Source: Gilliamella sp. App4-10
Lineage (GTDB): Bacteria; Pseudomonadota; Gammaproteobacteria; Enterobacterales; Orbaceae
Reading direction: 5' to 3'
Assembly (NCBI RefSeq): GCF_001690495.1
Contig: NZ_LZGS01000002.1
Coordinates: forward strand, 1 to 64,000
DNA: 64,000 nt
The notes under the pieces were generated by a model. It searched no databases. It saw only the letters and a list, made by a program, of their open reading frames with translations, and had not been told where the DNA came from. This document shows positions 1 to 64,000 of this stretch, piece by piece. The translations under genes and the position numbers were made by a program. Within the stretch, counting starts at the first letter, position 1; every line of letters starts with the position of its first letter.

Positions 1-360
1 ACTTAATACGGTTATTGCCTCATACAAAGACGGTTTATCATTGACCGATAGGAAGTTACTTAACGCGGAGATTGTTGACATTAAGGTTTGATAGCTAGCT
101 GAATGAAAAGAAAAACTGGCTTTTTGATTGAGAGTCGCCTCAATGGAGAAGGCTTTATCGTAACGAGTAGAAGTAATCACATAACGCCAAGGCTGATTTA
201 ACCACTCATCACCGTCAACATGCCAAACCGAAGTCGGCGAGCGCAGCCCCTCAACGGTTAAGGTATAGCCGTTATGGCTAATGCAGCCTAAACCCGCCAT
301 TAATCCGTCAATCAATCCTTTACCTAATTGTCCAAAAAGGCGATTAAAGCCATTCGCCAT
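1..360 (-). CDS. VgrG-like type VI secretion spike protein, N-terminal part (cut by window edge)
   Basis: Reading leftward from an ATG at 358-360 the frame stays open to the window edge (120 codons). After a short Gly-rich lead the translation reads YTLTVEGLRSPTSVWHVDGD, then LNQPWRYVIT. This resembles the start of the Rhs/VgrG gpD-like domain, the trimeric spike that tips the type VI secretion tube and carries effectors. Only the first domain is visible, so no effector extension can be judged. No other T6SS gene is in the window. It could instead be a phage tail-spike (gpD) homologue. The family call is fairly firm from the opening motif; its function here is inferred. Confidence 0.6.
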   Translation of the reverse strand, partial: MANGFNRLFGQLGKGLIDGLMAGLGCISHNGYTLTVEGLRSPTSVWHVDGDEWLNQPWRYVITSTRYDKAFSIEATLNQKASFSFHSASYQTLMSTISALSNFLSVNDKPSLYEAITVLS

Positions 361-699
361 ATTGTTTTCCTATTTTCCCTAAAATCCATGGATTGCTAAT
401 GAGGTTATTCGCTTATCGTTATTTATAGTCTTGTTTTAAGCATAAACGATAATGCGAACAGAGTATAAACTATTTTAACGCAAAGTTAACCTTTTTAATC
501 AATACCTTTACTTAATAACAATAATATCTGTTAGCTAAACGAGTATATGGTAGCGGCTTAACGTCTTTATTTAAAAAGCGATTTAAGCAATGTGATACTT
601 TAACAATTAAAATTTTTTGAAGTTGTTAACTTTACCCAAAAAATGACATCACTCAGCGCAAATCGAAAGAAAAATAATAAAACAAAAGGTAAATTATAG
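361..699. other. Intergenic region upstream of the vgrG-like gene
   Basis: About 340 AT-rich bases between the vgrG-like start and the transposase remnant. The vgrG-like promoter must lie here, reading leftward. I see no reading frame, RNA gene or convincing hairpin. Confidence 0.4.
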
Positions 700-1181
700 G
701 AACTACTTACATAGACCATCATTTAGTCTGTAATACATTAAAGCAAACTTTGTTTCAGCGTCACTTTCCTAAAGATGTACTCATTTATAGTGACCAAGGT
801 AGCCAATATTGCAGTGCTGTTTTCAAACAACTATTGTTACAATATGGCCTAAGGCAAAGTATAAGTCGAAGAGGAAACTGCTTTGATGATGCGGTCGTTG
901 AAAGTTTTTTTCATACACTCAAAACCCATATTATTCATGGTTGTTACTACAAAACGAGGATGTTGGCTAATAAAGCACTATTTGAATATATTGAAATTTA
1001 TTATAATCGTATTCATTGTCATTCAGCCAACGGCTGGATATCGCTTGAACAATATGAACAACAATACTACCAAAACGATAGAGGTGGGCACTGTTTAATA
1101 TTTTGGCGAGGATCAGTATCGCTCTCCACTACCCATTACAAATGTCGTCTTCCCATAATCAACATTCATTGTATTCCCTAA
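699..1181 (+). pseudogene. IS3-family transposase OrfB remnant (5' truncated)
   Basis: The open frame holds the C-terminal half of an rve/DDE integrase core. It shows IYSDQGSQYCS (second Asp of DDE), then NCFDDAVVESFFHTLKT (catalytic Glu) and an LEQYEQQYY tail typical of IS3-family OrfB. Recognisable homology begins around 700, before the first possible start (TTG at 750). OrfA and the first half of OrfB are missing, so this is a dead fragment. The frame reads past the expected end of the transposase, through a segment around 1087-1115 that recurs near 22110-22150 and may be the right terminal repeat of the element. Confidence 0.75.
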
Positions 1182-1317
1182 TTATTTACACTTTAGCAAG
1201 GCACATAACAAGCGAATTTTTGTCAATTAATCCTTTACATAAATAAACTGAAAATGAAAAAGCCCTTAATATAAGAGCCTTTTTAATATCTTTTATAAAA
1301 TCATTCTCTGGCTAACT

Positions 1318-1845
1318 CTAGAATGGAATATCATCATCAAAATCCATAGGCGGTTCAGGTGTAGCTGCCGGTTGTGTTGCTGTAGTTGGTGCACTTTGTG
1401 TAAAAGGACGAGATTGAGCAGTTGGAGCAGATGAAGAATTATTTGTACTTTGTCCCCAATTTTGTGAACCCATATTCATGCCTTCACTGCCATTACGTGT
1501 CCCTAAAATTTGTAAAGTACCACCAATTGGGTTGATTACAACTTCTGTAGTGTAACGATCTTGTCCTGATTGATCTTGCCATTTTCGAGTTTGTAATTGC
1601 CCTTCAAGATAAATTTGTGAACCTTTTTTTAAATATTCACCAGCAATTTCAGCTAATTTACCAAATACAACCACACGATGCCATTCTGTACGATCGCGGG
1701 TTTCACCCGTTTGTTTATCCTTCCATGATTCTGATGTTGCAACACTCAAATTAGCAACTGCATTACCATTGGGCATGTAACGAACTTCGGGATCTTGACC
1801 TAAATTACCAACTAAAATGACTTTATTTATTCCTCTATTGGCCAT
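1318..1845 (-). CDS. ssb: Single-stranded DNA-binding protein
   Basis: Coats single-stranded DNA during replication, recombination and repair and recruits partner proteins. The 175-residue product starts [20 protein letters not shown] and has an OB fold over roughly residues 1-110. A Gln/Ser/Thr/Pro-rich linker follows, ending in the acidic tip DFDDDIPF that binds exonuclease I, DnaE chi, RecO and others. Length matches the E. coli protein (178). An AGGAG lies just upstream of the ATG. The gene stands alone, divergent from corA; uvrA, its usual enterobacterial neighbour, is not next to it. No SOS box was recognised upstream. Confidence 0.97.
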
Positions 1846-2061
1846 TATTAACTCCTAAACATTGCATAAGTATTTAAGCTACATATTGTAACATGAGACT
1901 ATAGTAATATCAGCGAATTTAATCCAATAATGGAATTTTGTTCTCACTTTGTAAAGATATAGAAAGTTCGGCTTAGACATAGGAATTTGTTGCCATAGCG
2001 AGTATAATGCCAACCGTTTGTTAATGCAATGTTCTAAAAAATTTCCCCTATAGGAGGCCTT

Positions 2062-3003
2062 ATGATTAATGCGTTTGGATTAAAAAACAAACAATTAGTG
2101 AAGATTAATGAAGGCGATATAAATAATGCGACCTGGATTGATTTAATTGAACCAGAAGAAGCCGATCGCGATTTTGTTTTAACACATTTAGGACAAAACT
2201 TAGCAACCAGTATTGAACTAGACGATATCGAAGCGTCAGCTCGTTTTTTTGAGGATAATGAAGGGTTACATGTTCACTCATTCTTTTTTTATGAAGATGC
2301 GGAAGATCGTGCGGGTAATTCAACAGTGGCTTTTACGGTACATAATGGACGTTTATTCACACTACGTGAACGTGATTTACCAGCGTTTCGTTTGTATCGG
2401 ATGAGATCTCGTTATCAAGGTATGAGTGATGGCAATCCTTATGAAGTATTACTTGATTTATTTGAAGTAAAAGTTGAGCAGTTGGCCGATCAAATTGAAA
2501 ATATTTACAGTGAACTTGAAGAGTTAAGCTTAATTATTATGGATCGTTCAGCACAAGAACATTACGATGAAGCCATTACTTCGTTAGCAGAGCTTGAAGA
2601 TACTGCATGGAAAGTTCGACTTTGTTTGATGGATAGTCAACGTGCGGTTAACTATTTAGTTCGTCGGGCAAAAATGCCGGTAGATCAGTTAGAGCAAGCT
2701 CGCGAAGTTATTCGCGATATCGAGTCACTTGTTCCTCATAATGAGTCATTATTTCAAAAAGTAAACTTTTTAATGCAAGCAGCAACTAGTTTTATCAATA
2801 TTGAACAAAGCCGAATTATTAAGATTTTCTCGGTTGTATCTGTTGTGTTTTTACCGCCAACAGTGGTTGCTTCTGCTTATGGTATGAACTTTGAATTTAT
2901 GCCCGAATTAAAATGGGAATATGGTTACCCGTTCTCATTACTATTAATGTTGCTAGCGGGTGTTGCACCTTATATTTATTTTAAACTTAAGAAGTGGTTG
3001 TAG
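2062..3003 (+). CDS. corA: Magnesium/cobalt transporter CorA
   Basis: Pentameric inner-membrane channel for Mg2+ uptake (also Co2+, Ni2+). The 313-residue product has the long acidic and helical cytoplasmic domain (about 1-250). Two C-terminal membrane helices follow. The selectivity signature YGMNF sits at about residue 273, between them, followed by the acidic MPEL loop. The C-terminus is basic (KLKKWL), as is usual. Length agrees with E. coli CorA (316). A strong AGGAGG at 2052-2057 fixes the ATG. Monocistronic, divergent from ssb. Confidence 0.96.
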
Positions 3004-3203
3004 ATTTATTGACTTAATTTTGAGTCTCTATCTGATCATTCCTTATATAGCCTAGCGGAAATTCGTCTTGACAATAATCACTTAGGATAATCTAATTAAA
3101 TTAATATCACTAATTAATAATATTAATAATTATTCTTTATTACATTGATGGTAAAGCTTGTTCTTTGAACAAAAAAAATTTAATTTATTATAAAGGAAAT
3201 AAT

Positions 3204-4163
3204 ATGAATCAATATGCACTTGTCACCGATATTGGTGGAACCAATGCCCGATTTGCACTTTATAATTTAGGGACTAATGAGCTATCGGCGATCACAAAAG
3301 TGCTTATCGCAAAAGATGATGTATTGTTAACATTAATCAAAGATTACTTACATACCCAATCTGTTATCGTTAAAACGGCTTGTATTGCCATTGCTTGCCC
3401 GGTTGATGACGAAGATGTTATTAGTATGACAAACAATAATTTGTCGTTTTCACGGTCTGAATTGATTAAGGTACTTGGGCTTGATAAACTAGAGGTGATT
3501 AATGATTTTACTGCAGTATCAACCTCAATTCCTAAATTACCTAAACAAGATCTTGTTCAAATTGGTGGTGGTGAACCCAATTTAGATTATCCAATTGCAA
3601 TTTTTGGCGCTGGTACGGGACTTGGTGTGTCACATTTAATAAAAGTTAATCAACGTTGGATTAGCTTGCCAGGTGAGGGAGGCCATACCGAGCTTCCGAT
3701 GACAAGTGATGATGAAGATCTTATTTTAGTACAACTACGCAAAAAATTTGGACGTGTTTCTAGCGAGCGGTTTTTATCAGGTAATGGTATTGTTAATATT
3801 TATCAGGCCCTGTTACAAATTAATAATCAACCAGTAGAAGAAATTACGCCTGACATGATTGTTAAGAAAGCTTTATCACGAAGTTGCCCACTTTGCTTGC
3901 AAACTTTAACTTATTTTTGTACTTTTATGGGGCGTTTTGGTGGTAATTTGGCTTTAACACTTAACACGCAAGGCGGCGTTTATATTGCTGGTGGTATTGT
4001 ACCGCGTTTTATTGAGTTTTTTAAAAATTCTCCATTTAGAAAGGCTTTTGAACACAAAGGTCGTATGTCATATTTAGTCAAAAAAATTCCCGTTTATGTA
4101 ATAACACATGAAGATCCAGGCTTGTTTGGAGCAGGTGTTTATTTACAAAATTGTCTTAAATAA
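3204..4163 (+). CDS. glk: Glucokinase
   Basis: Phosphorylates glucose to glucose-6-phosphate, feeding glycolysis from non-PTS glucose (for example sugar released by glycosidases). The 319-residue product (E. coli 321) shows the phosphate-binding motif DIGGTNARF near its N-terminus and GEGGHTELP in the sugar-binding region, typical of the proteobacterial (non-ROK) family. I chose the ATG at 3204, preceded by AAGGAAAT, over an in-frame TTG at 3165. The extra 13 residues would be Lys/Asn-rich and unlike the family. Upstream, 3004-3203 is non-coding. Confidence 0.95.
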   Translation: MNQYALVTDIGGTNARFALYNLGTNELSAITKVLIAKDDVLLTLIKDYLHTQSVIVKTACIAIACPVDDEDVISMTNNNLSFSRSELIKVLGLDKLEVINDFTAVSTSIPKLPKQDLVQIGGGEPNLDYPIAIFGAGTGLGVSHLIKVNQRWISLPGEGGHTELPMTSDDEDLILVQLRKKFGRVSSERFLSGNGIVNIYQALLQINNQPVEEITPDMIVKKALSRSCPLCLQTLTYFCTFMGRFGGNLALTLNTQGGVYIAGGIVPRFIEFFKNSPFRKAFEHKGRMSYLVKKIPVYVITHEDPGLFGAGVYLQNCLK

Positions 4164-4188
4164 TATTGATGAGTAAAGGTTTTATTCT

Positions 4189-4437
4189 ATGATGTGGTGT
4201 TATATTTACCGAAGTACCAAAAAAGAGAACTGCTATTTGTATATGGAAAATGAAAATGATTTTTCAACGATTCCTGACAAAATAATATCTATTTTTGGGG
4301 CTCCTATTTTTGTCATGAAAGTGTTGCTTGATGGCAAAAGAAAATTTGTGGTCGGTACCGCTAATGAAATAGAAGAAAAAATTAAGGCCGATGGATTTTT
4401 TTTACAAATGTTAAACGAAGATGATTTCAAAGTATGA
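4189..4437 (+). CDS. ycgL: YcgL family protein
   Basis: Small cytoplasmic protein of the YcgL family, function unknown. The 82 residues show the family pattern: an opening [18 protein letters not shown], a middle [16 protein letters not shown] and a GFFLQM tail. It is shorter than E. coli YcgL (about 108) but covers the whole domain. The start is either of two adjacent ATGs (4189 or 4192). Its stop overlaps the start of the next gene by 4 bases (ATGA), so the two are translationally coupled, as ycgL-ycgN also neighbour each other in E. coli. Confidence 0.85.
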
Positions 4438-4856
4438 TTGAGCCATTTTGGGAATCTAAAACATTAGATCAAATGAACGATGATGAGTGGGAACAACTTT
4501 GTGATGGTTGTGGACAGTGTTGCTTAAATAAATTAATGGATGAAGATACCGAAGAAATATTATACACCAATGTAGCTTGTAATTTGCTTGACTCTAATAC
4601 TTGTCAGTGTAAGCATTATTATAATCGCTTTGATTATGAACCTGATTGTATCAAGTTGACACGTGATAATCTTCTTACCATTGAATGGTTACCTGTAACT
4701 TGTACTTATCGTTATTTTTCTGAAACAGGGCAATTGCCACATTGGCATCCGCTGATTACAGGTAATAAGAAACTTATGCATAAGCTGAAAATTTCGGTTA
4801 AAAACCGGATTGTCTATGAGAAAGATGTTATTTATTGGGAAAACCATATTATCTAA
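4434..4856 (+). CDS. ycgN: YcgN family cysteine-cluster protein
   Basis: The 140-residue product belongs to the YcgN/UPF0260 (CxxCxxCC zinc/iron-chelating) family. The cluster is seen as [13 protein letters not shown], with further cysteines downstream ([22 protein letters not shown]). The role is unknown; the cysteine spacing suggests metal binding. It overlaps ycgL by 4 bases and is co-transcribed with it. A hairpin directly after the stop (4861-4876) probably ends the transcript. Confidence 0.88.
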
Positions 4857-4860
4857 AACA

Positions 4861-4876
4861 GGGAGCTGTTGCTCCC
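4861..4876. terminator. Bidirectional terminator between ycgN and yggT
   Basis: Perfect 6-bp GC-rich stem (GGGAGC / GCTCCC) with a TGTT loop, between two convergent genes. On the minus strand it is followed by TGTTTT. The plus-strand T run is weaker. Confidence 0.6.
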
Positions 4877-4892
4877 CCGCTTAATTTTCGCT

Positions 4893-5450
4893 TTAAAGTA
4901 ACAGCCACAAATAGCCGAAAAGATCGATAGCAAACATATTTAAAAACATCAGAATAAATACAAAAATCATGAATGAAATATCGATCATACCAATAGGAGG
5001 CACAATACGTCGTATCGGTGCAATGAGTGGTTCGGTTAGTTGAGCAAGTAGTTCATCTGCATTTGATGGCCCACGGCTAACCCAACTTAAAATTGCTCGA
5101 AATAATAATAACCAAAATAATAAATGTCCAAGTGCATGAACCATTGCGGCAATAGCTAAAAAAAGATAGTCAGCAGACCAAATTGGTGTATTAGTTGTTT
5201 TATAATAAAAAATGAAAATAATTTTAATTAATGAAAATAGATATAAAAGTAACCATGTGGCGGTATCAATACGCCCAATTGAAGGAATAATTTTGCGTAA
5301 TGGACCAATAATTGGTTGAGTAATACGGACAATAAATTGGGTAAAAGGATTATAGAAATTTACTCGTACTTGTTGCATCCATAAACGCAATATCAAAACA
5401 TATAGACATACCGTTAAGACAGTATTACCTAGAAAATAAAGCGATGTCAT
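4893..5450 (-). CDS. yggT: YggT family integral membrane protein
   Basis: The 185-residue product has two tandem YGGT domains, each with two hydrophobic helices around a conserved loop: PFTQFIVRITQPIIGPLRKIIP in the first, LLAQLTEPLIAPIRRIVPPIG in the second. Members are linked to osmotic-shock tolerance and cell-division or envelope processes, but the biochemical role is unsettled. It lies downstream of yggS on the same strand (37 bases apart), as in many gammaproteobacteria, and is probably co-transcribed with it. Confidence 0.9.
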   Translation of the reverse strand: MTSLYFLGNTVLTVCLYVLILRLWMQQVRVNFYNPFTQFIVRITQPIIGPLRKIIPSIGRIDTATWLLLYLFSLIKIIFIFYYKTTNTPIWSADYLFLAIAAMVHALGHLLFWLLLFRAILSWVSRGPSNADELLAQLTEPLIAPIRRIVPPIGMIDISFMIFVFILMFLNMFAIDLFGYLWLLL

Positions 5451-5487
5451 TTAAGACTCCTTAAAATAAACATATTTAGGTAATATA

Positions 5488-6189
5488 TCACAAATAATGC
5501 CTTGCACCAAAGATTGCTGTACCAATGCGAACCATAGTGCTACCAGCAACAATAGCGGCTTGCATGTCGCCACTCATGCCCATGGATAATGTGTCCATAC
5601 ATGGATAATCAGCTTGTAAAGAGTACAAAAGTTTTTGCATTTTGGTAAAGACATTTAGTTGTTTATCAAAATCATTTTCTATTTCTGGAATGGCCATTAA
5701 TCCACGTAAATGTAGATTGGGTAGTGCTATAATTTGTTTTATTAAATCTGTAACTTCTTCAGGAGCAACGCCCGATTTACTGGCTTCTTGACTAATATTA
5801 ACTTGAATTAAGACATTTAGTTTCATCATGTCAGCTGGGCGCTGATCATTTAAACGCTGTGCAATTTTAAATCGATCAATGGTATGTATCCAGTCAAAAT
5901 GTTCAGCGACTAATTTGCTTTTGTTGGATTGTAAAGGACCAATAAAATGCCATGAAAGTACCCTATTTGGCATGATTTGTTTAAAATATTTAATCTTTTC
6001 TATGCCTTCTTGGACATAGTTTTCACCAAAAGCGAATTGGCCAGCGTTTATTGCTTCGGCGATTTGTTGTACAGGTTTGGTTTTACTGACTGCAATAAGT
6101 TCTATTGTATTGGGATCTCGTTCGCACTTTGATGCAATTTTTTCAATTTCATTTTTAATAGCAATTAAATTGTCATGTATTGTATTCAT
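5488..6189 (-). CDS. yggS: PLP homeostasis protein YggS (PLPBP)
   Basis: Binds pyridoxal 5'-phosphate without known catalytic activity and helps buffer vitamin B6 and amino-acid pools. The PLP lysine is seen in AVSKTKP at residue 36, and the fold ends with the phosphate-binding SMGMSGDMQAAI and GTAIFG. I start at the ATG at 6187-6189 (233 residues, family-typical). A TTG four codons upstream is possible but unlikely. Divergent from pilT with a short gap; yggT follows downstream. Confidence 0.94.
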   Translation of the reverse strand: MNTIHDNLIAIKNEIEKIASKCERDPNTIELIAVSKTKPVQQIAEAINAGQFAFGENYVQEGIEKIKYFKQIMPNRVLSWHFIGPLQSNKSKLVAEHFDWIHTIDRFKIAQRLNDQRPADMMKLNVLIQVNISQEASKSGVAPEEVTDLIKQIIALPNLHLRGLMAIPEIENDFDKQLNVFTKMQKLLYSLQADYPCMDTLSMGMSGDMQAAIVAGSTMVRIGTAIFGARHYL

Positions 6190-6228
6190 GTTAATTCCCA
6201 ATTGGTAATTATTAGTAGGCGAAGTTTA

Positions 6229-7170
6229 ATGTTAAACTCAATTTTGGCTCTTAGTGTAACTCAAAATGCGTCAGATTTGCATCTTTCAAGTGGTGAAGCA
6301 CCATGCATTCGAGTTAATGGGCAATTACAGTTTTTATCTAAAGATAAATTATCACCATTAGAACTTGAAATTGAATTATTCAATTTGCTGGAACAATCAC
6401 AAATTGATACCTTAAAACAATATAAACAAATAGATTTTGCTTATTATTTGGCTGAGGTAGGGCGATTTAGGGTAAATATTTTTTATCAACAACGCGGCAT
6501 TTCAGCTGTGTTTCGTGTTATTAATCATTATATTCCAACCCTATCACAAATCAAAGCTCCCACTATTTTTAGAGAGCTTGCTATAATTAAATCAGGAATG
6601 ATTCTTGTCACGGGGGCAACAGGAAGTGGTAAATCGACCACTTTGGCATCATTAATTCAATATATAAATTCGACAGTTGCTAAGCATATTATCACCTTAG
6701 AAGATCCGATTGAGTATATTTACCAAAATGATAAATCATTAATTCAGCAACGAGAATTAGCAAATTTTAGACATGCAATTGATGGTTTTTTACGGCAGGA
6801 TCCCGATATTATATTGTTAGGCGAATTACGTAACAAATATTCAATCCAAGCAGCATTAACTGCTGCTGAAACGGGTCATTTGGTTTTTGCCACTTTGCAT
6901 ACTAGTTCCGCTATTCAGGCAATTAATCGTATTATTGATGTATTTGAAGATAGTTCACGAGATTTTATTCGCTTGCAACTCTCTAATAGTTTAAAAGCTA
7001 TTATAAACCAAAAACTAGTCCCTGTTGAAAATGGTCGTAAAGCACTATTTGAAGTACTTATCAATACACCAGCTGTCAGCAATTTAATTAATGAAGGTAA
7101 AATTAAACAAATCTTTTCTCTTATGCAGACTGGACAAAAATATGGCATGCAAGTGATGCCTGAAAGTTAA
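6229..7170 (+). CDS. PilT-like type IV pilus/twitching ATPase
   Basis: The 313-residue product belongs to the GspE/PilT hexameric ATPases, which retract type IV pili or power uptake. It shows the N-terminal QNASDLHLSSG, Walker A GATGSGKSTT, the DPIEY acidic segment, Walker B-like DPDIILLGELR and the His box GHLVFATLHT. The ATG at 6229 is chosen because the family begins close to ASDLHL; an upstream in-frame extension would overlap yggS. It corresponds to E. coli yggR, next to yggS. No pilin or pilus assembly gene is in the window, so a true pilus role is not shown. Confidence 0.85.
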   Translation: MLNSILALSVTQNASDLHLSSGEAPCIRVNGQLQFLSKDKLSPLELEIELFNLLEQSQIDTLKQYKQIDFAYYLAEVGRFRVNIFYQQRGISAVFRVINHYIPTLSQIKAPTIFRELAIIKSGMILVTGATGSGKSTTLASLIQYINSTVAKHIITLEDPIEYIYQNDKSLIQQRELANFRHAIDGFLRQDPDIILLGELRNKYSIQAALTAAETGHLVFATLHTSSAIQAINRIIDVFEDSSRDFIRLQLSNSLKAIINQKLVPVENGRKALFEVLINTPAVSNLINEGKIKQIFSLMQTGQKYGMQVMPES

Positions 7171-7287
7171 TAGAATCTGTTATTTTTTATCAAAGTAATG
7201 AATTAATTTCTTAGGATATAAAATTTTCAGTTTTATATCTAAAATCATTTATAATCTTTTAAATAGTCTTTTATAGAAGAGGGTAAA

Positions 7288-8097
7288 ATGGAACAACGTA
7301 TTGGGTTAATTGGTTTAGGTAATATGGGTAATGCCATATTGCAAGGTCTTTTGGTGAGCAATATTGTACCAGGAACACAAATTTATGTTTATGATACTCA
7401 CCTAGAAAAAGGAGAGAAGTTAAATGAAACTTATTCTATCAATAATTTATTTTCACCAAAAGATGTGGCTCGTGAATCAGATATTGTTATAATTGCGGTT
7501 AAACCCAATGTTATTGTTGATGTATTAAATAATATTCAAAAAGAATTAAAAAAGAATACTATTGTTATTTCAATTGCTGCTGGTGTTACCATTAAAACAA
7601 TTGCAAATTATGTGGGCTATGAGCAAAAAATTATACGTGTTATGCCAAATACACCGGCATTGGTTAATGCAGCAATGTGTTCAATTAGTCCAAACACTGA
7701 AGTTACCGATGAAGAGTTAAACATTGTAAAAACATTACTAAATTGTATAGGTGAAACTGAAGTTGTGCCAGAATATTTAATTGATGCAGTTATTGGTGCA
7801 AGTGGTTCTTCTCCAGCTTTTGTGTTTATGTTTATTGAAGCGTTAGCAGATGGAGCAGTTAAAGGTGGATTATCAAGAAAACAAGCTTATAAATTTGCTG
7901 GGCAAGCAGTTTTGGGATCGGCAAAACTATTATTAGAAACAGGTAAACATCCTGGTGAGTTAAAAGATATGGTTTGCTCACCAGCGGGCACAACAATTGA
8001 AGGTGTGCAACAGCTTGAGGCTAAAGGATTTAGATCGGCTGTTATAGATGCAGTAGAAGCAACGATAAAAAAATCTCAAGCAATGACAAAGAATTAA
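7288..8097 (+). CDS. proC: Pyrroline-5-carboxylate reductase
   Basis: Last step of proline synthesis: NAD(P)H-dependent reduction of 1-pyrroline-5-carboxylate. The 269 residues (E. coli 269) show the Rossmann signature IGLGNMGNAILQGL at the start, VMPNTPALV in the substrate region and the C-terminal family block with DMVCSPAGTTIEGV. AGAAGAGGG precedes the ATG. It lies downstream of pilT on the same strand with a 117-base gap, so it probably has its own promoter. Confidence 0.96.
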   Translation: MEQRIGLIGLGNMGNAILQGLLVSNIVPGTQIYVYDTHLEKGEKLNETYSINNLFSPKDVARESDIVIIAVKPNVIVDVLNNIQKELKKNTIVISIAAGVTIKTIANYVGYEQKIIRVMPNTPALVNAAMCSISPNTEVTDEELNIVKTLLNCIGETEVVPEYLIDAVIGASGSSPAFVFMFIEALADGAVKGGLSRKQAYKFAGQAVLGSAKLLLETGKHPGELKDMVCSPAGTTIEGVQQLEAKGFRSAVIDAVEATIKKSQAMTKN

Positions 8098-8400
8098 CAT
8101 TATAAAAATTATAACGTTATATATTTAAAGTGGCATTAAAAATGATTCTATTAATAAACTAATGAACAATTTTTAAAAAGATTGCTTGCATTAGTAAACT
8201 AATTATGAGTAAATAGAAATAAGCATATGACATGCGGATTTATTTTGTAACATTTCGATATATGTAGTTTGTAGTTTACTATGTCTTAGGGATTAGTTTT
8301 CTTCAGTATCTTCTTCTTAGTGTTAATAAGTAGTCTAGGTTTTATGTTTTTGAATATGGCCCTCAGTGGCTGAGATTAATTTATTTATAGGAAGATTATT
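8098..8400 (+). promoter_or_regulatory. Long leader upstream of the cold-shock gene
   Basis: About 300 AT-rich non-coding bases. Cold-shock genes usually have a long structured 5' leader that controls mRNA stability and translation, and the length here fits that. A small hairpin CTCAG-TGG-CTGAG lies about 30 bases before the start codon, near 8363-8375. TAGGAAG serves as ribosome site. No exact promoter or cold box could be assigned by eye. Confidence 0.4.
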
Positions 8401-8610
8401 ATGTCTAAGAAAACTGGTCAAGTTAAATGGTTCAACGAAAGTAAAGGTTTTGGTTTCATTTCTCCTGCTGATGGCAGTAAAGATGTATTTGTACATTTCT
8501 CTGCAATTTCTGGTGATGGATTCAAAACATTAGGTGAAGGTCAACAAGTAGAATTCTCTATTCAAGACAGCCCTCGTGGTCCTTCAGCTGCTGATGTTAC
8601 AATTATCTAA
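8401..8610 (+). CDS. Cold-shock protein (CspA family)
   Basis: The 69-residue single cold-shock domain binds RNA and single-stranded DNA and acts as an RNA chaperone. RNP1 is seen as KGFGFI and RNP2 as VFVHFS, with the opening [15 protein letters not shown]. It is closest in style to CspC/CspE, but the paralogue cannot be decided from sequence alone. A stable hairpin at 8630-8661 follows. Confidence 0.93.
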
Positions 8611-8629
8611 AATTTACACTCTATCTTAT

Positions 8630-8661
8630 TATCTTATCAGTAAAGGGTTACTGATAAGATA
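8630..8661 (+). terminator. Hairpin after the cold-shock gene
   Basis: Perfect 14-bp inverted repeat (TATCTTATCAGTAA / TTACTGATAAGATA) around a 4-base AGGG loop, 20 bases after the stop. There is no strong T run, so it may act as a 3' stability hairpin or a weak terminator. Confidence 0.55.
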
Positions 8662-8764
8662 GACTCTCCACCTTCGATTCTTTATAATAAGTCTGTTTTT
8701 ACATAAAATTGATTGATATTTTTAATGAAATCATGAATAAACATATTTTATATAAGGAAAAATA

Positions 8765-9043
8765 ATGAAAAAGTTAGTGTTATCTATTGCGTTATTGGGC
8801 GCTTGTCCAGTTGCAATAGCTGATTTATCTGAATCATGTAAAACCTATTTTGATAAACTCGACAGTTTAGTTAAAGTTATCCCAGAAGATACAGTAACTA
8901 AACAACAAACTGATGTAATCAAGCAAAGCTTAGAAATGGGTAAACAACAAATTTCCTCATTATCGGCAGAAAACCAAGATTCAGCTTGTGAGCAAGCCAT
9001 AGATTTACTCAAACAAATTGAAGCTTCTTTACCTAAAAGATAA
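8765..9043 (+). CDS. Small secreted protein, DUF5339-like
   Basis: 92 residues with a clear Sec signal peptide (MKKLVLSIALLGACPVAIA, cut near residue 20). A short helical mature part holds two cysteines far apart (LSESCKTYF and DSACEQAI), likely disulfide-bonded in the periplasm. The pattern resembles the DUF5339 family of small enterobacterial exported proteins, whose function is unknown. ATAAGGAAAAATA precedes the ATG. It is convergent with the nuclease gene, with only 17 bases between stops. Confidence 0.7.
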   Translation: MKKLVLSIALLGACPVAIADLSESCKTYFDKLDSLVKVIPEDTVTKQQTDVIKQSLEMGKQQISSLSAENQDSACEQAIDLLKQIEASLPKR

Positions 9044-9060
9044 AAATTTTATAAGAAAAT

Positions 9061-9543
9061 TTATCGTCTATTATGACGAAAATCCCAAGGGGCTATTGGA
9101 TGTTTATCTTTCCATAGTCCTTTTTTGTTTTGTTTAGCTCTTGCCTCTAATTTTACCATGATTTTGTTATTAGCTACACCTTTATAACGATACGCCCAAG
9201 CATAACCACTTTCGACCATTTTAGCATTGATATTCACTTTATTTAAGAAAATAGTACCTAAGGTTCTTTTATAGATATCTTTCTTATTTTCTTTAACAAA
9301 AACATTTTTACCTGCAATGAGCGAAGCTAAATATTTTCGTGATACATTACCATAGGCTTGTTTTTTTTCTGGAGCATCAATATCCGACAAACGGACACGA
9401 ATTTTTCGTTTTTTTATGGTTAAAATATCTACCGTGTCGCCATCAATGACTTTAACGACTTTACCATTGAAATCAGCATAAGCTAGCGCATTTGATAAAC
9501 AAAATAAAACAATGCAAATAAATAAACGTTTAAAAAATTTCAT
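9061..9543 (-). CDS. Secreted thermonuclease-family nuclease
   Basis: The 160-residue product is a staphylococcal-nuclease-like (SNase, OB-fold) enzyme with an N-terminal signal peptide ending near ALAYA. It shows VKVIDGDTVDI, the catalytic RVRLSDIDAPEK, YGNVSRKYL, and YKRTLGTIFLN containing the second conserved Arg. Such enzymes cut DNA and RNA outside the cytoplasm using Ca2+. Likely role: nutrient scavenging or degradation of extracellular DNA. The region 9544-9795 beyond it holds no gene. Confidence 0.88.
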   Translation of the reverse strand: MKFFKRLFICIVLFCLSNALAYADFNGKVVKVIDGDTVDILTIKKRKIRVRLSDIDAPEKKQAYGNVSRKYLASLIAGKNVFVKENKKDIYKRTLGTIFLNKVNINAKMVESGYAWAYRYKGVANNKIMVKLEARAKQNKKGLWKDKHPIAPWDFRHNRR

Positions 9544-9795
9544 TATTAATAAAAGAAAGATGTAAAATTTATAGCATTATACATCGATTATTGGATCCCA
9601 TTAAGTTGTAATGGTATTTTTAGTTTAATAGTTAACCATTAATTTAGTAGTTGTTCGTACTTTAAACAACTATCAACAAAAAATAACTATATAACTATAC
9701 AGTAATAGTTTATTTTTTCTTTATTTAATAAAACAAGGAATTAAATGTAGCCTTACTTATATATTAAGTAAGGCTGAAAAAAGAATAGCTTTAAA

Positions 9796-10317
9796 TTAAA
9801 AAGCGTTGGTATCTTGGAATAAACCTACTTTTAAATCAGATGCTTGATAAATTAGTTTACCATCAACAAAAACTTCACCATCACCAATCCCCATAATTAA
9901 TTTACGATTAATTACGCGTTTGAAATGGATTTTATAGGTCACTTTTTTATTCGTTGGTAATACTTGTCCGGTGAATTTTACCTCACCAACACCTAAAGCA
10001 CGTCCTTTACCCTTACCGCCAATCCAACCTAAATAAAAACCAACTAATTGCCACATAGCATCAAGTCCTAGGCAGCCAGGCATAACTGGGTCGTTTTTAA
10101 AATGACATTTAAAAAACCATAAATCAGGATTAATATCAAGTTCTGCCTCGACAAAACCTTTTCCAAAATTACCACCGTTTTCATTCATTTCGATAATACG
10201 ATCCATCATTAACATTAAATCCGATGGTAATGGAGGTCCATCATGGCCAAATAGTTTATTATTTCCTGATTTAATTAAGTCTGCTTTATCGTACGATGAT
10301 TTACGTTCAAATGTCAT
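9796..10317 (-). CDS. fabA: 3-hydroxydecanoyl-ACP dehydratase/isomerase
   Basis: Makes trans-2- and cis-3-decenoyl-ACP, the branch point to unsaturated fatty acids. The 173-residue hot-dog protein (E. coli 172) shows the catalytic His in [14 protein letters not shown] and the catalytic Asp in [16 protein letters not shown]. It sits beside the Lon-like ycbZ gene on the same strand, as in E. coli (ycbZ-fabA). The 148 bases between them probably hold the fabA promoter. FadR/FabR sites were not resolved. Confidence 0.97.
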
Positions 10318-10465
10318 AAAAAAACCTTTTTATTTGTTGTTATTACTTTCATGATTCAAAGAATAGATTATTTAGAACTATGTTATAAAAATTCAAAAGC
10401 GATAAAAACGTTTTGTTTTATCCCATTAATTAATGAAATTATGAGCTAAAGTTTATTGGTTATTG

Positions 10466-12238
10466 TCACTTTTTGCAATATCTTTGCCATTTACTTAGCC
10501 AACTATCTTGTTTTTTGTCTTGTAATAATACTGCCTGCATACGTGCATGAATTAACTGGTAAAGGTTGATACTACTTTTATCTTTATAAGGTATACCCGT
10601 GAGCAAATAAAGTGCATCTGCAATATGTTCCACTGTCCATATTGAAAATTTCTCTTGTTCGATGGCTTCAATGACTTTATCACTTAAACTTAGATGGCGT
10701 TGATTGGTGGCTGGTATGATCACTCCTTGTTGACCTGTTAAGCCTTGATGCTGACAAACAGCAAAAAAGCCTTCAATTTTTTCATTTACACCACCAATTG
10801 CTTGGACATGGCCAAATTGATCCACAGAACCAGTTACAGCCAATTGCTGATCAATAGGTTGCTGAGATAAAGCGCTAATGATTGCACAAAGTCCGGCAAG
10901 CGAAGCACTGTCACCATCAATTTCACTATAAGATTGCTCAAAAACCAAAGAAGTCGAAAAAGGTAATTGGTGATTAAACGCAAACTCAGACATGATAAAG
11001 GCTTGCATGATCATCATTCCTTTTGAGTGAATATTACCGGCTAATTCTGTTTTGCGTTCAATATCAATTAGCTCACCATCGCCAAAATGAATAAGGCAAC
11101 TTAAACGTGTCGGTTCACCTATAGCTTTGGGATTTCCAGGATATTCAATTACCGATAAGCCATTTATTTGCCCAACGACTTGATCTTTAGTATTAATCAT
11201 TATTTGATTACTAAAGATTTCCTCATGTAGCCGTTCTTGCAAATAATCTTCGTGCCATGATTTTTTCTTTATCGCCGTTGTAATCGCTGATTCATCTATT
11301 ACATTATTTTGCATAAAGTAAGTTGCATTGACTAATAATGAATTAACCCAATCAACAGACAGGGGTAGGTAATATTGATCACCAGTATAGCGTGTTGCTG
11401 CTTTGTAAATTTTTGCAAAAGCCGAGGTATCAATATCAGGTAATTGCTGTTTACTGGCAATAAATTTCAAGTAGTTAATCCAGTGTTCAAGTTGTTTGGG
11501 TGATTTAACCTGTAATTCATTTTCAAATTCAGTATAAATAGATGTTGAGTAAAATTCAGGTTCGAAATCTTGTAATTCTGCTAAACTTAATCTATCCCCC
11601 ACTAAAATGATACGTAAATCAAGTGGCATAGGAGGGATAGATAAGGGTAAAGGATGAGATTCGTCAGATGAACCCCACTCAAATTCTTGTGTTATTACCA
11701 TTTGCTTTAGCTTTGTCCATAGCGACGGTTGGCTAAGTAGCGACCGAAGACCTAAAATTAAAACGCCACCATTAGCATGATGAACCAGTCCTGCTTGTAA
11801 TTTAATTGGTGCATTTTCAGGTTGTCTAACACAACCAAACAGTTTTTCAGCATCAACAGATGTGGCAAATAAACAATTGTCTTGAGTTGCAAATTTATCT
11901 TGCTTGCTTTTCGCTTCGGTTAGTGTAATTTTGCTTTCGTTACAAAAATAACGATAACCGAGTGGAGTTGAAGTTAAATCAAGTTTAATAGCTTGCCTTA
12001 GTAAATCAAAAAAAAGCTCACTTTCAGGAGCTTTAAGCAGCATAAAGCGTGGGCTGTAACATACTCTTTTCTTGGGGCATAACAGTGACAAAGCGGAAGC
12101 AACACGTGGTTGCCACATGAGTAAATGTTCTGATTTTTCTGACACTAAGGCTGTTGAAGCATTAGTTTCGTGTCTGAATGCAGAAATATAAGATAAATCA
12201 GGTTGGATCTGTTGTGCATTGAGTTGTGTAATTGCCAA
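10466..12238 (-). CDS. ycbZ: Lon-related ATP-dependent protease-like protein YcbZ
   Basis: 590 residues. The N-terminal part is a divergent AAA-like region without a textbook Walker A. The C-terminal part is a Lon protease domain with the Ser-Lys dyad: Ser in EIDGDSASLAGLCA and Lys in GGVNEKIEGFFAVCQ. YcbZ proteins carry the Lon catalytic domain, but their substrates are poorly known; E. coli YcbZ has been linked to ribosome or translation quality. Length agrees with the E. coli protein (586). Neighbouring fabA is the conserved context. Confidence 0.88.
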   Translation of the reverse strand: MAITQLNAQQIQPDLSYISAFRHETNASTALVSEKSEHLLMWQPRVASALSLLCPKKRVCYSPRFMLLKAPESELFFDLLRQAIKLDLTSTPLGYRYFCNESKITLTEAKSKQDKFATQDNCLFATSVDAEKLFGCVRQPENAPIKLQAGLVHHANGGVLILGLRSLLSQPSLWTKLKQMVITQEFEWGSSDESHPLPLSIPPMPLDLRIILVGDRLSLAELQDFEPEFYSTSIYTEFENELQVKSPKQLEHWINYLKFIASKQQLPDIDTSAFAKIYKAATRYTGDQYYLPLSVDWVNSLLVNATYFMQNNVIDESAITTAIKKKSWHEDYLQERLHEEIFSNQIMINTKDQVVGQINGLSVIEYPGNPKAIGEPTRLSCLIHFGDGELIDIERKTELAGNIHSKGMMIMQAFIMSEFAFNHQLPFSTSLVFEQSYSEIDGDSASLAGLCAIISALSQQPIDQQLAVTGSVDQFGHVQAIGGVNEKIEGFFAVCQHQGLTGQQGVIIPATNQRHLSLSDKVIEAIEQEKFSIWTVEHIADALYLLTGIPYKDKSSINLYQLIHARMQAVLLQDKKQDSWLSKWQRYCKK

Positions 12239-12428
12239 AGTTGTTGTCTTTTTTGTTAACTTATTTCATCTTCAAATTATAACAAGTATCCGATGTATCG
12301 CCAACAGATTACCAAAATCTTTATGCTAACAAATAAAAAATTTACAGAAAGATTTTTCAAAATCAGGTAAACTAAAGCATAATTTAATGTTTATAAATCT
12401 TCATTATCACCATTAGTAACGACTTAAT

Positions 12429-14201
12429 ATGCTCAAAATCAAAAATACTTACTTCAAAGACGATCGTGCCTCACAAATTGTTAGCTGGGGTCATTGGTTT
12501 ACGTTGTTTAATATTTTTGTTGTAATTTTATTGGGGAGCCAATATTTACTCATTGCGGATTGGCCCCGTACTTTTATGGGCCGATTTTATGCAATCATTA
12601 GCGCCATTGGTCATTTCAGTTATTTGACCTTTATTGCTTATTTAATTTTACTTTTTCCGTTAAGTTTTTTTATTCATTCGTCTCGCTGGCAAAGGATTAT
12701 TGCAACGGTTTTTGCAACAATCGGTATTTCATTACTGATTATTGATATTGAAGTTTTTTCGCATTTTAGAATGCATCTTAATTTGTCAATTTGGCAATTA
12801 TTTTCATCGCAAAAAGTTTCTTATTTAAGTACGATATTTATTGCCATTCCATTTATTTTATTGATTGAAATTTTATTTTCATTATGGAGTTGGAAAAAAC
12901 TACGTAGCTTAAGTAAACGCAAATGCTATGCAAAACCAGTAGTAATTCTTTTTATTGTTTGCTTCGTTGCCTCGCATTTGATTCATAGCTGGGCTGATGC
13001 TAATTTTTATCGACCAATTACCATGCAACGCTCAAGTCTTCCACTTTCTTATCCTTTAACTGCTCGCCATTTTCTTGAACGGTATGGCTTTATGAAAGAA
13101 AACGGTTATCGCGATCGTGTTGCTCTAGAAGGAAATCCTTTTGCGATGACAATTGAGTATCCGTTAGGACATATTGTTTATGATCAGAAGCCAATAAAAA
13201 ATAACGTGATAATGATTGCTATTGAAGGATGGAATGCTAATTTGTTAACTAAATATATGCCGTGGTTAAATGAATTTTCTCAAGATAATATTTCCTTTAC
13301 TAATCATTATGGTGCAAGTAATCAATCGTATTTGAATGATTTTTCATTGTTTTATGGATTAGATCCTAATTACTATAATAGTATTCTTGTTGGGCATAAA
13401 CCGTCTGTATTGCTCGAGGTTGTTAGTAAGCAGCACTATAATTTAGGTCTATTTTCAGCAGATGGCTTTGCAGAACCTTTATATCGTTCGGCTTTGTTAT
13501 CTAATTTTTCAATACCAGAGCCTAAAAGACAGTCTAATAAACAGATAACCGAAAACTGGATGAAATGGCATAAAGAACAAAATAACCTAAATAATCACAC
13601 ACCTTCGTTTTCTATTATCCAATATTCGTTGAGTGATAAAAACAAAAAAGTTTCGCTGTCCGCTCTCCAATCTGAAGCTAAAAAATTGGATCAGTATATT
13701 AAATCATTAATTGCTTATTTAAAATTATCTAATGCTTATAATGATACGGTTATTATTATTACTGGATCGAATGATATTAAAATTGATGAAGCCAAAAAAA
13801 TAGTATTACGCAATACAGGTAGCAATTTTAATCGTGCATCATTAAAAGTACCATTGATTATGTCATGGCCTAATAAAGACAGTGCTCAAATCACAGAAAC
13901 AACCTCGCAAACGGATATTATGTGTACATTAATGCAAGAAATATTTCACGTCTCTACGCCACCACAGCAATATAGTCAAGGTAAAAATCTATTTAACCAA
14001 AAGTCTAGACAATGGATAGTTGCTGGTGATGAGAATACGATTGCTGCACTTTACGATGATAACACTGTTGTTCTAGATGCCTTTGGTCGTTCTAAAATTT
14101 ATGATCTTAATGGTAAATTACAAAAAGGCGAAAAAATCAGCTTGCCGATCTTTTTACAAGTCGTTACCGAAAATCGCCGTTTTATGGTCGTGGATAATTG
14201 A
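12429..14201 (+). CDS. yejM: Inner-membrane sulfatase-like protein YejM (PbgA/LapC)
   Basis: 590 residues: five membrane helices in roughly the first 190, then a periplasmic alkaline-phosphatase/sulfatase-like domain (IMIAIEGWNANLLTKYMPWL, FLQVVTENRR). In Enterobacterales YejM senses lipid A and controls LpxC proteolysis through LapB, setting the LPS level. The catalytic metal site is degenerate in this family. Length matches E. coli (586). It is convergent with lipA. Regulation of LPS synthesis here is inferred from the family. Confidence 0.9.
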   Translation: MLKIKNTYFKDDRASQIVSWGHWFTLFNIFVVILLGSQYLLIADWPRTFMGRFYAIISAIGHFSYLTFIAYLILLFPLSFFIHSSRWQRIIATVFATIGISLLIIDIEVFSHFRMHLNLSIWQLFSSQKVSYLSTIFIAIPFILLIEILFSLWSWKKLRSLSKRKCYAKPVVILFIVCFVASHLIHSWADANFYRPITMQRSSLPLSYPLTARHFLERYGFMKENGYRDRVALEGNPFAMTIEYPLGHIVYDQKPIKNNVIMIAIEGWNANLLTKYMPWLNEFSQDNISFTNHYGASNQSYLNDFSLFYGLDPNYYNSILVGHKPSVLLEVVSKQHYNLGLFSADGFAEPLYRSALLSNFSIPEPKRQSNKQITENWMKWHKEQNNLNNHTPSFSIIQYSLSDKNKKVSLSALQSEAKKLDQYIKSLIAYLKLSNAYNDTVIIITGSNDIKIDEAKKIVLRNTGSNFNRASLKVPLIMSWPNKDSAQITETTSQTDIMCTLMQEIFHVSTPPQQYSQGKNLFNQKSRQWIVAGDENTIAALYDDNTVVLDAFGRSKIYDLNGKLQKGEKISLPIFLQVVTENRRFMVVDN

Positions 14202-14220
14202 TTTATCTTTTAAAGAGAAT

Positions 14221-14250
14221 AATAAAAATAGGGTGAAGATTACTTCACCT
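14221..14250 (-). terminator. Rho-independent terminator of the lipB-lipA operon
   Basis: On the minus strand a 7-bp stem (GGTGAAG / CTTCACC, 14232-14249) overlaps the lipA stop codon and is followed by CTATTTTTATT. Confidence 0.6.
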
Positions 14251-15199
14251 CTTTGCCCATTGCTTGTAAATCAGCATGATAAGATGAACGCACAAATGGT
14301 CCACAAGCAGCATGAGTAAATCCCATATTTAATGCTGTTTGCTTCAATTCTTCAAATTCTTGTGGTGAAACATAACGTTCAACTGGTAAGTGATATTTAC
14401 TAGGTTGCAAATATTGCCCCAGCGTTAACATAGTGACACCATTACTTCGTAAATCTTTTAATACTTTAATTAATTCCTCGTTTGTTTCACCTAGTCCAAC
14501 CATCAAGCCCGACTTTGTTGGAATTTCAGGATGTCGTTCTTTAAACGCTGCTAGTAATTTGAGTGATCCTTCATAGTTAGCACCAGGGCGGATTTGTTTA
14601 TATAAACGAGGAATGTTTTCTAAGTTATGATTAAATACGTCGGGAGGATTATCACTTAACACATCAATTGCTTCATCAATACAGCCACGAAAGTCGGGAG
14701 TTAGTGTTTCAATTTTTATATTTGGATTTAATGTCCGGATTTCTTGAGTACAAGAGGCAAAATGACTTGCACCGCCATCTTTTAAATCGTCCCTATCCAC
14801 TGAAGTAATAACAACATAGCGCAACTTCATCTCTTGAATTGTTTTAGCTAGTTTTATGGGTTCTTCACGATCTGGTGGTAATGGTCTACCATGTGCAACA
14901 TCGCAAAATGGGCAACGGCGAGTACAAATATCGCCTAAAATCATAAAAGTGGCTGTACCATGGTTAAAGCATTCAGCTAAATTAGGACAAGAGGCTTCTT
15001 CACAAACTGAATGCAATCCATGTTTACGCATGGTATTTTTGATATGTGCAATATTATCAGAGTGAGCAGATAATTTAATTCGCATCCATTCGGGCTTTTT
15101 TAGTGGTGCTACATCTTCTAATGTGATTGTTGGGATTAAGCGTGTTTTGTCAGCATCACGATATTTTGAGCTTCTGATTATTGTTTCATTATTTGGCAT
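14240..15199 (-). CDS. lipA: Lipoyl synthase
   Basis: Radical-SAM enzyme that inserts two sulfurs into protein-bound octanoyl groups to form lipoate. Both iron-sulfur clusters are visible: the auxiliary [12 protein letters not shown] and the radical-SAM CTRRCPFC. The C-terminal serine ligand is in VRSSYHAD. 319 residues (E. coli 321). It follows lipB by 10 bases on the same strand. The products modify the AceF lipoyl domains encoded about 3 kb away. Confidence 0.97.
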
Positions 15200-15209
15200 A
15201 ATTGGTATC

Positions 15210-15830
15210 TTAATACTTGGATAGATGATTAATAAAGTTATCGGTTAATAGTTGTTTTATTTCGTTGCGGTCAATGTTCAAAACATAGTCTTTTAATTGT
15301 GTCATTTGTAATCCAGCGTAACCACAAGGATTAATGTTATTGAAAGGGGTAAGATCCATATCAATATTTAATGCCAGTCCATGTAGTGTGCAGCCTCGGT
15401 TTATATGCAAACCAAGCGAACATATTTTTTTATGATTAATATATACACCTGGAGCCTCTGCTTTTGTGTAGGCTATAATACCATAGTATGCTAAAGTTTG
15501 AATGACACAATTTTCTAAAAAACTCACCATATCACGAATGCCAATATTGCGTCTTCTTAAATCAATTAGGATATACATGATTTGTTGTCCGGGAGCATGA
15601 TAAGTAATTTGACCACCGCGATCAGTTTGAATAACAGGAATATTCGTATGATTTAATAAATGTTCAGCTTTACCCACTTTACCTTGGGTAAAGACGGGTT
15701 GATGTTCTACTAACCAAATTTCATCAGGTGTTTGTTCATTACGATTTTGGGTAAACTCATGCATAGCTTGATAAGTTTGCATATAGGGAACAACGTGTAG
15801 GTCTTTGATGATAACATCATTAATGTTCAT
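15210..15830 (-). CDS. lipB: Octanoyltransferase
   Basis: Transfers octanoate from ACP to the lipoyl-domain lysine, the first step of lipoate synthesis. It shows [14 protein letters not shown], the [14 protein letters not shown] block, the conserved Lys in [13 protein letters not shown] and the catalytic Cys in NPCGYAG. I prefer the ATG at 15830 (206 residues, starting MNINDVII), which matches the family N-terminus. In-frame ATGs at 15848 and 15860 are possible. Forms an operon with lipA and is divergent from the pyruvate dehydrogenase operon. Confidence 0.94.
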
Positions 15831-15895
15831 GATATTGCTTATTGTCATTGGTATTAACAAAAAATTTATAAATATATATCAGATTTTACTACAAT

Positions 15896-15925
15896 TTGAC
15901 AACTTGTAGATGATTTCGGTATAGA
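15896..15925 (+). promoter_or_regulatory. Candidate sigma-70 promoter for aceEF-lpd
   Basis: TTGACA at 15896-15901, an 18-base spacer and TATAGA at 15920-15925. This would give a leader of about 260 bases before aceE. I saw no PdhR-type operator (AATTGGT...ACCAATT) in 15861-16193, and no pdhR gene precedes aceE as it does in E. coli. Confidence 0.45.
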
Positions 15926-16193
15926 CATTATAGCTATTTTTTTGTATTTATTCATTAGTAAAATTTGGTTTTTATCAAACAACTAACATTGTTTTAAATG
16001 TTACCATTGAAATAGTTGATTAATTTGATAGGAATTAACATTCTTTTCTAAGCTTTGGTTTGCTTTACTTTTTTTATGAAAATGGCAGACTGATGCAAAT
16101 GAAACTCCATAATGCAGGGTTGTAATTTATATAGTTATTTATAGCTAAGGATAGCAAATACTGCATTTTTTTTAACAAAAAAGAGGTTTTTAT
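15926..16193 (+). other. Untranslated leader upstream of aceE
   Basis: The rest of the 333-base lipB/aceE gap. It is AT-rich and ends in AAAGAGG before the aceE ATG. I see no reading frame or clear hairpin. Confidence 0.35.
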
Positions 16194-18860
16194 ATGTCGG
16201 ACATGCAAGTGAATGATATCGATCCCGTTGAAACACAAGATTGGCTCAAAAGTCTTGATTCAATTATTCGTGAAGAAGGTATCGAACGTGCACAATATAT
16301 TATTGAACAAATAGTCAATAAAGCAAGAGATGGTGGTGTTCCACTACTTTTTGGTTCTTCAACAAGTAATTATGTCAATACAATTCCAGTAGAAGAACAA
16401 CCTGCTTATCCTGGCGATTGGGAAATAGAAAGACGCATTCGTTCAATTGTTCGTTGGAATGCAATTATGATGGTGCTAAGGGCTTCAAAAAAAGATCTGG
16501 AACTTGGCGGTCATATGGCATCGTTTCAGTCTGCTGCTACATTTTATGAAGTTTGCTTTAATCATTTTTTCCGTGCACGCAACGAAAAAGATGGTGGTGA
16601 CTTAATTTATTTCCAAGGACATATTTCACCGGGCGTTTATTCACGAGCATTTATTGAAGGTCGTTTAACCGAAGAGCAACTTGATAATTTTCGTCAAGAG
16701 GTACATGGAAAAGGACTACCTTCTTATCCTCATCCTAAATTACTCCCTGAATTTTGGCAATTCCCAACAGTATCAATGGGGCTTGGTCCTATTAGTGCTA
16801 TTTATCAAGCTCGTTTTTTAAAATATTTAGAAAATCGTGGTCTAAAAGATACTTCTGAACAAACTGTCTATGCTTTCTTAGGCGATGGTGAGATGGATGA
16901 ACCAGAATCAAAAGGTGCAATCACCCTTGCAACGCGTGAAAAGTTAGATAATTTGGTATTTGTTATCAACTGTAACTTACAACGATTAGATGGTCCAGTA
17001 ACCGGTAATGGTAAAATTATTAATGAGCTTGAAGGCGTATTTGCTGGTGCAGGTTGGAATGTCATTAAAGTTCTGTGGGGTGATCGTTGGGATAAATTAC
17101 TACAAAAAGATAAATCAGGTAAATTAATTCGTCTAATGAACGAAACGCTTGATGGCGATTATCAAACATTAAAATCAAAAGACGGTGCTTATGTTCGCGA
17201 GCATTTCTTTGGTAAATATCCTGAAACTGCAGAACTCGTTAAAGATATGTCTGATGAAGAAATCTTTAGATTAAACCGTGGTGGTCAAGATCCAGCTAAA
17301 ATGTTTGCTGCATTCCAACGAGCCAAAGAAACTAAAGATCGCCCAACTGTTATTCTTGCTCATACCATTAAAGGTTATGGTATGGGGGCAGCAGCCGAAG
17401 CAAAAAATATTGCTCACCAAGTGAAAAAAATGAATATGGATGGTGTGCGTCATGTTCGTGATTTCTTCAATATTCCTGTAACAGATGAAGCACTTGAAAA
17501 ATTACCTTATATCAAATTTGAGGAACACACGCCAGAATACAAATATATTCATGAACGTCGTAATGCATTACATGGCTATGTTCCATCAAGATTAACCAAA
17601 TTCTCTGGTACGATCTCTATTCCATCATTAAGCGAATTTTCGTCATTACTTGAAGCACAATCAAAAGAAATTTCAACCACAATTGCGTTTGTCCGTGCAC
17701 TTAACATCATGCTTAAGGATAAAGAATTAGCACCACGCTTAGTACCTATTTTGGCTGATGAAGCGCGTACTTTTGGTATGGAAGGCTTATTCCGTCAAAT
17801 TGGGATTTATAATCCACATGGGCAACAATATACGCCACAAGATAAAGAGCAAGTTGCTTATTATCGTGAAGACGAAAAAGGTCAAATTTTACAAGAAGGG
17901 ATTAATGAATGTGGTGCAACGGCTTCATGGTTAGCTGCTGCGACATCATATAGCACCAATGATTTCCCAATGATTCCATTCTACATTTATTATTCTATGT
18001 TTGGTTTCCAACGTATTGGCGATTTAATGTGGGCAGCTGGCGATCAACAAGCACGCGGATTTATGATCGGTGGTACATCAGGTCGTACAACATTAAATGG
18101 TGAAGGCTTACAACATCAAGATGGTCACAGCCACATTCAATCATTAACCATACCTAACTGTATCTCATATGATCCTGCTTATGCTTATGAAGTTGCGGTT
18201 ATTATGCAAGATGGTTTACGTCGTATGTATGGCGAACAAGAAAACGTTTACTACTATATTACAACACTCAATGAAAACTATGCACAGCCTGCAATGCCAG
18301 AAGGTGCAGAAGAAGGCATTCGTCGTGGTATTTATAAACTTGATACTGTTGAAGGTCAAAAAGGTAAACCGACTGTTCAGTTATTAGGTTCTGGTTCGAT
18401 TTTACGTCATGTACGTGATGCGGCTGACATCTTAGCTAAAAACTATGGTATTAGTTCCGAAGTTTATAGTGTAACATCATTTACTGAACTTGCTCGTGAT
18501 GGACAAGATTGTGAACGATACAATATGCTACATCCAAGTGAAACACCAAAAGTGCCTTATGTTGCACAAATTATGAATAACAATCCAGCAGTAGTTTCAA
18601 CTGATTATATGAAAATTTTTGCTGAGCAAATTCGTGGATTTGTACCTGCTGAAAGTTATCGAGTGCTTGGTACTGACGGCTTTGGTCGCAGTGATAGCCG
18701 TGAAAATTTACGCCATCACTTTGAAGTTGATGCATCTTATGTTGTTGTTGCAGCATTGGGTGAACTTGCTAAACGTGGTGATATCGAAGTTAGCGTTGTT
18801 GAAGAAGCGATTAAAAAATTCGAAATCAATGCTGACAAACTTAATCCACGAATTGCATAA
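16194..18860 (+). CDS. aceE: Pyruvate dehydrogenase E1 component (homodimeric)
   Basis: Thiamine-diphosphate enzyme that decarboxylates pyruvate and acetylates the lipoyl group of E2. 888 residues (E. coli 887). The ThDP motif runs from FLGDGEMDEPESKGAI to FVINCNLQRLDG, and HTIKGYGMG and GGTSGRTTLNGEGLQHQDGH blocks are present. First gene of aceE-aceF-lpd; aceF starts 12 bases after the stop. Its cofactor (thiamine) is imported by thiBPQ elsewhere in the window. Confidence 0.98.
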   Translation: MSDMQVNDIDPVETQDWLKSLDSIIREEGIERAQYIIEQIVNKARDGGVPLLFGSSTSNYVNTIPVEEQPAYPGDWEIERRIRSIVRWNAIMMVLRASKKDLELGGHMASFQSAATFYEVCFNHFFRARNEKDGGDLIYFQGHISPGVYSRAFIEGRLTEEQLDNFRQEVHGKGLPSYPHPKLLPEFWQFPTVSMGLGPISAIYQARFLKYLENRGLKDTSEQTVYAFLGDGEMDEPESKGAITLATREKLDNLVFVINCNLQRLDGPVTGNGKIINELEGVFAGAGWNVIKVLWGDRWDKLLQKDKSGKLIRLMNETLDGDYQTLKSKDGAYVREHFFGKYPETAELVKDMSDEEIFRLNRGGQDPAKMFAAFQRAKETKDRPTVILAHTIKGYGMGAAAEAKNIAHQVKKMNMDGVRHVRDFFNIPVTDEALEKLPYIKFEEHTPEYKYIHERRNALHGYVPSRLTKFSGTISIPSLSEFSSLLEAQSKEISTTIAFVRALNIMLKDKELAPRLVPILADEARTFGMEGLFRQIGIYNPHGQQYTPQDKEQVAYYREDEKGQILQEGINECGATASWLAAATSYSTNDFPMIPFYIYYSMFGFQRIGDLMWAAGDQQARGFMIGGTSGRTTLNGEGLQHQDGHSHIQSLTIPNCISYDPAYAYEVAVIMQDGLRRMYGEQENVYYYITTLNENYAQPAMPEGAEEGIRRGIYKLDTVEGQKGKPTVQLLGSGSILRHVRDAADILAKNYGISSEVYSVTSFTELARDGQDCERYNMLHPSETPKVPYVAQIMNNNPAVVSTDYMKIFAEQIRGFVPAESYRVLGTDGFGRSDSRENLRHHFEVDASYVVVAALGELAKRGDIEVSVVEEAIKKFEINADKLNPRIA

Positions 18861-18872
18861 GAGGTTGTTATA

Positions 18873-20465
18873 ATGAGTATTCAAATTAAATTACCAGATA
18901 TTGGCGGTGATGAAGTCGAAGTGACCGAAATTCTAGTTAATGTTGGTGACAAAGTTGAAGCTGATCAGTCAATTATGACTGTCGAAGGTGATAAAGCATC
19001 AATGGAAATTCCAGCACCACAAGCCGGTATCGTTAAATCTATTTCGGTAAAAATTGGCGATAAAGTCCAAACAGGTGTGGACATTATGGTCTTTGATGAG
19101 CAGGGTGGTGCTGAGCCTGCGGCTTCAGCACAAGAAGCACCAAAAGTTGAAGTGACACCAACTGCTGCTGCAGCGAGCCAAACTGTTGATGTCAATGTGC
19201 CTGATATCGGTGGCGATGAAGTTGAAGTGACCGAAATTTTAGTAAAAGTTGGCGATACTATATCTGTTGATGATTCGTTAATTACCGTTGAAGGTGATAA
19301 AGCTTCAATGGAAGTACCCGCAACCATTGCCGGCACCGTTAAAAGTATCACAGTGAAAGTGGGCGATAAGGTGAAAACAGGTTCCAAAATTATGGAATTT
19401 GAAACCACAACTAGTGCAGCGCCAGCTACACAAACAGCGCCGGTCGCTCCAGCACCTGTTGCTGAAAAAGCCGCACCAGCGCCAACATCATCGCCTGTTA
19501 CCGCACAATCAGCGCCTGTATCATCAGGCAATGACTTTGTTGAAAATGATGCTTATGCGCACGCAACACCATCAGTACGCCGTTTAGCGCGTGAATTTGG
19601 CGTAAATCTCGCTAAAGTCACCGCGACAGGTCCTAAAAACCGTATTTTGCGTGAAGACATTCAAGCCTACGTTAAAAACGCAGTTAAACAAGTTGAGAGT
19701 GGCGCTGCTGGTGGTGCATTACCTGGTTTATTACCATGGCCGAAAGTTGATTTTAGTAAATTTGGTGAAGTTGAAAGCCTACCATTAACTAAAATCCAAA
19801 AAGTATCAGGTGCAAATTTACACCGTAACTGGGTCATGATTCCACATGTGACTGAGTTTGATGAAACCGATATTACTGATTTAGAGGCATTCCGTAAGCA
19901 ACAAAATGCAGAAGCTGATAAGAAGAAGCTTGACCTTAAGATCACACCTTTAGTGTTTATCATGAAGGCGGTAGCTAGCGCATTAACCGCGTATCCACGC
20001 TTTAATAGCTCATTATCTGAAGATGCTCAAACGCTAATTATCAAAAAATACATTAATATTGGTGTAGCTGTTGATACACCAAACGGTCTTGTTGTGCCAG
20101 TGTTTAAAGATGTTGATAAAAAAGGCATTGTTGAGCTTTCTCGAGAACTTGCGGCAATTTCTAAAAAAGCGCGTGAAGGTAAATTGACTGGTAGCGATAT
20201 GCAAGGTGGATGTTTCACTATTTCTAGCCTTGGTGGTATTGGTACAACCTCGTTTACACCAATTGTCAATGCGCCAGAAGTGGGCATTTTAGGCGTATCT
20301 CGTTCTAGCATGAAACCAGTATGGAATGGCAAAGAGTTTACACCACGCTTAATGTTGCCTTTATCATTATCATTCGATCATCGTGTTATTGATGGTGCGG
20401 ATGGTGCGCGCTTCTTAAGCCATATTGTTAACGTCTTATCCGACTTACGTCGTTTAGTGATGTAA
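18873..20465 (+). CDS. aceF: Dihydrolipoamide acetyltransferase (E2) with two lipoyl domains
   Basis: Core of the pyruvate dehydrogenase complex; transfers acetyl groups to CoA. Domain order in 530 residues: lipoyl 1 (lipoylated Lys41 in EGDKASME), lipoyl 2 (Lys143, same motif), an Ala/Pro-rich linker, the E1/E3-binding domain ([19 protein letters not shown]) and the catalytic domain with [12 protein letters not shown] (active-site His). E. coli has three lipoyl domains, so this form is one shorter. The two lipoyl segments are near-identical repeats. An antisense open frame over the linker is only a codon-bias shadow. Confidence 0.97.
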
Positions 20466-20481
20466 TTAAGGAGATCAAATT

Positions 20482-21906
20482 ATGAGTCAAGATGTTAAAA
20501 CACAAGTTGTGGTTTTAGGAGCAGGACCAGCGGGTTATTCCGCTGCGTTCCGCGCAGCCGACCTTGGACTAGATGTTACCCTTGTTGAACGTTATTCAAC
20601 ACTGGGTGGTGTCTGTTTAAATGTAGGCTGTATTCCATCAAAAGCATTACTTCATGTTGCTAAAGTAATGGATGAAGCAAAATCATTAACTGAACATGGT
20701 ATCCATTTTGGTACCCCGAGACTTGAATTAGACAAAGTGCGTGGCTGGAAAGAAAAAGTCATTAGTCAGCTGACTAACGGACTTGCTGGCATGGCAAAAA
20801 TGCGCAAAGTCAATGTGATTCAAGGTGAAGCTCAGTTTACTGGTAGCCATACTATGGAGGTGACTTCTTCAAAAGGGATCACTAAAATTACCTTTGATAA
20901 TGCGATTATTGCAGCGGGTTCTCGTCCAATTAAGTTACCTTTTATTCCACATGATGATCCGCGTATTTGGGATTCAACAGATGCCTTAGCGCTAACTACC
21001 ATTCCTAAAAAATTATTATTAATGGGTGGCGGAATTATTGGTCTTGAAATGGGGACTGTATACCATGCGTTAGGTTCAGAAGTCGATGTGGTTGAAATGT
21101 TTGACCAAGTGATCCCTGCTGCTGATAAAGATGTGATCAAAGTCTTTACTAAGCAGATCCAAAAGAAATTCACTTTACGATTAGAAACCAAAGTGACCAC
21201 CGTTGAAGCCAAACATGATGCAATTTACGTCACCATGGAAAAGAAAGACGGCTCCACCGAAACCTATACTTATGATGCGGTATTAGTGGCGATTGGTCGT
21301 ACGCCAAATGGTAAGTTAATTAGTGCAGAAAAAGCAGGTGTTAACGTTACTGATCGTGGATTTATCGAAGTGGATAAACAGATGCGCACTAACGTACCAC
21401 ACATTTATGCCATTGGTGATATTGTGGGTCAGCCAATGCTTGCGCATAAAGGTGTACACGAAGGGCATGTGGCAGCAGAAGTGATTGCTGGTAAAAAACA
21501 CTTCTTCGATCCAAAAACCATTCCTTCTATTGCCTATACTGAACCTGAAGTGGCGTGGGTGGGCTTAACTGAAAAAGAAGCGAAAGAAAAAGGCATTGAT
21601 TATGAAGTATCAATCTTCCCATGGGCTGCTTCAGGGCGCGCTATTGCTTCGGATTGTTCAGAAGGGATGACAAAACTCATCTTTAATAAAGCAGATAATC
21701 GCTTGCTAGGTGGTGCGGTTGTTGGCGTGAATGGCGGTGAATTACTAGGTGAAATCACCTTAGCTGTTGAAATGGGCTGTGATGCCGAAGATATTGCATT
21801 AACTATCCATGCTCACCCAACATTGCATGAATCGATCGGCTTAGCTTCTGAAATTTATGAAGGCTCAGTCACCGATTTACCTAATGCCAAAGCGAAGAAG
21901 AAATAG
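20482..21906 (+). CDS. lpdA: Dihydrolipoamide dehydrogenase (E3)
   Basis: FAD enzyme that reoxidises dihydrolipoamide of the pyruvate (and 2-oxoglutarate) dehydrogenase complexes with NAD+. 474 residues (E. coli 474). It shows the FAD site VVLGAGPAGYSAAFRAADLG, the redox disulfide GGVCLNVGCIPSKAL, the NAD site LLLMGGGIIGLEMG and the C-terminal HAHPTLHE catalytic His-Glu. Last gene of the operon, 16 bases after aceF, with an AAGGAG site. A strong terminator follows. Confidence 0.98.
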   Translation: MSQDVKTQVVVLGAGPAGYSAAFRAADLGLDVTLVERYSTLGGVCLNVGCIPSKALLHVAKVMDEAKSLTEHGIHFGTPRLELDKVRGWKEKVISQLTNGLAGMAKMRKVNVIQGEAQFTGSHTMEVTSSKGITKITFDNAIIAAGSRPIKLPFIPHDDPRIWDSTDALALTTIPKKLLLMGGGIIGLEMGTVYHALGSEVDVVEMFDQVIPAADKDVIKVFTKQIQKKFTLRLETKVTTVEAKHDAIYVTMEKKDGSTETYTYDAVLVAIGRTPNGKLISAEKAGVNVTDRGFIEVDKQMRTNVPHIYAIGDIVGQPMLAHKGVHEGHVAAEVIAGKKHFFDPKTIPSIAYTEPEVAWVGLTEKEAKEKGIDYEVSIFPWAASGRAIASDCSEGMTKLIFNKADNRLLGGAVVGVNGGELLGEITLAVEMGCDAEDIALTIHAHPTLHESIGLASEIYEGSVTDLPNAKAKKK

Positions 21907-21931
21907 TTAATAAGTCATTTATTTACTTAGT

Positions 21932-21966
21932 AAAATGCCGTTAGCTCAAACTAACGGCATTTTTAT
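21932..21966 (+). terminator. Rho-independent terminator of aceE-aceF-lpd
   Basis: Perfect 13-bp stem (AAAATGCCGTTAG / CTAACGGCATTTT) with a CTCAAA loop, followed by a T-rich run, 25 bases after the lpd stop. Confidence 0.9.
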
Positions 21967-22431
21967 TTGTCTTAAAATAATTTATTTTGTAAAAATTTTT
22001 CAGAAAATACTGTGTTTCAGTAAAAAAATAAAGACACGATTAAACTACTAAGCGCTAATCTTAATGAAATTGCAGGGAGAAGGAAGTAAGTTATTTAGCA
22101 TGATTGTTTCCATAAATGACAGACCCTCACCAAAATATTATACAGTTCTTACTCTCTATAAATTGTTTATTTTGGTAATTGAAGAGGAATAGAATCACGT
22201 ACAATAACAATCTTCTCCTCACAAATCCAACCAAAATTATTTAAACAGCATTATTTATATTAAGATGATAACGCTTAATTATAAATATTATCTCTATACA
22301 TTCTTTAACTAAATCTAGGTGGCATTTAGCTAATATATTTGTGCTGATATCAATAGTTTTGTTCAAAGCTATATAGGGTTAGTTTAATTTGGCGCTAACA
22401 GTTATTAATTAGAGTTAAAGTTTAATTTTGT
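21967..22431. other. Non-coding region with possible IS-end and gene scraps
   Basis: No intact gene. At about 22112-22150, read on the minus strand, a segment matches 1087-1115 (downstream of the IS3 transposase remnant) at about 23 of 29 positions, including AATATTTTGG; it may be a leftover IS end. On the minus strand about 22176-22242 encodes a short tail ending EEKIVIVRDSIPLQLPK and a stop. That could be the end of a lost LacI-type regulator, but it is too short to be sure. Confidence 0.3.
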
Positions 22432-23616
22432 TTAGTAAAAATATTTGAATCTGACGCGGGCACCATAACGCTCATCGGTACTATCCCCATGTGATTTACT
22501 TCTATCTAAAAGTGACCAATAAGCGCCTAAATAAATATTAAAATTATCCATATCCAATACATTATCAATTAAGTAGGAAGCATTAACAGTGTGAATTTTA
22601 TATTTGCCTTTACCGATAATATGCCCGTTTTTGAGACGATTTTCTGGGTTAAATTTTTTAATATTATTATTAGCATAATAGTAACCTAAACCGATTTTTT
22701 CCCAGATAATATCAGTACCAATAGTCATATCATCTTCGTCTTTAGCATTCATATAGGCAAAGCTAGTATTTATTTTTAATCCTTTATTGGTTACCTCCCA
22801 ATCTCTTTCACTATTCCAAGAGAATGTTGCACCATAACCTGTCCTTTGAGATTGATCTCGGAACTTTTTATTATTATCGTAATAACCATAAGCGTTTTTC
22901 ACAACATTAGTTTCAGCTGCAATTGCTGTAGAAAAACTATCATTTTTCCAGAATAAAACAGGGCGAATATAGACTACATTTTTCTTTTTCTCAATGTTAT
23001 AACCATGATAGGTTGATTTATTAAACATTGTTTCGCCATTATTAATCAAAGTATTTAATTCAAAATTAAAATTATCAAAAAAAAGTTTATTAAATTGAAT
23101 ACTGCCTCCATTTTTACTGCGCCCTCGACCTTCTTTCATCATGTAGATGTAACCAAAGCCATCTTCATAAAGATCATTAGCGGTATTGCCTGAATATTCA
23201 ATAAATGTATCTTGTCCTAGCGGGAACATGTCATAAGCTTCATAGCGTCCTAGCTTAACACTCCAATCTTGTTTTTGTCCAAAATAGAACGCAGCATCAT
23301 CCAGATTCATATCGCCACTTAAATCAGCCAAGGGTTGCACTACAAATCCCGCAAAATTCTTATTATTGATTTCGCGATAGCCATCTAACCCAATCAATAT
23401 TCGACCATTAATATCCCAGCGATCTTTATCAGCAGGGGTATTTTTTTTATCTGCTGTTGCTTTTAATGAGCTAAGTTGTTGTTTACTGCTGGCTGCATCA
23501 ACATTGAATTCAATATCACCATATAGTTTTAGCTGCCCTTGCTGTGTATCCCATTGAATTGCGGCGTTAGCCATTGAACTTAATCCAATTAAACTGAGTA
23601 TAAACACTTTCTTCAT
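22432..23616 (-). CDS. Carbohydrate-specific outer-membrane porin (RafY-like)
   Basis: 394 residues with a signal peptide (MKKVFILSLIGLSSMANA). The rest alternates polar and aromatic beta strands and ends RVRFKYFY, the C-terminal aromatic signal for BAM insertion. The opening QWDTQQGQLKLYGDIEFNVDA and the VKLGRYEAYDMFPLGQDTF segment resemble glycoporins of the RafY type, which pass oligosaccharides such as raffinose. The substrate is unknown here. It stands alone; a perfect inverted repeat lies 35 bases upstream (23651-23681). Confidence 0.75.
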   Translation of the reverse strand: MKKVFILSLIGLSSMANAAIQWDTQQGQLKLYGDIEFNVDAASSKQQLSSLKATADKKNTPADKDRWDINGRILIGLDGYREINNKNFAGFVVQPLADLSGDMNLDDAAFYFGQKQDWSVKLGRYEAYDMFPLGQDTFIEYSGNTANDLYEDGFGYIYMMKEGRGRSKNGGSIQFNKLFFDNFNFELNTLINNGETMFNKSTYHGYNIEKKKNVVYIRPVLFWKNDSFSTAIAAETNVVKNAYGYYDNNKKFRDQSQRTGYGATFSWNSERDWEVTNKGLKINTSFAYMNAKDEDDMTIGTDIIWEKIGLGYYYANNNIKKFNPENRLKNGHIIGKGKYKIHTVNASYLIDNVLDMDNFNIYLGAYWSLLDRSKSHGDSTDERYGARVRFKYFY

Positions 23617-23650
23617 AAAATAACTCCTTAAATATTTTAACTATATCATG

Positions 23651-23681
23651 ATTAATTGTTATGTATGCAATAACAATTAAT
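23651..23681 (-). promoter_or_regulatory. Perfect 12-bp inverted repeat upstream of the glycoporin gene
   Basis: ATTAATTGTTAT at 23651-23662 and ATAACAATTAAT at 23670-23681 with a 7-base GTATGCA spacer, just upstream of the porin ATG. Position and symmetry suggest an operator for a dimeric regulator, or a 5' leader hairpin. Confidence 0.5.
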
Positions 23682-23966
23682 TGGATATTTATTGATATTT
23701 ACTATGTAAATCAAAAGTATTTATTAGTGATATCGTTTTTATTTGGTGATGTTATATGGTGGGTAGATTTTTTTAAACACTAAAAATGTATTTTTGTGAC
23801 ACGAGTAACATTTTTAGCATATTGATTTATCTTGAATTAAAAATACTCTTTTTTTGACGAATTTCCTTTGACATTGTAAGGATAATCCGAAACTATATTT
23901 TAAAAGCAATTAAGTATATAATGCCCCACAAATTTAATTAATTTATATCATCTAAAATATATTTCT
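23682..23966. other. Divergent intergenic region porin/prfA
   Basis: The remainder of the 350-base gap. A TTGACA at 23868-23873 lies upstream of prfA but lacks a convincing -10 at the right distance; TATAAT-like bases occur nearer the gene, around 23917-23922. No gene seen. Confidence 0.3.
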
Positions 23967-25052
23967 ATGAAATCTTCAATTATCAACAAATTAGAAACGC
24001 TACAAGAGCGTTATGAAGAAGTTCAAGCATTATTGTCTGATGCTTCGGTTATCGCCGATCAAAATCGCTTTCGCACACTTTCTAAAGAATATTCACAGTT
24101 AACGGGAGTGGTTAAGTGTTTTTCTGATTGGAAGCAAACACAAGAGGATATTGAGACAGCTAAAATGATGCTATCCGATCCTGAAATGAGCGAAATGGCA
24201 CAAGAGGAACTAAACGAAGCATTAAGCCGAATTGAAGAGCAAGAAAAGCAACTACAAGTGCTATTACTACCGAAAGATCCAAATGACGATTACAACTGCT
24301 TTGTGGAAGTGAGAGCGGGAACGGGTGGCGATGAAGCCGCTATTTTTGCTGGTGACTTAGCCCGAATGTATACACGCTATGCTGAATCTCGCAATTGGCG
24401 CGTTGAAATTATGAGCGCAAATGATGGTGAGCATGGTGGCTATAAAGAAGTTATTATGTTAGTAAGTGGTGATGGTGTTTATGGTCATTTGAAGTTTGAA
24501 TCGGGAGGACATCGTGTTCAACGTGTGCCAGAAACGGAGTCGCAAGGTCGTATTCATACATCTGCTTGTACCGTCGCTGTTTTGCCCGAAGTGCCTGAAG
24601 CTGAAATGCCCGAAATTAACCCAGCTGATTTAAAAATTGATACTTATCGTTCATCTGGTGCTGGTGGTCAACATGTTAATACGACTGATTCGGCCATTCG
24701 TATTACCCATCTACCGACTGGTATTGTGGTTGAGTGCCAAGATGAGCGCTCACAACATAAAAACAGAGCTAAGGCGATGTCAGTTTTAGCCGCACGAATT
24801 CAAGATGCGGAACTACGTAAGCGCCAACAAGAAGAGGCTTCAACACGTCGAAATCTATTAGGTTCTGGTGATCGTTCAGATAGAATTAGAACCTATAACT
24901 ATCCACAAGGTCGAGTTACCGATCATCGAATTAACCTAACGCTTTATCGTTTAGACGAAGTGATGGAAGGGAAATTAGAGATGCTAATCGATCCTATTGT
25001 ACAAGAATATCAAGCAGATCAACTAGCCGCTTTATCGGAACAAGATGAATGA
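23967..25052 (+). CDS. prfA: Peptide chain release factor 1
   Basis: Recognises UAA and UAG in the ribosomal A site and triggers peptide release. 361 residues (E. coli 360). The stop-codon-reading PxT motif is seen as VPETESQGR and the catalytic GGQ as [11 protein letters not shown]. The glutamine of GGQ is methylated by PrmC, encoded immediately downstream and overlapping by 4 bases (ATGA). hemA, the usual upstream neighbour in enterobacteria, is absent here. Confidence 0.97.
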
Positions 25053-25885
25053 CTTACTTAGAATGGCTTAAGTGTGCATCTCAAACCTTAACAGATAGTG
25101 AAAGCCCAAAACGAGATGCTGAAATTTTGCTGAGTTTTGTGACGCAAAAAACACGAACATTTTTAATGGCGTTTAGTGAAACACCACTTACTGATGATGA
25201 ATTGATAGCTCTATCTGAATGCTTAAAACGCAGGCAAAACGGTGAACCTATCGCTTATATTACTGGCGAAAAAGAGTTTTGGTCTTTGAAGTTTAATGTT
25301 TCTAATGCCACGTTAATACCGAGACCCGATACCGAAAAATTAGTCGAATTGGGTTTAGAGTATCTGCCTAAAGTGCCATGCGAAGTGTTGGATCTTGGTA
25401 CCGGTACTGGTGCAATAGTTATTGCCATGGCAACTGAGCGTCAAGACTGTTTATTTACCGCAATTGAAAAAAATAAAGATGCGCTAATTTTAGCTCAACA
25501 AAATGCAGCCCACATTGGAGTAAACAATGTCTATTTTTTACAAGGTGACTGGTATAAACCAATTAAAAACAGAAAATTTTCGATGATTGTCAGTAATCCG
25601 CCTTATATCGAACCAACAGACTTTCACTTATCACAAGGTGATGTGCGTTATGAACCAAGAAGCGCACTAGTTTCAGAAGATGAAGGTTTAGCTGATATTA
25701 AACTCATTGTACAAGGTGCAACTAAGCATTTAAATCAATATGGTTGGTTACTGATAGAACATGGTTGGAAACAAGGCGAGGCAGTGCAAACCATTTTTAA
25801 ACAACACGGATTTCAATTAGTAGAAACCTTCACCGACTATAGCGGTAATGATAGAGTTACACTAGGTCGCTGGTTTAAACCTTAA
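25049..25885 (+). CDS. prmC: Release-factor glutamine methyltransferase
   Basis: SAM-dependent enzyme that methylates the GGQ glutamine of RF1 and RF2. 278 residues (E. coli 277). The SAM-binding motif is seen as [16 protein letters not shown] and the catalytic SNPPYIE motif follows. An N-terminal helical domain (about 1-80) holds the release factor. Translationally coupled to prfA and 13 bases before kdsA. Confidence 0.96.
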
Positions 25886-25889
25886 TTAG

Positions 25890-26756
<867 letters not shown>

Positions 26757-26782
26757 AAATTGATATATTTTCTATAATTTGA

Positions 26783-26817
26783 AAGAATGTGTAATTCATT
26801 GTGGATGACACATTCTT
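26783..26817 (+). terminator. Possible terminator after kdsA
   Basis: Perfect 10-bp stem (AAGAATGTGT / ACACATTCTT) with a 15-base loop, 26 bases after the stop. The following T run is weak. Confidence 0.45.
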
Positions 26818-27301
26818 ATTTATAGTTAATAAAAAGAGAAATTTGAGTGATTTCTTTTTTTACTGCATTTTTTAACCGCATTATTTACTTTTCTTCCCTG
26901 TTTTTTCACATTGAAATCTATTCTTGTTTTTATATCTTAAATATTAATAACAATACTCACGATTGTCTTAAAACTAATCTATTATTTTTTTTAGTAAAAA
27001 AAGGTGTGATTTTATCTTAAAATTCGCTTAAAAAATGATTGTTTTGGTGACTTTGATCACGATTTTAGATAGTTTAATTTGCTAGATAAAATATGTTTAT
27101 GCATTATAAAACTACATATTACAGCCTATTTTGCAATTTATGAACTTTTTATCGAACTACATTAGTGTTAAATAGGCTTAAAAAATAATGTGTCTTTCAA
27201 ATTTTAAGGTAAATATTAATTTGTACTTTGACTTACTCATGTAAGTTAGATCTTGAAAAATTTATTTATTAATTAAATAGAATAATTTTAGGGAAATAAA
27301 G
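26818..27301 (+). other. Upstream region of the chitin operon
   Basis: About 480 AT-rich bases with no gene. It contains the CRP-like site described separately and about 240 bases of likely 5' leader. In E. coli the equivalent leader of chiP is a target of the small RNA ChiX and of NagC; neither site can be identified here by eye. Confidence 0.35.
27044..27063 (+). promoter_or_regulatory. CRP-like site upstream of the chitoporin gene
   Basis: GGTGA at 27046-27050, six bases, TCACG at 27057-27061: four of five matches in each half to TGTGA-N6-TCACA. It suggests catabolite control of chitooligosaccharide use. Confidence 0.5.
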
Positions 27302-28720
27302 ATGAATACCTATAATGCACAAATAATCCCTCGACCAGCTAATCTTTTAACTAAACTGATTTGTTCTGTCTCTGTGTTAGTGAGTGTAACGCCTGTTTAT
27401 GCTATCTATGAAAACAATTTTGTAGATGATGCTTCATTAACAGGTAATGTCTTTTTTTGGAATCGTGATCGTGATCGTAAAGATATCGAAACGGATAAAT
27501 ATAAAAGCAATATTAGGCAATCAACCTTTAATAGTAATTTGGATTTTCGTTCTGGATATATTGCCAATAGATTTGCTATCGAGCTAGGCGGTTATGGCGC
27601 ATGGGAGGTGAGTAATGGTGGCAATGGTCATCCAAATGAGATTGGGTTTAGTGGTGCAAACACGCGTTGGGATGAAGATTGGAAGAAAGATGTCAGTGGG
27701 CTTAGTTTTTATAAAGCACAAGCGAATTTTAAGATTGATGAATTATTTTGGCTGAAAGCAGGTTATATTCAACCTTCTGGACAAACGTTACTGGCACCTC
27801 ATTGGAGTTTATTACCGGGTACTTATCGTGGGTTTGAATTGGGTTCTACCCTTGATTTTGATACAGCTGGTGCATTATCGATGTCATACATGTGGACAGA
27901 TAAATATAAAGCGCCATGGTATAAAAGGCTCTATGAATTCAAACAATGGGGCGCGGGTAAAAAAATTGATTATTTACATTCTGCTGGCTTGAAGTATGAC
28001 TTCAAAAATAATTTAGTATTAGAAAGTGCATTTGGCCAAGCGCACAATTATATGGACCAATTTTTTGGCAAAGTATCTTATAGAACAGAAGTGTTTGATA
28101 GCCCGCTGACCATGAGTTACCAATTTTATGGTGCCAAAGATCAATCCCATCAAGGCAAAGATGTTTACGATGGCTTAGCATGGTTGCAAGCGGCAACATT
28201 AGGTTATCAAGTTGGTCCAATTGGTCTGCGACTTGAAGGTGTTGCGGTTAAAGCTAATGGAGAGCAGGGATTCTTTTTGCAACGAATGACACCTGATTAT
28301 GCTTCATCAAATGGTCGTTTAGATGTTTGGTGGAATTCGCGTTCAGACTTTAATGCCAATGGCGAAAAAGCCGTGTTTGCTGAAGTGACTTATGATTTAA
28401 GTAATCTATCTTACTCTTTAGCAGGCTGGAAAACCGGTGCTTCTTATGCTTATGGATGGAACGCAAAACCAAGCACTAATCGACAATTCAATCAAAAACA
28501 ACGTTTGATTGAATCAGCATATAACTTTGATTTAGGGTATACCGTGCAAGAAAGTTGGGCAAAAGATACGGCTTTCCAATTGCACTATACCAAATATAAC
28601 AATCACTCAAATAGTATACCAAGCTGGGGCGGTGGATATGGGAATATCTTTCAAGATGAGCGAGATATCAAATTTATTGTCACAATTCCATTCACTGTTT
28701 TTAGTGCTCAACAAAAATAG
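27302..28720 (+). CDS. chiP: OprD-family outer-membrane porin, chitoporin-like
   Basis: 472 residues with a long signal peptide ending near TPVYA. The mature part has the OprD-type pattern: a short N-terminal acidic stretch (YENNFVDDASLTGNVFFWNRDRD), beta strands and a C-terminal segment ending FIVTIPFTVFSAQQK. The E. coli homologue ChiP (YbfM) takes up chitooligosaccharides. The chitobiase gene 6 bases downstream strongly supports this substrate. Gene name by analogy. Confidence 0.8.
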   Translation: MNTYNAQIIPRPANLLTKLICSVSVLVSVTPVYAIYENNFVDDASLTGNVFFWNRDRDRKDIETDKYKSNIRQSTFNSNLDFRSGYIANRFAIELGGYGAWEVSNGGNGHPNEIGFSGANTRWDEDWKKDVSGLSFYKAQANFKIDELFWLKAGYIQPSGQTLLAPHWSLLPGTYRGFELGSTLDFDTAGALSMSYMWTDKYKAPWYKRLYEFKQWGAGKKIDYLHSAGLKYDFKNNLVLESAFGQAHNYMDQFFGKVSYRTEVFDSPLTMSYQFYGAKDQSHQGKDVYDGLAWLQAATLGYQVGPIGLRLEGVAVKANGEQGFFLQRMTPDYASSNGRLDVWWNSRSDFNANGEKAVFAEVTYDLSNLSYSLAGWKTGASYAYGWNAKPSTNRQFNQKQRLIESAYNFDLGYTVQESWAKDTAFQLHYTKYNNHSNSIPSWGGGYGNIFQDERDIKFIVTIPFTVFSAQQK

Positions 28721-28726
28721 GTAAAA

Positions 28727-31408
28727 ATGATGAAAAAGATAAAAACAGCAATATTAGCCACTTCAATTGCTTCTTTGTTAAGTATGGGAGCAACCCAATC
28801 TGTTTTTGCTTCGCAACAAATTGTTGACTCAATGAGTTCACAACTCAATGTTAAATATGAGGTAATAGACAATCAAGCCGGGGCTCATGGTGTAAATTGT
28901 TCAGCTTTAGGTGCTGATTGGGCTGCTTGTAACAAAGTGCTCATTTCGCTAAAGAATAATGGTCCGGCAATCAAGGATAAGGATTGGGCTATTTATTTTA
29001 ATAATATCCGTATGATTTTAGCGGTAAATAATGAACAGTTCAAAATAACCCATATTACTGGCGATCTTCATAAAATCGAACCAACAGAAAAATTCACCTC
29101 GATTCCCGCTCATTCAACCATCAATATTCCCATAATTGGTGAATATTGGATGGTAAGTGAAAGTGATTTAATGCCTCGTTGGTATATCACATCAAGTCAT
29201 GCTAAACCAAAGATCATTGCTAATACTAACACGGGGACTGACAATTTATCGGCTTTTGTTGCACCAATTCAACAAAACTGGAAAAGAACCGCCGATGATC
29301 ACAATACATTAATGACGCCTAATACTCGTTTCCAATATAATTCGGATATTAAGAAATTATCGGCTGAATCACTCCGCGGGCAAATTTTGCCAACACCTGC
29401 AAAAATGACATTAGGAAAAGAAGATATAACAATTGGCCAGCAAGGAGTGAATCTAATACTTAATGACTTAAATCAAGAAAGCTTAACAATTTTAAACACG
29501 GCGTTTAACGCGTTAGGTATTCCCGTTACTCAAAATGGTTATAAAATAAAAGCGACAATTGCTCCTGAACAATTTAAACAAGGGCAATTGGGGGGGTATC
29601 AATTAGATATTAAAAAAGATGAGGCTTTAATAGTAGCTTACGACGAAAGCGGTATTTTTTATGCTGTACAATCCATTTTATCATTGATTCCCGTAAACGA
29701 ACTTAAAACAATTCCAACACTAAATGTGTTTGATTCCCCACGTTTTGCTTATCGCGGTATTATGCTCGATATTGGGCGTAATTTTAAATCTAAAGCATCC
29801 ATAATGCGCTTATTGGATCAAATGGCAACATATAAACTAAATAAGTTTCATTTTCACCTCAGTGATGACGAAGGATGGCGAATTGAAATTCCAGACTTAC
29901 CTGAACTCACCGATATTGGCAGTAAACGCTGCCATGATCTTACTGAGCAAAGTTGTTTATTACCTCAATTAGGCTCAGGACCCGAAAGTAATACGACAGG
30001 ATCGGGATTTTTAAGTCGTCAAGACTATATTGAAATTGTCAAATATGCCAAAGCACGCTTTATCGAGGTTATTCCTGAAATTGATATGCCCGCTCATGCC
30101 AGAGCAGCAATTGTATCAATGGAAGCACGTTATAAACGTTTAATGGCAGAAGGAAAAGAGGCGCAAGCTAATGAGTTTCGACTAGTTGATCCAACCGATA
30201 CTTCTAATACCACAACAGTACAATTTTATAATCGTTTAAGTTATTTAAATCCTTGCCTTGATTCATCTAAACGTTTTGTCAATAAAATCATAGATGAAAT
30301 AACTAAAATGCATATTGAAGCTGGCCAACCACTTCACACTTGGCATTTTGGTGGTGATGAGGCTAAAAATATTCGTTTAGGCGCAGGTTATCAAGATCTA
30401 CAAGCAAAAGATAAAACTGATGCTAAAGGAACGATAGATCAAAGCATAGAAGATCATCCATGGGCAAAATCTCAAGCCTGCCAAACCTTTGTGTCAAAAG
30501 GAAAGGTAAAAGATATTGAACATTTACCTAGTTATTTTGCACAACAAGTTAGTACGATAATAAAATCTCATGGCATTAACCATATGCAAGCATGGCAAGA
30601 TGGCATGAAATATGCTGATAATGCAAAATCTTTTGCGGTTGATAAAGTGACAGTTAACTTTTGGGACACATTATATTGGGGCGGTTTTGACTCTGTAAAT
30701 GAATGGAGCAATAAAGGTTATCAAGTGATCATTTCTAATCCTGATTATGTTTATTTAGATATGCCATATGAAGTCAATCCAAAAGAGAGTGGTTATTATT
30801 GGGCTACCCGTTTTAATGATGAACGAAAAATATTTAGTTTCGCACCAAATAATTTGCCACAAAATGCAGAAACTTCTGTTGATCGCGATGGTAATCCATT
30901 TACGGCTAAAGGGACAATGAATTGGTCTGGCGCGTATGGCATATCTGCTCAGATTTGGACTGAAGATATTCGGACAGATAAAAAAATGGAATACATGACA
31001 TTCCCTCGTTTGTTGGCCGTCGCTGAAAGAGCTTGGCATCAGGCCGATTGGGAAATTGACTACCAAAAAGATCGTGAATTTGCTCAAGGAACAACGCATT
31101 ATGTTGATCAACAACAATTACTTAATGATTGGATTCGATTCGCAAATTTAGTGGGGCAGCGTGAACTGCAAAAACTGGATTTAGCTAGTATAGATTATCG
31201 CTTGCCTGTTCCAGGTGCTAAAATTGAAAACGGTCAATTAGTAGCAAATATTGTGTTTCCTGGTTTAACCATTGAATATTCAACCAATCAAGGTAAAAAT
31301 TGGTATCGCTACACTGAACCAGTAGGCATTAGAAAAGGCGAAACCGTCTCTGTTCGTAGCGTATCGCCCAATCACAAAAGAACGAGTCGTATAGAAGAAT
31401 TGAAATAG
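28727..31408 (+). CDS. Chitobiase / beta-N-acetylhexosaminidase (GH20)
   Basis: 893 residues, exported (signal peptide ending FAS). Domain order: N-terminal carbohydrate-binding CHB_HEX domain (about 30-190), GH20b, the GH20 TIM barrel, and a C-terminal immunoglobulin-like CHB_HEX_C (IEYSTNQGKNWYRY). The catalytic Asp-Glu pair is in HFGGDEAKNI; the barrel opens with RGIMLDIGRNFKS. It releases GlcNAc from chitobiose and chitin oligomers, probably in the periplasm. Size and layout match Serratia chitobiase. In operon with the chitoporin. Confidence 0.93.
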   Translation: MMKKIKTAILATSIASLLSMGATQSVFASQQIVDSMSSQLNVKYEVIDNQAGAHGVNCSALGADWAACNKVLISLKNNGPAIKDKDWAIYFNNIRMILAVNNEQFKITHITGDLHKIEPTEKFTSIPAHSTINIPIIGEYWMVSESDLMPRWYITSSHAKPKIIANTNTGTDNLSAFVAPIQQNWKRTADDHNTLMTPNTRFQYNSDIKKLSAESLRGQILPTPAKMTLGKEDITIGQQGVNLILNDLNQESLTILNTAFNALGIPVTQNGYKIKATIAPEQFKQGQLGGYQLDIKKDEALIVAYDESGIFYAVQSILSLIPVNELKTIPTLNVFDSPRFAYRGIMLDIGRNFKSKASIMRLLDQMATYKLNKFHFHLSDDEGWRIEIPDLPELTDIGSKRCHDLTEQSCLLPQLGSGPESNTTGSGFLSRQDYIEIVKYAKARFIEVIPEIDMPAHARAAIVSMEARYKRLMAEGKEAQANEFRLVDPTDTSNTTTVQFYNRLSYLNPCLDSSKRFVNKIIDEITKMHIEAGQPLHTWHFGGDEAKNIRLGAGYQDLQAKDKTDAKGTIDQSIEDHPWAKSQACQTFVSKGKVKDIEHLPSYFAQQVSTIIKSHGINHMQAWQDGMKYADNAKSFAVDKVTVNFWDTLYWGGFDSVNEWSNKGYQVIISNPDYVYLDMPYEVNPKESGYYWATRFNDERKIFSFAPNNLPQNAETSVDRDGNPFTAKGTMNWSGAYGISAQIWTEDIRTDKKMEYMTFPRLLAVAERAWHQADWEIDYQKDREFAQGTTHYVDQQQLLNDWIRFANLVGQRELQKLDLASIDYRLPVPGAKIENGQLVANIVFPGLTIEYSTNQGKNWYRYTEPVGIRKGETVSVRSVSPNHKRTSRIEELK

Positions 31409-31424
31409 ATTAAGTTAATTCAAA

Positions 31425-31456
31425 TATTCTTATCCGTTATTTAACGGATAAGAATA
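31425..31456. terminator. Hairpin between chitobiase gene and rraB (convergent)
   Basis: Perfect 15-bp inverted repeat (TATTCTTATCCGTTA / TAACGGATAAGAATA) with a 2-base centre, between two stop codons of opposite strands. It suits both directions but has no long T run on either side. Confidence 0.55.
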
Positions 31457-31481
31457 CGAAGAGCAAAGTATATTGATAAAC

Positions 31482-31877
31482 TTAATGAAGTGTTTCCATG
31501 AGTTCATTATCATCAAAATCGTCATCACTTCCATCTTCAAAATAAGTACCCCAACCATCATAATTGACGCCAAATTGGGCAGTAAGGTTGATGATTTCGG
31601 CAATTTGCGCATTGATTAATTCAGCTTTGAGCGGACTTTCAGTAACGATATCAAAAGCGATAACAACGTTGCCCGCATCATCGACATCTTCATCGGGATC
31701 GGTTGCTTCATAACCTAACTTATAAGCTTCTACTGCTACTTTTTCTAATTTATCAAAATTTTGTGATGAAACATGGTGTTCAATAATATAAAGCGCATGA
31801 GGATCGCTACCATCTTCTAACAGTTCTTCAATAATAGCGTTAGTATCTTGCTGAGCAAGAATAATTTGATCTTTCAT
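31482..31877 (-). CDS. rraB: Ribonuclease E inhibitor RraB
   Basis: Binds RNase E and reduces degradosome activity on a subset of mRNAs. 131 residues from the ATG at 31877, preceded by AAAAGGT. A longer in-frame start at 31928 would give an unrelated N-terminus and crowd the divergent promoter. It shows the family's LLEDGSDPHALYIIEHHVS, DEDVDDAGNVVIAFDIV and the acidic tail FEDGSDDDFDDNE. Divergent from rnm with 70 bases between starts. Confidence 0.93.
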   Translation of the reverse strand: MKDQIILAQQDTNAIIEELLEDGSDPHALYIIEHHVSSQNFDKLEKVAVEAYKLGYEATDPDEDVDDAGNVVIAFDIVTESPLKAELINAQIAEIINLTAQFGVNYDGWGTYFEDGSDDDFDDNELMETLH

Positions 31878-31947
31878 AATATACCTTTTAGTGGTCATGC
31901 AAATTGTGTGGTATATTACACGTTTCAAAATAATTTTCGAGAAAAAA

Positions 31948-32781
31948 GTGATTGTTGATTTACATTCTCATACTACAGCATCAGATGGTGTGTTAACGCC
32001 CAGCGATCTTGTCAAAAGAGCGGTGGATAACCAAATTGCTATTTTGGCTATTACCGATCATGATACCGTTAAAGGCTTACCTGAAGCTCAACAAACAATT
32101 GCTAATGAAAATTTGCCTGTTAAATTAGTTTGTGGTGTTGAAATATCTACGGCTTGGAAGAATAACGAAATCCATATTGTGGGTTTAAATATTGATATTG
32201 AGCATCCTCAATTATTGACACTGTTATCCTCACAAGAGCAAGGCCGAATTAATCGGGCGTTAGCAATAAGCCAAAAATTGGCAAAGGTTAGTATCGAAAA
32301 TGCTTATCAACAAGCACAACAATTTGCGAAAGGTGACATTGTTTCGCGCGCCCATTTTGCGAGATTTTTAGTCGCTAACGGCTATGTTAAGGACATCAAA
32401 CGCGCATTTAAAAAGTACCTAGGTAAAGGAGGGTATGCTTATGTGCCTGCAACATGGTGTCGCATTGCTGATGCGGTTAATGCCATTCACATGGCCGGAG
32501 GGCAAGCGGTGCTTGCACATCCAAGTCGTTATGATTTAACTTTAACAAAATTGAAATTATTACTGAGTGAATTTAAAGCTTGTGGTGGCGATGCCATTGA
32601 GGTTTCGCAAAGCAGGCAAACGCAAGATGATTTACATCGATTAGCTAAATTAGCCAATGAATTTGACATGTTAGCATCGCAAGGTTCAGATTTTCATGAT
32701 TTAGTTAATTATTTGGATTTAGGCAAAACAACGCCATTGCCAGGTAGCGTTACGCCAATTTGGCATAATTGGCAATACTAA
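31948..32781 (+). CDS. rnm: PHP-domain 5'-3' exoribonuclease (RNase AM / YciV)
   Basis: Metal-dependent PHP phosphoesterase. In E. coli RNase AM matures rRNA 5' ends and degrades short oligonucleotides. 277 residues from a GTG at 31948, giving V(M)IVDLHSHTTASDG; an upstream in-frame start would add an implausible N-terminus. PHP motifs seen: DLHSHTTASDG, ITDHDTVKG, VCGVEIST, AVLAHPSRY and GSDFHD. The order rnm-yciO-rluB matches E. coli. Confidence 0.9.
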   Translation: MIVDLHSHTTASDGVLTPSDLVKRAVDNQIAILAITDHDTVKGLPEAQQTIANENLPVKLVCGVEISTAWKNNEIHIVGLNIDIEHPQLLTLLSSQEQGRINRALAISQKLAKVSIENAYQQAQQFAKGDIVSRAHFARFLVANGYVKDIKRAFKKYLGKGGYAYVPATWCRIADAVNAIHMAGGQAVLAHPSRYDLTLTKLKLLLSEFKACGGDAIEVSQSRQTQDDLHRLAKLANEFDMLASQGSDFHDLVNYLDLGKTTPLPGSVTPIWHNWQY

Positions 32782-32885
32782 TTAAATCAAGATTAAATGG
32801 TTTTATATTTGCGTTTCATCAAAAGATTGACGGCATTGAACTCAATACTGAAAAAGAGATTAACGATTAATTATAGAAGAAAATT

Positions 32886-33506
32886 ATGAGCCAAACTTTT
32901 TATATTCACCCAGATAATCCTCAAATGCGATTATTAGATCAAGTTGTTAAAATATTAAATGACGGTGGCGTTATCGCTTTTCCGACTGATTCTGGGTATT
33001 CTTTGGGTTGCTTACTGGATAACAAACATGGCGTTGATCGCATTTGCCAAATTCGTCAGCTGGATAAAAATCACAACTTTACTTTAATGTGCCGTGATCT
33101 TTCAGAGCTATCTTGCTATGCTTTTGTTAATAACACGACGTTTCGATTATTAAAAAATAATACACCGGGTAAATATGTGTTTATTTTACAAGCCAGTAAA
33201 GATGTACCGCGTCGATTAATGAACGAAAAACGTAAAACCATTGGGCTACGTATTCCAGATAATAAAATTGATTTAGCGTTACTTGAATTATTAGGGCAAC
33301 CATTAATGACCGCAACGTTAATTTTACCTAATGATGATCAAGCGCAATCCGATCCCGACGAAATAGAAGATAAAATCGGCCATCAACTTGATGCGATTGT
33401 GCACGGAGGCTATATAGGTGAGCAACCCACCACCGTGGTTGATTTAACGAATGACTATCCAGAAATTATTCGTCAAGGAAGTGGAGACACTAAACCATTT
33501 GAATAA
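32886..33506 (+). CDS. yciO: YciO, YrdC/Sua5-like protein
   Basis: 206-residue protein of the Sua5/YciO/YrdC family, which includes threonylcarbamoyl-AMP synthases acting in tRNA t6A37 formation. The paralogue YciO has weak or uncertain activity of that kind. Seen: GGVIAFPTDSGYSLGC, the KR..K-type IRQLDKNHNFTLMCRDL, NTPGKYVFIL and the C-terminal TTVVDLT. In conserved order between rnm and rluB. Confidence 0.92.
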   Translation: MSQTFYIHPDNPQMRLLDQVVKILNDGGVIAFPTDSGYSLGCLLDNKHGVDRICQIRQLDKNHNFTLMCRDLSELSCYAFVNNTTFRLLKNNTPGKYVFILQASKDVPRRLMNEKRKTIGLRIPDNKIDLALLELLGQPLMTATLILPNDDQAQSDPDEIEDKIGHQLDAIVHGGYIGEQPTTVVDLTNDYPEIIRQGSGDTKPFE

Positions 33507-33586
33507 ATGACCGTTTTTTATTGTCAACATTCAGACAATAAAGTGAAGAGAAAAATGATACCTGAGAAGGTAACAGCGAGGATAAT

Positions 33587-34579
33587 ATGAAAAATAGCAA
33601 ATCTGCATTCCCACAACGAGGCAAAAAGTTAACTAGTCTTAAAGCTAAAGAAAGCCAATCTTATGAGAAAATGAAAGCGTCAAGTACACCAACTGTGACT
33701 CGCAAGACTTCGGCACATGATAATACTGAAAAACTACAAAAAGTCTTAGCCAATTTAGGTAATGGATCACGCCGCGAAATTGAAGCCATGATTATAGCCG
33801 GTAAAATCAGTGTAGACGGTAAAATTGCCACTTTAGGTGATCGTGTTGATGTGAATGCAAACCCTAAAATACGTATCAACGGGCACTTGGTTCAGCTTCG
33901 TAGCAAAGAAAAAGAAATTTGTCGCGTGCTCGCTTATTACAAACCGGAAGGCGAAATTTGCTCTCGCCATGATCCACAAGGTCGGGCCACTGTTTTTGAA
34001 CGTTTGCCTAGATTAAAAAATGCTCGCTGGGTAAATATTGGCAGACTTGATATTAATACATCGGGTTTATTATTATTTACAACAGATGGTGAATTAGCTA
34101 ATCGCTTAATGCATCCAAGGCACGAAATTGAGCGCGAATATGCTGTGCGTGTATTTGGTAATGTGACTGATCAGCAGATTAATCAGCTCCGTAAAGGAAT
34201 ACAACTAGAAGATGGCCCAGCCTCATTTCAATCAATAAAAGCGCAAGGCGGAGATGGGCTTAACCAATGGTTTAATGTTGTGATAACTGAAGGACGTAAT
34301 CGCGAAGTGCGCAGAATGTGGGAAGCTATCGAGGTGCAAGTTAGCCGATTATTGCGTATTCGTTATGGCAATATCACTTTACCTAAAGGATTATCGCGTG
34401 GAACTTGGATGGAACTGGGCATTGACTCAGTCAATTACTTACGTGAACTAGTCGGTTTACCACCAGAAGCCAAAAGCTTTACAACAAGTTCATCCTCTGA
34501 CAAACGAATAGTAAGACCTAAGCGTGTAAAATTTAATCAACAGACTAAAACTACTCGTCAAAAAGCAACCCGAAAATAA
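33587..34579 (+). CDS. rluB: 23S rRNA pseudouridine(2605) synthase
   Basis: Isomerises U2605 of 23S rRNA to pseudouridine. 330 residues: a basic, disordered N-terminus (about 1-48), an S4 RNA-binding domain ([20 protein letters not shown] to VRINGHLV-like), the RsuA-type catalytic domain with the Asp in [17 protein letters not shown], and a basic C-terminal tail. The order rnm-yciO-rluB supports RluB over the paralogues RluE and RluF. Confidence 0.92.
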
Positions 34580-34608
34580 CCTTTATAGATAGGAAAATGC
34601 CGAGTGGT

Positions 34609-35013
34609 TTACACGTCAAGATTAAAATAATTTGTTAAAAACTCATAAGGCGTTTTTATCCAAAATCGCTTTATGTGTTTTAATCTTATTATAAAAGTAA
34701 ATAAATTGCTTAAACTTTTGTTGGCAAGCGGTTTTTTTGAATGCTTGATTGATACGTTGTTTATTACACGTTTTACCCCATAGCCACTACCAATTCTTAA
34801 TTGCGAAACGGTATAGAATCCTGAATATTTTTTACAAAAAATCTAACCTAAAAAGCGAATATTTAGCTTGCTGTCTTAGTTTAACTTCAATCGAGCTTTT
34901 TTAGCAGGATATAAATGGTCGGACGCTTGACCATAAAGCGTTTAGCCAATTAGATGACAGTGATTTTTCTTTATGATATCAGCGCCATATCGCTTGTCTG
35001 TGATATGGCGTTA
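34609..35013 (-). pseudogene. Decayed IS (IS481/integrase-like) transposase, copy 1
   Basis: Read on the minus strand, 34887-34961 encodes a helix-turn-helix piece (LAKRFMVKRPTIYILLKKL) with stops. Further on, 34609 to about 34770 encodes the end of an rve-type transposase: FKQFIYFYNKIKTHKAILDKN then, after a frameshift, TPYEFLTNYFNLDV and a stop. The catalytic middle is deleted. The 37 bases at 34804-34840 are identical to 60051-60087, and 34938-35013 (with a CGCCATATC/GATATGGCG hairpin) resembles 60244-60315. The element therefore has two degraded copies in this window. Confidence 0.55.
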
Positions 35014-35188
35014 GTTTGTTTTAAAGATGATTAATCTGTTGATCTGCTTTAGCAAAAAAAGTTAATAAATTAGAGCAAATTTATAATAAACTCACCAACC
35101 TGCTTATTAATTAAGCTCAATTAAAACTGTTTTTATCTTAATGAATAGATGAACGAGCACAAAACGAAAATGAATTGAAAGGAAAATT
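35014..35188 (+). other. Upstream region of the unknown lipoprotein gene
   Basis: AT-rich non-coding DNA between the IS remnant and the lipoprotein gene, ending in AAAGGAAAA before the ATG. No further feature seen. Confidence 0.3.
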
Positions 35189-36577
35189 ATGCGTATAATC
35201 ATAGCTGTTTTTTTTATGTTTTTATTAACTGCTTGCCATACACGTACAGCAGAAGATGCTTATAAAGAAGGAAAATATTTAGAAAGTATCAACCTATTGG
35301 GTGACAGTATTGAGGACAAAGGTCCTGCTGAATTTGGAAAACAAGATATACAACGACTGCAAAATATCGTCAATAGCGTTATGCAACATTACGAAACAAG
35401 CCTTTTAAACGCCAATAACTTTGATTATGCCACACGAATAAAATGCTACGAAAATCTATTAGCTATGAAAATGCGATTAACTGATCGTTTTTATAGTCAA
35501 GAAATCAGTTTTTTTGATAACAAATATGACGTGACTCAATTACAACAAAATATAGCTAAAGAATACTATAATTATGGCAATTCAATCACTGGCACCGACA
35601 GCGAAAGTTATAGAATAAGAGCCGATTTATATGGAAAAGGGCTTGAGCAATACAACTATAAAAATATTGAAAGCTTGTACAAAAATGCCAATAAAAAATA
35701 TAGGCAACTTGCGGCTAAAGAGTATTATGATCAAGGAAAAATGTTCGAACAGCAAGGTAACTACAAAGCCGCAGCCGATGCCTTTAATAATGCATCGGCG
35801 GTCTATGAACCGCTTGGTAAGTACAAAGATAGTGATAAACGTTCTATTGATAATGATAGAAAATACTGTACTCAGCAAGCAGAAAATGCTTATGAGCAAG
35901 CTCAACAACTAGCAAAGACTGCAACACATCGTTACCAATTTCGTGAAATTGCTAGATATTACGCTTCAGCTGCTTCTGCTTATCGTCAATACGGATCATT
36001 TCGTGATGCAAATTCACAAGCAGATAATTATGCCAAAAAAGGGAAAATTAAAGTTTATTATAATTCTTCAGAATTAAAATCTTTTGTATTAGATCTATTA
36101 AGTAAAGACTTTATAGAATTTGTTACTTATCATCCAAGTCAAGCTGATGTCACAATTCGCATTACGACAAACGTTGAATTTTCTGATCTTGGGGAATCAG
36201 TTAACAATGAAACCAAAACCGAAAAAGTCTTTGATAAATTTGTTGAAGTGTCTGATGAAAACGGTAATAAAAAGCAAGTTAAAACCTACAAAGATCAGCA
36301 ATTTAATTTAAAAACGGTGACGCATAGCAATAAATTAACCTTGACCACTGAAATTGAGGTTCACGGCGTCTATAGTTACAGTAAAAAATTTGACATAGTT
36401 CAAACATCAGCAAAACATGATTATATCTATTCTGGTAATGTGCCATCAAATTTGCGTAATCACAGTAAAGGAACATTACAAAGCAAAGATAGCTTGCTTC
36501 AAGCAGCAAAAGAACAGCAATTAACCGAAGTAAAATCAAGGTTTGAGGATATTATTAGCGATCTTTCATATTTATAA
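35189..36577 (+). CDS. Lipoprotein with TPR-like repeats, function unknown
   Basis: 462 residues. A lipoprotein signal peptide ends in the lipobox LLTAC (Cys16), so it should be anchored in a membrane. Residues about 20-290 are helical and rich in Ala/Tyr/Gln, with TPR-like units such as YYDQGKMFEQQGNYKAAADAF and YKEGKYLESINLLGD. The C-terminal part (about 295-460) looks beta-rich and includes DVTIRITTNVEFSDLGE and KLTLTTEIEVHGVYSYSKKF. I do not recognise the family. It is monocistronic with a clear terminator and sits next to an IS remnant, so horizontal acquisition is possible. Confidence 0.8.
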   Translation: MRIIIAVFFMFLLTACHTRTAEDAYKEGKYLESINLLGDSIEDKGPAEFGKQDIQRLQNIVNSVMQHYETSLLNANNFDYATRIKCYENLLAMKMRLTDRFYSQEISFFDNKYDVTQLQQNIAKEYYNYGNSITGTDSESYRIRADLYGKGLEQYNYKNIESLYKNANKKYRQLAAKEYYDQGKMFEQQGNYKAAADAFNNASAVYEPLGKYKDSDKRSIDNDRKYCTQQAENAYEQAQQLAKTATHRYQFREIARYYASAASAYRQYGSFRDANSQADNYAKKGKIKVYYNSSELKSFVLDLLSKDFIEFVTYHPSQADVTIRITTNVEFSDLGESVNNETKTEKVFDKFVEVSDENGNKKQVKTYKDQQFNLKTVTHSNKLTLTTEIEVHGVYSYSKKFDIVQTSAKHDYIYSGNVPSNLRNHSKGTLQSKDSLLQAAKEQQLTEVKSRFEDIISDLSYL

Positions 36578-36666
36578 CTAATTGAAGTTTATATTGAATT
36601 TTTTAGAAAAGATAATCTAATCACATCCGTGTGCATAGTATTTATATGCAAAGCAAAAATAAAATT

Positions 36667-36703
36667 CCACAAACAACAGTATTTATTGTTTGTGGGGTTT
36701 TTA
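36667..36703 (+). terminator. Rho-independent terminator of the lipoprotein gene
   Basis: 10-bp stem CCACAAACAA / TTGTTTGTGG (36667-36676 and 36686-36695) with a 9-base loop, followed by GGTTTTTATTT. Confidence 0.75.
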
Positions 36704-36721
36704 TTTAATATAGATGATTAA

Positions 36722-37738
36722 CTATTCAATCCCAAGTACCATTCGTCCATTTTTGGTTGCCACATTAACGACATTATCTAAATCAGTATAACGACATCCG
36801 GTTACTAACAATTTAAGTTCTTCCCACATATTGCCAGTTGAAAATGGCAACATATAATCGCTGACGTTATCTGTACCGATTGCAACAGGAATACCTGCTG
36901 TGGCAAGTTCATCAACTGGGGTGAGTGAGTTACGAGTAGGGCCTTGTTCTTCGCGGCGTGGGCTATCGATCCAAGCAAATGGGCAGGCAATTACCATCAT
37001 TTTTGCTTCTTGCATTTTTTTATAGAGTTTTTGGCGATATTCTAAACTGTGGGCTGTGATCGAAATACTATGAATGGCAACAACGCGACCATGCATACCA
37101 TATTCAAGGGTTTTATCGGTAAGTTGTTCCGTTTCGATCTCATCTTGAGAATTAAACTGGTCAACATGTACGTGCACCATTTTGCCTAATGATTTACCCG
37201 TTTGCATTAGCACATCAAGATGTTTCAGTCCCATCCCTTCACCATGATCGCGCTCATCACGACGTGGTAAACCGCCAATAATATCAACTAAATCAGCGCC
37301 TTTATCGAACCAATAACGAGCCTCTTTATCGATAACGCCTTTAAGTGTTTGATTGACTAATTTTATGGTGATGTCATTTTTATAGGTTTCGCGTGCTCTT
37401 AACGCCCCTTTAATGGCTCGCTCTTGCGCGATAGGGTCAATATCAACAAACGATCCCATTGCACTCACCCCTTGCTCAATCATCCGCTCAACCGCCATAC
37501 TAAAATGGCGATAGTAATCATCTTCGCTCATTGATGCTTTGACTTTATCTAATGTATCCCATTTTTCAATTAAGGTCTGTTTTTGATAGACATCAAAACT
37601 ATCAACCGAAATAGTAAAAGCACGATCGGCATGCATATGAGCATTAACCCATCCGCCATTTTGTTTAATTTTATTCATTAAATAGGCTTTTAAACTTTGG
37701 TCTCTTGTGGTTAACAACATGTTTTTATGTTCAATCAT
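36722..37738 (-). CDS. Amidohydrolase, cytosine-deaminase/AtzC-like
   Basis: 338-residue metal-dependent hydrolase of the amidohydrolase superfamily. Metal ligands are visible in order: HMHADRAF (HxH), HVHVDQF, IHSISI and the Asp in IGTDNVSD. The pattern fits the cytosine deaminase / N-isopropylammelide hydrolase group, which deaminates pyrimidines or triazines. It is shorter than E. coli CodA (about 427) and lacks the usual N-terminal beta-sandwich strands; it begins almost directly at the barrel. No transporter or codB neighbour, so the substrate cannot be named. Confidence 0.75.
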   Translation of the reverse strand: MIEHKNMLLTTRDQSLKAYLMNKIKQNGGWVNAHMHADRAFTISVDSFDVYQKQTLIEKWDTLDKVKASMSEDDYYRHFSMAVERMIEQGVSAMGSFVDIDPIAQERAIKGALRARETYKNDITIKLVNQTLKGVIDKEARYWFDKGADLVDIIGGLPRRDERDHGEGMGLKHLDVLMQTGKSLGKMVHVHVDQFNSQDEIETEQLTDKTLEYGMHGRVVAIHSISITAHSLEYRQKLYKKMQEAKMMVIACPFAWIDSPRREEQGPTRNSLTPVDELATAGIPVAIGTDNVSDYMLPFSTGNMWEELKLLVTGCRYTDLDNVVNVATKNGRMVLGIE

Positions 37739-38169
37739 AATGTGCCTCTACAATGCAATCATTTTAAATAAAGTGGATAAAATCGAGCGCAATAGGCAAA
37801 AAAAATCCCCCAAAAAGGAGGATAAAAGTCTTATCAATAATTTTATTGGTTAAGATTATTGATTTACAAGTGTTCATTGCGCTTATACCTTATCGATTAA
37901 AAATTGCAGAAATTCTAACCAAAATATTTTTAATAGCAAGGACTATAATTGATAAAATATATAAATAAATGAAATGGTTAAAGTATTATTTTTTAGATTT
38001 TCTACTGCAAAAAAAAAGCGTTCAATAAATACAAATTACCCATAAAATAAAAAATTAAATGATAACTTATTATTTAATCATAATAATTGAACGTCACAAA
38101 AATGAGATTATTCGTGATACCAAGCGTATACTGTGCTAATCAATTATTCTGAAATATAGGGCAGTTAAC
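37739..38169. other. Divergent intergenic region amidohydrolase/monooxygenase
   Basis: About 430 AT-rich bases that must carry both promoters. I see no gene, strong hairpin or recognisable operator. Confidence 0.3.
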
Positions 38170-38460
38170 ATGAGCCAATTAAATATCGTTGCCACAATCG
38201 CCGTTAAACCAGAATTTTATGATGCATTTCAACCGATATTGAAACGATTAGTCACAGGTAGCAGGGCCGAAACAGGTTGTGTGCGCTATGAACTTAATCA
38301 AAGTATTGATAACCCCAATATCTTTATTGTGATCGAAACATGGGCTTCGCAGCAGGCGATTGATTTTCACAATGCAACGCCTCATTTTGTCGAATTTGCC
38401 AACTTTGCTAAAGATTATGTTGATGGATTAGAGATTAATATAGTTAAACAAATCATGTAA
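38170..38460 (+). CDS. Antibiotic-biosynthesis-monooxygenase-fold protein (YgiN-like)
   Basis: 96-residue ABM/dimeric alpha-beta barrel protein. The pattern is ATIAVKPEFYDAFQPILKRL, SRAETGCVRYELNQS, FIVIETWASQQAIDFHNATPHF. Relatives include the quinol monooxygenase YgiN and the heme-degrading and Lsr-linked small monooxygenases; the His in the HNATPHF segment is conserved. The exact substrate is unknown. Convergent with argS, with a shared terminator between them. Confidence 0.8.
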   Translation: MSQLNIVATIAVKPEFYDAFQPILKRLVTGSRAETGCVRYELNQSIDNPNIFIVIETWASQQAIDFHNATPHFVEFANFAKDYVDGLEINIVKQIM

Positions 38461-38492
38461 CTTAAAAGTACAAAATATTAAGTATATTAGCA

Positions 38493-38528
38493 AAACTGCC
38501 ACCCATGCATTCACATCGGTGGCAGTTT
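38493..38528. terminator. Bidirectional terminator between monooxygenase gene and argS
   Basis: Perfect 11-bp stem AAACTGCCACC / GGTGGCAGTTT with a 14-base loop between convergent stop codons. The stem's own A and T ends supply a short T run in each direction. Confidence 0.75.
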
Positions 38529-38530
38529 AC

Positions 38531-40264
38531 TTACATTTTATCAACTGTCTTAATACCTAACATATCAAGACCAATTTTCAGTGTTTTTGCTGTTAAACAA
38601 GCCAATTTCAAGCGACTTTGTTTTAAGCTCTCGCTGTCGGCCGTTAAAATAGGGCAGTTCTCATAAAAACTTGAAAATAGCGTCGCAATTTCATAAAGAT
38701 AAGCACAAAGTACATGCGGCGTACCGTCCCTTGCTACGGTTGAAATTGTATCGTCAAATTGAATTAAACGTGTTGCTAAGGCACGCTCTTTATCGGTTTC
38801 TAAACGAATATTACCTGTTAAGCTCGCTTCGGTAATATTCGATTTTTTAAATATCGATAACACTCGGGTATAAGCATATTGTAAATAAGGTGCGGTATTG
38901 CCTTCAAATGACAACATATTATCCCAATCAAAAACATAATCGGTGGTACGATTTTTAGAAAGATCGGCATATTTAACTGCACCAATAGCCACTGCATCGA
39001 CGATTTCGGCAAGCTCGCTTTCAGTTAAGTCAGGATTTTTGCTACGAATTAATGTTGTCGCACGTTCACAAGCTTCATCGAGCAAATCATTTAATTTAAC
39101 GGTATCGCCAGAACGTGTTTTAAATGGTTTACCGTCTTTACCTAGCATCATACCAAACATATGGTGCTCAAGTTTTAATGATTCTGGCACATACTTGGCT
39201 TTATGAACAATAGCCCAAACTTGTTCTAAATGTTGATGTTGGCGGGAATCAGTATAATAAAGAATACGATCGGCATGTAATGTTTCGTAACGGTATTTAG
39301 CACAAGCAATATCGGTTGTGGCATAAAGATAGCCACCATCCCGTTTTTGGATGATAACCCCCATCGGTTCGCCTTCTTTGTTTTTATACTCATCTAAAAA
39401 CACAACAATCGCGCCTTCGCTTTCAACGGCAAGTCCTTTCTGTTTTAAATCGGCAACGATACCCGGTAGCATACTGTTATAGATGCTTTCGCCCATGGTG
39501 TCTTCAACGGTTAAGGTGACATTTAAACGTTTATAAGTGGCAATATTTTGCGTCATGGTAATATCAACTAGCTTACGCCACATATCGCGACAATATTCAT
39601 CGCCACCTTGTAATTTCACTACATAATTACGAGCTTTTTCGGCAAAAATTTCGTCTTCGTCATAATGTTTTTTAGCGGCGCGATAGAATGACTCTAAATC
39701 TGAAAGATCCATATCATTGGCATGTTCATTTTGCATCTTTTCAAGATACGCAATTAACATTCCAAATTGCGTTCCCCAATCACCAACATGATTAGCACGA
39801 ATAACATTATGACCTAAAAACGATAAAACGCGAACGCTAGCATCACCAATAATGGTTGAACGCAAGTGCCCGACATGCATCTCTTTGGCGACATTAGGCG
39901 CTGAATAATCAACCACAATGGTTTGTGGTTTCGCGGGCAAAGTGATATTAAGTTTATCGCTGTTTAAAGCAATTTCATTTTGCTCAGCAATCCAGCTATT
40001 TTTTAAAAAGATATTGATAAAGCCTGGGCCGGCAATTTCCACTTTTTCGGCGATATCATCGATATCTAAATGTTGCAAAACAGCTTGGGCAAGTTCTCGA
40101 GGTGGCATACCTAGTTTTTTGGCAACAGCCATAATGCCATTGGCTTGGTAATCACCAAATTGTGCTTTGTTTGATTGCTTAATTAAAGCGTCACAGTTTT
40201 TATCAGCACCCGCCATAATCATGGCTTGCGAAACACGTTGCGTTAATAATTGTTGAATATTCAC
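38531..40264 (-). CDS. argS: Arginyl-tRNA synthetase
   Basis: Class I synthetase charging tRNA-Arg. 577 residues (E. coli 577). The HIGH-type motif is in [16 protein letters not shown]. The N-terminal Add-1 domain (about 1-110) and the C-terminal DALR anticodon domain ([11 protein letters not shown] to the ending [20 protein letters not shown]) are present. The canonical KMSKS is replaced by KFKTRSGDT-like sequence, as usual in ArgRS. Monocistronic. Confidence 0.97.
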
Positions 40265-40859
40265 ACTAAACCTAACCGATTATAATAAAATGCCCAATAT
40301 AATACCGGCAAAGTGACGAATTGTCACTGATCGTAATAAGAGGGCGGATTTTTTATTAAAAAATATAAAAAATTAAGTATAATCGATACACTACTTGAAA
40401 CGTTTTGACAAAATGCCAAGTTTTAGTTAGAAGTCAAAACGCCTCACCATCTTATAAATGTTTGATTTCACCCAAAAACATTAACGTAAAAAACTTTAAT
40501 TAAATCAATGTGTTTTCTGATTTTTTTATGGAAAAATGTACTAATTTTTTGTGGCAGCAAAGGTTATTGTAGTGGTTATACTATGTCAGAATGCGCCGAT
40601 AACTGAGTGAGGTTAGCACGCCAAATAAGTGATGTTTGTCAAAAACGAATCGTAGCTGATATGTCAGAACCAAGCACTGGTGTAGGGTTAAGTTTTGGTA
40701 GGTTAGTTTGGTTTGTTTTTGCACATTTAGAGTAGTCAATAGATTTTTGTTTTAAATAAAAATATTAATAAAATTAAATTATTGAATAATTTTTTTTAGT
40801 TATAGCGGCTCTTTATTCTTTTTCGTTGTTTACAATTTTAACACTAACCACTACACTAA
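40265..40859 (+). other. Non-coding region before the TPP riboswitch
   Basis: About 590 bases without a reading frame longer than a few dozen codons. The thiB promoter should be in the last 150 bases. Bases about 40560-40740 are relatively GC- and G-rich for this genome, but I could not match them to a gene or RNA. Confidence 0.3.
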
Positions 40860-40958
40860 CCCGTGTTCTCAACGGGGTGCCTAGATGGGCTGAGAATGTT
40901 AGATAGGCTAACATAACCCGTCGAACCTGAACTGGATCATGCCAGCGGAGGGATTTGA
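40860..40958 (+). promoter_or_regulatory. TPP (thi-box) riboswitch
   Basis: The conserved THI element is complete in order: CAACGGGGTGCC, GGGCTGAGA, a variable arm GTTAGATAGGCTAAC, ACCCGTCGAACCTGA and CTGGATCATGCCAGCGGAGGGA. It senses thiamine diphosphate and lowers expression of the thiBPQ operon 52 bases downstream. A short hairpin TTTGAG...CTCAAA (40954-40977) followed by T-rich sequence may be part of the expression platform. Confidence 0.95.
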
Positions 40959-41010
40959 GTTATTGTACTTGCTCAAACCTTTTGTCTTTTATTGCTGTTT
41001 TGGAGGCAAA

Positions 41011-42006
41011 ATGTTTTGTAAAAAATTGTTATTATCTTTGGTATTTTCTATCCCTTTCATTGCAAACGCTGCCAACGTAAAACCTACCTTAACTGTTTAT
41101 AGTTACAATTCCTTTATTTCAGAGTGGGGACCAGGGCAGGCGATTGAAAAGGGTTTTGAAGCGCAGTGTGGCTGTCAACTCGAGATTGTTACATTAGGGG
41201 ATGGAGTATCGGTTTTAAATCGAATTCGTCTTGAAGGTGATAAAACTAATGCCGATGTAATCTTAGGGTTAGACAATAATCTTATAGAACAAGCTAAACA
41301 GGCGGATATTGTTATTCCTCATCAAATCAGTAAACCCGATAATTTAAATACTGACTGGTGGGATAGTGATTTTATGCCTTATGATTTTGGCTATTTTGCT
41401 TTTATTTATGATCAACAAAAAATTGGTAATCCACCACGCAGCATGCATGAGTTAGTTGATAATAAAGCCAACTGGAAAATTATTTATCAAGACCCAAGAA
41501 CCAGCACTCCCGGCTTAGGTTTATTATTTTGGGTGAAGAAGATATACGGCGATGATACCGCATCTGCATGGCAAAAAATAGCTAAAAATACCGTAACAGT
41601 GACCAAAGGTTGGAGCGAAGCTTATGGTCTATTTTTAAAAGGTGAAGCCGATTTAGTGCTTAGCTATAGTACTTCACCTGTTGCGCATATTATGAATGAT
41701 AATGATCATCGTTATGCCGCGGCTATTTTTGATGAAGGCCATTACCGTCAAGTCGAAGTTGTGGGAATTACTAAATTTAGTCAACAACCAGAACTTGCGC
41801 GTTCATTTTTGCGATATTTATTAACTCCTGATGTACAGCGTCAATTAGCTGAAAAAAATTTCATGTATCCAATTGTTAATACTTCATTACCCGAAGCTTT
41901 TCAGGAAATTAAGCCAGTCAATAAAGCGCTTGAGTTTGATGCCAAGCAAGTTGAACAGAATCAAAAGATGTGGGTACGTGAATGGAAATCCACCATTAGT
42001 AAGTAG
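41011..42006 (+). CDS. thiB: Thiamine ABC transporter, periplasmic binding protein
   Basis: Captures thiamine and its phosphates in the periplasm. 331 residues with a signal peptide (MFCKKLLLSLVFSIPFIANA). It shows LTVYSYNSFISEWGPG, the GDGVSVLNRIRLEG block, TSTPGLGLLFWVKKIYG and WSEAYGLFLKGEADLVLSYSTSP. The ATG at 41011 has a GGAGG 5 bases before it. An in-frame ATG at 40939 lies inside the riboswitch and is not credible. First gene of thiBPQ. Confidence 0.96.
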   Translation: MFCKKLLLSLVFSIPFIANAANVKPTLTVYSYNSFISEWGPGQAIEKGFEAQCGCQLEIVTLGDGVSVLNRIRLEGDKTNADVILGLDNNLIEQAKQADIVIPHQISKPDNLNTDWWDSDFMPYDFGYFAFIYDQQKIGNPPRSMHELVDNKANWKIIYQDPRTSTPGLGLLFWVKKIYGDDTASAWQKIAKNTVTVTKGWSEAYGLFLKGEADLVLSYSTSPVAHIMNDNDHRYAAAIFDEGHYRQVEVVGITKFSQQPELARSFLRYLLTPDVQRQLAEKNFMYPIVNTSLPEAFQEIKPVNKALEFDAKQVEQNQKMWVREWKSTISK

Positions 42007-42020
42007 TTTTATTCAGTACC

Positions 42021-43598
42021 ATGTTGAAATTAAGAACACTACTGCCAGGTATTAGCGCTGCAAGCTTGATCTTAACCGTCTTAGGTACAGCCCTATTTGT
42101 GCTTTGCTTGGCTGCTATTAAGTCTAATAATTTAACAGTCTGTTTTGATAGTTATTTATTGCATGTTGTTTGGATAACTATATTTCAAGCAACACTATCG
42201 ACATTGTTATCTATTTTATTAGCAATATTAATGGCCAAAGCCCTATCGATGGTTGATTTTCTAGGGAAAAGGTTATTGCTACGCATTATGCCTATTACCT
42301 TTATATTACCTGCACTGGTGGTAGTAACGGGACTGTTGTCTGTTTATGGGCAACAGGGCTTATTGGCGTGCTTTTTTGATTATTTGGGTTTTCCATTTGT
42401 GAAATCTATTTATGGATTAGAAGGTATTTTACTTGCGCATGTGTTTCTTAATTTTCCGTATGCTTGTTGCTTATTTTATCAAACTTTAAATAGGGTGTCA
42501 GTTGAGCACAAACAACTAGCTGCACAATTAAATTTTTCGAGTTTTAGTTATTTTAAATGGGTGGAATGGCCTCTATTGCGTCGACAATTGTTCCCTATGG
42601 CGGCGCTTATCTTTATGCTTTGTTTTTCTAGCTTTGCTGTTGCGTTAGCACTTGGCGGAGGGCCTAAATATACCACACTTGAAGTGGCTATTTATCAATC
42701 TATTCGTGATTTTGATCTGATACAAGCCGTGCTTTTAGCGTGTTTACAGTTGGTTTTTTGTGTTAGTTTTATGAGGTTGATGCAAAAATTTAATTATAAC
42801 TATAAATTTAATCCGCACGATGTTAGGCAAAATTATCGTTTGCCTGTTTCGTTTAACTTAGTTTTGTCAAGTTTAGTCATTATTGTTATTGGTGGCTTAT
42901 TTATTTTACTTCCCATCATAACCATACTTATAAATGGCATTTGTTTTTTTCAGTGGTCGTTTCTAACGTTGGCTTTTCAACATGCAGTTATGTTTTCATT
43001 GCTAATTGCTGTGGGATCAGCCATTATCGCTATGTTGCTTGCTTTATTATTACTTTATACAAATAGTCGCTTATTGATTAATCGGCAAATAAATTGGAGC
43101 AATCGGTTAATGTTAGTTGGTTCGCTGATTTTAATTATTCCAAGCATGGTGCTGGCGTGTGGCCTGTTTTTATTGTTATTTCCCTATGCTTATAATCCCA
43201 TCTTTGTTTGCACCTTAATGATGCTTTGTAACGGTTTAATGGCATTACCGTTCATATTAAAAAATCTTGCAGCGCCAATGTATGATGTTACTTCCCGCTA
43301 TTGGGATTTAAGTCAGTCACTTAACATTAATGGTTTTTTACATTTTTATTTAATTGAATATAAAGCACTAAAGAAGTTAATTATCCAGAACTTTGCTTTT
43401 TCAGCAATATTATCATTGGGTGATTTTGGTATTATTGCGTTATTTGGTGGACAGTCAGTTACTACGTTACCTTATTATTTATATGAGCAAATATCCCATT
43501 ATCACTATCAAGAAAGCACCGTAACGGCTGCATTATTGTTAATATTATCTTTTAGTTTATTGGTTGTAATAGATTATGATCGAACTGAATCAAATTAA
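42021..43598 (+). CDS. thiP: Thiamine ABC transporter permease
   Basis: 525-residue inner-membrane protein with about 12 hydrophobic helices in two halves, each with a binding-protein-dependent transport (EAA-type) loop: AAQLNFSSFSYFKWVEWPLLR in the first and SQSLNINGFLHFYLIEYKALK in the second. A fused two-domain permease like E. coli ThiP (536). It starts 14 bases after thiB and overlaps thiQ by 23 bases. Confidence 0.95.
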   Translation: MLKLRTLLPGISAASLILTVLGTALFVLCLAAIKSNNLTVCFDSYLLHVVWITIFQATLSTLLSILLAILMAKALSMVDFLGKRLLLRIMPITFILPALVVVTGLLSVYGQQGLLACFFDYLGFPFVKSIYGLEGILLAHVFLNFPYACCLFYQTLNRVSVEHKQLAAQLNFSSFSYFKWVEWPLLRRQLFPMAALIFMLCFSSFAVALALGGGPKYTTLEVAIYQSIRDFDLIQAVLLACLQLVFCVSFMRLMQKFNYNYKFNPHDVRQNYRLPVSFNLVLSSLVIIVIGGLFILLPIITILINGICFFQWSFLTLAFQHAVMFSLLIAVGSAIIAMLLALLLLYTNSRLLINRQINWSNRLMLVGSLILIIPSMVLACGLFLLLFPYAYNPIFVCTLMMLCNGLMALPFILKNLAAPMYDVTSRYWDLSQSLNINGFLHFYLIEYKALKKLIIQNFAFSAILSLGDFGIIALFGGQSVTTLPYYLYEQISHYHYQESTVTAALLLILSFSLLVVIDYDRTESN

Positions 43599-44277
43599 TT
43601 ATCAATATGATAATTTTAAAATGCATTTTGATATCAAAATCCCAGCAAAAGAAAAGGCCGTTATTGTTGGGCCAAGTGGTGCAGGTAAAAGCTCATTATT
43701 AAGCTTGATTGCTGGGTTTATTTTTCCAAACTCTGGGCAAATTTTACTTAATCATCAAAATATGACTCACACTTTGCCAGGAAAACGCCCAGTGTCGATT
43801 TTATTCCAAAGTAATAATTTATTTGGTCATTTAACTGTTGAGCAAAATATTGGTTTAGGCATAAGGCCTTGTTTAAAATTAAATGCATCTGAACAGCAAA
43901 CAATAAATGATATGCTGGCTAAAGTTGGTTTAATTGGTTTTAATGATCGTTATCCCGATCAGCTTTCAGGTGGACAGCGTCAACGTGTTGCATTAGCTCG
44001 CTGTTTAATTCAACGCCGACCTATTTTATTATTAGATGAGCCATTTTCAGCGCTCGATCAGGCATTAAGGTTTGAGATGTTAGCGTTAGTTGATCAAGTC
44101 TGTAATGAGTTTGATTTGACATTAATGATGGTCTCACACTATCTTGATGATTCGCTCAGTTACTTTTCTCGTTGTTTAGTGGTGAATCATGGGCAGATTG
44201 TTTTTAATGGCTTGCCAACGCAACTAAACCAGTCTGAAAATAAGCACATTGCAAAGATGTTGGGCTTTAATTTTTAA
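43576..44277 (+). CDS. thiQ: Thiamine ABC transporter ATPase
   Basis: 233-residue ABC ATPase. Walker A is VGPSGAGKSS, the signature LSGGQRQRVALAR, Walker B ILLLDEPFSALD and the switch His is in MVSHYLDD. It energises ThiBP. Overlap with thiP indicates coupled translation. Last gene of the operon. No strong terminator seen directly after it. Confidence 0.96.
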   Translation: MIELNQINYQYDNFKMHFDIKIPAKEKAVIVGPSGAGKSSLLSLIAGFIFPNSGQILLNHQNMTHTLPGKRPVSILFQSNNLFGHLTVEQNIGLGIRPCLKLNASEQQTINDMLAKVGLIGFNDRYPDQLSGGQRQRVALARCLIQRRPILLLDEPFSALDQALRFEMLALVDQVCNEFDLTLMMVSHYLDDSLSYFSRCLVVNHGQIVFNGLPTQLNQSENKHIAKMLGFNF

Positions 44278-44512
44278 TAAAAAGTAAGATTTAAACGTTA
44301 CATAAAGATTTTTATCTATTAATCTGTTTATCTATTATTTCTTTAAAACTCATGGTGAAGTAAGCAAATTATGATTTTATTTATATAAATGTTTGCTGTT
44401 AGTTAGCAATTGATATATTAGTTTTTAAATTCAATGGTTAAATATTAAGGTTTTATTAATGTGTTTAGCGTATATTGGGCTTAATTACCAATAACAACAC
44501 CGATTAATATCC

Positions 44513-46203
44513 ATGCAAAATACAAAAGCAAGCCGTAAGTTTAGCTGGTTAACCCTTATTTTTGATATCTTATTTTTCTAGTGCATTATAGCTGTATATT
44601 TTTCTTTCTGGGTATTCCAATGCAATCGGATTGCGTGATTCTATTATCTATAGTTTGATTTGGCTTATCCCTATTTTAATCTTTCCTCACTGTACGCGAA
44701 AGATTGCGTCTATTTTGGGGCTGATTATCGGCATTTTTTCTTTGATTTCTGTCGGTTATTTTACTATTTATCGACAAGAATTTTCACAAAGTGTGTTTTT
44801 TGTTATAGCAGAATCAAATTTTAGTGAATCAAGTGAGTTTGTTCAGCAGTATTTGAGTATTAAGTTAGTTGCGGTACTGATTATTTATGGTTTGGTGGTG
44901 ATTTATCTTTGGACCAAAGTTAGACCTGTTTTTGTTAAGATTTCCACTAAATGGATTGCATCGCTGTTAATAGCCACTTATGCCATAATGCCTATGTTTG
45001 TTAGTATAACAATAAAAAATCCTCCATTGAAAAAGCTGTAGCTCACTTGTTAACACGCATGGAAACGACGGTGCCATGGCAACTTATTAATAGTTATTTG
45101 GCGTATCGCACTCAACTTGGCAATATGGAAGATATCTTGAATCATTTGGACACTTTACCTCCCGTTGAGAATTTCACCGATGCGAACGGTAACGCACCAA
45201 GAACGTTAGTGTTAGTTATTGGCGAATCAACAACGCGTAATAGAATGAGTATTTGTGGGTATAGTCGAAATACTACACCAAAAATTGAACAATTTAAAAA
45301 AAGATAAAGCGAATTTTGTTGTATTTAACGATGTGGTTTCATCAAGACCGTATACTACCGACATTTTACAACAAGTGTTAACTTTTGCTGATGAGCAACA
45401 GCCTGATTTATACCTTAAAACTCCTTCATTAATACATATTATGAAACAGGCAGGATATAAAACGTTTTGGATCACCAATCAACAAACCATGACCAAGCGT
45501 AATACTATGTTGACTGTTTTCTAAACAAACCAATGATCAGTTTTATATGAATAACGATCGAAATCAAAGTGCCAGACAATATGACGAATCGGTTTTTGAG
45601 CCATTCAAAAAAGTGTTATCCGATAACGCTGAAAAAAGTTTATTGTTATTCATCTGTTTGGTACACACATGAAATATGCGCTTCGCTATCCCAAAAGTAA
45701 TGAATATGACCGTTTTAAAGATAAGACAAGTATACCATATCTTCTCGATGCCGATAATGTAGATATATAATAGTTATGATAATACAATAAGTTATAACGA
45801 TCATATCACAACAACACTGTTTAATATTTTCAAAAACAGTCAAGAAAATGGTTTTATGTTATATTTTTCAGATCATGGTGAAGATGTTTATCAAACGTCA
45901 CTACACGATGTGTTAGGGTGCAACGAGAAGGCACCGACTTAAACTATGTATACTGTGCCATTTATGCTTTGGCAATCACCAACGTGGGTGGCAACGCATC
46001 CTAATAACTCTCTAGCCTATGTAAATCGAAAATTTAGTACACAAGATTTGATTCATACTTGGTCTGATTTAGCTGGATTAAGTTATCACTTATATATCTC
46101 TGAAAAAAGTGTTGTTAATCCTCATTTTCATGAATCGACTCGTTGGATTGGCGATTCTTATGATAAAAACGGATTAATTGATTTGGATAAATTAACTAAG
46201 TAA
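44513..46203 (+). pseudogene. cptA: Broken phosphoethanolamine transferase gene (cptA-like)
   Basis: The remains of a full-length inner-membrane PEtn transferase can be followed across at least five frames. From ATG 44513, MQNTKASRKFSWLTLI meets a TAG at 44579. Shifted frames then give SGYSNAIGLRDSIIYS, the membrane helices, VLVIGESTTRNRMSICGYSR (with the nucleophile-loop Thr), VVSSRPYTTDILQQVLTFA, FWITNQQTMTKRNTMLTVF, a stop, YMNNDRNQSARQYDESVFEPF, YFSDHGEDVYQTS and the tail MYTVPFMLWQSPTWVATHP to WIGDSYDK. The order and motifs match CptA (EptC), which adds phosphoethanolamine to the LPS core. Several independent lesions mean it is dead. Confidence 0.9.
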
Positions 46204-46286
46204 GCAGTACTGGTTGTTTACACAACTATTTAAGTTATGATATTGTATATTTATACAGTTGTGTTTTAAATATTGTGAAACCATCT

Positions 46287-47342
46287 ATGCGAAAAATTAT
46301 TCATGTTGATATGGATTGTTTTTACGCCGCCGTTGAAATGAGAGACAATCCCCGTTATCGCAATATGCCTATTGCGGTAGGGGGAGATCCTCGTAAGCGT
46401 GGCGTGGTTGCGACTGCCAATTATTTAGCTCGTCAGTATGGTATACACAGTGCTATGTCAATGGCACAAGCTATTAAACTGTGCCCCAATCTTAAAATTA
46501 TACCGGGTAGGCATGCGGTATATAAAGACGTGTCAAAACAGATCCACCAAATTTTTAGGCGATATACTGAATCTATTGAGGCATTATCACTCGACGAGGC
46601 TTACCTTGATGTGACTGATTGTAAGCTTTGCTATGGTTCGGCAACTTTAATCGCTCAAGATATTCGCCAAGCTATTTACAACGAACTTGAATTAACGGCA
46701 TCAGCAGGTGTTGCTCCACTTAAGTTTCTTGCCAAGATAGCTTCAGACATGAACAAACCTAATGGTCAATATGTGATAACCCCCGATGAAGTTGATAGCT
46801 TTATTGAGCGGCTTCCTCTAAAAAAAATTCCGGGAGTGGGTAAAGTCACTGAAAAAAAGCTAGCACAATTAGGACTCTTTACCTGTAACGATGTCGTTAA
46901 TTTTGATGTCACTAAATTACTCAACCAATTCGGTAAATTTGGGCGAATATTGCATGAACGATGTCAAGGTATTGATGATCGTGAAGTGTGTAATGACAGG
47001 CAACGTAAATCAGTTGGGGTTGAGCGCACTTTAACTGACGATATTCATAGTTGGGAAGAGTGTTTATTGCAGTTCGACCCTTTATTTGAAGAGATAGAAA
47101 AACGATTAAGTAAAGTGCGTGCTGACTTGTCGATCGCTCGGCAAGGCGTCAAATTTAAGTTTGACGATTTTCAGCTGACAACACAAGAGCATGTATGGTC
47201 TAAATTAGATAAAGCGGATTTAATTGAACAAGCGCATAAAGTTTGGTTAGAACGGCGTAACGGTCGTGGTGTTCGGTTAATTGGTTTTCATGTAACGTTA
47301 ATTGATCCACAAGTTGAAAAGCAATTAATTTTTCAGTTTTAG
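46287..47342 (+). CDS. dinB: DNA polymerase IV
   Basis: Y-family translesion polymerase. 351 residues (E. coli 351) from the ATG at 46287; an in-frame GTG four codons earlier is less likely. Catalytic motifs: IIHVDMDCFYAAVEMRD and SLDEAYLDV. The thumb has KIPGVGKVTEKKL; the little-finger domain has RKSVGVERT and ends PQVEKQLIFQF, where a beta-clamp-binding segment would sit. No LexA box was recognised upstream. Confidence 0.96.
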   Translation: MRKIIHVDMDCFYAAVEMRDNPRYRNMPIAVGGDPRKRGVVATANYLARQYGIHSAMSMAQAIKLCPNLKIIPGRHAVYKDVSKQIHQIFRRYTESIEALSLDEAYLDVTDCKLCYGSATLIAQDIRQAIYNELELTASAGVAPLKFLAKIASDMNKPNGQYVITPDEVDSFIERLPLKKIPGVGKVTEKKLAQLGLFTCNDVVNFDVTKLLNQFGKFGRILHERCQGIDDREVCNDRQRKSVGVERTLTDDIHSWEECLLQFDPLFEEIEKRLSKVRADLSIARQGVKFKFDDFQLTTQEHVWSKLDKADLIEQAHKVWLERRNGRGVRLIGFHVTLIDPQVEKQLIFQF

Positions 47343-47361
47343 ACTTTTTAATTATAAAAAC

Positions 47362-47392
47362 GAGGATGCCGGCAAAGCCTTAAAACATCCTC
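47362..47392. terminator. Possible weak terminator between dinB and the 6-phospho-beta-glucosidase gene
   Basis: 7-bp stem GAGGATG / CATCCTC with a 17-base loop between convergent genes. No good T run. Confidence 0.3.
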
Positions 47393-47419
47393 ATAATAGA
47401 ATTATCAATTAACGGCTAA

Positions 47420-50762
<3,343 letters not shown>

Positions 50763-50839
50763 CGATTAAGCTCCTTAAATTCAATTTAATGAGCTTATCT
50801 TATAGACAATTTCAGAATTGTTAATGACCAATTATATTG

Positions 50840-50861
50840 TTTGTGATCTAGATCGACTTTT
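50840..50861. promoter_or_regulatory. CRP-like site between PTS gene and gntR-type regulator
   Basis: TGTGATCTAGATCGACTT: left half TGTGA perfect (50842-50846), N6 TCTAGA, right half TCGAC (3 of 5). It lies in the 176-base divergent promoter region and fits catabolite control of beta-glucoside use. Confidence 0.5.
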
Positions 50862-50938
50862 TACACGATTTAATTTAAAACTTCAAATAACCTGTATAAA
50901 ATAATACTTAAATGGTTTATTCAATATAATAAATGTAA

Positions 50939-51643
50939 ATGGTTAAATATCAGGATGTTGCCAAAAAAATAAAACAGATGATTTATCAACAGCAATTAGC
51001 TAAGGGCACCCAACTTGCTAATATTGAAGGATTGATTAATCAGTATCAGGTAAGTCGCAGTACTATTATTAAAGCGCTCAATTGTCTGGAACGACAAGGC
51101 ATTATTTATCAAGTGCAGGGCAGTGGCATTTTTGTTCGTGAACGAAAAAAAAGAGGCTACCTCAATTTTTTACAAAGTCATGGTTTTACCGTTGATTTAG
51201 AAGATGTTTATGGCTCATCGACAGTATTTAATGTCGATACTATCAAGCCCTGTTCCAAAGTGAAAGAAAATCTACAATGTGATGATCAGGAAGAAGTTTA
51301 TTTTATTAAACGACTACGTTACGTTGAAGGTAAATTATATGGTTTAGAGCAGTCATATTATCGTAAAAAGTTAATTTGTTATTTAAATAAAGAGATCGTT
51401 GAAAATTCAATTTTTAATTATATTCAAGAAAATTATAATATTAATATTGGCTTTTCTGATAAATATATGCAAGTGATAAAGCTTGATGCTGAAATGGCGC
51501 AATATTTAGGACTACAAGCGGGTGAGCCAGCACTTTGTGTTGAAGAAATATTTTATACCTCATCTGGTGAGCCATTTGATTTTTCAAAAATCATTTATCA
51601 TTATGAACATGCAAGATTTTGTATACAAAATCATTCAAAGTAA
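50939..51643 (+). CDS. GntR-family regulator with UTRA domain
   Basis: 234 residues: an N-terminal winged helix-turn-helix (VKYQDVAKKIKQMIY to YQVSRSTIIKALNCLERQGIIYQVQGSGIFV) and a C-terminal UTRA ligand domain (YFIKRLRYVEGKLYGLEQSYY). HutC/TreR subgroup. Ligands of such proteins are often phosphorylated sugars. Its divergent position makes it the likely repressor of the beta-glucoside PTS operon, relieved by a 6-phospho-beta-glucoside; this is inferred. Confidence 0.88.
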   Translation: MVKYQDVAKKIKQMIYQQQLAKGTQLANIEGLINQYQVSRSTIIKALNCLERQGIIYQVQGSGIFVRERKKRGYLNFLQSHGFTVDLEDVYGSSTVFNVDTIKPCSKVKENLQCDDQEEVYFIKRLRYVEGKLYGLEQSYYRKKLICYLNKEIVENSIFNYIQENYNINIGFSDKYMQVIKLDAEMAQYLGLQAGEPALCVEEIFYTSSGEPFDFSKIIYHYEHARFCIQNHSK

Positions 51644-51728
51644 ATTTGAGTGATGAGTTATGAGGAAGATGAATAAGAAATCGATCATTCAACTTCCTTT
51701 AATTATTAGCGAATTTAACTGTTAACAA

Positions 51729-54700
51729 TTAAATTTTACCACCACCCCCTTTAAATTTTTCAACCAATGCGGCGATTTTTTCAAAAACACGGTTCTTTTT
51801 AATTAAATATTGAGGATTAAGTGGACTCATTTTAGGTAGAATCTCGTTCAGCTCTGTACCATTTTCAGTTGCATACTCTCGCTTTAACGACGAGGCGATA
51901 TAGCGTTTTGTGGCGGCTTCGTTTAAATTTTCTTCTTCTATTAAGGTATTCACTTCGACCTGCAACTCCTGCTGTGCATATAAGAAAAATGCATCAATAA
52001 TCGAGGCTTTATCTGGAATAGCGTCAAGATCGGTTTGTTTTATAAATTCGACAACTAGCTCCTCTTTAGCGCGATTTTCTAAACTTGATCGAATTAATCG
52101 CTGAGCATCTTCGACAATGTCTTGTTTGGTTTTTTCTTGCTTATTTTGTTCATAAATTAGCTCAAGAATATAATCCAGATTGATCTCTTGTGATTTTAAT
52201 AGATCAATTTCGAAAACCACATCATCCCAGTCAAATCTTTGCTGATCTTGTTGATTGGCTTCTTTTTCTCGGCGTAGCCAATCACGAATATCATTATAAG
52301 TTGAACGATAATTTTGAATTGCGCGATCAGTCGGTAGCTTAACTGCGTGCATTTTTTGCAGATCTTCATCAGTCACATAATGCTTGTTTTTAAATGCTAA
52401 AACCGCTTGCTCATCAGTCATATCTAATTGTTGGAAATCTTTTAATGCCACAAATTCATCATAATTTTGCAACACATTGTCAGTACGCAAATACTCGCCA
52501 AATAATTTAACAAACGCTTTTTTATCTTGGTCGGTAATAATTTCGTCAGGACGTGGGAATTTGTCTTGCAATTCGGCAACGATAGCTAAATAGCCATGGT
52601 GCAATTCACCTGAACTTTTATCAGTAAAACCTTCCATGTATTCCTTAAAGCTTTTTTCTAACACCACTTCATGAGTATTGCTTTTACCAAATGTTTTTAT
52701 TGCATCAATGGTAGCTTGTTCTAAATCACGGAACGCCACAATATTACCAAAGGTTTTAGTGGCATTATAGATACGATTGGTGCGTGAAAAAGCTTGAATT
52801 AACCCATGATATCGCAGGTTTTTATCGACAAATAACGTATTGAGCGTTGGCGCATCAAAGCCAGTTAAGAACATGCCAACGACAATTAATAGATCGACTT
52901 CTTGATTTTTGACTTTGAAAGACAGATCGCGATAATAGTTTTGAAATTGATCACTACTGACATCAAAGTTAGTTTTAAATATTTTATTATAATCTGCTAT
53001 CGCAGCAGCTAAAAACTCTTTAGCACTTTGATTTAAGGCATCGGTTTCAAAACTTTCATCGGCAAAATTACCCTGTGCATCTTGTTCTTCATTGGCAGAA
53101 TAAGAAAATATGGTGGCTATTTTTAATGGCTGATTGGCATTTTTTTGTAATTTTTTGAATGATTCATAATAGAGTTTAGCCGCATCGACACTACTTACAG
53201 CAAACATGGCATTAAACCCTTTACTTTTGCCCATTAAGCGGTGGGTTTTTTGTTTAAAATTATTCAAAATATATTGTGTGATTTGCTCAATACGATTTGG
53301 GTGGAGCAGTGCTTTTTTATTTTCAGCAGCGCTAAGTTTTTCGAGATCTTGTTCTTGCTCTATCGATTTAAAATTAGGGCGCACATCATTATAGTCAACT
53401 TTAAATTTTAGTACCTTTTCGTCACGAATGGCATCGGTTAATACATAAGCGTGTAGTTCACGACCAAAAACATCTGCCGTGGTTTGCGTCCCTATTGCGT
53501 TAGTATGCATAATCGGCGTGCCAGTAAAACCAAATTGGTAATACTTTTTAAATTTACGCTTTAAGTTTTTTTGAGCTTCACCAAACTGAGAGCGATGCGC
53601 TTCGTCAAAAATAAATACCACATGTTTATCATAGATTGCCAAACTATCGTCGCTTTTCATTAAATTATTAAGTTTTTGAATGGTAGTAACAATAATTTTA
53701 TTATCGGTTTTCTCAATATTGCGTTTAAGCCCAGCGGTACTATTTGAGCCATTGACACTATCTTTTGAAAATTTTTGATACTCTTTCATGGTTTGATAAT
53801 CCAGATCTTTACGATCCACCACAAAAAAGACTTTATCAATAAATTCCAGTTCAGTGGCTAACCGCGCCGTTTTAAAACTGGTTAATGTTTTGCCTGATCC
53901 TGTTGTGTGCCAAATAAAACCGCCACTTTGTAAGCTACTCCACTTTTTGGCATGATAAGCGCTAATGATTTGCCACAATATACGCTCGGTGGCGGCGATC
54001 TGGTAAGGGCGCATAATTAACAATGTGTCATTTACATCAAGCACCGAATAAGTCAGTAACACATTTAACAGCGTTCGGCTGGCAAAAAAGGTGGCAGTAA
54101 AGTCTTTTAGATCTTTTATCGGCTCGTTTTTAACATTGGCCCAATTCATTGTAAAATCAAAGCTGTTTTTATCGCGCTTAGTGGTGTTAGCAAAATAGCG
54201 CGTGTCAGTACCATTTGAGATAACAAACAGTTGTAAATATTTAAACAGTGAATTATCTTGATTAAAACTCTCTTTACTATAGCGATGCACTTGGTTAAAG
54301 GCTTCACGAATGGCAATACCCCGCTTTTTTAGTTCAACTTGAACAAGGGGCAAGCCATTCACTAAAATCGTCACATCATAACGATTTGCATAATTGCCAG
54401 TTTGCTGGAATTGACGGATAACTTGTAATTTATTATTGGTGACATCTTTTTTATCTAACAGCTTGATATTTTGGATATGACCATCATCAAAAACAAAATC
54501 ATAAATATGATCGTGGTGGATTTTGCGACTTTTATCGATCATCGATTCATTGGGTTTATCTAAATACTCTAATACAAAACGTCGCCATTCATCATCAGTA
54601 AATTGCATTTTGTTCAGTGTTTGCAATTGCTCGCGAATATTGGCTAATAACTTTGCATGCGTGTTTAAATTAGGTAAATATTCATAGCCTTGTCGATTTA

Positions 54701-54830
54701 AATCATGAATAAATTCGTTTTCTAAATCCGTTTCAGTCTGATAAACAGCTGCTGTCTCTTCTAGCTTGTTGTAGTTATCTAAAATAATGTAGCTATTGGT
54801 TTCGGCAATTGGTTTTGTATAAGTTGTCAT
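51729..54830 (-). CDS. hsdR: Type I restriction endonuclease, HsdR
   Basis: Motor and nuclease subunit of the type I enzyme. 1033 residues, close to EcoR124I HsdR (about 1040). The N-terminal PD-(D/E)xK nuclease has [21 protein letters not shown]. The SF2 motor has Walker [18 protein letters not shown]-type [19 protein letters not shown], and the later helicase motif with [16 protein letters not shown] helical C-terminal domain assembles with HsdM2S. Last gene of the hsdM-hsdS-prrC-hsdR operon, 12 bases after prrC. Confidence 0.96.
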
Positions 54831-54842
54831 AGTCTATTCCAG

Positions 54843-55943
54843 CTATTTAAAATGATAATTTTCGAGTAAATGATTCAGTAAAAAGGCAACAGTTTGCTTT
54901 TCAGGTTCAGAAGGTTCGGAAACCATTTCATTAGATAAGGTTAAATGGCTGGTAAAATTGATAATCCGTGTTAAGTAAAGTTTTTTATCGCCAGGCAATA
55001 AGTCTGACCATTGCGGATAGCCTAAAAAACTGGCGGTTTTTTCATATAAGTTACGTAATAGGGTAAAATGATATTTTTCAATTTTATTTTCCTTAACCGC
55101 TTCTTGCAGCAACTGTTTTAAATAAAGATGATAGGAAAAACTACGGTTTGAATCGCCTTTTTTCTCTTCTAATGCAAATTTACCGTCCTCAAATCGTCTT
55201 AAAATATAACTATCTTTTGAAGTTAATGCATTATAAAGCACATTATAAAACAGCGGGTTATGGGTCGTAATAATAAATTTAATGTCAGATTCACAGGATG
55301 TGATTAATTGGGCAATATCTACCGCCAACTGGATAAGGTGATTTTCGTCCAATGAACTAACGGGGTCATCAATAAAAATATAGCGTAAATGGTCAAATTC
55401 ATTAGTCGAGCGTTCGCTTTTGTCAGTAATATTGCGCTCAGCGATAACTAAGTTAATCAGTGTAAAAAAAATACTCCAAATTAAATTGTTTTCTTCGCCT
55501 TTGGAGATTTTAATATTATCAATACGCTGATCATTATCGCCTGCTAGCGAAAAAGTAATAGCAGAAAAATCCTCGTTGAAATGTGGCAGTAATCTTTGGT
55601 GAGTATAGGATTGAAAGTAACGAACAATATTTTGGTCTTGTCCTTGGTCTTTTAAAATCCAGTCAGTAAATGAGTTAGGTTGAATGATTAATTGATGTTC
55701 ACCCTCTTGGTGTTTATCATTATCCCAAGCAAATAGATCTTCAGTGAATGCATTATAGTAAAGAATTTTATGCCGCGTTAAAGCGGCGTTATTTTCTTTA
55801 TCATCTTTCCCTTGCGACACAATAAAATTTTTAAATGCTTGGGATAAACGCGTTTTACCTGTACCGTTAAAAGCATAAATTAATTGTGTTTTTTTATTGT
55901 TTTTATCCAATTGTTCAGCAATATTCCTTAGCGATTTATTCAT
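54843..55943 (-). CDS. prrC: PrrC-type anticodon nuclease embedded in the hsd operon
   Basis: 366 residues. N-terminal ABC-like NTPase: Walker A YAFNGTGKTRL (about 24-32), a signature-like SKGEENNLIW, Walker B YIFIDDPVSSLDENH and switch His FIITTHNPLF. The C-terminal part has Arg297 and Glu301 (TLLRNLYEKTASFLG) and His333 (INFTSHLTL). The R+4E and R+36H spacing equals the Arg320-Glu324-His356 catalytic triad described for E. coli PrrC. The location also matches: between hsdS and hsdR of a type IC-like system. PrrC is kept silent by the restriction complex and cleaves tRNA-Lys at the anticodon when a phage peptide (T4 Stp) disables restriction. Target and trigger here are inferred. Confidence 0.9.
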   Translation of the reverse strand: MNKSLRNIAEQLDKNNKKTQLIYAFNGTGKTRLSQAFKNFIVSQGKDDKENNAALTRHKILYYNAFTEDLFAWDNDKHQEGEHQLIIQPNSFTDWILKDQGQDQNIVRYFQSYTHQRLLPHFNEDFSAITFSLAGDNDQRIDNIKISKGEENNLIWSIFFTLINLVIAERNITDKSERSTNEFDHLRYIFIDDPVSSLDENHLIQLAVDIAQLITSCESDIKFIITTHNPLFYNVLYNALTSKDSYILRRFEDGKFALEEKKGDSNRSFSYHLYLKQLLQEAVKENKIEKYHFTLLRNLYEKTASFLGYPQWSDLLPGDKKLYLTRIINFTSHLTLSNEMVSEPSEPEKQTVAFLLNHLLENYHFK

Positions 55944-55963
55944 GTTGTGATTGCCTTATCTTG

Positions 55964-57193
55964 TTATTCTTTGTCCTTAGGAAAATCTAATAATAAATTG
56001 CGATAATATTCATATTGTTTTTGGCGTAATGCAATCTCACGCGGTAAACCCTCGGTGATTGAGTTGGTAAGCGCATCGAATTTATCTAAGATTTCGACAA
56101 TACGGGCTTGTTCCTTGAGAGGGGGAATGGGGATTATAATTTTTGACATATCAGTTGCTGAAACATCTATAACTTTTGTCCCTTTTGCATATTTTCTTTT
56201 CTCACTTGCAAACATTGATGTTTGAGTAAAATATGTAAAATATTTGCCTAAAATACTATTGTTTGGCTTGAAGATTGTTGCATGTCCCCCAGTAACAGCC
56301 TGTTTTTTTCCTAAATAGACTAAGGCTTTACCAACATCTTCAAGATTCTCACTGGTATTTGTTATAACAACATCGCCAAAATCAACTTTTTTTAATTTTT
56401 TTGCTAATTCAGCTGAAACAAATGATTTAGTTTCAGTAGCAAAAGTTCCATAGTAAGTATAAATTTGTCCATAATGAATAGCTGGCACACCTGTTTCGGT
56501 AAAGTCTTTTTTTTGTAATCCATTACCACGAATTAATTGACCGACTTCCCCTAATGTTTTCCACTCAACCTCATCCTCTTTAAAGGTCAACAATTTATCT
56601 CGATAATAGTTGTATTGTTTTTTCCGTGTAGTAAGCTCTGCTGTGAGCTCTGCTGTGAGGGCTGTGAATGAGTCTAAAATACGGACGATTTCGGTTTGAA
56701 CGTGTAGAGGAGGGATGGGGATTAAATATTGCTTTAATTTATTTATTCCGATTATACCTAATCCTCCATTTTTATTTGCATTATTCGCACACCATTTTCC
56801 AAAATCATAAAAGCAGTAAAAAAGAAATTTAATTCTAACTCTATTTAAATAAGATTCTTTTAATGAAAAACTAGTTATTTGTTGATTTGTTAAATATGGT
56901 ACTAGAATCAATGCGTGTTCACCTAAAGTAGCTGTTGTAGACATTAATAGTGAATTAGCAGGAATAAGTTTTCCCTTTACTGCTGATGTCGATATATGTT
57001 GTATAGAATCAGTAAGAATTCTTCCATTTTCGCGGATATCTTCCATTCTAAACCAAGGAATATTACCATTTCTCCAATATTCTTCTTTTGCTTTACTTGG
57101 GGTATAGCCATTTTTTAAAGTAAAAATATCCTCAATAGTTTTCCATTCCACAGCAGAATTCTTAAGTAGTTTTTTCATAATGCTAGAGTTCAT
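55964..57193 (-). CDS. hsdS: Type I restriction-modification specificity subunit, HsdS
   Basis: Recognises the bipartite DNA target. 409 residues: target-recognition domain 1 ([19 protein letters not shown] onward), a central conserved helix ([19 protein letters not shown] then [17 protein letters not shown]), domain 2 ([19 protein letters not shown]) and a distal conserved helix ([12 protein letters not shown] to [16 protein letters not shown]). The TAEL TAEL stretch is encoded by a 12-bp tandem repeat (56633-56656), as in the EcoR124/EcoDXXI type IC group. The start ATG overlaps the hsdM stop by 4 bases (ATGA). prrC follows after 20 bases. Confidence 0.95.
56633..56665 (-). repeat. 12-bp tandem repeats encoding TAEL in hsdS
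   Basis: Two near-identical 12-base units (plus-strand GCTCTGCTGT core, 56633-56644 and 56645-56656), with a degenerate 9-base partial unit at 56657-56665. On the coding strand each unit reads ACAGCAGAGCT plus one base, giving Thr-Ala-Glu-Leu. The partial unit gives Thr-Ala-Leu. Confidence 0.9.
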
Positions 57194-58755
57194 CCCTCAA
57201 TCTCCGCCACAATTGCATCGATTTGGCAACGTAAGCTATCAATTTTAGCTACCGTATCTTTTATTTCGGCATTAAGCTGGGTGATATCAATCACTTCACG
57301 GGTATCTTCGGCTTCAACATACGAACTGACTGATAGATTATAGTCATTTTGCGCAATGGTTTGATTATCAACTGATTTAGCAAAATATTCGATATCTTGC
57401 TTGCTATCAAATACTTGCATAATTTCTTGAATATGTTCATCAGTGAGCACATTATTATTGGTCTCTTTTTTAAACAGTTTACTGGCATCAATAAATTGTG
57501 TCTTTTTGACGGTTTTATTTTTGGCTAGCACCAAAATATTAACCGCAATTGATGTTCCATAAAATAAATTTGGTGCCAGTGAGATTACGGTTTCAACAAA
57601 ATCATTATCGACCAAATATTTGCGAATTTTTTGTTCCGCACCACCACGATAAAATATCCCTGGAAAGGTAACAATCGCGGCTCGCCCACACTCGGACAGG
57701 TAACTTAATGCATGCATAATAAAGGCAAAATCGGCTTTCGATTTTGGTGCTAGCACGCCAGCGGGCGCATATCGGTCATCATTAATTAAGGTTGGATCAT
57801 CACTGCCAATCCATTTAATTGAATAGGGTGGATTAGAAACGATTGCATCAAATGGTTTTTCGTCGCCAAACTTTGGATTAAGTAACGTGTCGCCTAAAGC
57901 AATTTCGAATTTATCATAGTTGATATTGTGTAAAAACATATTCATTCGAGCAAGGTTATAGGTGGTATGATTAATCTCTTGACCGAAAAATCCATCCTCA
58001 ATGATATGTTCATCAAACTGTTTTTTCGCTTGTAACAATAAAGAACCCGAACCTGCCGCTGGGTCATAGATTTTATTGACCTTTGTTTGATTATGTAAGG
58101 CTAATTGTGAGATTAGTTTCGATACATTCGGTGGTGTAAAAAATTCACCACCAGATTTACCGGCATTCGAGGCATAATTAGAGATCAAAAACTCATAAGC
58201 ATCGCCAAACAGATCGATTTGATTGTCGGCAAAATCACCAAAATCCAGTTCGGCAACACCATTAAGTACTGCCGCTAACCGTTTGTTTTTATCGGCAACA
58301 GTATTACCTAATCGGTTACTGGTGGTATCAAAATCGGCAAATAATCCTTTAATATCGCTTTCTGACGGGTAACCATTAGCTGAGCTTTCAATTGCATTAA
58401 AAATATTGGCCAAATCAGTATTTAAACTTGAATTGGTATTGGCTTGAGCTACAATTTTACAAAATAATTGGCTAGGATAAATAAAATAGCCTTTGGTTTT
58501 TATTGCGTCTTTTTTAATTTCATCGGTAATGACATCGTCGGATAAAGTGCTGTAATCGATACCTTCTTCACCACCTTCAATATAATTAGCGAAATTTTCA
58601 CTAATAAAGCGATAAAACAAAGAACCAAGTACATACTGTTTAAAATCCCAACCATCGACCGCACCACGGACTTCGTCGGCAATTTTCCATATTTGGCGTT
58701 GTAGTTGATCGCGTTGTTGCGTTCCGGACATTGATTGGGTGTTATTAGAAGTCAT
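57190..58755 (-). CDS. hsdM: Type I restriction-modification methyltransferase, HsdM
   Basis: N6-adenine methyltransferase subunit. 521 residues: N-terminal HsdM helical domain (about 1-160, starting with [20 protein letters not shown]), the SAM motif [15 protein letters not shown] and catalytic motif [12 protein letters not shown]. Length is close to EcoR124I HsdM (520). First gene of the operon, preceded by AGGAATTTTGAAAAT. Methylates host DNA and forms the core of the nuclease with HsdS and HsdR. Confidence 0.96.
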
Positions 58756-59222
58756 ATTTTCAAAATTCCTAAATAAAAAATAGGTGTTGCCTGATTAGAA
58801 AGTAACTAATTTTTACTTCCTTATTAGTCATTTTATCGCTCACTGTTATAGGTGCTATATCATAGCTGATTTGTTATTAATTTTCTATCTATGAGCTTTG
58901 ATTTGCTTTATTAAGGTTGATAAATCCAACCTTAATCATTTCTCTGACTTTCATGTATCCCAAAAATTTGAGCTGGTCGCGCTTCTTCATTCTATTGTTG
59001 CTTGAAAGTTGTTGATGAAAATCATTCAATATCTTTTAAGAAAGATAGGGAAGAATTTAATTGATATAGGCTATTTTTCTATTGATAGGTAGATAAAATC
59101 AGAATCCGAAAACGCTTAACGCTATTTTTAAGGCTTTTATTAAAAAATTAAGCAAATTGATCTTTTGGTTTTTAGGTTTGGGTAGTACTAAGTCATGACA
59201 CAGTCAAAAAACTAAAAAACAG
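58756..59222. other. Region between hsdM and the CRISPR leader
   Basis: About 470 AT-rich bases. The hsd promoter lies at the left end, reading leftward. I found no cas gene or other open frame of note. Confidence 0.35.
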
Positions 59223-59355
59223 AACCCTTTTTTTTTGCCATATTTTAAAAATAAATAAAATCAAATAATTAAAAACTCACCGCAAAAAAGGGTTTTTAAA
59301 ACCTAAATAGCTATTTGCCTTTTTACATACAATATTGATAGTATATTAGCTTCTA
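59223..59355 (+). promoter_or_regulatory. CRISPR leader
   Basis: AT-rich 130 bases directly before the first repeat, with an inverted pair: AACCCTTTTTTTTTGC (59223-59238) and GCAAAAAAGGGTT (59282-59294). Leader placement is supported by the degenerate terminal repeat at the opposite end of the array. Expected to hold the array promoter and adaptation signals. Confidence 0.6.
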
Positions 59356-60045
59356 GTTCACTGCCGTGTAGGCAGTTTAGAAAATCTGATAGTCAAATAA
59401 ACAATTGGAGAAAAAGTTCACTGCCGTGTAGGCAGTTTAGAAATTCAGAAGTTTTAGAAATTAGCAATAAAAATGGTTCACTGCCGTGTAGGCAGTTTAG
59501 AAATATCTTTTTACCGGAGGAAGTTGATGAATATCGTTCACTGCCGTGTAGGCAGTTTAGAAAGTCTAGGCGGTTATTATTTTTTGAGCGTCATTGTTCA
59601 CTGCCGTGTAGGCAGTTTAGAAAAATAGTAACACACTGCGTATACTAATAGTAACGTTCACTGCCGTGTAGGCAGTTTAGAAAGTATTTCGCACTAGAAC
59701 TCGTGGACGAGTTTTGTTCACTGCCGTGTAGGCAGTTTAGAAATAGGTGTCCAAACGTCTTTATGTCTAGCCGTCGTTCACTGCCGTGTAGGCAGTTTAG
59801 AAATTCAGTTAACTCACAGTACTCATCTCAACATTGTTCACTGCCGTGTAGGCAGTTTAGAAATTGGAGTAGTGACAACGATTTAGGATCGAAAGGTTCA
59901 CTGCCGTGTAGGCAGTTTAGAAAAAAATGGTTATACTCAAAATTATATAATGATTTAGTTCACTGCCGTGTAGGCAGTTTAGAAATGATACCCGAAAAAA
60001 AATTCCTGATACCCGATGTTCACTGCCGTATAGGCAGTTTTAATT
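59356..60045 (+). CRISPR. Type I-F CRISPR array, 12 repeats and 11 spacers, no adjacent cas genes
   Basis: 28-base repeats start at 59356, 59416, 59476, 59536, 59596, 59656, 59716, 59776, 59836, 59896, 59958 and 60018. Each begins GTTCA and has the hairpin CTGCCGTGTAGGCAG, then TTTAGAAA, the type I-F pattern recognised by Cas6f (Csy4). Spacers are 32 bases except the tenth (34). The first 11 repeats are identical. The last is degenerate (GTATAG in the loop and an altered 3' end), which marks the leader-distal end. No cas1, cas2-3 or csy genes lie in the window, so processing must rely on genes elsewhere, or the array is an orphan. Confidence 0.97.
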
Positions 60046-60330
60046 CATCACGAAACGGTATAGAATCCTGAATATTTTTTACAAAAATATAGCCTAAAAC
60101 GTAACAGTTGTGTAAATACTTCATAATGAGCATACAACTTAATAAATAATTACGCCGCTTGTTTTTGTGTTGTATATGCAATGGAAATCATGTTAGTTGA
60201 TGTTTCATGAGGTCTTTTGGGGGTAGATAGCAACGGGTCATAATACGTTTAGCCAAATCAATGACGGCTATTTTTTTATATCATCGCCATAACACTTGTT
60301 GATGATATGGCGTTGTTTTTTTATATATTT
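60046..60330 (-). pseudogene. Decayed IS remnant, copy 2, abutting the CRISPR array
   Basis: Begins 6 bases after the last repeat with 37 bases identical to 34804-34840 (60051-60087). It ends with 60244-60315, similar to 34938-35013. On the minus strand broken frames give IAVIDLAKRIMTR and LLSTPKRPHETSTN, like the N-terminal helix-turn-helix and following linker of IS481-type transposases. The catalytic and C-terminal parts are absent, the place where they would lie being taken by the array. No gene in the rest of the gap to 60380. Confidence 0.5.
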
Positions 60331-60380
60331 ATTAGAGTCATTTTTTTACTACTGTAACCGAAGCAAGTAATTTCTAACCA

Positions 60381-61478
60381 TTATATTAATAGGGTATTTT
60401 TAATATCTTCGATCGTTTTTGTGCCAGCTAATTGCATGGTAATAGACAGTTCTTTGTTAAGATGATCAAAGACGGATTTTACTCCCTCAGCTCCACCTAA
60501 ATTTAGACCATAAAGAATAGGGCGTCCAATAGCAACAAGATCAGCGCCACTTGCTAAAGCTTTAAATACATGTTCGCCACGGCGTATACCGCTGTCAAAA
60601 ATGATTGGAACACGTTTAGCAACAGCAGCTGAAATACTAGGTAATACCTCAAATGAAGCGGGAGCGCCATCTAATTGTCTTCCACCATGATTTGATATCC
60701 AAATCCCATCAGTTCCAGCAGATATTGCAATGGATGCATCTTCAGGTGACTGAATGCCTTTTACAATAATAGGTAAATTTGCCATATCTTTAATTTTTTG
60801 AATATCAGAAGGAACGATACCTTGTTTTGCTGCGGCATAAATTTCGCTAATGCCTTTACCTGAACCATCGCCATTGCCGTTTGATTGACTGTAAGCACTG
60901 AGATTTTTCATAGGAAGTGGAAATTGAAATTTATTGACGATATCCTCTTCGCGATAACCGCCTAACGTTGAATCAACTGTTAGAATGATTGCTTTTGCGC
61001 CTGCTTTAACGGCTTTATCGATAATAAATTGGTTAAAATCATCATCTTTACTCATATAGAGTTGAAAAAAATACGGAACATTGGGCGCCGCATTTGCGGC
61101 ATCTTCAATAGAGGTATTTGCATAAGTACTAATACAGAAAATAGAGCCAGCGGCAGCGACGCCTTTAGCGGTGTCTTTTTCGCCTTCTTCGTGAGCCAAT
61201 CCTTGGGCTGCTGAAGGTGCTTGAATAATGGGTGTTTTTAATGAGATATCCCATAATTTTGTTGATAAATCTGCATGATCAATACCTTGTAATACCCGAG
61301 GGATAATTTTTTTGCGATTAAACGCTAAGGTATTTTCTCGCATTGTCCATTCGTCTTCCGCACCACCCCGAATATAACCAAAAGCACCCAACTCCATTCT
61401 GGCTTTGACTAATGCTTCTAAAGAAGCAATATTAACAATCTCTATAGCGTGTTCTTCATTACTTGTATGGTATGACAT
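60381..61478 (-). CDS. FMN-dependent L-lactate oxidase-like alpha-hydroxy-acid oxidase
   Basis: 365-residue TIM-barrel FMN enzyme. The catalytic His-Arg is in WISNHGGRQLDGAP. Further FMN/substrate motifs: PIIQAPSAAQGLAHEEGE, FFQLYMSKD, LTVDSTLGGYREED, IVKGIQSPEDA and IIFDSGIRRGEHVFKALASGAD. The layout and length resemble lactate oxidases of Aerococcus/lactobacilli (about 370), which oxidise L-lactate to pyruvate with O2 to make H2O2. Membrane lactate dehydrogenase LldD is the alternative, but that family is slightly longer and has a different N-terminus. Monocistronic. Confidence 0.85.
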   Translation of the reverse strand: MSYHTSNEEHAIEIVNIASLEALVKARMELGAFGYIRGGAEDEWTMRENTLAFNRKKIIPRVLQGIDHADLSTKLWDISLKTPIIQAPSAAQGLAHEEGEKDTAKGVAAAGSIFCISTYANTSIEDAANAAPNVPYFFQLYMSKDDDFNQFIIDKAVKAGAKAIILTVDSTLGGYREEDIVNKFQFPLPMKNLSAYSQSNGNGDGSGKGISEIYAAAKQGIVPSDIQKIKDMANLPIIVKGIQSPEDASIAISAGTDGIWISNHGGRQLDGAPASFEVLPSISAAVAKRVPIIFDSGIRRGEHVFKALASGADLVAIGRPILYGLNLGGAEGVKSVFDHLNKELSITMQLAGTKTIEDIKNTLLI

Positions 61479-61934
61479 GATTCGCTCCTGATTATGAGAA
61501 TTAATGTTGCAGTATTGTTATATCACAGCTTTTTTATTTAAAATTAAATAAAAATCATTTTTGACAAAATAGCATTTTTTATATTTATCTTTCTAGGAAC
61601 TGTTTTAAATACCATTTTATAACAGTTATTGGTTGTTGTATTATTAATGCTTTTTTCTGTGGTTCAATATATCAATAGATGACAGTATGGTAGAAAAAAA
61701 TTAAGGTGTTAAGGAGTATGTTTATATAGAATCAGCTTTTGTTTTTGTAAGGCTATAAATTAGTTTTCTAAAACTGTTTAATTATTTAAAATGTATTCAA
61801 TAATTTCAATGTTACTATTACTTCAAATAGTACTGAGTTGAATATCTATTTTATTCATCAGTAAAAATGCGAAAAAAGCATCTTTCGATACTTTTATATT
61901 ATAGCAGGGAATGTATATTCAAATTACTTATGAT
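61479..61934. other. Intergenic region between the lactate-oxidase-like gene and pyrE
   Basis: About 455 very AT-rich bases. The promoter of the oxidase gene reads leftward from the left part. A small ATGC/GCAT hairpin with T run on the minus strand (about 61867-61882) could help end the pyrE transcript. No gene seen. Confidence 0.3.
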
Positions 61935-62582
61935 TTATTTTATTCCATACTCTGCACGATAAGCTTCAACTTGTGTGACTTGATCTTTTCGTGACGGATC
62001 TTGGTAAAGGTATTGGATTAAATCATCAAGCGTAATAATGGAAATAACATCACAATGATAGTTTTGTTTAATTTCTTGAATAGCGGATAGTTCACCACGA
62101 CCTTTTTCTTGACGGTCTAGGCAGATGAGTACGCCAGCCAGTTTAGATTGGTTATCTGCTAATATATTCATCGATTCACGAATCGCAGTTCCGGCAGTAA
62201 TAACATCATCAACCAGCATAACGCGTTGTTGATAGATCGAACTACCAACTAAGTTACCTCCTTCACCATGGTCTTTGGCTTCTTTGCGGTTAAAGCAGTA
62301 AGGCACGTCAACATTATGATGTTCAGAGAGTGCAACAACGGTTGATGAAACAATAGGAATACCTTTATAAGCCGGACCAAAAATGACATCGTATTCTAAA
62401 TTAGCATCCATGAGCGCAGCTGCGTAAAAACGACCTAATAAAGCTAGATCTTTACCGGTATTAAACAATCCTGCATTAAAAAAATAGGGGCTTTTACGTC
62501 CTGATTTTAAGGTGAATTCACCAAATTTTAATGCTTGCCTATTTAAAGCAAATTCAATAAATTCACTTTTATATGATTTCAT
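61935..62582 (-). CDS. pyrE: Orotate phosphoribosyltransferase
   Basis: Converts orotate and PRPP to orotidine 5'-phosphate in pyrimidine synthesis. 215 residues (E. coli 213). PRPP motif [18 protein letters not shown]-terminal [23 protein letters not shown]. It lies 13 bases downstream of rph, the same order as in E. coli, where transcription through rph controls pyrE. Confidence 0.97.
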
Positions 62583-62595
62583 CGATTTTCTCCAA

Positions 62596-63312
62596 TTACT
62601 CTTTTAAGGCCTGTCTTTGAGCATCAATAATGGTTGCAATGCCACTTTTTGCTAGCGCTAACAGTTTTAATAATTCGTCATGACTAAATGGTTCGCCTTC
62701 GGCAGTGCCTTGCACTTCAATCATACGTCCATCGTCAGTCATCACAATATTCATATCGGTTTCTGCGTTTGAATCCTCTATATATTCTAGATCACAGACC
62801 GCTTGACCATCGACAATACCGACAGAAACAGCAGCAACCAATGATTTAATTGGATTTTGCTTTATTTTACCTTCTTCAACCATTTTGTTGATTGCATCAT
62901 TAAGTGCCACACAAGCACCAGTAATTGACGCCGTTCGAGTGCCACCATCGGCTTGAATGACATCGCAATCTAACGTGATGGTGTATTCGCCTAATAATTT
63001 AAGGTCAATCATGGCGCGTAGTGAACGGGCAATAAGGCGTTGAATTTCCATAGTGCGACCGGTTTGTTTGCCTTTAGCCGCTTCGCGCTGGGTGCGTGAA
63101 TGGGTTGCACGCGGTAGCATGCCATATTCAGCCGTTACCCAACCTTGGTTTTGACCTTTTAAAAAACGTGGCACACCTTCATCAATAGTAGCATTACAAA
63201 GTACTTTAGTTTCACCAAATTCAACTAATACAGAACCTTCTGCATGCTTAGTATAATGACGGGTTATTTTGATAGGGCGGACTTGTTCCGCAGATCGACC
63301 AGACGGGCGCAT
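62596..63312 (-). CDS. rph: Ribonuclease PH
   Basis: Phosphorolytic 3'-5' exoribonuclease trimming tRNA 3' ends. 238 residues from the ATG at 63312 ([16 protein letters not shown]), the E. coli length. GGAG lies at the right distance; an in-frame TTG four codons upstream overlaps this ribosome site. It has [31 protein letters not shown] and the phosphate-binding [15 protein letters not shown]. Operon rph-pyrE, divergent from yicC. Unlike E. coli K-12, no frameshift is seen. Confidence 0.97.
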
Positions 63313-63470
63313 GCAATTCTCCAACTGTTACAATTAAAAAATATTTTTGAACTAATTATTTAGGAGGACATCAACAAGATATGGTTGATGTTTAGCCTAA
63401 GCTAAGAGCGTATTATACAGAATATGTGATACAATGCCCAGTAAGTTTTTTACAAATTTAGGAAGCAATT

Positions 63471-64000
63471 ATGATTTCCAGCATGACCGCTTATGCCAGA
63501 AAAGAGTTAAATCAACCTTGGGGAACTGCCTCATGGGAACTCCGTTCAGTTAACCAACGTTATTTAGAAACCTATATTCGCCTACCGGAACAGTTTCGCT
63601 CACTCGAACCGATAATCCGCGAAAGACTGCGCAATCGATTAACTCGAGGCAAAATTGAATGTAATTTACGCTTTGAATTAGATCCCACTGCGCAGAATCA
63701 AGAACTGTCATTAAATCAAGATCTTGCCAAGCAAATTTTAGATGCAGCGACCTGGATTCAAACAACACATCAATCAGGTCAAGTCAACCCGATTGATGTG
63801 TTGCGTTGGCCGGGAGTGTTATCGGCAAAAGAACAAAATCTTGATACTATCTCACAAGAAATTTTAGCGCTGCTTGATTCAGCTATCGACGAATTTATCG
63901 TCGTTCGTGAGCGTGAAGGTAAAGCACTGAGTGATTTAATTGTTAAACGCTTAGAAGCCATTACTGTAGAAATCGATAAGATTCGTGCTTGGATGCCTCA
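63471..64000 (+). CDS. yicC: YicC family endoribonuclease, N-terminal part (runs off the window)
   Basis: From the ATG at 63471 (AGGAAGCA before it) the frame stays open to the window end (176 codons). Seen: MISSMTAYARKE, WELRSVNQRYLETYIRLPEQFRSLEP, RGKIECNLRFE, VLRWPGVLS and REREGKALSDLI. This matches the YicC domain, whose E. coli member is a ribonuclease affecting the small RNA RyhB. The E. coli protein is 287 residues, so about 110 are missing. Divergent from rph, as in E. coli. Confidence 0.95.
   Translation, partial: MISSMTAYARKELNQPWGTASWELRSVNQRYLETYIRLPEQFRSLEPIIRERLRNRLTRGKIECNLRFELDPTAQNQELSLNQDLAKQILDAATWIQTTHQSGQVNPIDVLRWPGVLSAKEQNLDTISQEILALLDSAIDEFIVVREREGKALSDLIVKRLEAITVEIDKIRAWMP

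Follow-up and report, generated by a model that had tools for sequence, protein, structure and literature searches.

A PrrC-type anticodon nuclease gene in a type IC-like restriction-modification operon of the bee-gut bacterium Gilliamella sp. App4-10

The DNA analysed here (the window, a stretch of 64,000 nucleotides from a contig of Gilliamella sp. App4-10) contains an open reading frame between the hsdS and hsdR genes of a type I restriction-modification (R-M) operon, for which a preliminary description proposed an anticodon nuclease of the PrrC type. Two questions follow: whether the gene encodes a true PrrC, and how far the behaviour of the E. coli enzyme can be carried over to a bee-gut bacterium. 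PrrC is a classic example of anti-phage defence in layers, and the substrate rules given for it (PMC3014915) derive from the E. coli enzyme. On the evidence presented below, the gene very probably encodes a true PrrC, and the bee-gut Gilliamella carries it within an R-M operon that is type IC-like; restriction, silencing, trigger and tRNA cleavage are carried over by analogy. The insect-gut type of host guessed from the letters alone was borne out, the source being Gilliamella, a bee-gut genus.

The operon and its reading frames

The features of the operon were located as follows.

57190..58755, minus strand: hsdM, type I DNA methyltransferase subunit, 521 aa (TIGR00497, E 7.5e-196; N6_Mtase; motifs)
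55964..57193, minus strand: hsdS, specificity subunit with two target-recognition domains, 409 aa (Methylase_S, two stretches; PADLOC Specificity_I)
56633..56656, minus strand: TAEL-TAEL central repeats of HsdS, residues 180-187 (sequence reading)
54843..55943, minus strand: prrC, predicted anticodon nuclease, 366 aa (PADLOC PrrC, 2.6e-140; 59.8% identity to E. coli PrrC; dN/dS 0.085-0.156)
51729..54830, minus strand: hsdR, type I restriction subunit, 1033 aa (TIGR00348, 4.3e-194; C-terminal EcoR124_C, 5.5e-65)

The coordinates of the four open reading frames confirmed the gene order hsdM-hsdS-prrC-hsdR given in the preliminary description, which had also placed the prrC frame exactly and had named no strand; the strand is minus. 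Read on that strand, prrC has an ATG start, 366 residues and zero internal stops, and the plus strand of 54843-55943 is full of stops. The hsdM and hsdS genes overlap by 4 nt, and gaps of 20 nt (hsdS-prrC) and 12 nt (prrC-hsdR) separate the others, which suggests that the four genes form a single transcription unit. A scan found 28 promoter-like sites where shuffles gave 32.5, and 8 terminator-like sites where they gave 4.8. Pairwise comparison with 11 bee-gut relatives yielded the prrC dN/dS range listed above, and the same comparison gave 0.030-0.143 for hsdM and hsdR; prrC is under purifying selection.

Helicase and methyltransferase motifs were found in the HsdR and HsdM sequences. EcoR124 is the prototype of type IC, and an EcoR124-type C-terminal domain of HsdR and TAEL repeats of HsdS mark this type. 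Judged by the EcoR124_C match in HsdR and the TAEL repeats in HsdS, the operon is a type IC-like R-M system. The number of TAEL repeats, two in the window, is one or three in six relatives; changes in this number alter target spacing in EcoR124 enzymes. A CRISPR array adjoins the cassette outside the operon (59342..60040, plus strand; 12 repeats with a period of about 60 nt, 11 of which reach the Rfam CRISPR-DR4 threshold), and Cas1 matches of the window genome lie on contigs C35 and C1, with none on the window's contig C2. A TPP riboswitch aptamer was located at window positions 40863-40971 on the plus strand (77.7 bits).

Identity and predicted structure of the prrC product

The PADLOC PrrC model (PDLC02360) matched residues 3-366 of the protein to model positions 19-347 of 372 with an E value of 2.6e-140 and 465.7 bits, and the runner-up model reached 43.7 bits. 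In Pfam the protein matched AAA_13 alone; no NCBIfam model matched it, and a search for sequence relatives in the PDB returned none at E 1 with the single sequence and none at E 0.01 with a 34-row profile. Of 72,556 plasmid records searched by tblastn, 113 gave a match, which in 106 of them covered at least 80% of the query. Alignment with the 396-aa PrrC of an E. coli plasmid (locus L070) showed 59.8% identity over 388 columns, with 50 of 67 residues identical in residues 272-338 and 158 of 258 in the NTPase part.

The preliminary description had based its proposal on residues R297, E301 and H333, which are present at these positions of the 366-aa protein, and on their +4 and +36 spacing, which is that of the PrrC triad. 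The spacing itself was correct; as sole evidence it was weak, the R(+4)E(+36)H pattern being met by 615 of 20,000 shuffles of the window protein, and the identity was therefore rested on alignment instead. The alignment with E. coli PrrC, which had been suggested as a check, placed R297/E301/H333 on R320/E324/H356 and D264 on D287 with a constant offset of 23, the E. coli residues being those numbered in the published accounts (PMC2610378, PMC3014915). In an alignment of 42 PrrC proteins (24 of them from viral contigs, two of which, L051 and L052, share only 37% and 32% identity with the window protein), the R/E/H triad was invariant in 42/42. Together with the PADLOC match and the identity to E. 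coli PrrC, this upheld the assignment to PrrC. The motifs of the protein were placed as follows.

55851..55871, minus strand: Walker A, FNGTGKT, residues 25-31 (K30 and T31 invariant in 42/42)
55731..55760, minus strand: conserved block YYNAFTEDLF, residues 62-71 (strong conservation in the alignment)
55488..55508, minus strand: ABC signature ISKGEEN, residues 146-152 (alignment, motif reading)
55347..55376, minus strand: Walker B and D-loop FIDDPVSSLD, residues 190-199 (alignment, motif reading)
55254..55268, minus strand: switch histidine, TTHNP, residues 226-230 (H228 invariant in 42/42)
55131..55163, minus strand: putative tRNA-recognition stretch KKGDSNRSFSY, residues 261-271, equivalent to E. 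coli 284-294 (alignment)
55041..55055, minus strand: R297-x3-E301, two triad residues, on predicted helix 290-307 (alignment, model)
54945..54968, minus strand: R326-x6-H333, HEPN-type R-x4-6-H motif ending in the catalytic His (alignment)

The YYNAFTEDLF block may be the core of the 15-residue 'PrrC box' of the N-domain. In the recognition stretch, 9 of 11 residues are identical to those of E. coli, and D264 is Asp in 36 of the 42 sequences; R326 is kept in 41/42 and H333 in 42/42. Recognition types could be distinguished among the 42 proteins: 30 are of the E. coli type (a GDSN-like stretch, and 31-34 residues between the triad Glu and His), 10 are of a second type (a DSPF-like stretch and 35 residues in this interval), and 2 are neither. 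Variation of the recognition sequence among PrrCs, and hence possibly of their substrates, has already been pointed out in a review (PMC3014915).

In the structure model, the predicted N-domain resembles a Rad50-like ATPase head and the predicted C-domain appears to resemble HEPN RNases (VIA-align comparison), with which it has the R-x4-6-H motif in common; the loop bearing the catalytic His was modelled at pLDDT <50. Foldseek with the whole model ranked PtuA of Septu (8eea_D) first, as would be expected if the protein were an ABC nuclease of the PtuA/OLD type, or an RloC, with no more than a likeness to PrrC. That reading is extremely improbable, given the distance in bits between the PrrC model and the next PADLOC model, the E. 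coli-type recognition stretch, and the presence of one Cys in total and no CxxC in the 366 residues, from which it follows that the window PrrC has no zinc hook. RloC does share an ABC ATPase and an R-x3-E...H nuclease with the window PrrC; as described in PMC2610378, it differs in having a coiled coil and zinc hook and in being rarely linked to type I R-M genes, neither of which applies to the window protein. The window gene is, as read from its sequence, an apparently intact further PrrC of a known family in the canonical operon.

Distribution, transfer and variation of the cassette

A scan of genome contigs identified 11 relatives, with the same four genes as the window and PrrC identities of 80-96%: seven in Gilliamella (87-96%), one in Apibacter mensalis (89%) and three in Snodgrassella (80-82%). 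PrrC was present in 8 of 35 Gilliamella genomes (the window's included) and in 6 of 14 Snodgrassella genomes. Among 295 genomes sampled from the order, 20 had PrrC, seven of these being Gilliamella and none belonging to other genera of its family.

The loci of Apibacter and Snodgrassella resemble the window at the DNA level in the hsdR-to-hsdM block only. The GC content of the Apibacter cassette (0.363) stands against that of its flanks (0.287 and 0.296), whereas cassette (0.348) and flanks (0.346 and 0.338) agree in G. bombicola. The HsdM tree placed Apibacter in a clade with L014 and L015 (support 100) and the HsdR tree placed it inside the Gilliamella sequences (support 93); in the PrrC tree it joined L015 with weak support (82 in the quick and 73/82 in the careful analysis). 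From GC content and trees together, the direction of transfer was likely from Gilliamella to Apibacter. In two Snodgrassella the cassettes had GC contents of 0.371 and 0.374 vs 0.41-0.45 in the flanks, a contrast which indicates import there also; the donor is less clear, the Snodgrassella sequences forming their own clade beside those of Apibacter and Gilliamella. Transfer of the R-M system itself between Gilliamella and Apibacter is already published: Kwong et al. reported 97% protein identity between the R-M system of A. mensalis R-53146 and that of G. apicola and suggested recent transfer (PMC5913662). The main texts of that paper and of PMC9239279 contain neither 'PrrC' nor 'anticodon', and a literature search for papers linking PrrC to bee-gut bacteria turned up none among those listed, which does not prove that none exists.

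The Apibacter carrier came from B. lapidarius (PMC5913662), the three scanned Snodgrassella strains came from B. pensylvanicus, B. appositus and B. pascuorum (PMC9239279), and G. intestini, G. bombicola and G. bombi are bumblebee isolates according to a reference title in PMC9598484. All carriers whose host is given in these papers (Apibacter, three Snodgrassella and three Gilliamella species) are thus from bumblebees; PMC11325843 and PMC9598484, searched in their main texts, gave no hit for the hosts of strains App6-5, Choc5-1, Pas-s25 and Lep-s35.

Within Gilliamella the cassette occupies a recurrent chromosomal slot. In all seven named Gilliamella relatives, the match to the window beyond hsdM extends into the CRISPR region (in G. 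bombicola to its edges only); beyond hsdR it extends into a GntR-type gene in every one of them except G. intestini L014, hence in six of the seven. The GntR-type gene is present in 30 of 35 Gilliamella genomes, 22 of which are without prrC. Fourteen of these 22 loci were inspected, one of which (L057) stops at a contig end. By blastn, nine showed no cassette match; three (L054, L055 and L056, in genomes G003, G019 and G002) had hsdR fragments at the GntR side of the slot, which point to past loss; and one (G001) had hsdM, hsdS and hsdR without prrC. Full-length hsdR of this type (at least 68% identity) was found in 11 of 35 Gilliamella genomes, eight of them with prrC and three (G001, G026 and G027) without. 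Operons consisting of hsdM, hsdS and hsdR lacking prrC were seen at loci L061, L068 and L069 in three Gilliamella genomes, L061 being in the window's chromosomal slot. A candidate prrC relic in the hsdS-hsdR spacer of G001, the end of which resembles the PrrC tail by eye, was rejected after 251 of 300 Markov shuffles scored as well or better; at that locus, acquisition of prrC by one lineage is indistinguishable from its loss by the other.

The hsdR fragments and prrC-less operons bear on the state of the window allele, together with two unusual residues, one of which lies beside the catalytic His.

54942..54944, minus strand: codon TTA, L334, adjoining the catalytic His (42-protein alignment)

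Position 334 is Ser in 37 of the 42 proteins and Leu in the window only, and position 239, Glu in 40/42, is Ala only in the window and in L047. S334L and A239 may, from the alignment, be neutral or weakening. One could accordingly suppose that the gene is a PrrC by descent whose window allele is weakened or inactive and on its way out, as the three prrC-less genomes with full-length hsdR and the hsdR fragments in G003, G019 and G002 might also suggest. This is quite improbable: the frame is intact, motifs and triad are kept, dN/dS is about 0.1, and four other PrrCs carry N, R, G and G at the position of S334.

Parts of the cassette vary independently. HsdS was compared between the window and six relatives, with L014, L015, L016, L019 and L021 left out. 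The target-recognition domains differ in all six (15-63% identity over residues 1-150 and 17-64% over residues 216-355), and the central and C-terminal parts are 78-88% and 87-98% identical. The five cassettes left out have an extra open reading frame between hsdM and hsdS. In L014 (G. intestini, 3798-4802) and L016 (Apibacter mensalis, 3759-4763), it is a RhuM-family gene (PF13310; E 5.8e-92 and 5.2e-92, respectively). In L015, L019 and L021 it encodes 65-67 aa with zero Pfam matches; by eye, these frames share the C-terminal end of RhuM, and in L019 and L021 the RhuM start is also present. The nuclease itself appears to have been replaced in the plasmid cassettes L005 (E. coli) and L010 (Klebsiella), in which HsdM is 95.4%, HsdR 88.4% and PrrC 57.5% identical and the two PrrCs belong to different recognition types. 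A tree joining the two PrrCs was rejected (p-AU 0.03, an optimistic value, as the pair was chosen after the trees had been seen). From near-identical HsdM combined with different PrrC types, the nuclease seems exchangeable under one R-M enzyme.

tRNA substrate and comparison with known systems

E. coli PrrC is described as silenced by the R-M complex and activated by a phage anti-restriction factor (PMC2610378, PMC3014915). By analogy, the R-M complex on DNA would hold the window PrrC silent, a phage factor that inhibits restriction would release it, and the freed nuclease would cut tRNA-Lys 5' of the wobble base; translation would stop and the phage would be aborted together with the cell. 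The two-layer defence and tRNA-Lys cleavage anticipated in the preliminary description thus remain here an extrapolation from E. coli. The underlying assignment to PrrC is supported by the intact frame, ABC motifs, recognition stretch, triad and structure models, by tight linkage to hsdM, hsdS and hsdR genes that themselves look intact, by purifying selection, and by co-presence with R-M genes in bee-gut bacteria of two phyla.

Among the loci fetched, the window genome has two tRNA-Lys genes with anticodon UUU and one with CUU. The eight tRNA-Lys(UUU) genes read in four Gilliamella and Snodgrassella genomes have the same sequence over 76 nt; this identity across bacterial classes (L076, L073, L074) may be ordinary conservation. 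Their anticodon loop, CUUUUAA, is that of E. coli, and their stem has two more G-C pairs. Folding of the 17-mer anticodon stem-loop gave -0.4 kcal/mol for E. coli UUU, -4.2 for Gilliamella and Snodgrassella UUU and -1.4 for Apibacter UUU. The Gilliamella tRNA-Lys(CUU) 17-mer, the anticodon stem of which equals the E. coli UUU stem, gave -0.4. PF05430, which we take to be the MnmC-type methyltransferase family, was present in 2/2 Gilliamella and in Apibacter and in 0/2 Snodgrassella genomes, and PF03054 (MnmA) was present in 5/5 genomes. E. coli PrrC is inhibited by a stable stem, its cleavage suffers severely when either wobble modification is missing, and a contact between its Asp287 and the modified base is strongly supported by data (PMC3014915).

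The difference in stem stability makes the presumed tRNA-Lys target less certain than first stated. A working PrrC with a target unlike that of E. coli, either tRNA-Lys(CUU) or a stable-stem, differently modified tRNA-Lys(UUU), would fit the stem energies, the distribution of PF05430 and the preferences of the E. coli enzyme for weak stems and modified wobble bases. It would fit less well with a recognition stretch, including D264, nearly identical to that of E. coli, with the identical tRNA loop, and with the 220 AAA to 31 AAG codons in six local genes, a usage that makes the UUU tRNA the effective one to cut. We regard an altered target as possible, if on balance doubtful; it overlaps with the best explanation, a true PrrC, which commits to no isoacceptor. 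The target is most likely still tRNA-Lys. An unlikely, more speculative extension is that a PrrC lineage moved as a sealed defence cassette between bumblebee gut partners of two phyla and acts there on tRNA-Lys variants that are poor for the E. coli enzyme (a stable stem and, in Snodgrassella, probably no MnmC-type modification), so that recognition would have been retuned or the target shifted, possibly to tRNA-Lys(CUU).

The type of system found here is itself known; what makes it interesting is its natural set of relatives. These are 80-96% identical in hosts with differing tRNA-Lys stems and, probably, wobble modification; with the prrC-less sister operons and the exchanged HsdS domains, they offer a natural set for PrrC recognition and for the value that prrC adds to restriction. 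To our knowledge, HEPN-MNT toxins, a further point of comparison, have no fused ABC ATPase and have another partner. Among the closest known counterparts is E. coli PrrC with the type IC system EcoprrI (here L070), to which the window operon is alike in gene order, in the equivalents of the triad and D287, in the ABC motifs and in the type I partner. The window PrrC differs in being 30 residues shorter, the difference lying in a 16-residue N-terminal insert, two small gaps and the C-terminal tail, and its gene is separated from hsdR by 12 nt, whereas the two genes overlap in L070 and L005.
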